The notes below the pieces were generated by a model, which had not been told where the DNA came from, did no database searches, and was given only the letters and a program-made list of their open reading frames with translations. Both the position numbers and the translations under genes were made by a program. 35,173 nt of DNA from Bacillota bacterium (lineage in GTDB: Bacteria; Bacillota; Limnochordia; Darwinibacteriales; Darwinibacteriaceae), in NCBI GenBank assembly GCA_012518645.1, contig JAAYRS010000148.1, positions 1 through 35,173 on the forward strand, in the 5' to 3' direction. Positions 1 through 35,173 of the stretch are shown here, piece by piece (the first letter of the stretch is position 1; each line of letters begins with the position of its first letter).

Positions 1-337
1 AAGCCATCACAATTCCAGGAAAGAATTTAAATTGCCAGCCGTAGGCTTCCAAAGTGGTCACCCCCGCCACAGAGCAGCCTAGTGCATAGGCCAGCCCCTT
101 AGCTGTAGCCACACCAATACGCAGGCCTGTGAAAGAACCGGGCCCTGTCACTACAGCCACTCCATCTAAATCCCCAGTTTCTACCTCGGCATCGGCCAAT
201 AACTTTTCCAAGGCCGGCAGCAGCCTTTCCGAATGGGTTGTCCTAATATTTAAGACCGACTCTCCCAGAAGGTGCCCCGATCTAAGTAAGGCCACCCCTC
301 CCGTCAGAGTCGAGGTATCAATTCCTAAAACAATCAC
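1..337 (-). CDS. tsaB: TsaB, tRNA threonylcarbamoyladenosine biosynthesis protein (N-terminal part, truncated by window edge)
   Basis: Reverse-strand reading from GTG at 337: (M)IVLGIDTSTLTGGVALLRSGHLLGESVLNIRTTHSERLLPALEKLLADAEVETGDLDGVAVVTGPGSFTGLRIGVATAKGLAYALGCSVAGV..., typical TsaB. Missed by the ORF track because it is open at the edge. The start overlaps the tsaE stop (TAGTG). Confidence 0.9.
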   Translation of the reverse strand, partial: MIVLGIDTSTLTGGVALLRSGHLLGESVLNIRTTHSERLLPALEKLLADAEVETGDLDGVAVVTGPGSFTGLRIGVATAKGLAYALGCSVAGVTTLEAYGWQFKFFPGIVMA

Positions 338-804
338 TAACCCTGCCCCCTTAACCGCTTCACTATCTCCCCGCTGCGCTCGCCGTTAGGCTTGAGCCGA
401 ATCTCCCGTTTTTCATCCTCCAAAATATTCAAAGTAATATCCAAACGATCCTCCGGTAAATAATGGGCGAATAGGTCCCCCCATTCAACGGCGGTAATAC
501 CGGAACCGTAGAAGTAATCAGCATACCCGATCTGTTCCAGTTCATAATCTTCTTCCAAACGGTATAAATCAAAGTGATATAAGGGATAAAGGCCAATATA
601 TTCGTTAATCAGAACAAAAGTTGGGCTCACAATTTCCTCTTCCGGAATACCTAAACTCAGCCCAATACCTTTTACTAACAAAGTTTTGCCCGCCCCCAAT
701 TGACCGTTTAAATTTAGAAAATCAGCGGGAAGCAAAAGTTTTCCAATCTTTGCACCAATATTTTTCGTTTCTTGCGGATCCTTGGAACTAAAGCTTAGCA
801 ACAA
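337..804 (-). CDS. tsaE: TsaE, tRNA threonylcarbamoyladenosine biosynthesis ATPase
   Basis: LNLNGQLGAGKTLLVKGIGLSLGI Walker A, SPTFVLINEY, HFDLYRLE, VEWGD motifs; adjacent to tsaB. Confidence 0.95.
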   Translation of the reverse strand: MLLSFSSKDPQETKNIGAKIGKLLLPADFLNLNGQLGAGKTLLVKGIGLSLGIPEEEIVSPTFVLINEYIGLYPLYHFDLYRLEEDYELEQIGYADYFYGSGITAVEWGDLFAHYLPEDRLDITLNILEDEKREIRLKPNGERSGEIVKRLRGQG

Positions 805-831
805 AAATCACTCCCTGGTTAAAAAGACCGC

Positions 832-1995
832 CTAATTAGAGCACTCCCTCCTATAAACGACCTTGCCGTGAACAAGCACCTGCTCTACTTGAGACTGATT
901 GTCCAGGGGATCTCCGCTCCATAGTGCCAAATCCGCCATTTTCCCCGCTTCAATCGAGCCGTAGCGATCAGCAATACCTAGGAGCGAAGCTGGATTAACG
1001 GTAATTGCCTTTAAAGCCTCTTCCACAGGTAAGCCCGCCTTAACTGCCAGTGCCGCGGCAGTGGGTAAGTACTTAGCAGGCAGGACAGGATGGTCCATGG
1101 TAATAGTAATCGGAATCCCATTTTCCCAAAGGGTTTTTAAGGTCTTAAAAGAACGATCTTTTAATTCCACTTTGGAACGGCTGGTCATCGTAGGACCGAT
1201 AACGGCCCAAACCCCAGCTTCTTTTAATTCTTCCACAATTTTATGTCCTTCTGTACAATGCTCGATACAGAGGTCCAAATCGAATTCCTTAGCAATCCTT
1301 AAAGCCGTCATAATATCATCGGCCCTATGTGCGTGGGCTCTAACCGGCAGTTTGCGTTCTAAAACCCGCACCAAAACTTCCATCTTTAAGTCGCGCTCGG
1401 GAACTTGTTCCGGATCCTTTTCCCCCTTTTTTAATTTAGCCCGGTAATTCTGGGCTTTAACCAAGTTTTCCCGCAAGAGAGCTGCTGTGGCCATGCGTGT
1501 AGCCGGGGATTTTTTTTGCCCGGAATAAACCCGTTTGGGATTTTCTCCAAAAGCGATTTTTAACCCGCCTTCTTTAATGATCATCTCTTCCACAGTATTT
1601 CCGTACATATGGACTACAACTCCCTGTCCTCCTATGACATTTGCACTGCCCGGAAGGACGCACATGGCCGTAACCCCGCCTGCTAAAGTCTCTTTAATTC
1701 CCTCATCGCGGGGATTGATGGCATCAAGCACTCTTAAATGAGGGGTGACCGGATCCACGGCTTCGTTGCCGTCCCCACCCTCCCAACCGAGGCTTTCTTC
1801 ATAGGCCCCGGCGTGGCCGTGAGCGTCAATCATCCCGGGCATGAGCACCTTTCCTGCCCCATCAATGATTACAGCATCTTTAGGAATCTCCACATCCCCC
1901 ACGGCGCTAATTATGCCCTGATCATTAATAAGGACAGCACCCTTCTGGATGCCGTTCGTAATTGTGTAAAGCTCAGCATTTATAATTGCTAACAA
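832..1995 (-). CDS. Amidohydrolase family protein (imidazolonepropionase-like)
   Basis: MPGMIDAHGHAG metal-binding motif, RAHAHRADD, CIEHCTEGH, TMDHPVLP, NPASLLGIADRYGSIEAGKMADLALWSGDPL C-terminal signature. TTG start with AGGAGGGG RBS. Confidence 0.9.
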   Translation of the reverse strand: MLAIINAELYTITNGIQKGAVLINDQGIISAVGDVEIPKDAVIIDGAGKVLMPGMIDAHGHAGAYEESLGWEGGDGNEAVDPVTPHLRVLDAINPRDEGIKETLAGGVTAMCVLPGSANVIGGQGVVVHMYGNTVEEMIIKEGGLKIAFGENPKRVYSGQKKSPATRMATAALLRENLVKAQNYRAKLKKGEKDPEQVPERDLKMEVLVRVLERKLPVRAHAHRADDIMTALRIAKEFDLDLCIEHCTEGHKIVEELKEAGVWAVIGPTMTSRSKVELKDRSFKTLKTLWENGIPITITMDHPVLPAKYLPTAAALAVKAGLPVEEALKAITVNPASLLGIADRYGSIEAGKMADLALWSGDPLDNQSQVEQVLVHGKVVYRRECSN

Positions 1996-2064
1996 GATTT
2001 TCCCCTCCTATTGTCTACATTACCGTTTTGTTCACCACAAGAGGGAATAATCCTGCTCCATTCT

Positions 2065-2775
2065 CTACTTTGCCTTAGCTGCCTGAATAAAATGTTTGAA
2101 AATTTCAAGCGCGGCCGGATAATGATCGATCATGGCTTCAGGATGCCACTGCACACCTAAAACAAAGCGGTGGCGGGTACTTTCCACTGCTTCCACAACC
2201 CCATCAGAGGCACTGGCCACAACCCGCAGCCCTTGGCCTAACTTAGCGATAGATTGATGGTGAAAGGAGTTTACCCTTGTCGGGTTCCGGCCCCAGATCC
2301 CCCCTAAAATACTGGCAGTCTGCAGCGAGATATCATGGCTGGCATACCAGCGGGGTGCTTTTTGCTCGTGTTGAACGGAGCCTCTGATCTGGGTGGGAAT
2401 ATCTTGAACTAAGCTCCCACCTAAGGCGATGTTTAAAACTTGAGCCCCGCGGCAGATCGCTAAAATTGGTAAATTCTTTTCTAGAGCAAACCCCGCCGCG
2501 TTTAAATCCAATTCATCACAGAAGGGATCGACCTTTCCACATTCTGGGGAGGGATCCTCACCATAGCGGTTAGGGTCTACATCCAGTCCCCCGGGTAAAA
2601 TAAGACCGTCTAGAGATCCCAAAGCTTGAAATAGTTCCTGTTTTGGTTGATAAGGAATCAAAACGGGGGTTCCCCCCCCTGCTAAAACCGCTTGAATATA
2701 GGCCTCGCTCACGTAATGGCTGCGCGGGTTGCTTTCTTGGCGGCTGCAGGTCAAACCAATTAAAGGCCTGTTCAT
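2065..2775 (-). CDS. Gamma-glutamyl-gamma-aminobutyrate hydrolase family protein (peptidase C26, class I glutamine amidotransferase-like)
   Basis: MNRPLIGLTCSR..., LPILAICRGAQVLNIALGGSLVQDI, GVQWHPE. Start moved from 2829 to ATG at 2775, preceded by TTAGGAGG; the longer ORF runs over a terminator. Confidence 0.9.
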   Translation of the reverse strand: MNRPLIGLTCSRQESNPRSHYVSEAYIQAVLAGGGTPVLIPYQPKQELFQALGSLDGLILPGGLDVDPNRYGEDPSPECGKVDPFCDELDLNAAGFALEKNLPILAICRGAQVLNIALGGSLVQDIPTQIRGSVQHEQKAPRWYASHDISLQTASILGGIWGRNPTRVNSFHHQSIAKLGQGLRVVASASDGVVEAVESTRHRFVLGVQWHPEAMIDHYPAALEIFKHFIQAAKAK

Positions 2776-2793
2776 GGCAATTCCTCCTAAACT

Positions 2794-2819
2794 AAAAAAC
2801 ACCCAGCCAACTGAGTGTT
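2794..2819 (-). terminator. Rho-independent terminator of the toxin-antitoxin operon
   Basis: Minus strand AACACTCAG-TTGG-CTGGGTGTT followed by a T-run, just after the toxin stop. Confidence 0.75.
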
Positions 2820-2832
2820 CCCAAACCATAAT

Positions 2833-3186
2833 TTACATTTTAATTAGACCAAGGCTGATTTGCAAAGCCTGGTCTATTTGGGCCATGGTTTTTTCATCAA
2901 GATGGGCAACTTTTTCTTTTAGCCTTCGCTTATCAATTGTGCGCACTTGTTCCAGCAAAATAACGGAATCCTTTTCCAAGACAAAATCGGAACTGTCCAA
3001 TTCTACATGAGTTGGCAATTTAGCTTTTTTAATCCTGGATGTGATGGCAGCCACAATTGTTGTGGGACTATATTTATTACCTATATCGTTTTGGAGAATT
3101 AAAACGGGGCGTACACCCCCTTGTTCCGAACCAATTACGGGGTTCAAATTAGCGTAAAAAATATCCCCGCGCAACACATTTTCCAC
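2833..3186 (-). CDS. ndoA: MazF/NdoA(EndoA)-type endoribonuclease toxin
   Basis: [46 protein letters not shown]...[12 protein letters not shown], classic PemK/MazF of Firmicutes. GTG start. Confidence 0.95.
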
Positions 3187-3187
3187 T

Positions 3188-3454
3188 TTACTCAGCCTCC
3201 GCCAACTGGCGCTCGTAGTGTTCTAACAGCTCGTCATCCCTACCTTCTTCTGCTAGTTTCAAGTTTAATTCAGCCATAACTTGATAACCGACTTTAAGCT
3301 GTTCCTGTAATCCCTCGCTGTTTCTCTCTTTTATATACACCTGCATCACTTTTTGGATGAACTGGCTGCGGTTAACTTCTTCTTTTTGAGCGAAATTGTC
3401 TATTTCGGCGAGAAGCTCAGCGGAAATATAGATTTGAACCCGTTTACTGCTCAC
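3188..3454 (-). CDS. Ribbon-helix-helix antitoxin (NdoAI/MazE-like)
   Basis: Small protein [43 protein letters not shown] immediately upstream of the MazF-like toxin. AAGAGGTG RBS is spaced correctly for the GTG at 3454 rather than 3463. Confidence 0.85.
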
Positions 3455-3488
3455 AGAATTCACCTCTTCTTAGGACGAACCTAAATTT

Positions 3489-3518
3489 ATTATACTGTGC
3501 CGTAAAGATCGCTGTCAA
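3489..3518 (-). promoter_or_regulatory. Sigma-A-type promoter of the toxin-antitoxin operon
   Basis: Minus strand TTGACA (3513-3518), 18-nt spacer, TATAAT (3489-3494). Confidence 0.8.
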
Positions 3519-3530
3519 TAATGGGAGAGG

Positions 3531-3559
3531 TTGCCTCTACCCTGGTTTTATGGTAATCT
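3531..3559 (+). promoter_or_regulatory. Sigma-A-type promoter of the XRE regulator
   Basis: TTGCCT (3531-3536), 17-nt spacer, TAATCT (3554-3559). The ORF-track start at 3531 is this -35 box. Confidence 0.6.
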
Positions 3560-3602
3560 AAAAGTCAGGGGAAACATAAAACCATATTATGGGGGTATAA
3601 AA

Positions 3603-4289
3603 ATGGGGGCTTTAGGTTCTCGTTTACGGCACCGGAGAAGGCAACTCCGTTTACAACAAAAGGACGTTGCCGGTAAAAGCGGTTCCAGCCTGCTTAGTAA
3701 AGTTGAAAATGGAGCATCCTATCCTTCTCTGAGAAACCTTGAAAAATGGGCCATAGTTTTAAATACCACCATGGCAAACCTTTTCGGAGATCAACTAATT
3801 TTAGAAGCAGCCAAAGAAACTATTCTCTTAACCGAGACGTGCCACGCCTATTTAGATCTTTTAAACGAAACCAGCCTGACCCGGTTTTTAAGGGAACTAA
3901 GCTCCAGTGCTAGCTCTTTAAGCACACCCGTGCCTAAACCGCCTTTGAATCCAGAGGCAGAGTATCTTACAGCAAGAGTTTTATTACAGAGGGGAACCCC
4001 TCAAAAGGCGGCTGTCCTCCTGGAAAAGGCACTGGCAACCAATAATTCCCAACTTTGGAGAATATACCACCTCCTTTTATTATGCCAAATTTACGAACAA
4101 CTAAGCGATAATCTTAAACTAACCCAGGCCCGAAAAAAATTGGCCTTGGCCCTCAACAGCTTAGATGCTCGGGATTTAGAGCTGGCCCTGCCGCCGGGAA
4201 ATGCACTTTCCCCGGCAGATTTGGGACTGTTGAAACTAAGTGCTTTTTGGCAGGCCTTCCAAGCCCACGGGCAAAGCCAAGCCTACTAG
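3603..4289 (+). CDS. XRE-family HTH transcriptional regulator with C-terminal TPR-like helical region
   Basis: MGALGSRLRHRRRQLRLQQKDVAGKSGSSLLSKVENGASYPSLRNLEKWAIVLNTTMANLF = HTH_3; helical repeat-like C-terminus. ATG at 3603 preceded by a G-rich RBS. Confidence 0.85.
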   Translation: MGALGSRLRHRRRQLRLQQKDVAGKSGSSLLSKVENGASYPSLRNLEKWAIVLNTTMANLFGDQLILEAAKETILLTETCHAYLDLLNETSLTRFLRELSSSASSLSTPVPKPPLNPEAEYLTARVLLQRGTPQKAAVLLEKALATNNSQLWRIYHLLLLCQIYEQLSDNLKLTQARKKLALALNSLDARDLELALPPGNALSPADLGLLKLSAFWQAFQAHGQSQAY

Positions 4290-4370
4290 CTTTTATTTCT
4301 ACGCCTGCGGCTTTAATCCTGCTCTGCTTAATACTGATTTATTCCTTAAGCCAAAGAACTATTCCTAAAA

Positions 4371-4407
4371 GAAAAAGCCGCCTGGGAAATCCCAGGCGGC
4401 TCTTTTT
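4371..4407. terminator. Bidirectional rho-independent terminator between convergent genes
   Basis: Perfect GCCGCCTGGG-AAAT-CCCAGGCGGC hairpin (4377-4400) flanked by an A-run and a T-run. Confidence 0.9.
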
Positions 4408-4415
4408 CGTTTAGC

Positions 4416-5696
4416 TTAGAAAGGAACGGTAACACTGGCTTTAACCAGTTCTTTAGCGACCAAGTCCCCATCCTTATCAACGTGGCCATCTTCGGTGAAG
4501 ACCTTCTGCACAGTTAAAGCTAGGACTGTATCACTAAGGCCAATCTTATAATCAGCTGCAAGTTTAGCATCAATGACTACTCCTACCTGTTCATAATCAA
4601 CAGAGGGCTTCACAGTCAACTTATCGCTGGCTAGGACATGACCTAAGAGACCGGCGCCGAAATCATTTTTCGACTCAAACACACCGTAGGCCTTGAGCCA
4701 AACCATATCTTCAACAAGGGGTGCCGCGGCATCTACTCTGACTTTAGCAAAGGCCAAATCTTCGAAGTCTACGCTAACGCCAACTGCGGGTGCATCGTTT
4801 TTGAACCATTCTTTGCCGGCAAAAAGTTTGTTAAAAGCAACAGCATCGCTAAAGCGATAGTAGGCTTTGAGACCAATTTCGTTCTCGTTGCCGGAATCCT
4901 TAAGAGTGACTTCCCCGTCCAAGGATACCTGGAAATCTATTTCTTCGTAGGTTGCGCCTGCACCAAGGACTGTAGTGGCTTCTTCATTCCAATATTCATT
5001 CTTATAAACAACGGAGCCGTTGACTTCCAATTCCTCGGTAACATCATAATCGGCACCTAAACCAAAAGCCATACCCATGTCTTCACCAAGTTTAACACCG
5101 GCTTCAGCTTTCACGCCAAGTGCATCTGCGTCGCCTTTGCCATAAATTGCCAAAGTGTGGGCCATATCAGCGGACCATTCCTCAAGGGCATAGGCCAAAC
5201 CAACGTCAAAACCTTCAACTTCAGCATCAACAAAGGCTTTTAGATTATCCGCAGGATCGAAATCAAGGGTGACAGCAGCTAAATCAAGAACAGGAACTTC
5301 CACCCGAGCGCGAATATCTTTAGCCTTCTTGGGCGCAGAGACGAATTTAAATGGGGTGTTTTTATCAGATAGTTCTTTTTCGTTACCCCAGACCCAAGCC
5401 TTGAAATACTGGTCGTATAAACCAAGTTCGTATTTACCAATTTCAAATTTCGAGTCTTCTAGATCCAAGCTGACGCCTGCCGAGAACTCCCAATTGAGAT
5501 CATCCTCTTCGCCATCTGCAGAAGCAAGGCCGACATCAACCGAAAACTCAGGAACGAGCTTTAGGCCGTCTTCAAAATTAAGTTTATCTGAGCTGACTTC
5601 GGCCTTAAATTTGCCGCTGAACTCTACTGCAGCCATTGCACTGCCGGCAAAAGCCACAAGGAGTGCAAGGGCAAAAACTAATACCTTCTTATTCAT
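4416..5696 (-). CDS. Outer-membrane beta-barrel / porin-like protein
   Basis: Signal peptide MNKKVLVFALALLVAFAGSAMAA, alternating beta-strand pattern throughout, C-terminal strand ending ...ELVKASVTVPF (terminal Phe). Confidence 0.75.
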   Translation of the reverse strand: MNKKVLVFALALLVAFAGSAMAAVEFSGKFKAEVSSDKLNFEDGLKLVPEFSVDVGLASADGEEDDLNWEFSAGVSLDLEDSKFEIGKYELGLYDQYFKAWVWGNEKELSDKNTPFKFVSAPKKAKDIRARVEVPVLDLAAVTLDFDPADNLKAFVDAEVEGFDVGLAYALEEWSADMAHTLAIYGKGDADALGVKAEAGVKLGEDMGMAFGLGADYDVTEELEVNGSVVYKNEYWNEEATTVLGAGATYEEIDFQVSLDGEVTLKDSGNENEIGLKAYYRFSDAVAFNKLFAGKEWFKNDAPAVGVSVDFEDLAFAKVRVDAAAPLVEDMVWLKAYGVFESKNDFGAGLLGHVLASDKLTVKPSVDYEQVGVVIDAKLAADYKIGLSDTVLALTVQKVFTEDGHVDKDGDLVAKELVKASVTVPF

Positions 5697-5773
5697 TCTT
5701 TTTTCCCCCTCAGTTTTTTGGAAAATAGTTATTTCTGTATTCCTTATTACCTATGGATCTTGAGGAGAAAGTT

Positions 5774-5858
5774 TCCATGTTTCCTTAAACCCCTTTGAAT
5801 CCTAGGTAATTCACCTTATCTTCTGCCCAACCGCTGGATACTGAGTTAGACACCTCCC
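5774..5858 (-). promoter_or_regulatory. Conserved 5' leader element (copy A) upstream of porin-like gene 1
   Basis: GGGAGGTG at 5851-5858, GCTGG/CCAGC stem around it, AGGAAACATGGA at 5774-5785. Same arrangement as upstream of porin-like gene 2. Confidence 0.55.
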
Positions 5859-6025
5859 TTCACCCCAGCCCGGCTTCGAGAAAAATAAGGTCTTATTCTA
5901 TATTATCATTTGACAAGATAACCCTAATTCCTTCTTGTCTTTGGAAATTTTTCCTTAATAGTAAGTATTTGCTCTCACTCACAGTTATTCTATTAATATT
6001 CAAAAAGACCTTTTTGTTTCTTCAT

Positions 6026-6055
6026 AAAAAACGGCCCCCCCAAGGGAGCCGTTTT
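6026..6055 (-). terminator. Rho-independent terminator of porin-like gene 2
   Basis: Minus strand AAAACGGCTCCCTTGGGGGGGCCGTTTTTT. Confidence 0.85.
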
Positions 6056-6074
6056 CCAATAATCGTTGAGTTAA

Positions 6075-7373
6075 TTAAAACTCTACTTTCATACCTGCGT
6101 TGAAGGTGGTTCCTTCTTGACGATCGTGTTCAATGCCGAGGTTTACGCCGTTAGGAGCGGCAAATTCCGCACCTACTTTATAACCGACAGAATCCCAATC
6201 GAGCTTGGAAGCAGAGACTTCCGCGCTAAGTTCAAGGCCTTCAACGGCGGGCACCAAACCGAGAGTAGTGCTGGCACCTAAAGTGTGCACCAGGCCTTCC
6301 TCACCGGTCCATTCTCCTTGATATTTACCGTTTAGGACTAATCCGTCCATAATTTCTACATCCCGATCTACAGCGAACTTGGTAGATTTGGTAGTGATTC
6401 CGCTAACGGCAGGTACATCCAAAACGGTGCTTACCTCGAAGTTAAAACCATCATATTCAGTATCCGCGGCGATGCTGGCTTCCGCAAACATTTGATCGTA
6501 AGCGGCTTCCATGTTCACGCCTTGTTGAGCGGTCTTTAAACCGACAAAAAGGCCATGATGTTTCGCCCGCTCTAAGTGGATCCAATCGTGCTCAGCTTTG
6601 CCTTCCTTGGTTTTCTCAGCAACATAGCCGGGTGTCCAATCAGCGCTGATATATTTGTATCCGGCAATCACTTTGGTCTCTTCGGCCAAGGCATAATCAG
6701 CCTTCACTTTCCAGAGGCTATTTAGGCTTTCTTCCTTTTTGTCAGCAGCAAAACTTCCCGCTGCTTGCAGGCCATCGATTAGTTCGGCCGCGGCATCGGC
6801 TTGGAAGCGAATTAGCTCGTCATCAGCGATAACAGCTGCCCCAAGGTCTACCTCCTCAATTAAATCCAAGGTAGAGTGAAAACCAAGGACATGCCCTTGA
6901 CCCACTTCTCCTTCGTTCAGAGGCAATCCGTAAAAGCCGTTCAGGCTCACCAGATCTAAATCCACGCCGCTGATGCTGATTCCACTGCGTTTTTTCAAGG
7001 TAGCATAAGGACTGTAACCAATATCCAAGGTGCCGAACCGGGTTGTAGCCTCAGGCCCTCCATTCCAAAATGGGCCGTCCGCTTCGATAAATGCTTGTTT
7101 TAAAGTAATGTCGCCTAAAGAAAGAGCACTTGGCATTAATTCTTCCAGTTCTTTTTCCAACCCAAGCTCAACACCTGCTCGAACTTTATCTTGAGCAGCA
7201 CTGAGATCAAGATTAAGGGAAAGTTCAGAACCTGGGACAACCTCCAGGTTTTCCTCCTTTTTGTTTACTTCAATTTGCGTCTCGATAGCACCGCTGAAGT
7301 CGATACCGGCCGCGGAAACAGGCCCGATAGCGGCTAAAACAATGATTAGAGACAGAATAAGTGTTTTTTTCAT
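6075..7373 (-). CDS. Outer-membrane beta-barrel / porin-like protein
   Basis: Start moved to ATG 7373 (MKKTLILSLIIVLAAIGPVSAAGIDFSG signal peptide, AAGGGG RBS). Beta-rich, ends ...TTFNAGMKVEF. Confidence 0.75.
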   Translation of the reverse strand: MKKTLILSLIIVLAAIGPVSAAGIDFSGAIETQIEVNKKEENLEVVPGSELSLNLDLSAAQDKVRAGVELGLEKELEELMPSALSLGDITLKQAFIEADGPFWNGGPEATTRFGTLDIGYSPYATLKKRSGISISGVDLDLVSLNGFYGLPLNEGEVGQGHVLGFHSTLDLIEEVDLGAAVIADDELIRFQADAAAELIDGLQAAGSFAADKKEESLNSLWKVKADYALAEETKVIAGYKYISADWTPGYVAEKTKEGKAEHDWIHLERAKHHGLFVGLKTAQQGVNMEAAYDQMFAEASIAADTEYDGFNFEVSTVLDVPAVSGITTKSTKFAVDRDVEIMDGLVLNGKYQGEWTGEEGLVHTLGASTTLGLVPAVEGLELSAEVSASKLDWDSVGYKVGAEFAAPNGVNLGIEHDRQEGTTFNAGMKVEF

Positions 7374-7450
7374 AATTGATTTTATCCCCTTCAAATTATT
7401 TTTAGGGCAACAACTGCATTTCCGGCCCATTTAAGAATGATCGGGGAGTC

Positions 7451-7564
7451 TCCATGTTTCCTCACCCTAGTGTTCTTGCGGGCTTTCTCTGCATTTGCTG
7501 CACTTTGGCCAGTTTTGGATCCTCGGGGTCGCACCTCCTTTCTTGGGAAATATACCAAAACTGG
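7451..7564 (-). promoter_or_regulatory. Conserved 5' leader element (copy B) upstream of porin-like gene 2
   Basis: AGAAAGGAGGTG (7532-7543) in the loop of perfect 10-bp stem CCAGTTTTGG/CCAAAACTGG (7555-7564 / 7509-7518), plus AGGAAACATGGA (7451-7462). Confidence 0.6.
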
Positions 7565-7712
7565 ACCCAACCACCATGTTGATATGACTAACATAAGTTA
7601 GTGAAGTCGCTTTAGAATCTCCATGTTAACGGTGGTTCGCCTAGCTTATTCGCCTTTCTTAGTACTATTCCTCCTGCTAAACACCTTGTAGATCTTTCCA
7701 AGGACTTTTTTG

Positions 7713-7746
7713 GTAAAAAAAAGGGAGCGTTCCGAACGCCCCCTTT
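7713..7746 (-). terminator. Rho-independent terminator of the ABC ATPase gene
   Basis: Minus strand AAAGGGGGCGTTCGGAACGCTCCCTTTTTTTT. Confidence 0.9.
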
Positions 7747-7761
7747 GCCAGCATTTGAATT

Positions 7762-8871
7762 TTAGCGAATAACGTTTTCCGTATCCTTATCGAAGAGATG
7801 AATGCTGTGCATGTTTAGGCCGACCCTGATTTTAGAACTATCAACAGCATCCGTACTAGCATCCAAGCGGGCAATAAAATTATTGTCGCCGGAAGTGAGA
7901 TAAGCGTAAACTTCGGAACCCATGGGTTCTGTTACATCTACATCAGCTTCAATAGTGGCATATCTTGGATCGTCCGCTACAAGAACAGCATCTTCAATTT
8001 CTTCCGGCCGAATGCCCAGTACAACATGTTCATTCACATATTGGCCGATGTTCTTGATCGAAGCGGCCTTTTCTGCAGGAATTTCTACTTTAATACCGTT
8101 AGAATCAACTGTGTAAGTCTCCCCTTCTTTACGCAGGACAACATCGAGGAAGTTCATGGCCGGACTGCCAATAAAACCAGCCACGAAAATATTATCCGGA
8201 TGCTTATAGATCTCCAAAGGAGCACCTACTTGGTAAATATGTCCGTCTTTCATAACGACAATCCGGTCACCCATGGTCATCGCTTCCGTTTGGTCATGGG
8301 TTACATACATAATGGTGGTTCTCAAACGATTGTGGAGCTTACTTAATTCGGCCCTCATTTGAACCCGCAGTTTCGCATCAAGGTTGGAAAGGGGCTCATC
8401 CATCAAGAAAACCTTGGGCTCCCGGACGATAGCCCGGCCTACAGCCACGCGCTGGCGCTGGCCGCCGGACAGAGCCTTTGGCTTCCGGTCCAATAGGTTT
8501 TCAATACCTAACAGCCGGGATGCTTCTTTTACTCTTTGATCGATTTGGTTCTTGGGAAACTTGCGAAGCTTAAGTCCAAAAGCCATGTTGTTGTAAACGT
8601 CCATGTGAGGGTAAAGTGCATAGTTTTGGAAAACCATGGCTATATCCCTATCTTTGGGAGGAACATCGTTTACAACCGTATCACCGATATAAATAGTGCC
8701 CGAAGTAATTTCTTCTAAGCCCGCCACCATCCTCAAAGTTGTGGTTTTACCGCAACCGGACGGCCCTACCAATACAATAAATTCCTCGTCATCGATATCC
8801 AAACTAATATTGTCTACTGCAGTAACATTGCCAAAGCGCTTGGTAATGTCTTTCAAAAGAACTTGTGCCAA
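7762..8871 (-). CDS. ABC transporter ATP-binding protein, MalK/UgpC/MsmX family (sugar uptake)
   Basis: VGPSGCGKTTTLRMVAGLE, LSGGQRQRVAVGRAIVREPKVFLMDEPLSNLDAKLR, C-terminal TOBE domain. AAAGGAG RBS fits TTG at 8871 (MAQVLLKDITKRFG) better than the ATG at 8892. Confidence 0.93.
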   Translation of the reverse strand: MAQVLLKDITKRFGNVTAVDNISLDIDDEEFIVLVGPSGCGKTTTLRMVAGLEEITSGTIYIGDTVVNDVPPKDRDIAMVFQNYALYPHMDVYNNMAFGLKLRKFPKNQIDQRVKEASRLLGIENLLDRKPKALSGGQRQRVAVGRAIVREPKVFLMDEPLSNLDAKLRVQMRAELSKLHNRLRTTIMYVTHDQTEAMTMGDRIVVMKDGHIYQVGAPLEIYKHPDNIFVAGFIGSPAMNFLDVVLRKEGETYTVDSNGIKVEIPAEKAASIKNIGQYVNEHVVLGIRPEEIEDAVLVADDPRYATIEADVDVTEPMGSEVYAYLTSGDNNFIARLDASTDAVDSSKIRVGLNMHSIHLFDKDTENVIR

Positions 8872-8960
8872 CGAAAAATCTCCTTTCGCCATAAGGTATA
8901 GGTATTTTAAATACGTCTAAGTTTATGCAAACTACTTAGATCATATTTTATTACACTCAC

Positions 8961-8989
8961 ATAATAACATAGATTATCCAGTTTGGCAA
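8961..8989 (-). promoter_or_regulatory. Sigma-A-type promoter of the ABC ATPase gene
   Basis: Minus strand TTGCCA, 17-nt spacer, TATTAT. Confidence 0.65.
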
Positions 8990-9041
8990 AAGGAAATTGC
9001 ATATTATTTCAGCCGTAATATTTACCAATTCCCCAGCTTTC

Positions 9042-9872
9042 CTAGATTACATCGGGAAAACCCAAAATATGCCTGCGGATTGCCTGAGCCACACCGTGCT
9101 CATAATGGGCCCCCGTCTGGTATTGTGCGGCTTTTTTGGCCTCTTCTACCGCATTACTCACCGCAACTCCTATTTCAGCCGCTTCCAACATAGTAACATC
9201 GTTATTGCTGTCCCCAATAGCCATCACTTCTGTCCTCTTGAAACCCATAAAACGTGCTAACCATATTAAAGCCGCCCCTTTATGAGCTTCTAAAGCGGTA
9301 ATTTCCATAAATTTTTGTTGCGATTGGGCAATTTTTGCTTGGGCACCAAACAATTTTCTCATTTTTTTTACCAGTGCAGGCATTTTTTGCGGATCCCCAA
9401 TAACCAAAAGCTTTGATAATCGCTTTCCACCCTTGATAAAACCGGCTAAGTCTCCTACTTCCCGAGCCGGGACCCCCACAAATTTAACATATTCTTCAAT
9501 TTTTTGGTTTAAACGGGAAACATACAACTTATCCCGGTAATAAGCGTTGATGCTCCAACCCCGTTTCTGGCCGAATTGGACTATGGCTGCCGCCAGATCA
9601 ACGGAAAGGGGCCGTTCATAAATGATCTCCCCCGACAAACGCTGAATTAAAGCACCATTAAAACAGATAATTGGCTGATGGGAGGGCAAGTTGAGCTCCC
9701 GGGCGTACTTGACAGTAGCCGCAAACATTCTGCCGGTTGCTATCGTAAACATAATACCCCGTTCTAAAACTTCTTTAACAGCCTCTTTGTTTTCTCTGCT
9801 TAAAATCGAATTTCGATCTAAAAGCGTATCATCCAAATCCGCAGCAATCAGCCTAATCATCTCTACCCTCAT
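9042..9872 (-). CDS. Cof-type HAD-superfamily hydrolase
   Basis: LIAADLDDTLLDRNSILS, TIATGR, ICFNGALI, MAIGDSNNDVTMLEAAEIGVAVSNA. Confidence 0.93.
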   Translation of the reverse strand: MRVEMIRLIAADLDDTLLDRNSILSRENKEAVKEVLERGIMFTIATGRMFAATVKYARELNLPSHQPIICFNGALIQRLSGEIIYERPLSVDLAAAIVQFGQKRGWSINAYYRDKLYVSRLNQKIEEYVKFVGVPAREVGDLAGFIKGGKRLSKLLVIGDPQKMPALVKKMRKLFGAQAKIAQSQQKFMEITALEAHKGAALIWLARFMGFKRTEVMAIGDSNNDVTMLEAAEIGVAVSNAVEEAKKAAQYQTGAHYEHGVAQAIRRHILGFPDVI

Positions 9873-9880
9873 TTCCCACT

Positions 9881-9916
9881 AAAAAGAAAGAGACGGTTGC
9901 AGCCCCCTCTTTCTTC
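9881..9916 (-). terminator. Probable rho-independent terminator of the 205-aa barrel gene
   Basis: Minus strand AGAAAGAG...CTCTTTCTTTTTAG. Confidence 0.6.
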
Positions 9917-9965
9917 TGGCATTTTAATTTTGGTTTAAACCCGGACTTAGCGTTTTGTCCCAGTA

Positions 9966-10583
9966 TTAGAATTTAAATGTAACCCCACCGCCATAAAAGG
10001 TGCCCGAGAGAGATTTGTCCGCGTTTGCCCGGTAGCGGCCGATGGTTCCTTGAATCCCAATCCCTTCAAAAACGTCGTAACTCAAAGTGGCCCGGCCGCT
10101 TAGGAAGGTGCCGTTTTGGTCCTCAAACCGGAATTTAGGGGCGTAATTCAAATCCCCCACTAAGCGAATCTGGGGATCAAACTCAAATTTTAAACCTAAT
10201 TTTCCATAAAAGCCGCTGCCGGAGTTAGGATTCGATTCTGATTTGATTTCGAAATTGCTCCACCCCGCACCGAGAAAAACATCCAGTTCCGAATCGATAT
10301 CCAAGCGGTACTTAGCACCCCCCGCCAGGATCTGCACCGAAAACTTTTCCTCGCCTTCCCCCGATGAGTCAGATGATAGAAAAAATCCATCAGCTAGAAC
10401 CTGGGGGAAAATTTCAACATCGGCATTAACCAAAAACCCGCCCATCTTGTGGCTTCCGCCGGTGAAACCGTCGCTTTGGCCTAAAACATAGCTGAGATCC
10501 CCGTCTAAAGAGATAGCCATGGCGTTAAAAGCCAATAAAAATACGATGAACAGGGCACCGCAGAAAACAAAAGGTTTTTTCAC
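9966..10583 (-). CDS. Small outer-membrane beta-barrel protein
   Basis: Signal peptide (MKKPFVFCGALFIVFLLAFNAMA), OmpA/OmpX-like alternating strands (SVQILAGGAKYRLDIDSELDVFLGAGWSNFEI), ends ...FYGGGVTFKF. Confidence 0.7.
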   Translation of the reverse strand: MKKPFVFCGALFIVFLLAFNAMAISLDGDLSYVLGQSDGFTGGSHKMGGFLVNADVEIFPQVLADGFFLSSDSSGEGEEKFSVQILAGGAKYRLDIDSELDVFLGAGWSNFEIKSESNPNSGSGFYGKLGLKFEFDPQIRLVGDLNYAPKFRFEDQNGTFLSGRATLSYDVFEGIGIQGTIGRYRANADKSLSGTFYGGGVTFKF

Positions 10584-10837
10584 TTTTATGTATCCTCCCT
10601 AAAAAGCCTTTTACCCTTCAATTCTAACTCTGTCCTAAAAATCCTTTCCAGAAGTGCAGGTTTTCCAAAATATTGGTAGAATTAGTGAGGCAGATTAGCC
10701 CGTTTGCTTAAGCTAAAACCCCAATTAGATTAAAAGGACAGAGGGCCTTTTTGACAAGTAATAACATAACCTTTTGACATGCCGGGAGAGGTTCAAGCGC
10801 TCTTCGCTTGAGAATAAGACAATAGGAGTGATGTTTT

Positions 10838-11512
10838 GTGCGCAAACAGATCTTGGTGATCAGCCTTCTTTTGATTTTTTTTGTGAATTGGGGCCACCCC
10901 GCTGCGGCCCAATTCAAGCTTGGCGCCCAGTTAGGTTATGGCCTGGCCAAGTATTCCAAGCCCGCGGGGGATGAGGAGGTTATTAGCACTGATATCAAAG
11001 AGTGGACAACCTATTTAGCGGGTAATTACACCTACAATGATCTGCTCCTGACAGGGTTTTATCGGAGCGGGCAGGCTTGGGACGGGCCTTTAAAGCACAG
11101 TTTAGCCCAAATTTGCGCCAACTATTCGATCTTGGAAGAGGACCTTTTGCAAGTCTATGCAGGATTGGGTTATCAATTCCTCCATGCCCGCCTGGAGCAC
11201 CCCGATCCGGGCAGCGAAGGAAAATTTGAACCCAGGAGCAATTCCTTTCTAGGCCAGGTCATAGTTGCCATCGATGTTATGGAAAACTTAGAAGCAATCA
11301 CTACAATCACCGCTGCCCCGCGATTGACTTGGAATCTGGATACCCCAAACGGAGCGGGCAATTCCTTTAATTACAGTTTAGATCTAATCTACGATTTCAA
11401 AGATGAGTATGGACTCCGGTTTGGCTTGATGGGCGGGAATTACAAAATTCGGGATCTTAAAATCAAGACCTCCTACACCGGGGCTAATCTGGGATTGACT
11501 TGGCATTTTTAA
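10838..11512 (+). CDS. Outer-membrane beta-barrel protein
   Basis: GTG start with AGGAG upstream; signal peptide to ...GHPAAAQ; amphipathic strands; ends ...YTGANLGLTWHF. Confidence 0.7.
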   Translation: MRKQILVISLLLIFFVNWGHPAAAQFKLGAQLGYGLAKYSKPAGDEEVISTDIKEWTTYLAGNYTYNDLLLTGFYRSGQAWDGPLKHSLAQICANYSILEEDLLQVYAGLGYQFLHARLEHPDPGSEGKFEPRSNSFLGQVIVAIDVMENLEAITTITAAPRLTWNLDTPNGAGNSFNYSLDLIYDFKDEYGLRFGLMGGNYKIRDLKIKTSYTGANLGLTWHF

Positions 11513-11540
11513 AAGAGCTAGGATTTCTCTCCTAGCTCTT
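11510..11540 (-). terminator. Hairpin/terminator at the convergent end of uvrC and the + strand barrel gene
   Basis: AAGAGCTAGGA-TTTCTC-TCCTAGCTCTT perfect 11-bp stem (11513-11523 / 11530-11540); minus strand has a TTTT after the stem. The uvrC stop codon lies in the stem. Confidence 0.7.
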
Positions 11541-13379
11541 GCGCATGTATTGATAGATTTCCTCGGCCAGTCCGCGGTGGATCCCCTTCACCTCTTGCAG
11601 TTCGGCAGGGCTTGCCCCGCGGATCTTGGCAACCGTGCCGAAATGGCGGATTAAAGCTTTTTTTCGTTTTGGACCAATGCCGGGGATTTCATCTAGAATA
11701 GAATGCCTGATCCTCCGCCCCCGCAAATTGCGGTGATAGGCCAGGGCAAAACGATGGGCCTCATCCCTTATCTGCCGCAGTAAAAGCAGCCCCGGGGAAT
11801 CGTAAGGTAAAGAAACCGGGTCGCTGCGCTCTTGAAGATAGATTTCTTCTTTGCGTTCCGCCAGGGACAAAAACGGAATCTGCAGCCCCAGTTCATCCCT
11901 TATTTCTAAGGCTGCTCCCAGATGCCCCTTGCCCCCATCAATTAAAACTAAATCCGGAAAGGTAGCAAATTTACCTTTTTCCTCTTGCTCCTCCCGTTCT
12001 TTCAAGCCCCGCCGGAAACGCCTGCCCACCACTTCCCGCATTGCCTCATAATCATTGGGCATCCCCTGCACGTTTTTGATCCTAAAACGGCGATAGTCAT
12101 CGCTTTTAAGCAGCCCTTTTTCCCAAACCACTAAGGAGGCAACTACATCGGAACCTTGAATGTTGGAAACGTCAAAGGCCTCGATGCGCTGAGGCTTTTC
12201 TTTTAAACCCACAATTTCCCGCAGCTGTTCACTGGCCCGCTGCACATGCCTTTTCTTGTGTTCTTCCCTAGTGCGCACTTCCTCCAAAAACACTTCAGCA
12301 TTTTTCATCACTAAATCCAGAAGCTGTTTTTTTGTCCCGCGCTGAGGCCTCCGTAAATAAACGCGGCCTTGGCGCAAACTACCCAGCCATTCTTCTAAAA
12401 TCTGAGGTTCTTTTAGTAACAAGGGAACAAAAATTTCCCTGGGCACGTAAGACGCTTCGGCATAAAACTGCTGTAAAAACGAACGTAAAATTTCCGGTGC
12501 TTCTTCTTGGGCAGAGCACTCTAACAGAAAATGCTCCCTGCCAATCAATTTGCCGCTGCGTACCAAAAATACTTGGACCGAAGCGAGTTCTCCCACCCGG
12601 GCGTAGCCCACGAAATCTTGATCACCCCGGTGGCTTGCTACAATTTTTTGCTTTTCCGCTAATGCTAGAAGATCTTCGATTTGATTACGGATCCGGGCAG
12701 CCTTCTCATATTCCAAGTTCTCCGAGGCCTGTTCCATCTTCTTTCTTAAATCGGGGATTAAACGATCGATTCGCCCTTCCAGAAAGAGAAGCACCTCTGC
12801 AATCATTTCCGCGTATTTTTCCTTACTGACTAGCCCTGCGCAGGGTCCTAAACAGCGCCCAATGTGATAGTTCAGGCACGGACGGCCTTTAGCCCCTTCC
12901 TGCACCGTTTTTCTACAGGTACGGATCGGAAAGGCAGAGCGCAAAAAGGAAAGCGTATTGCGCACGGCACCTACATCAGTATAGGGCCCGAAGTAGCGGG
13001 CTTGATCATTAAGGCGCCTGCGGACCATATAAACTCGGGGGAAATCCTCATTTACTGTTACCTTGATGTAAGGGTAAGTTTTATCGTCTTTCAGCCGCAC
13101 ATTATACCGCGGGCCATATTTCTTAATTAAGTTGTTCTCTAGAATCAAAGCCTCCACTTCTGAATCGGTAATAATATATTCCAGGTCCTCTATCTGCTCG
13201 ACCATAACTTTGACTTTAAGGGGGTGGGAACGGGATTTTTGAAAGTAAGAGCGGACCCGGTTTTTTAAGCTCACCGCTTTCCCCACATAAATAATTTCTC
13301 CGGCTTCGTTTTTCATAAGATAAACACCGGGTTTATTGGGTAAATTATCCAACTTGTGTTCTAAAGCCATTAATCTCAT
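11532..13379 (-). CDS. uvrC: UvrC, excinuclease ABC subunit C
   Basis: [40 protein letters not shown] domain, C-terminal HhH. ATGA overlap with uvrA. Confidence 0.97.
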
Positions 13380-16219
13380 CCTTTGAATGGGAACACTTTG
13401 CGGTCACTTAAGATCCGGCGCAAAAACTGGCCTGTGTAGGATTGAGGCACGCCTGCCAATTCCTCCGGAGTGCCCTTAGCAACCACTGTGCCCCCTTCTT
13501 CTCCCCCTTCCGGTCCTAGATCGATAATATAATCAGCGGTTTTAATCACATCTAAATTGTGTTCGATCACAACCACCGTATCTCCAGCATCAACCAAACG
13601 CTGAAGGACCAGGAGGAGTTTGCGGATATCTTCAAAGTGCAGGCCTGTGGTGGGTTCATCTAAAAGATAAAGGGTTTTGCCGTTGCTGCGCCGGCTTAAT
13701 TCTGTAGCCAACTTCACCCGCTGCGCTTCGCCTCCGGAAAGTTCGGTGGCTGGCTGGCCTAACTTTAGGTAACCTAAACCCACATCATAGAGGGTTTGCA
13801 AACGGCGGTAGATTTTGGGCACATGGCGAAAGAATTCTACCGCCTCTTCCACCCGCAAGTCGAGGACATCAGCAATTGATTTCCCCTTATACTTCACTTC
13901 CAGGGTTTCCCGCCCATAGCGCTTTCCTTTGCACACTTCGCAGGGGATATAAACATCGGGGAGAAAGTGCATTTCAATCTTAATAATGCCGTCTCCTTTG
14001 CAGGCTTCACAGCGCCCCCCTTTGACATTAAAGCTAAAACGGCCCGGCTTATAACCGCGCATTTTTGCCTTATTGGTTAAAGAAAACAGTTCGCGGATAC
14101 CGTCAAAGGCCCCTGTATAGGTAGCGGGGTTTGAGCGCGGCGTCCGCCCAATGGGGGACTGGTCAATTTCAATTATTTTATCTAAATGTTCCTGCCCTTC
14201 GATGGAATCGTGTTTCCCCGGTTTAGCCCGGGCCCGGTGTATTTCTTGACTTAGCTTTTTATACAAAACTTCATTTACCAAAGTGCTTTTCCCCGAACCG
14301 GAGACACCGGTCACAGCTACAAATAAACCGAGGGGAAACTCGACATCAATATTTTTAAGATTGTTTTCCCGGGCACCCTTAATTTTGAGCCAGTTGCCGT
14401 TAGGTTTACGGCGTTTTTCGGGAATCCGAATCTTCTTGGTACCCCGCAGGTATTGACCAGTGAGAGAGGCGGGGTGAGCACAAATATCATCCCAACTCCC
14501 TTGGGCTACAACTTCCCCCCCGTGGGATCCGGCGCCGGGCCCCAGATCAATAATCCAGTCGGCAGCTTCCATGGTCCCTTGATCATGTTCTACGATAATT
14601 AAAGTATTCCCTAAATCCCGCAGCCCTTTCAAGGTATCCAAGAGCCGGGCATTATCCCTTTGATGCAGGCCGATTGTGGGTTCATCCAAAATATATAATA
14701 CTCCCATCAGGCTTGATCCAATCTGAGTGGCTAAACGAATACGCTGTGCTTCTCCCCCGGAAAGAGTGCTCGATGCCCGATTCAGGGCCAGGTAATCCAA
14801 GCCCACGTTAACTAAAAAGCCTAGGCGCTCTCGAATTTCTTTTAAGATTTGTTCCCCAATAAGCAACTCCCGTTCCGTTAGGGACAAGCCCTCAAAAAAG
14901 CGGAGGCTTTCTTTAATAGAAAGTTCCGTAACTTCCATAATATTCTTGCCGCCTATAGTTACCCCTAACACTTCCGGGCGCAGCCTCCGTCCTTGACACT
15001 GGGAACAAGTGCGGACACTCATATACTGTTCCACATCCTGCCTGACCCAGTGAGATGTGCTTTCCCGGTAACGCCTTTCCAAAGCGGGAATCAGCCCTTC
15101 AAAAGGCGCCTCGTAACTCCGCTCCCGGCCGGCCCGGTTGGTATAGCGGAAACTGATTAACTCCGAGCCCAAACCATAAAGGAGGATCTCCAATTTATCC
15201 TGAGCCAGCTGGCCCAGGGGGATCTCCGGATCAATGCGGTATTGAGCACAGACACTATCCAAAATCGCCCACAGCCAGCGGCTCTTGCTGTCCCTCCAAG
15301 GAATCAAACCCCCATCTTCTAGGGATAATTCCCTATCCAGGATCAAATCAGGATCTATATCCTGCCTGGTTCCCAATCCTTCGCAGTTGGGGCAAGCACC
15401 GAAGGGGCTGTTAAAAGAAAACATGCGGGGGGTTAACTCTTCCATGGATATCCCGCAATCAACGCAGGCAAACTTTTCACTAAAGACAAGTTCTTCCCCA
15501 TCCAGGACCTGGACGAACACAATGCCATCGCCTTTTTCCAAGGCAGTCTGTACTGAATCACTTAACCGCCCGGTAATATCTTGGCGCACCACTAGACGAT
15601 CGACAACAATTTCAATATTATGCTGCTTATTTTTATCCAAGTCAAGCTGATCAGTAACTTCGAAGATCTGCCCGTCCACCCGGACGCGGACAAACCCATC
15701 TTGGCGGATGTTTTCTAAAACTTTTTTATGCTCTCCCTTCCTGCCTCTAACCACAGGGGCCAGAATTTGAATCCTGGTTTTTTCCGGAAGGGCCAAGATC
15801 TGATCAACAATCTGTTCTACCGTCTGCTGCTGGATAGGTTGTCCGCACTGAGGACAATGGGGACGCCCAATCCGGGCAAACAAAAGACGCAGGTAGTCGT
15901 AAATTTCGGTGACCGTCCCCACAGTGGATCTAGGATTGCGGCTGGTGGTTTTTTGATCAATGGAAATGGCCGGAGAAAGTCCCTCAATTAGATCCACATC
16001 CGGCTTATCCATCTGTCCTAAAAACTGCCTGGCGTAGGCAGAGAGGGATTCAACATAACGGCGCTGGCCTTCGGCATAAATTGTATCGAAAGCCAAAGAA
16101 GACTTACCGGAACCGGATAAGCCTGTGATCACCACTAATTTGTCTCGCGGTATTTCTATATCTATATTTTTCAAGTTGTGCTGTCTGGCACCCTTGATAA
16201 CTAAACGGTCCTTACTCAA
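13376..16219 (-). CDS. uvrA: UvrA, excinuclease ABC subunit A
   Basis: [59 protein letters not shown]; two ABC signatures and zinc-finger motifs. Confidence 0.98.
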
Positions 16220-18204
16220 ACTGACAACCCCATTTCAATCCTTAACTCTTCAATTTCATCCCGCAATTCGGCGGCTTTTTCGAATTCAAGATCCTGGGCA
16301 GCAGCATACATCTCCCCTTCCAACTCTTGAATATAGGCGATGATTTCCTTCAATGTGCCCTTTATCCTTGTTTCGTACTTCTCTTTGCTTTCGGCCGCTT
16401 GCTCTTCAGGAATCTCTTGGGCGATATCTTTGATAGCTTTTTCAATACTGACGGGCGTGATCCCCTGAGCCTGGTTATAAGCTTGTTGAATGCGGCGGCG
16501 GCGGTTAGTTTCGTCAAGAGCGTACCGCATAGCCTCCGTAACCCTATCTGCGTACATTACCACTTTGCCCGCCGCGTTCCGGGCGGCCCTGCCGATAGTT
16601 TGTACCAGGGCTGTGGAGGAACGGAGGAAACCCTCTTGATCCGCATCTAAAATAGCCACTAAGGAAACCTCCGGCAAATCAAGTCCTTCTCTTAAAAGAT
16701 TAATGCCCACAAGAACATGAAAGACCCCTAAACGCAGCTCCCTTAAAATTTCTATTCGTTCTAAAGTATCTATATCCGAGTGCAAATAACGCACTTTTAA
16801 TCCTAATTCAGTGAAGTATTGAGTGAGATCTTCGGCCATCCTTTTAGTAAGCGTAGTTACCAAGACTCTTTCGTCCCGCTTAATAACTGTCTCTATTTCA
16901 GCAAGGAGATCATCTATTTGACCTTGGACCGGGCGCACTAACACCTCAGGATCCATTAAGCCGGTAGGCCTAATTACTTGCTCCACAACTTTTTGGGAAT
17001 GCTCCCGCTCATAAGGTCCGGGAGTAGCGGAAACAAAAACGACTTGGTTCATATGGCTTTCAAATTCCGCAAACCGCAAAGGGCGGTTATCTAAGGCAGA
17101 GGGAAGCCTAAACCCGTACTGAACAAGGTTTTCTTTGCGGGACCTATCCCCAAAGTACATGCCCCGCACCTGGGGCACGGTTACATGCGACTCGTCAATA
17201 ATCATCAGATAATCCTTGGGGAAGTAATCTAAAAGCGTGGCCGGCGTTTCTCCTGCTTTCCTGCCGCTTAAGGGGGCGGAATAATTTTCTACGCCAGTAC
17301 AGTACCCCAGTTCCTGGAGCATCTCTAAATCATACCTTGTCCGCTGCTCTAGACGCTGGGCTTCCAATAGTTTGTTTTCTCGGCGAAAATACCGCAGGCG
17401 CTCTTCCAGCTCTTCTTCAATCGTGGGAATCGCCCTGGCTAACTTCTCCTCCGGAGTTATAAAGTGGGAGGCGGGATAAATCGTCAGGCTGTCCCGTTGG
17501 CCTAAAATCTCCCCTGTAATGGGATCCAGCTCCTGAATACGTTCGATCTCATCACCAAACATCTCGATCCGGATAACAGATTCACTGCCCACCGGAATTA
17601 TTTCAATTACATCGCCCCGAACCCTAAAGGTACCTCTTCTGAATCCCACATCGTTGCGTTCATACTGAATACCCACCAAGCGCCTTAAAATGTGGTCCCG
17701 ATCCCGAAATTCTCCATCTTTCAGAGAAAAAGTCATCCCTACATAGTCTTCCGGGGACCCCAGGCCATAAATGCAGGATACACTGGCCACAATAATCACA
17801 TCGCGGCGTTCAAAAAGGGCACTGGTGGCGGCATGGCGCAGCCGATCGATCTCATCGTTGATACTGGCGTCTTTTTCAATGTAAGTGTCGCTCTGGGGCA
17901 CGTAAGCCTCAGGCTGATAGTAATCGTAATAGCTGACAAAATAATGAACCGCGTTCTCCGGGAAAAACTCCCTAAACTCGTTGCAGAGCTGGGCAGCCAA
18001 AGTCTTATTGTGGGCAATAACCAAAGTTGGTTTCTGCACAGTTTCTACAACCTTAGCCATAGTATAAGTCTTGCCGGAGCCGGTCACACCCAGCAGAGTT
18101 TGAAATTTTAAACCTTCGTTTAAACCTTTGACAATTTCCTCGATAGCTTTGGGCTGATCTCCCGCAGGTTCAAAAGGAGCCTGAAGCCGAAAAGAAATAG
18201 GCAT
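16216..18204 (-). CDS. uvrB: UvrB, excinuclease ABC subunit B
   Basis: [61 protein letters not shown]-terminal UVR domain. ATG at 18204 after AAGGAGG. Confidence 0.98.
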
Positions 18205-18332
18205 AATCAATCCTCCTTAAAAAGGGATAAGTAAAAGAACTGCCGGAGGGTTCCGGAGAAGATTGAAAGCGGAAAGCGAAGGTCTAGAAAAGGCTGCGGC
18301 CGAAAACTTGACCCTTGCCTTTTAGTCTAACA

Positions 18333-19586
18333 CTATTGAACCAAATTGGAAACAGGAACTAACTGTACCTGGGATCCAAGAAATTCCGGAATCATTTCCC
18401 AGAGGGCTAAGGCGGTTTGGGGCCGAATATGCCCGATTATTATAGCTTGTCCCCGCCTTTTAGCTATGGCGAGCCCTTTTCTAATTTGTTCTTTGATTAA
18501 GCCTACTTCGTTTTCGTTATCTATAAATAAATTGTTGACACCGTAGGGAACCCCCAAGGATTCAGCTACTGAGGCACCTACTGTTTTAGATGTAGTATAG
18601 CTGTCAACAAAAAATAAACCTTCTTCTTTCACAACTCCTAAAATTTTCTCCATTAAAGCCGGATCCGCCGTTATTTTAGAACCCATATGGTTGTTCATTC
18701 CCACAACCAAGGGCAGAGACTTTAAGTTTTCCTCGATTTGAAGCAAAATTTCTTCCTCATCCATATCTGACCGGATGCCCCCCGGACCTAGATCCAAAGT
18801 GGATTCCGCCGCTTCCATCGGTTGGTGTAAAAGGACATCATGCCCCGCGGCATGGGCTTTTTCCGACATCTCGCCTGAGTAACGGAGGTGAGGCAAGACA
18901 GCAATAGTTAAGGGGAGGGGGAACTCTAAAAATAAGTCGGCGGACTGAGCAGTATAACCCCAGTCATCTATAATAATAGCTAAAACCGGTAGCAGGGGTG
19001 TACCCCTCTCCCGGGCCCAAGGATCAAACATCTCCCCCATCAGGGGGATGCAGCCCAGCCCATATCTTTGGTGGTTGCGCGGGTTAAGCATTTTAAAACG
19101 CCAGCTGTAGGCTAAAACTCTTTCATCGCTGCCGGGAAGAGAGCCCCAGAGCCCCAGGAGGTACCCTTCGGCTGCCGGCTCAATTTGAATGATCCAGCCC
19201 TGATCAATAAAAACCTCCGCCAATTCCAAAACAGCGGAACCCAGATTCTGACCAAATTTCCCGGGAACTAAAATCCAAGTTTCCCGTTTTTGCAGCCAAA
19301 GATACTCTTGTTCTTTGAAAACGGAACGCCGCATCCTGTAATTTTGTTCTTCATAAGCAGTATAAAAGCCCGCTTCCTCCCAAAATTCGGTTAAATCAAG
19401 GCCCTGGGGCCAAGGCGGCATACCCAAGAACTGGGTGTCAACAATCTCCGGCGGATCCAATTTTTCAATTTGAGGGCGAACAGCAAAACCCAAAAGCGCC
19501 AGGCCGAGCAGGCTTAAACCTAATAAGCCTAAAATCAAAATTGACCAGGACCGATCTTTTTCCAGCGAAGGTTGCATTCCCATCAC
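18333..19586 (-). CDS. Divergent polysaccharide deacetylase family protein (YibQ/DUF610-type)
   Basis: N-terminal TM; LAIIIDDWGY, ITIAVLPHLRYS-like, LLHQPMEA, VVGMNNHMGSKIT, FFVDSYTT, IIIGHIRPQT. Confidence 0.88.
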   Translation of the reverse strand: MMGMQPSLEKDRSWSILILGLLGLSLLGLALLGFAVRPQIEKLDPPEIVDTQFLGMPPWPQGLDLTEFWEEAGFYTAYEEQNYRMRRSVFKEQEYLWLQKRETWILVPGKFGQNLGSAVLELAEVFIDQGWIIQIEPAAEGYLLGLWGSLPGSDERVLAYSWRFKMLNPRNHQRYGLGCIPLMGEMFDPWARERGTPLLPVLAIIIDDWGYTAQSADLFLEFPLPLTIAVLPHLRYSGEMSEKAHAAGHDVLLHQPMEAAESTLDLGPGGIRSDMDEEEILLQIEENLKSLPLVVGMNNHMGSKITADPALMEKILGVVKEEGLFFVDSYTTSKTVGASVAESLGVPYGVNNLFIDNENEVGLIKEQIRKGLAIAKRRGQAIIIGHIRPQTALALWEMIPEFLGSQVQLVPVSNLVQ

Positions 19587-20890
19587 TTCCTTTTAGCCCA
19601 TAGCCGGCGCAGCCAGCGCTTTAAAGGCCCCACCTTAATTTGGACATAAACACCCTGTTGGGGATGGGGTGTGGGGATAATTCCCAAAGGCGGAACTTTC
19701 CCCTGGAATTCAACAATTCTTTCCCGGGGTGATTTAAATCGGTTTTCAACCACAAATACAGGATCGATTAGCCACGGGGTCATTTCGCTTGATAATTCCG
19801 GCAGGGTTCTCACAATAGTTCCGTTAATACTTTTAATCACATCACCGGAAACCAAACCCATCTTTTCAGCAGGGGAACCGGGATAAACTTCTAGAACCAT
19901 AACCCCCTCCTTGGAACGGAAAACCGGAGGGTTCTCTTTTTCTCTTCTTTGGCCCCATTGGACCACCATTTCGTGGCCCAAAGGCGCAAACACAGCCGCT
20001 AAGACTACAAAGACCTGCAGCTTATTCCCAAGGATAGCCAAGGCCAAAAGGACTAAACTATAAACTAAAAGCAGTCCTGCACTGCGCCGGGCTTTTGTTT
20101 TAGGCAGTTCAGTTTGGGCAAAATCGCTATAGCCTAAAGCCACAACAATCGGAAACAGCACATGCACAAAGGTATGATTTGCCGGCACTTCAATTCCCAT
20201 TTCAAAGATAGGCCACCACTCGGGCATGGCAATTGACTGAAAATCCGCACCGGAACTAAGGATTGCCACCCCTAAAAGGGCAACGGTTGGCATGGGCCAG
20301 AATTTCTGCAACGAAAAACCGCCTACAATTTCACCACTGCTGTGTTTAAAATACATGGGAGAAGAATTATGATAGCCGTTGACAAAAATCAAGAAGGACT
20401 CCGCCAGATGCAAAATAGCTACCAAGGCCATCAAGGCCGGAATATCCAACTGGGGATATCCCGTCAACAAAGAAACCAAACTAATTAGCCCGCCGGCATA
20501 GGCAAAGCAAAGGAACCGGGGATGGACCAGCATTAGAAGAATAGCAGTGATCCACAAATAAACGATGCCGGTGTTGCTTAAAGAAACGCCGAGAATCACA
20601 AATAAAGCGGTGGCCACCAAACCGCCGCCAATGCCGTATACCAAGGCGGTAATCGTTTCCAAAAGCGGATTGATTCGATTTAGATTAAACATGCGTTTTT
20701 CGTAATTTAATACCTTAGAATACTGCCGATAGACTAGTAGAAAAACCACTCCCATGATCAGCAGGTATCGAAGATCCGTTATCATCACGGGAAAAGTCTG
20801 CATTATAAACTTAATAAGTTCCCAAAAGTTAGACAATGGGTCTACCCTCTCTTTCCCGCCGGGACAAGAACAATCCGGGCAGGTTTCCAA
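19583..20890 (-). CDS. PDZ-domain multi-pass membrane protein (MinJ-like position)
   Basis: Multiple TM segments followed by PDZ (VMVLEVYPGSPAEKMGLVSGDVIKSINGTIV); located between ctp-type protease and uvrBA as minJ is in Bacillus. The 5' end is uncertain. Confidence 0.8.
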   Translation of the reverse strand: METCPDCSCPGGKERVDPLSNFWELIKFIMQTFPVMITDLRYLLIMGVVFLLVYRQYSKVLNYEKRMFNLNRINPLLETITALVYGIGGGLVATALFVILGVSLSNTGIVYLWITAILLMLVHPRFLCFAYAGGLISLVSLLTGYPQLDIPALMALVAILHLAESFLIFVNGYHNSSPMYFKHSSGEIVGGFSLQKFWPMPTVALLGVAILSSGADFQSIAMPEWWPIFEMGIEVPANHTFVHVLFPIVVALGYSDFAQTELPKTKARRSAGLLLVYSLVLLALAILGNKLQVFVVLAAVFAPLGHEMVVQWGQRREKENPPVFRSKEGVMVLEVYPGSPAEKMGLVSGDVIKSINGTIVRTLPELSSEMTPWLIDPVFVVENRFKSPRERIVEFQGKVPPLGIIPTPHPQQGVYVQIKVGPLKRWLRRLWAKRK

Positions 20891-20900
20891 AGCGCCCGCT

Positions 20901-22103
20901 TTACAATTGAGCCCGCAGGATTCTTAAACCCTCTTCTAACTGCGGATCAAATTCTGCTTCGCCCAAATAAATTGCTTCTTCCTCTTCGATAGATACTTCA
21001 ACTACAACATCCGGTTCAATCCCTACCCCGTTAATGTCTTTACCGCCGGAAGTTAGATAACCTTGCTCCGTAATGGAAAGAGCACTTCCGTCCCGAAGAG
21101 GGTATAGTGATTGAACCAGGCCCTTACCAAAAGTCGTGGTACCCACTAACACTGCTAAACTGTTATCTTGTAAAGCGCCGGCCACAATCTCAGATGCACT
21201 GGCACTTCCCCCGTTGATTAAAACCACCGTGGGAATAGGCGGGCGGGTGCCGCCGCTAAGGCTGTCAAATGGTGTGCGCTTCCCTTCTTTGTCCTCTAAA
21301 TATAGAAGAGGGGCGCCGGAAACAAATTCGTCCGCCACCTGCAGGGCAGCGTTAAGTGTTCCCCCGGGATTGTTGCGTAAATCCAGGATCAGGGCTTTTT
21401 GCCCCTGTTCGTCCAGGCTTTTTAAAGCAGTTGATAATTCAGTATAGGTGCGTTCCGAAAAATTTGTAATTTGAATATAACCGATTCCTTCTTCTTGATC
21501 AATTATCTTCGCCTCTGTTACCGATTCTACGTTAATTAACTCCCGAATAATGTGCACTCCGAAGACTTTCTCCTCGCGCTGAATGGTTAAATCCAACTCT
21601 GTATTCTCCGGGCCGCGCATCAAACTTACTGCTTCATCCAAAGTCATATAAGTGGTGTCCTTACCGTCAATAGCGATGATTTTGTCGCCCCGCCTTAATC
21701 CGGCCCGTTCTCCGGGCGTACCTTTAATCGGAGAAACAACTGTAACCCGATCTTCTAAAATACCGACGGAGAGGCCAATACCTCCATAAATCCCGGTGGT
21801 AGTGTTGATCATGTTCTCAAAGGCGACCACATCCATATGCCTCGTATACGGGTCGTCCAGAGCGGTTCTTAACATACCGTTAATAGTACCTTTGGCCACA
21901 TAAGACTTGACTAATTCAAAAGTATTAACAGGCTGAAAATAGTGCCTGGTTTTGACTAAAGCTATTACCTCCATGACGGTCCCGATGTTTTCATATCGCG
22001 CTTCCTTCTCCCCGACTTCGGAACTAACCTTAAAAGAACCGTGGAAAAAGGTCAAGGAAAGCAGGACCAGGAGAACAACTATAAGAATTTTTTTACGGCT
22101 CAC
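20901..22103 (-). CDS. ctpA: S41 family carboxyl-terminal processing peptidase (CtpA/CtpB)
   Basis: PDZ (GERAGLRRGDKIIAIDGKDT), LILDLRNNPGGTL, VVLINGGSASASEIVAGALQD catalytic Ser region. Confidence 0.95.
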   Translation of the reverse strand: MSRKKILIVVLLVLLSLTFFHGSFKVSSEVGEKEARYENIGTVMEVIALVKTRHYFQPVNTFELVKSYVAKGTINGMLRTALDDPYTRHMDVVAFENMINTTTGIYGGIGLSVGILEDRVTVVSPIKGTPGERAGLRRGDKIIAIDGKDTTYMTLDEAVSLMRGPENTELDLTIQREEKVFGVHIIRELINVESVTEAKIIDQEEGIGYIQITNFSERTYTELSTALKSLDEQGQKALILDLRNNPGGTLNAALQVADEFVSGAPLLYLEDKEGKRTPFDSLSGGTRPPIPTVVLINGGSASASEIVAGALQDNSLAVLVGTTTFGKGLVQSLYPLRDGSALSITEQGYLTSGGKDINGVGIEPDVVVEVSIEEEEAIYLGEAEFDPQLEEGLRILRAQL

Positions 22104-22207
22104 TCCACCACCATCTTTCTAGCCTTGCCAAAAATATATGCATGAGCCTTTTAGTTCATACACCTAATCATACCAAACCAAGAGAAGCATTGGCAAGTTT
22201 CGAACAG

Positions 22208-23044
22208 CTATTCTAACTGTCGAAAACCCTCCCCCAACACCTCATGGACATCGGAAATCACTAAAAAGGCCTTTTTATCAAATTCCAGAACAATTTTTTG
22301 AATTCTAGAGATTTCGACCCGGGAAACAATCACCAAAAGAATGTCTTTCCGTTCCTTGGTCCACAGGCCCCGCCCGTCTAAACTTGTAACCCCCCGCTCT
22401 AAACGTTCCATAATCGTTTCCCCAATTTTTGGAGCTTGACCGGAAATGATTAAGATCGCTTTGGCGGAAGAGCCCCCTTCTTGTACTAAATCCACTGTCT
22501 TTGTGGATATAAAAACGGCAATCAAAGCATACATGGCCAGCTCCAAACCAAAAGCCGCCCCGGCTAAGAGAATTACAAAACCATCCACTAAAAGCAGGGC
22601 CTGCCCCACACTGATAGAAAAGGCACGGGCTATTAATTGCGCCGCCATATCGGTACCGCCGGTGGAACCCCCGGAACGAAAAGCAAGACCAAGGCCGACT
22701 CCGGAGATAACCCCGCCGTAGATTGCAGCCAGCAGCAAATCGCCGGTTACCGGCACCGCTAATTTATTGAAGACATCTACCAGTAAAGATAAGGTAACGG
22801 CCCCGAACAAAGTTTTAAGGCCAAATAAGGGTCCAATCGTTTTGGTACTTAAAATGAAAAGAGGGATATTAAAAAGAAGCATGGTCATGCCGGCCGGAAA
22901 GTGGAAAAGGTGAAAGACAACCGTAGCTAAACCACTGACACCGCCTGCTGCAATTTTGGCGGGAATTAGAAAAAAGCTGATCCCAAATGCAGTTAGAATC
23001 ACACCAAGCAAGACACCGAGATAACCTAGGATCTTCCTACCCAC
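22208..23044 (-). CDS. YitT family membrane protein (DUF161 + DUF2179)
   Basis: GRKILGYLGVLLGVILTAFGISFFLIPAKIAAGGVSGLATVVFHLF..., FRSGGSTGGTDMAAQLI, C-terminal cytosolic domain. GTG start after GGAGGTG. Confidence 0.9.
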   Translation of the reverse strand: MGRKILGYLGVLLGVILTAFGISFFLIPAKIAAGGVSGLATVVFHLFHFPAGMTMLLFNIPLFILSTKTIGPLFGLKTLFGAVTLSLLVDVFNKLAVPVTGDLLLAAIYGGVISGVGLGLAFRSGGSTGGTDMAAQLIARAFSISVGQALLLVDGFVILLAGAAFGLELAMYALIAVFISTKTVDLVQEGGSSAKAILIISGQAPKIGETIMERLERGVTSLDGRGLWTKERKDILLVIVSRVEISRIQKIVLEFDKKAFLVISDVHEVLGEGFRQLE

Positions 23045-23783
23045 GCCACCTGCACCTCCGCCGAAGCCTTTCAGCCGCAATTGCCCACACAAATTTCGGT
23101 AAGACGGCCATCCGCCCTATTCTCCGCGGCTCTTTAATTAGGCGGTACAACCACTCCAAATGAATTTGGCGCACCCATTCCGGCGCCCTTTGGCCTACCC
23201 CGGCCCAAATGTCAAAGCTCCCCCCAACACCTATACCCACCGGTATTTCCAGTGCGGCAAGATGGGCCGCCAGCCATTTTTCCTGCTTTGGCATTCCTAA
23301 AGCCGCCAAAAGAACCTGAGGCCGCAGGCTTTTTATTTTTTCCAGGAGGGCTTTTTCTTCCCTGTCTTGGAAATAACCATGGTAAGTGCCCACTACGTTC
23401 AAGGCGGGATAAACCCGCCGCATATTTTCAGCGGCCTGAGGCGCAACGCCCTCCGCACCGCCTAAAAAGAATACTCGCCAACCCTTTTCGGCGGCCTGTC
23501 TTAAAATCCCTTCCGCTAGTTCAATACCGGGGATCCTCTCCGGCAGCGGGCTGCCCAGGGCCCGGCCAGCCCAAATTACGCCAATCCCGTCAGCAACAAC
23601 CAGATCAGCCCGCCTTAGAATTTCTGCGAGGAGTTGATCCCCCTGGGCCGCCATAACTGTTTCTGGATTAGCAGTAACAATTAAGTGAGGCTTATTGCCG
23701 GCAATAAAAATTGGGATTTGAGCCAAAGCGGCCTCCCCGTCAATTTTATCAAAACGCACCCCCAGGATCTCTGCCCCAGCCAT
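23037..23783 (-). CDS. WecG/TagA/CpsF family glycosyltransferase
   Basis: HLIVTANPETVMAAQ, DLVVADGIGVIWA, FFLGGAEGV, LLAALGMPKQEKWLA, GVGGSFDIWAG. Start moved to ATG 23783 after AGGAG. Confidence 0.95.
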   Translation of the reverse strand: MAGAEILGVRFDKIDGEAALAQIPIFIAGNKPHLIVTANPETVMAAQGDQLLAEILRRADLVVADGIGVIWAGRALGSPLPERIPGIELAEGILRQAAEKGWRVFFLGGAEGVAPQAAENMRRVYPALNVVGTYHGYFQDREEKALLEKIKSLRPQVLLAALGMPKQEKWLAAHLAALEIPVGIGVGGSFDIWAGVGQRAPEWVRQIHLEWLYRLIKEPRRIGRMAVLPKFVWAIAAERLRRRCRWRG

Positions 23784-23788
23784 TTTTC

Positions 23789-24832
23789 TCACTCCTGCCC
23801 CAGGGCCCGGGCCAGCATCTGCCGGTTCAGAAAGGCCTTCCGGCGAAGCTTGGTTGCAGCCCGTTGACAGCGTTCTAAGCGCCCTGCATATTCCTGCCAG
23901 GAAATTCCAACACCCTGATCTAAGCTGGCTAAGTTGTTTATTTCCCAAGAAAGTATATCCAATTGCTTACTAACAGCCCTAATTTTCGGATCGTAATTTA
24001 CTCCCACGGGCAGCACGTTTTCAATGGCACTAAAGATCAATCCGTGCAGGCGCATAGAAACACAAAGAGAAGCCCTTTTGAAAATCTGTTTATAGTTTTC
24101 TAAGGTTAAAGCGGGATGCACTAAAAGGGAGGGGATCTGCGATTGTAAATTATGTCCTAACTGCAGATCACCGGGGCCTAGAGGAATAAACTCCACAACT
24201 AAGCCTTCTTCCTGCCTTTGTCTAATAAACCGGAGCCAGAGCGCCCTTTGCGCCGTCCAGCCCGGGTAGGGCCGAATATTAAGCAGCAGGGTTTCCCGGG
24301 GCGATTTGGCATATTCCTCTTCTACATCCGCCCATTGAAAGACCGGATCAGCACTGACCTTCTCTAGGGCACCGGGTACCCCTAAAGAGTGAAGAAGATG
24401 AGCACTATCTTCATCTCTAATGGTAAAATCAAGGCTCTTTAAGAAAAACCGCTTAGTCCAGCGCCTGTACACCTTGGAGGAAATAGGCCCCAGCCCCTGC
24501 CCGTAAATTATTACGGGCACGCCGCGGGTGAAGGCCAATTCCGCCAGACCTAAATAATAGGGCAGACTTCGTTTACTGGTCGCGTCTTGAAGTAAAGAGC
24601 CGCCTCCGCTGATTAAGCAACGGGCAGAGCCCAAAGCCTGCCAAATATCGCGAAAATTATAACGGTCCAAAGCTTGGACACCGTGTTTTTCGGCAGTACC
24701 CCGGGGATCGGCGGATAAAACAAAAACATCCTGAAGATTAAGGCCAACTTCCGTTAAATCCCGGCAGAGAACTGATAGGATCGCTTCATCACCGAGGTTG
24801 CCGAACCCGTAATAGCCCAAAACCACGATCAC
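23789..24832 (-). CDS. csaB: Polysaccharide pyruvyl transferase CsaB
   Basis: VLGYYGFGNLGDEAILSVL, LISGGGSLLQDATSKRSLPYYLGLAELAF, SMRLHGLIFS. GTG at 24832 preceded by GAGGTGG. Confidence 0.93.
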   Translation of the reverse strand: MIVVLGYYGFGNLGDEAILSVLCRDLTEVGLNLQDVFVLSADPRGTAEKHGVQALDRYNFRDIWQALGSARCLISGGGSLLQDATSKRSLPYYLGLAELAFTRGVPVIIYGQGLGPISSKVYRRWTKRFFLKSLDFTIRDEDSAHLLHSLGVPGALEKVSADPVFQWADVEEEYAKSPRETLLLNIRPYPGWTAQRALWLRFIRQRQEEGLVVEFIPLGPGDLQLGHNLQSQIPSLLVHPALTLENYKQIFKRASLCVSMRLHGLIFSAIENVLPVGVNYDPKIRAVSKQLDILSWEINNLASLDQGVGISWQEYAGRLERCQRAATKLRRKAFLNRQMLARALGQE

Positions 24833-26423
24833 CTTTAAACCACCTCTTTCCTCGTAGGTAACAACGGCGGACTGCCCAGCCGATGAGGTAACCAAAAAAT
24901 AATCCATAGGCTGTCCGCAATAAACTTAACTTAAGGGGCGTGTAAATGTGGGTGAATGAATTAACTAAAGAAAGCTGCCCTACTGCGGCCAGAGGAAGCC
25001 ACCAAGATTTCTTCCCATCCTTTTCCCGGACCAAGAAATAAAGAGCGGGGTGCCCTATTAAAAATTCCTTGGTGCGGGGCCGGGCCCCTAAAACCTTTTC
25101 CAAAAACTCTCTGACAACAATTTCCCCTTCTAAAACCAACCCGCCAAAATTTCCGGTCCTTCTTAAGTACAAAAGACCCAATAAACCCGCGGCACCCGCC
25201 AAAGCCAGATATTTTATAGGCACGCTTTCATTTAACCAGCGCCTTAAAGGCCGAACCACCGCTAAGAACGCTAAAAGAACGGGGGCCAGGTGCATTAATT
25301 TTACACCCCGGAACTCTTCCAGTTTAACTAAATACTCGGTTCCCGTTAGCGTCCCCGCTACCAAAAAAGCACCTAGAAGCGAGACTAGGGAAATCCAAAG
25401 ATAGCGCTTTAAAGGTGTCCGACCCTTGTTTATCTGTAAAGCCAAAGAAGGAAAAACGACAGCTGCCAGTAGAGCCAGGGCTTGCTGGCTTAAGGAAAAA
25501 TAGAAAAGGCCGATTAAAAGTGAACCCAGCCAAGCACAGACGGCGGCGACTAAAATTATTTGCTTGCAGCGGGGAAACCAATGGATCCCAAACAAAGCTG
25601 TCCCCGCCCAAATACCGGCCCAAACCAAACTTGTTGCCGGCGGCGGCACTGACCAGACGGGAAAGGGGGCCGCCCGGCCCACTGAAAACCCCGCGGCCTC
25701 CAGAGCCGTTTTTAGAGTTTCGATTAACTGTAAAGATCGCGGCCAGGCGCTTTCAAAGGGGCGCAAATACAATACCCGGATATTCCGCTCCTTGGCTGCC
25801 CTTAAATAGCGATTGATGATCCGCTGATCGGATAAAAGCCTTAATTCCGGCGCACTTATTCCATGGACCCGGACCAAATTTAAATTTTTTTGGTCCAGGT
25901 TCAGTTTAGAAAACTCTGCCAGACCTAAGCGGACCCCGGTTTTCAAAAACCCGGTTTTTATTTCCCCCGAGCCGCTGGCCACAATTAACCGCGGATTATA
26001 ATCTAACCAAATCGGCTCCACATCCCAAGGAGCGGGGCTAATTTTGGGTACCGGCTCAAAACCGGCATCCCGAATGAGATCCAAGTCAGATTTCTCGAAG
26101 GCCAAAGGAAAATCGAGATAAGTTTTTAAATCTTTCTCTTCCCCAAGCTGAATTATAAATTCCCGGCTTAGGGGTTTTTGAGCAAGAAACCATTCCCCTA
26201 AACTTGTAGCCTGGATCCCCAAAGAGCGAATCCCCGCCCGGCGTAAATCACGGAGTAAATTCTCCATTTCCATTCCCGTGGAGCCGCTGAGTCCTTGCAG
26301 AGCAGGAAAATCATAAACTAATTCAACTTGAAAATTGGATTTTTCCAAAGCCCAGCGGTGAGCGGCAATCCAAACAGAAGTCAAAACAGCAACGATAATA
26401 ATTACCCATAAAATTCGTTTCAT
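24789..26423 (-). CDS. DUF5693 family membrane protein
   Basis: N-terminal TM then LRRAGIRSLGIQATSLGEW, multi-TM C-terminus; immediately upstream of csaB as commonly seen for this family. Confidence 0.75.
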   Translation of the reverse strand: MKRILWVIIIVAVLTSVWIAAHRWALEKSNFQVELVYDFPALQGLSGSTGMEMENLLRDLRRAGIRSLGIQATSLGEWFLAQKPLSREFIIQLGEEKDLKTYLDFPLAFEKSDLDLIRDAGFEPVPKISPAPWDVEPIWLDYNPRLIVASGSGEIKTGFLKTGVRLGLAEFSKLNLDQKNLNLVRVHGISAPELRLLSDQRIINRYLRAAKERNIRVLYLRPFESAWPRSLQLIETLKTALEAAGFSVGRAAPFPVWSVPPPATSLVWAGIWAGTALFGIHWFPRCKQIILVAAVCAWLGSLLIGLFYFSLSQQALALLAAVVFPSLALQINKGRTPLKRYLWISLVSLLGAFLVAGTLTGTEYLVKLEEFRGVKLMHLAPVLLAFLAVVRPLRRWLNESVPIKYLALAGAAGLLGLLYLRRTGNFGGLVLEGEIVVREFLEKVLGARPRTKEFLIGHPALYFLVREKDGKKSWWLPLAAVGQLSLVNSFTHIYTPLKLSLLRTAYGLFFGYLIGWAVRRCYLRGKRWFKGDRGFGLLRVRQPR

Positions 26424-27124
26424 TCCGCCACCCCTATTCCCATCATCAGCCGGCCTTTCTCTAATTCCACCTCGGAAATGGTGACCGCATAAGGGGGAAT
26501 TTCAAGATCAAAGCTAAAACTATAATACTCATTAAGAGCTTCTAACAAAAAAGGCGGAATCCTTGTCTTTTGAAGCTCTAAATTGTGAGGTACAAATCTT
26601 AGGACGGAATCCCCCTGGATTTCTAGAATACCCTTCAACTTTAAATCCAAAGGAATATTCCAAAAATCGACTTGGCCCTCTAAACCGACTTCCCCCGGTT
26701 CTAAAGTAAGATGGAAATAGCGCTCCGGATCCACTCGGGACCAAAATAAGGTATTTAGATCCTCTTGGGAAATATGCAGCCGGGCTTGAAGATCCAAGGC
26801 TTCGTAAGAGGAAAACTCCCCTTTTCTCAGCAGTTCGATGGGATCAAAACGGACCTGATGGCCGCGTATCTGCAGCTCTTGAACAGTCAGACCGTTCACA
26901 AGCGCTCTTTCCAACACCACTTCTAAACAGGGAATTTCCCCCCGGAACAGCTCAAACCCCCAAGGAGAGCGGATCTCCACCGCTACTTTTTCCGCCCGGA
27001 ATTCTCCTTGCAAGCGTTGGCCGATGCTTTCCGCTAAATGGGGGATCAGCAAAAACTTAGGAAGGAAAACAAATAAAAGGACTAGAAATAAAAAAGTTAA
27101 AAAGATGAGCCGGCGTCCCCGCAC
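26420..27124 (-). CDS. DUF2993 / LmeA-like phospholipid-binding envelope protein
   Basis: N-terminal TM, LAESIGQRLQGEFRAEKVAVEIRSPWGFELFRGEIPCLEVVLERALVNGLTVQELQIRGHQVRFD. GTG at 27124 with GGAGGG RBS; the upstream ORF extension covers a terminator. Confidence 0.75.
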   Translation of the reverse strand: MRGRRLIFLTFLFLVLLFVFLPKFLLIPHLAESIGQRLQGEFRAEKVAVEIRSPWGFELFRGEIPCLEVVLERALVNGLTVQELQIRGHQVRFDPIELLRKGEFSSYEALDLQARLHISQEDLNTLFWSRVDPERYFHLTLEPGEVGLEGQVDFWNIPLDLKLKGILEIQGDSVLRFVPHNLELQKTRIPPFLLEALNEYYSFSFDLEIPPYAVTISEVELEKGRLMMGIGVAE

Positions 27125-27136
27125 ATTGATCCCTCC

Positions 27137-27176
27137 AAAAAAGGCTTTCTTCACCTTCTCTTCCGTGAAGAAAGCC
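27137..27176 (-). terminator. Rho-independent terminator downstream of prfB
   Basis: Minus strand GGCTTTCTTCAC-GGAAGAGAAG-GTGAAGAAAGCC-TTTTTT; 12-bp perfect stem. Confidence 0.85.
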
Positions 27177-27185
27177 AAACTATCT

Positions 27186-28272
27186 TTATGATTGTCTTAA
27201 CTTGAGGTAACTTTCAATAAAAGGCTGGAGATTTCCATCCATTACCGAATCCACGTTACTCATTTCCAAGTTGGTGCGATGATCTTTTACCATGGTATAG
27301 GGGCAGAAAACATAAGAACGGATCTGATTCCCCCAGGCGATTTCAGTTTGCTCGCCTTTAATGCTTTCCAACTTGGCCTTTTGCTCCTCCCGCTGTTTTT
27401 CCCTTAACCGGGCTCCTAAAATCTTTAAAGCAGCTTCTTTATTGGCGTGCTGAGAGCGCTCTGATTGGCACTGAACCACCAGATCGGTGGGAAGATGGGT
27501 AATGCGTACAGCTGAATCGGTTTTATTGACATGCTGTCCCCCTGCGCCGCTGGCGCGGTAGGTGTCAATCCTTAGATCATCCGGATTGATTTCCACACTA
27601 AAATCATCTTCGAGTTCCGGAATCACTTCCACCGATGAAAAAGACGTGTGGCGCCTTCCCGACGAATCAAAAGGGGAAATCCGGACTAAGCGGTGCACCC
27701 CTTTTTCCGCCTTAAGATATCCGTAACTATGCAAACCCTGGACCAAAATAGTTGCATCTTTCAGCCCGGCTTCCTCTCCGGCTTGGTAATCAAGGACTTT
27801 TACCCGGTAACCTTGGTTCTCGGCCCAACGGCTGTACATCCGCAATAACATTGCCGCCCAATCCTGGGACTCGGTGCCGCCGGCCCCGGGATGGATGGTC
27901 AAAATGGCGTTGTTGCGATCATGCTCCCCACCGAGCAGGGCCTTTAATTCCAATTGATCCAAGGCTTGCTCCATTTGCTGAAGACACTTATCAAGCTCGC
28001 CTTGCAAAGTACTCTCTGCGGTTTCTTCCCATAATTCTAAAAGGGTTTCCGCATCTTCATAAAGTTGGTAGACACCTTGCCACTCTTCTTTTATTTGCTT
28101 CAGATCGCTGATTTTTTTTGCCGTTTTCTGAGCCAGCTCCTGGTTATCCCAAAAACCAGGAGCTAAAGTGCTTTGCTCTAGTTCTTTCAGCTGTTTAGCC
28201 TTTAGATCGACTTCAAAGATAACCTCTCATTTCGGCTAAACGCCTGCCTAATTCTGCCAATAGTCCCCGCAT
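27186..28272 (-). CDS. prfB: Peptide chain release factor 2, expressed via programmed +1 frameshift
   Basis: ORF 27186..28007 contains GAGGTES and GGQHVNKTDSAVR. Upstream short frame from ATG 28272: MRGLLAELGRRLAEMRGYL-TGA; after a +1 shift at CTT-T it continues EVDLKAKQLKELEQSTLAPGFWDNQELAQKTAKKISDLKQ... into the main ORF. Confidence 0.95.
28213..28227 (-). promoter_or_regulatory. RF2 programmed frameshift site
   Basis: Minus strand ATGAGAGGTTATCTTTGAAG: SD-like AGAGGT, TAT, slippery CTT, in-frame TGA. Confidence 0.92.
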
Positions 28273-28275
28273 GGT

Positions 28276-30789
28276 TTACCTCCCACAGCACTTTTTAAAT
28301 TTCAGCCCGCTGCCGCAGGGACAGGGGTCGTTCCGGCCTACCTTTTTTTCCACCCGACGCGGTATTTTTTCGGGGATTTCCCCATCGGCGCCTTGGTTTA
28401 ACTGCGCCCCCGCTAGCCGATCTTTAGGCTCTGCCCTTTCAGCCCGGCGCATACGCACCCTAAAGAGCATGCTGAGACAGTCCTCCTGAATACTAAAAAC
28501 CATTGCCTGAAACATTTCATAGGCCTCAAAACGGTATTCCAAAAGCGGATCCCGCTGCCCATAGGCCCGCAGGCCGATACCTTCCCGCAAATCATCCATA
28601 GCGCTAAGGTGATCCATCCATTTTTGGTCTGTAATTTGAAGCAAGACGATTTTTTCTATCTGGCGCTGAATTTCCGGGCCATACTCCCGGCTTCTCTTCT
28701 GATAAGCCTGCCGAGCCTCTTTTATGAGGAGTTCCTTAATTTCTTCTGTTTGAAGATCCCTCAATTTGGTTTGGGAAAGAGGCGCGGGTTGGTTGACAAT
28801 TTCCATGTAACGCTGCCTCAAACCCTCTAAATCCCATTCTTCAGGAATCACTTTTTTATCTGCATAACGTTCAACCAATTGATCAAACACCGTAAGAAAC
28901 ATGTTTTGAATCTGGGCAGATATATTTTCATCCAGAAGAACCGCCCGGCGCTGCTCGTAGATCACTTCCCGCTGCTGATTCATAACATCGTCGTATTCCA
29001 AAACTTGTTTCCTAATCTCGAAATGACGGTTTTCTACCCGTTTTTGGGCATTTTCAATAGCTCTGCTGATTTGAGGATGATCGATTGCTTGATCTTCTTC
29101 CCAACCCAAGCGATCCATAATCCCCATAATTCGATCTGAACCAAATAAGCGCATTAAATCGTCTTCCAAGGAAACAAAAAATCGGGAGGAGCCGGGATCG
29201 CCCTGCCTTCCGGATCGGCCCCGGAGCTGGTTATCAATGCGCCGGGATTCGTGGCGTTCCGTACCAATAATATGCAGGCCGCCTAAATCCACTACCCCCT
29301 CGCCTAGCACAATATCCGTACCGCGCCCGGCCATGTTGGTAGCTATGGTTACCATTTTCTTTTGGCCGGCCAATTTTACAATTTCGGCTTCTTTATCGTG
29401 GTGTTTTGCGTTTAAAACCTGGTGGGGGATACCCTTTTTGCTCAAAAGAGCACTTAATAATTCCGAACTTTCGATGGAGATGGTACCTACCAATACCGGC
29501 TGCCCTTTTTGGTAGCAGGCGGCAATCTCCTCAATGATCGCTTCTTGCTTGCCGCGCTTTGTTTTGTAAACAGCATCGGGGTAATCGATTCTAATCATCG
29601 GTTCATTTGTCGGAATCACCACTACATCCAGGCCGTAAATTTTCCGGAACTCTTCCTCTTCTGTTTTGGCCGTTCCAGTCATCCCCGCTAGTTTTTCATA
29701 CATTCGAAAATAGTTTTGGTAGGTGATTGCGGCTAATGTTTGGCTTTCTTGGAGCACAGCTACTTTTTCCTTAGCTTCGATTGATTGGTGCAAGCCGTCC
29801 GAGTAGCGCCTCCCCGGCATCATGCGGCCGGTAAATTCGTCCACAATCAAAACCTCGTTGTCTTTGACAACATAATCCCGATCCCGGACAAAAAACTCTT
29901 TAGCCTTTAGAGCTTGATTAAGATAATGGTTTAGCTCAAAGTTAACGTCGTCGAAAAGATTTTCGATGTTAAGAGCCCGTTCTACTTTAGCAATTCCTTC
30001 CTCTGAGATGGCAATAGTCTTCGCTTTTTCATCTACTGTGTAATCTTTTTCCCGCTTTAACTGAGGCGCAATTTGGGCAAAACGCTGGTAGTGGCGGGCG
30101 GAATCTTCAGCCCGTCCCGAAATAATTAAAGGAGTCCTGGCTTCATCGATCAAGATCGAATCCACCTCGTCCACAATCGCGTAATGAAGTTTTCTTTGGA
30201 CTATTTGTTCCGGGGAAACAACCATATTATCCCGAAGGTAATCAAAACCGAATTCATTATTGGTTCCGTAAGTGACGTCGGAATTATAGGCCCGCCGCCT
30301 TTCTTCGAAATTTAAGCCGTGCACAATAACACCGACACTTAAACCTAAAAATTCATAAACCCGGCCCATCCACTCGGCGTCGCGCCGGGCAAGGTAGTCG
30401 TTAACTGTAACAACATGCACACCCCGCCCCCCTAAGGCATTGAGGTAGACCGGCAGAGTGGCCACAAGGGTTTTTCCTTCCCCGGTTTTCATTTCAGCAA
30501 TGCGTCCTTGATGCAGGATTATTCCGCCCAGAAGCTGGACATCGAAATGGCGCATTTTTAAAACGCGCCAAGAGGCCTCCCGGACAACGGCGAACGCCTC
30601 CGGGAGAATATCTTCCAAAGCGCTTCCCTCCGCCAGCCGGGCCCGAAATTCATCAGTTTTTCCGGCCAATTCCTGATCACTGCATTTCTGCATCTCTTTT
30701 TCCAAGTCATTAATAACATTTACCGTTTGATCCAGACGCCTTAATTCCCGTTCATCCGAATCAAATAGGTTTTTAAAAATTTTAAGCAC
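28276..30789 (-). CDS. secA: SecA, preprotein translocase ATPase
   Basis: [50 protein letters not shown]-terminal [15 protein letters not shown] zinc motif. Confidence 0.98.
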
Positions 30790-30867
30790 AGATATTCCTC
30801 CCTAAGGAACAATAAACCCCAGCCTTTTAATTCTACTACGACTAAAAGTTATTAGCAAATTTCGGGC

Positions 30868-31986
30868 TTAAGTTATCTCTTGCCTCAAACCCGCATCTAT
30901 CAAGGCCCATAATCCCCCGGTCACCAAAGAGTGGCCCCCTAAAAGGACTGGGATGGACGCTTCCAGGGCCGCCGCAGTAAATTGGCGCAGCCCCGGGTGG
31001 GAAATTAAATCCAATTCCCCCAGATCAGAGGCAAAACGATCCGCTTGGGAAAGATTCCAACGGAAATGCTCAAAAAGGACCCGCGAATCTAAAACAGCTC
31101 CTCGGGCAATCTCACTTAAAAATTGGAAAAATCCGGTAAAACCCAATTCTTCTGCCAAACGCCCCAAGATAGAAACAACCTGCCCCCGCTGATCGCGGCC
31201 GAGAGCTTTCATCCCCCGTTCTTCCGAATAAAGGCGCAGGCGGCAGCGGGTATGGCTGTCCAAATACTGGAAGAAATTAGAGCCAACCCGGCCATAAACA
31301 AGCAATTCTCCGGTCGCGTCGTTTAACAGATCTTTAATCGCCAGGTAATTGCTAAGATCCCAACTAAGCTCCTGAACCGCGGCCTGGGCCCTAGATCCTA
31401 AATCAGGGTGCACCGACATGATTAACAAATCGGTGGGGGTATCCAGATCAAAATTTAGTCCCAGGCTTCTTTGCAGCGGGATCCAGCGCAAACCGCCCTC
31501 GTTGCTTAAAGCTAAAGCCAGGGTATTATCAATCGGCGGAAGATTGATCCCAGCCAGGGCTTCACCGGGACTAAATCCAACAATATCTGCAGAATAATAA
31601 TTATTAGCTAGGAGGATTCCTTCGTTTCCTTCAAGGATCTCCCGCATATATTTTAATTCAGAAGATGAAACTAGGGGAGCGGCGGCCCCCCCCATATATA
31701 AGATTTTTTTTAGGCCGTAAAGCTGGATAACAGCCCACAAACACCGGCCAAAATGGAAAGGCCGCCCACTTTGTTCTTGATCTTGAAATACTTCCACCTG
31801 CATGGGCTGCAGTTCTTCTGCCAGTTGAGGATAGGAAGTAACCGCAATAATCTTTTCAAAACCCGCAAGCCGGGCCTTATCAATCAAGTCTAAAACAATG
31901 TTCTGCCTAATCTTTTGCATTTGTTTTTCTAAACGGCCTTTAACCGGGCCGCCTTCAAAAATTACCAGGCTAACCTGCGTAGACAT
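30868..31986 (-). CDS. Uncharacterized protein with probable NTP-transferase (GT-A/MobA/CofC-like) fold
   Basis: N-terminal VKGRLEKQMQKIRQNIVLDLIDKARLAGFEKIIAVTSY and later LNFDLDTPTDLLIM resemble nucleotidyltransferase motifs; no confident family. Confidence 0.55.
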   Translation of the reverse strand: MSTQVSLVIFEGGPVKGRLEKQMQKIRQNIVLDLIDKARLAGFEKIIAVTSYPQLAEELQPMQVEVFQDQEQSGRPFHFGRCLWAVIQLYGLKKILYMGGAAAPLVSSSELKYMREILEGNEGILLANNYYSADIVGFSPGEALAGINLPPIDNTLALALSNEGGLRWIPLQRSLGLNFDLDTPTDLLIMSVHPDLGSRAQAAVQELSWDLSNYLAIKDLLNDATGELLVYGRVGSNFFQYLDSHTRCRLRLYSEERGMKALGRDQRGQVVSILGRLAEELGFTGFFQFLSEIARGAVLDSRVLFEHFRWNLSQADRFASDLGELDLISHPGLRQFTAAALEASIPVLLGGHSLVTGGLWALIDAGLRQEIT

Positions 31987-31988
31987 TG

Positions 31989-32534
31989 CTAATACTCGGG
32001 ATCGATCAGCCCGTAGTTTCCATCTCGACGCTTGTATACTACGCTTACATCGCCTGTATCTGAGTTACTGAAAACAAAAAAATCGTGCCCCAGCAGTTCC
32101 ATCTGTAAGACTGCTTCCTCCGCGTCCATAGGCTTTAAAGCAAATCTTTTGGTCCGGACTATGCTGGGTTCCCCCTCTTCTTTTACCTCTGATTTTCTGG
32201 GGGAGACCACTTCCCCGATTTTAGGGCCGTGCATCCTCCTTTGAATTCGAGTTTTATACTTATTAAATTGACGTTCTATCCGGTCTACGGCAGCATCAAT
32301 GGATGTATACATGTCCGCGGTTTTTGCTTCCCCTCGCAACATCACACCGGACAAATTCATAGTCACCTCTGCAATGTGTTTGCCCCGTTCCAAGCGGAGC
32401 ATGACCTCAGCTGAAGAAGTTTGATTTTGATTCAAATACTTTTCAATTTTTGCCACTTTCTTTTCTGCATAAGAGCGCAGCGCCTGCGTAATCTCTAGAT
32501 TTTTACCGGAAACATTGATTCTGATTGTTGTCAT
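31989..32534 (-). CDS. hpf: Long-form ribosome hibernation-promoting factor (HPF/YvyD)
   Basis: MTTIRINVSGKNLEITQALRSYAEKKVAKIEKYL plus C-terminal KPMDAEEAVLQMELLGHDFFVFSNSDTGDVSVVYKRRDGNYGLIDP. Confidence 0.96.
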   Translation of the reverse strand: MTTIRINVSGKNLEITQALRSYAEKKVAKIEKYLNQNQTSSAEVMLRLERGKHIAEVTMNLSGVMLRGEAKTADMYTSIDAAVDRIERQFNKYKTRIQRRMHGPKIGEVVSPRKSEVKEEGEPSIVRTKRFALKPMDAEEAVLQMELLGHDFFVFSNSDTGDVSVVYKRRDGNYGLIDPEY

Positions 32535-32616
32535 CTAACTCACTCCTTCAATGACAATTGTAATCGCTCTTACTAATTAATATTACCCTTCCAAGGATCA
32601 TAATCCTCCCGCTTAT

Positions 32617-32645
32617 TAAAAAAGGACCAGGCCCTTGCCCGGTCC
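32617..32645 (-). terminator. Rho-independent terminator of csp
   Basis: Minus strand GGACCGGGCAAGGGCCTGGTCCTTTTTT. Confidence 0.85.
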
Positions 32646-32652
32646 GTCCGCT

Positions 32653-32853
32653 TTAGATTTTTACTACGTTAGAAGCCTGCGGCCCTCTATCACCTTCAAC
32701 AATGTCGAATTCAACGCTGTCGCCTTCCTGGAGTGTTTTAAACCCTTCTTCCTGAATTGCAGAAAAATGTACGAACACATCCCCAGCCCCATCCTCACGT
32801 TCAATAAATCCATATCCCTTTTCAGCGTTAAACCACTTGACTTTTCCCAACAT
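32653..32853 (-). CDS. Cold-shock protein, CspA family
   Basis: [33 protein letters not shown]; complete 66 aa. Confidence 0.97.
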
Positions 32854-32910
32854 TGTTAAGCATTCCTCCTAAAGTCTGAAACTCCGGCCGCACTTGCTCC
32901 GGTAACCTAA

Positions 32911-32939
32911 CCTTAACACAGGGAAACGTCTTTTGTCAA
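32911..32939 (-). promoter_or_regulatory. Putative sigma-A promoter of csp
   Basis: Minus strand TTGACA, 17-nt spacer, TTAAGG. Confidence 0.5.
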
Positions 32940-32951
32940 GACAGGCACAGT

Positions 32952-33422
32952 TTATTCGGAATCTTTAGAACCGTAGGCTTGGGCAGCCCGCCTAAAACGG
33001 GAACGGTCTTTTTTAAGGGCTTGCATCCGGTTTAGGTATTCCTTTAAAAGAGCCTCGTTTTCTTTTTCCTGCGCCTCCAGCTCTTCCAGGAGGGGGACCA
33101 ATTTGGAAATTACCGCCTCCAGCGACTCTAGATCTTCCTTATAATCGGCGGGTGCGGCCTGCTTTAACTGCAAAAGGGAAAACTCTTCAATTTGAAAATG
33201 AGCAAGTAGGGACCCCTGCAATTCCGCTGCTTTTGTTTCCATCCCGGCAGTGGCGGCAATCTGGGATTGCCTTTCCTGGAGACCCTTTAAGAGTTGGTCT
33301 AGCCGGCCTTCTTTAATAAGGGCCCTTTCTTGAGATCCCTTTTCTTTGATCTTTTCATAAAGCTGGAGCTGTTCGCAGTAAATAGAAGTCAAATCCCCAA
33401 TCTTGGCTTTGATCTTCTTCAT
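32952..33422 (-). CDS. Flagellar export chaperone-like protein (FliT/FlgN-like)
   Basis: Helical coiled-coil protein right after fliS; ATG at 33422 overlaps (ATGA) the read-through stop of the fliS frame. Confidence 0.55.
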   Translation of the reverse strand: MKKIKAKIGDLTSIYCEQLQLYEKIKEKGSQERALIKEGRLDQLLKGLQERQSQIAATAGMETKAAELQGSLLAHFQIEEFSLLQLKQAAPADYKEDLESLEAVISKLVPLLEELEAQEKENEALLKEYLNRMQALKKDRSRFRRAAQAYGSKDSE

Positions 33423-33484
33423 TTCGTCAAGAGCACCACCTGTTCCCAAGTGCCCCTTAATTCCTCCAACATTTTCAGGGCTTC

Positions 33485-33790
33485 TTAGACCTTATGCGGA
33501 TCTTTCTCTATATTCGCTTGTACTAAAAGATCGTTGATATAAGTGTAAAGCTGTTGCAAATTATGGGCAATTTCACCTAAATCCAGATTCAAAGAAGAAA
33601 TTAATTCATTGACAATATCTTGAGTGCGCATTAACTTAAAATGAGCCTGCTCAGTTTCCCCTTGGCCCAGATGCTCCAGGGCCTGTTGAGCAAAACGAAT
33701 GGCCCCGTCAAACAACATTATTAACAGCTCCCCCTGGGAAGCAGTGCTAATCTGCGTTTGTCTATAAACTTGATAAGCATTGACACTCAT
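33485..33790 (-). CDS. fliS: FliS flagellar chaperone, C-terminus interrupted by an in-frame UAA
   Basis: AYQVYRQTQISTASQGELLIMLFDGAIRFAQQALEHL...LQQLYTYINDLLVQANIEKDPHKV*; same frame continues EALKMLEELRGTWEQVVLLTK* to 33419. Confidence 0.88.
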   Translation of the reverse strand: MSVNAYQVYRQTQISTASQGELLIMLFDGAIRFAQQALEHLGQGETEQAHFKLMRTQDIVNELISSLNLDLGEIAHNLQQLYTYINDLLVQANIEKDPHKV

Positions 33791-33806
33791 TTAATACCCT
33801 TCCCCC

Positions 33807-34184
33807 TTAAGCCCATTCATCAAGGAGTAAACCAATCATGTCGCGGATGCGGGCAACCGTATCCAGCAGTTCTTCCGGCGGAATCTCCTTGATTACTTCT
33901 CCAGTGGCTAAATCAATTACCTTTACCATAACCCGGTTGGTTTCTTCGTGGATTGTAAATTCCAGCCCGCGGTTAATAAACTCCAAAGCCGAGTTAAGAC
34001 TATCCACGCCCTCTTCAATTTCTTCCAGCAATATTTTCGATTCTTGTTTGGTGTTTTCCCGCGATTCTTCCGACTTTACAACTCTGGGTTTTTCAATCTC
34101 GTTGGGAATAGATTCCGCTGCGGACAAATCTTTTCCTACTACGGGCCTTATTGTGGCGGTACTGTTTTGCACTCGCAAACCCAT
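33807..34184 (-). CDS. flaG: FlaG family protein
   Basis: LEFINRGLEFTIHEETNRVMVKVIDLATGEVIKEIPPEELLDTVARIRDMIGLLLDE, diagnostic FlaG domain. Confidence 0.92.
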   Translation of the reverse strand: MGLRVQNSTATIRPVVGKDLSAAESIPNEIEKPRVVKSEESRENTKQESKILLEEIEEGVDSLNSALEFINRGLEFTIHEETNRVMVKVIDLATGEVIKEIPPEELLDTVARIRDMIGLLLDEWA

Positions 34185-34218
34185 CAGATCACCCCGCTTT
34201 GTTTAATTTCTATTTTAA

Positions 34219-34246
34219 TTATCGTAAAGATAAACCCAAAACTTTA
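34219..34246 (-). promoter_or_regulatory. Candidate sigma-D/sigma-28 promoter upstream of flaG
   Basis: Minus strand TAAA, 16 nt, TACGATAA (compare TAAA-N14-16-GCCGATAT). Confidence 0.4.
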
Positions 34247-34259
34247 ATTCCCTGCGGCA

Positions 34260-34496
34260 TTAGGCTTGCGAATCCTTAATTATCCGTTCTAAAGCCCCTA
34301 AATCAATTTCTTTTTCCAAAACAGCCCGTTGGTTCTCTGCTTGGATCTCTTGATATATTTCTTGGCGGTGAACCATTATTTCCCGGGGAGCATCGATCCC
34401 TAATTTGACCTGATCTCCCCTTACATCCACTACCACCACACGAATCTGATCGCCAATCATAATGCTTTGGTCTACTTTGCGTGTTAACACCAGCAT
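34260..34496 (-). CDS. csrA: CsrA, carbon storage / translational regulator
   Basis: [54 protein letters not shown] at 34496. Confidence 0.97.
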
Positions 34497-34541
34497 AGCC
34501 AGTCCCTCCTTGGACCTTATTCTTCCCAAGCGAGCCCATAA

Positions 34542-35051
34542 TTAGACTGATTCGGAAATTTCTCTGGAAACTGCTTCTTCTTGCTTAAGGAGTTTCTTCC
34601 CCTCCACAAACGCGTTTTTGTGCATTTCGGCCAAAACATTATGTTTGGTACGGTAAAAACCCTCGCCATTGATAATCTGGGCCCCTAAATTTTCTTTAAT
34701 ATTGATCACCAGCGGGGCTTGTAAGTTTACTGTCATTTCCGCCGGATCGTCAGGGACGGTAACAATCCCGTAAACCCGGCCGTCGCCCGGCGCTGCCAAC
34801 TGCAGCAGTTCAATTTCCTTCTGATCCAGCTTCACAGAATACTCAGTGCAGACAAGCTCGGGAATCATGATCACAAAGGTTAAAGCGGGTTCATCCACTG
34901 ATTGTAAGAAACTAAAGAAACCTTCTTCGCGCTCGACAATGATATAGCGGTGATATTTGGAAAAGCCCAATAAACCAAGGGGAAATTCGATAATGTTTTC
35001 CTCTTTTACTTCCAAGGTACCCAGCTTAGTTTCTAATTTCACCCTATCCAC
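34542..35051 (-). CDS. fliW: FliW flagellar assembly factor
   Basis: LGTLEVKEENIIEFPLGLLGFSKYHRYIIVE...FSFLQSVDEPALTFVI, adjacent to csrA. The initiator may be the in-frame GTG three codons downstream. Confidence 0.95.
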   Translation of the reverse strand: MDRVKLETKLGTLEVKEENIIEFPLGLLGFSKYHRYIIVEREEGFFSFLQSVDEPALTFVIMIPELVCTEYSVKLDQKEIELLQLAAPGDGRVYGIVTVPDDPAEMTVNLQAPLVINIKENLGAQIINGEGFYRTKHNVLAEMHKNAFVEGKKLLKQEEAVSREISESV

Positions 35052-35173
35052 CCCTCGTATATTAAGATTTAGGGAGTTGGTTTTAGGTTCTTTCTCCCTG
35101 CCGAACCTTGAAAATTAAATCAGGAAATTTGGACTTGGATCCTGACGCATATCCCTGGATAATAGAATCATGG

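Follow-up and report, generated by a model that had tools for sequence, protein, structure and literature searches.

The SLH motif was described as a riboswitch candidate that was found in Thermovirga lienii (Stav et al. 2019, BMC Microbiol 19:66, PMC6429828). According to that description, it comprises 80 examples from Synergistaceae, Clostridia and Negativicutes, of which ~60% lie before SLH genes and the others before genes of 'unknown function', and the main text offers no mechanism (PMC6429828). A different role of leader RNA is known from the cry3A STAB-SD of Bacillus thuringiensis, where a bound 30S subunit stabilises the mRNA by blocking RNase J 5'-3' decay (PMC4113751), and the tisB mRNA of E. 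coli has a ribosome standby site with a pseudoknot, in which the docking region is single-stranded and needs S1 (PMC7708055).

The present study concerns two leaders, here called A and B, within a 35,173-nt stretch of DNA from a diderm Firmicute (the window hereafter); unlike the SLH-gene context of the motif described above, both copies in the window precede porins without SLH. To my knowledge, little is established about the control of the most abundant envelope proteins (OmpM, SlpA, porins) in diderm Firmicutes, Synergistota, Atribacterota and Deinococcota.

Results

Two porin leaders in the window

The genes for porin A and porin B lie in tandem and their leaders align; relatedness between the two proteins was not detectable. 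No Pfam family was found for porin B, and its AlphaFold model (pLDDT 70, a moderate confidence) is all-beta with ~24 strands, its PDB matches being outer-membrane barrels. Homologues of porin A and porin B were present in 21/41 and 31/41 genomes, respectively. The features of the two leaders and their surroundings are collected in Table 1.

Table 1. Coordinates of the porin genes and of the observed and predicted leader elements in the window.
Feature	Position	Strand	Basis or remark
Porin A gene, Porin_4, 426 aa	4416..5696	-	downstream of leader A; Pfam Porin_4, E 2e-6
Leader A RBS region, ACTGAGGGGG, putative partner of the SD-hairpin loop	5705..5714	-	direct reading
Leader A long stem around hairpin 2	5746..5811 (5811-5798 with 5760-5746)	-	fold and pair counts
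Leader A hairpin 2, AAGGAAACATGGAAACTT, contains the 12-mer	5769..5786	-	
Leader A SD hairpin, outer stem ACCTTAT/ATAAGGT, inner stem GCTGG/CCAGC	5813..5891	-	
Leader A loop segment CTCAGT, complements RBS bases ACTGAG (5714-5709)	5840..5845	-	partner-swap test
Leader A SD-like element, GAAGGGAGGTG, loop closed by GCTGG/CCAGC	5851..5861	-	155 nt upstream; conserved in A leaders
Porin B gene, 432 aa, signal peptide	6075..7373	-	downstream of leader B; all-beta barrel-like model
Leader B RBS, AAGGGGA	7385..7391	-	
Leader B hairpin 2, GAGGAAACATGGAGACTC, contains the 12-mer	7446..7463	-	
Leader B SD hairpin, CCAGTTTTGG/CCAAAACTGG	7509..7564	-	
Leader B ACCCC after the SD-like element, complements RBS GGGG	7525..7529	-	weak here
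Leader B SD-like element, AGAAAGGAGGTG, full complement of the 16S 3' end	7532..7543	-	159 nt upstream
Leader B upstream domain, AACCACCGTT/AAC.ATGGTGGTT, inner hairpin ACTAACTTATGTTAGT	7569..7637	-	conserved in the order
SigH-like promoter AGGA-N17-GAAT, upstream of leader B	7648..7672	-	consensus match only

The original prediction, made from the window alone, had placed an identical 12-mer 78 nt from each porin start codon, and both positions and spacing were confirmed: AGGAAACATGGA occupies 5774-5785 and 7451-7462 (minus strand), with the A of the ATG (5696 and 7373) 78 nt away in each case, and these are its only two copies in the whole 2.06-Mb genome. Likewise, the SD-like elements 155 and 159 nt upstream were found in both leaders with no start codon at usable spacing, and the complementarity of the copy B string to the 16S 3' end turned out to be perfect against the 16S of relatives (GGATCACCTCCTTTCT). 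The predicted stems closing the SD-like loops exist in both copies, but each is part of a larger fold; in leader A, a stem of 5891-5885 with 5819-5813 encloses GCTGG/CCAGC, and in leader B, CCAGTTTTGG/CCAAAACTGG is joined by an upstream domain. Two features had been missed: an 18-nt hairpin that contains the 12-mer (reading AAG..CTT in leader A and GAG..CTC in leader B; hairpin 2 hereafter), and a complement of the RBS located 3' of the SD-like element. The predicted pseudoknot helix between loop and RBS of leader A is 97% paired among 16 sequences, with one two-sided change. The corresponding helix of copy B is short (~5 bp; duplex energy -8.9) and weaker than most, and the 3' flank of hairpin 2 in this leader, CTCCCC, is also able to pair with the RBS. 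Predicted folding of the leaders was only modestly better than that of shuffles (z -2.4 and -1.6).

Several observations concern the surroundings of the leaders. The AGGA-N17-GAAT promoter-like site is kept in many members of the family and order and would give a leader B of ~265 nt, and the ACTAACTTATGTTAGT hairpin at 7603-7588 (minus strand) is near-invariant in leader B of most genera and absent or changed in genus g3. A regulator with HTH and TPR-like parts, possibly acting on transcription, is encoded convergently with the porin genes (3603-4289, plus strand). The porin contig also carries a uvrB-uvrA-uvrC cluster (11532-18210), secA (28276-30789) and, in the same window, a csrA and fliW pair (34260-35051), all on the minus strand; in some relatives, csrA is found close to the porin genes.

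Conservation of the leader elements

Leaders of porin B homologues were gathered by protein similarity alone, with no use of the motif, and those aligned had in common AAAGGAGGT, the hairpin GAGGNAACNNGGNNACTC and an RBS reading AAGGGG(G). Leaders of porin A homologues contained the same two elements, with a hairpin reading AAG...CTT. Across genera, both elements are present in leaders selected by protein homology only. Tested in this way, the 12-mer and the SD-like element proved to be conserved upstream of homologous porins. There were two exceptions: one porin B homologue of family f3 (L053) had lost the hairpin, and the most distant porin B homologue (L058) kept the hairpin without a clear SD-like string. 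Another leader B (L036, genome G012) showed an N run between two identical hairpin copies, which is probably an assembly gap artefact.

Hairpin 2 can be written as RAG-GAAACNNGGNNA-CUY, with a G-C closing pair in the B-type and an A-U closing pair in the A-type. Read from these sequences, the 12-mer is the core and loop of a predicted 18-nt hairpin whose closing pair differs between the two gene types. The hairpin pattern RAGGNAACNNGGNNACTY occurred in 59/61 related genomes, with 133 matches as opposed to 13 when the pattern was reversed. Either form, A-type (AAG/CTT) or B-type (GAG/CTC), is retained separately in many genera. A third copy of the element in this genome was located upstream of an SLH-domain outer-membrane protein.

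In the relatives, the 16S 3' end is complementary to the SD-like consensus, (A)GAAAGGAGGUG, in which position -1 is A or G only, either of which pairs with the 16S U. A start codon 5-13 nt after the string was present in 22/122 leaders, with ~25% expected. Because start codons at this spacing are no commoner than chance, the SD-like string does not serve a small ORF as its RBS, and an upstream ORF or leader-peptide attenuator was ruled out on the same grounds.

Complementarity of the leaders to their own RBS

The loop bases that follow GGAGGUG complement the RBS region of the same gene, and the sequences involved vary. Porin A leaders have CUCAGU::ACUGAG, with a compensating pair CUCAGA::UCUGAG in L012, while SLH leaders have GGUUU(C)::(G)AAACC and genome G011 has GUGGUU::AACCAC. 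Further distinct pairs were CCCUAAGU::ACUUAGGG, UUAUCCCCC::GGGGGAUAA and CCUUGAUUG::CAAUCAAGG, and others appeared in Synergistota (ACAACCCCC::GGGGGUUGU), Trueperaceae (CCCUUGAAUCG::CGAUUCAAGGG) and Margulisbacteria (CUUAGUC::GACUAAG).

For 122 non-redundant leaders, the loop::RBS duplex was -13.5 kcal/mol for native and -10.5 kcal/mol for partner-swapped combinations, giving a z-score of ~-13 which, as for all swap tests here, overstates certainty since clades are not independent; the variety of complementary pairs is the stronger argument for this reason. Control segments yielded z-scores of 0.2, -0.7, -1.2 and -2.0, and the left flank of hairpin 2 ~-3. Split by group, the Limnochordia class gave a z-score of -8.2 and the leaders from elsewhere -9.8; within Synergistota and within Atribacterota, where the sequences hardly vary, the test was not significant. 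The 3' flank of hairpin 2 was also complementary to the RBS (z -9.9; Deinococcota alone z -2.8), and the same strand forms the lower stem of the hairpin (z ~-23). Expression switches are usually built in this way, with one strand that has two mutually exclusive partners.

Covariation had been named as what would set these leaders apart from plain recent duplication, and it was present: 16/44 proposed pairs showed two-sided changes in 16 aligned A leaders, a count as high as this being reached in 0/500 shuffles. Across phyla, MAFFT plus RNAalifold recovered just the 4-bp stem of hairpin 2, and as the stems were too divergent for such alignment, partner-swap statistics and the pair counts of A leaders were used instead. 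Some letters of the SD-like string and hairpin are conserved by construction in the pattern-based sets. Signals of covarying loop bases inside hairpin 2 were weak and probably phylogenetic, with pair 1-18 forced by the filter.

Taxonomic range and downstream genes

The element was found upstream of SLH or porin genes in many families of diderm Firmicutes, phylum-wide. Named genomes were scanned with a pattern of the SD-like string, 58-88 nt and then the hairpin, and the matches listed include Synergistota, Atribacterota, Deinococcota (Trueperaceae and others), Margulisbacteria, Halanaerobiales, Negativicutes and Limnochordia, as well as single MAGs labelled Armatimonadota, Abditibacteriales and Planctomycetales. 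Among the named loci are Synergistaceae, Thermovirgaceae, Negativicutes and many Firmicutes. Firmicutes, the setting of the original prediction, proved too narrow, as the element occurs in other phyla; the leader stands before genes for outer-membrane or surface-layer proteins in at least five phyla of bacteria.

A readable downstream ORF was available for 132 of the 134 two-element matches listed, the other 2 being at contig ends. Among the matches listed, 132/132 of these ORFs encode SLH-domain (90) or exported porin-like proteins (42), where non-SLH proteins were called exported by simple rules; Pfam SLH was present in 9/9 proteins tested.

Hairpin 2 was detected in 97/101 Deinococcota genomes, usually in one copy (the reversed pattern occurs ~0.07 times per genome), and 25/29 matches checked precede an SLH gene. 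Most of these Deinococcota copies are without an SD-like loop, and in one Negativicutes family hairpin 2 likewise stands alone. Because hairpin 2 persists alone in these groups, it is the core of the leader and the SD hairpin its widespread partner, and the putative docking site is not essential to the leader class.

Two side observations were made on individual loci. OmpM-type leaders of families f42 and f80 (L142-L144, L152) have hairpin 2 without the SD-like loop, and some of these genomes are without CsrA. At L240, a molybdenum cofactor riboswitch (RF01055; 1991-2112, minus strand) was found at the same locus as the element.

Discussion

Proposed mechanism and alternative explanations

On balance, the evidence tips slightly towards each leader being a cis-acting RNA that sets the translation of an abundant outer-membrane protein, through a combination of an SD decoy or standby site and RBS sequestration. 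The upstream hairpin would display the full complement of the 16S 3' end in a ~25-nt loop and could thereby serve as a docking site for 30S, whether as standby or as decoy. The next loop bases would pair with the gene's own RBS region in a long-range pseudoknot that closes the RBS with a 30S waiting nearby. The likely recognition element is hairpin 2, whose loop, GAAAC-NN-GG-NN-A, is invariant; the lower 3' strand of this hairpin may act as a second anti-RBS, such that forming or opening of the hairpin would alter access to the RBS. A bound factor, be it a protein or a metabolite, might then shift the balance, and a docked 30S would load fast on the freed RBS. I infer a translational leader rather than a mere mRNA stabiliser because the loop bases and the 3' flank of hairpin 2 can both pair with the gene's own RBS.

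The original prediction of a porin-specific mRNA stabiliser or cis-regulatory RNA holds as far as a conserved cis-regulatory RNA of outer-membrane genes in diderm Firmicutes is concerned, but not in being porin-specific, given that the third copy precedes an SLH-domain protein. As a pure stabiliser of the STAB-SD kind, a 30S on the SD-like loop would block RNase J 5'-3' decay and give a long-lived mRNA for abundant outer-membrane proteins, the rest of the leader being a scaffold. Such a role has the cry3A precedent (PMC4113751) and agrees with an SD-like string that lacks a start codon and fully complements the 16S 3' end; it predicts neither the covarying complementarity of the neighbouring loop bases to each gene's own RBS nor the persistence of hairpin 2 where the SD-like loop is absent, and I consider it unlikely. 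A metabolite riboswitch, proposed earlier for the SLH motif in the description by Stav et al. (PMC6429828), is a possible reading, if a doubtful one. Here, the aptamer would consist of hairpin 2, alone or together with the upstream hairpin, its ligand would be a metabolite of the cell-envelope or second-messenger kind, and the anti-RBS strands would form the expression platform, in keeping with hairpin-2 loop letters that are near-invariant across phyla and a 3' flank that can alternatively pair with the RBS. However, ~12 conserved loop letters are few for an aptamer, and the three unrelated protein families served share no common pathway beyond the outer membrane.

The presence of csrA in the same window, and a hairpin-2 loop that contains AGGA (usually ANGGA), might point to an ACANGGA-like CsrA site through which csrA-fliW (34260-35051) regulate the porins. 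Against this, position 9 of the loop is not invariably A, and CsrA was not found in the carriers G189, G259, G280, G159, G157, G282 and G285, among them a single-contig genome (G280) and one with eight copies (G189); CsrA was ruled out as the general factor for hairpin 2, and a CsrA target is very unlikely overall. Functionless paralogous leaders that are alike through recent duplication would fit the tandem genes and alignable leaders, but the proteins are not detectably related, A-type and B-type are each kept in many genera, SLH genes in other phyla are preceded by the same element, and the pairs covary, which together rule out recent duplication and leave this explanation with practically no weight.

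The translational reading preferred here has a more speculative extension, which I regard as rather improbable. With one hairpin holding both the decoy loop and the RBS of the gene itself, 30S binding might directly open or close the RBS, and such a ribosome-sensing leader would couple the synthesis of an outer-membrane tether or porin to free 30S; it would be a very old leader RNA of diderm lineages. The diderm lineages that carry the leader are often grouped as Terrabacteria. I know of no described counterpart to a ribosome-sensing switch class of this design.

The leader probably sets the output of very abundant outer-membrane or surface-layer proteins, and one conserved RNA before such genes in several phyla would constitute a shared control point of the outer membrane. 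This is relevant to whether the outer membrane was passed on along with its control, or whether there were losses and gains. It also supplies a testable mechanism for an uncharacterised riboswitch candidate.

Comparison with known systems

No Rfam 15 covariance model gave a hit above threshold at any leader. The taxa reported for the SLH motif (Synergistaceae, Clostridia, Negativicutes) match those of this leader, both are located upstream of SLH-domain genes (90/132 among the matches listed here), and a locus of the Thermovirgaceae (L221) carries the present element, T. lienii being the organism in which the motif was found. In my judgement, going by distribution and gene context, the leader very probably belongs to the same class as the SLH motif. 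The remainder of the motif that was described as of 'unknown function' would fit barrel porins. New with respect to the SLH motif as outlined in its main text are the putative SD decoy, the two predicted anti-RBS pairings, the porin members without SLH, and a much wider taxonomic range, which extends to Deinococcota, Atribacterota, Margulisbacteria and Limnochordia.

The S-layer gene slpA of Thermus thermophilus is reportedly controlled through its 5' UTR. This resembles the present case in that an SLH/SlpA-type gene is controlled via its leader, and hairpin 2 stands before SLH genes throughout Deinococcota.

The closest mechanistic analogues are the cry3A STAB-SD and the standby-plus-pseudoknot arrangement of tisB. 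The cry3A 5' UTR, like the leaders described here, contains an SD-like sequence that is complementary to the 16S 3' end without starting translation, whereas in the present leaders this string lies in a hairpin loop, beside a complement of the RBS of the same gene, and a second conserved hairpin goes with it. In tisB, 30S docks ~100 nt upstream of an RBS that is sequestered, and there is a pseudoknot, an arrangement resembling the one proposed for the present leaders; the sequences are unrelated, and in the leaders a full SD complement would do the docking and the RBS itself would be part of the pseudoknot.
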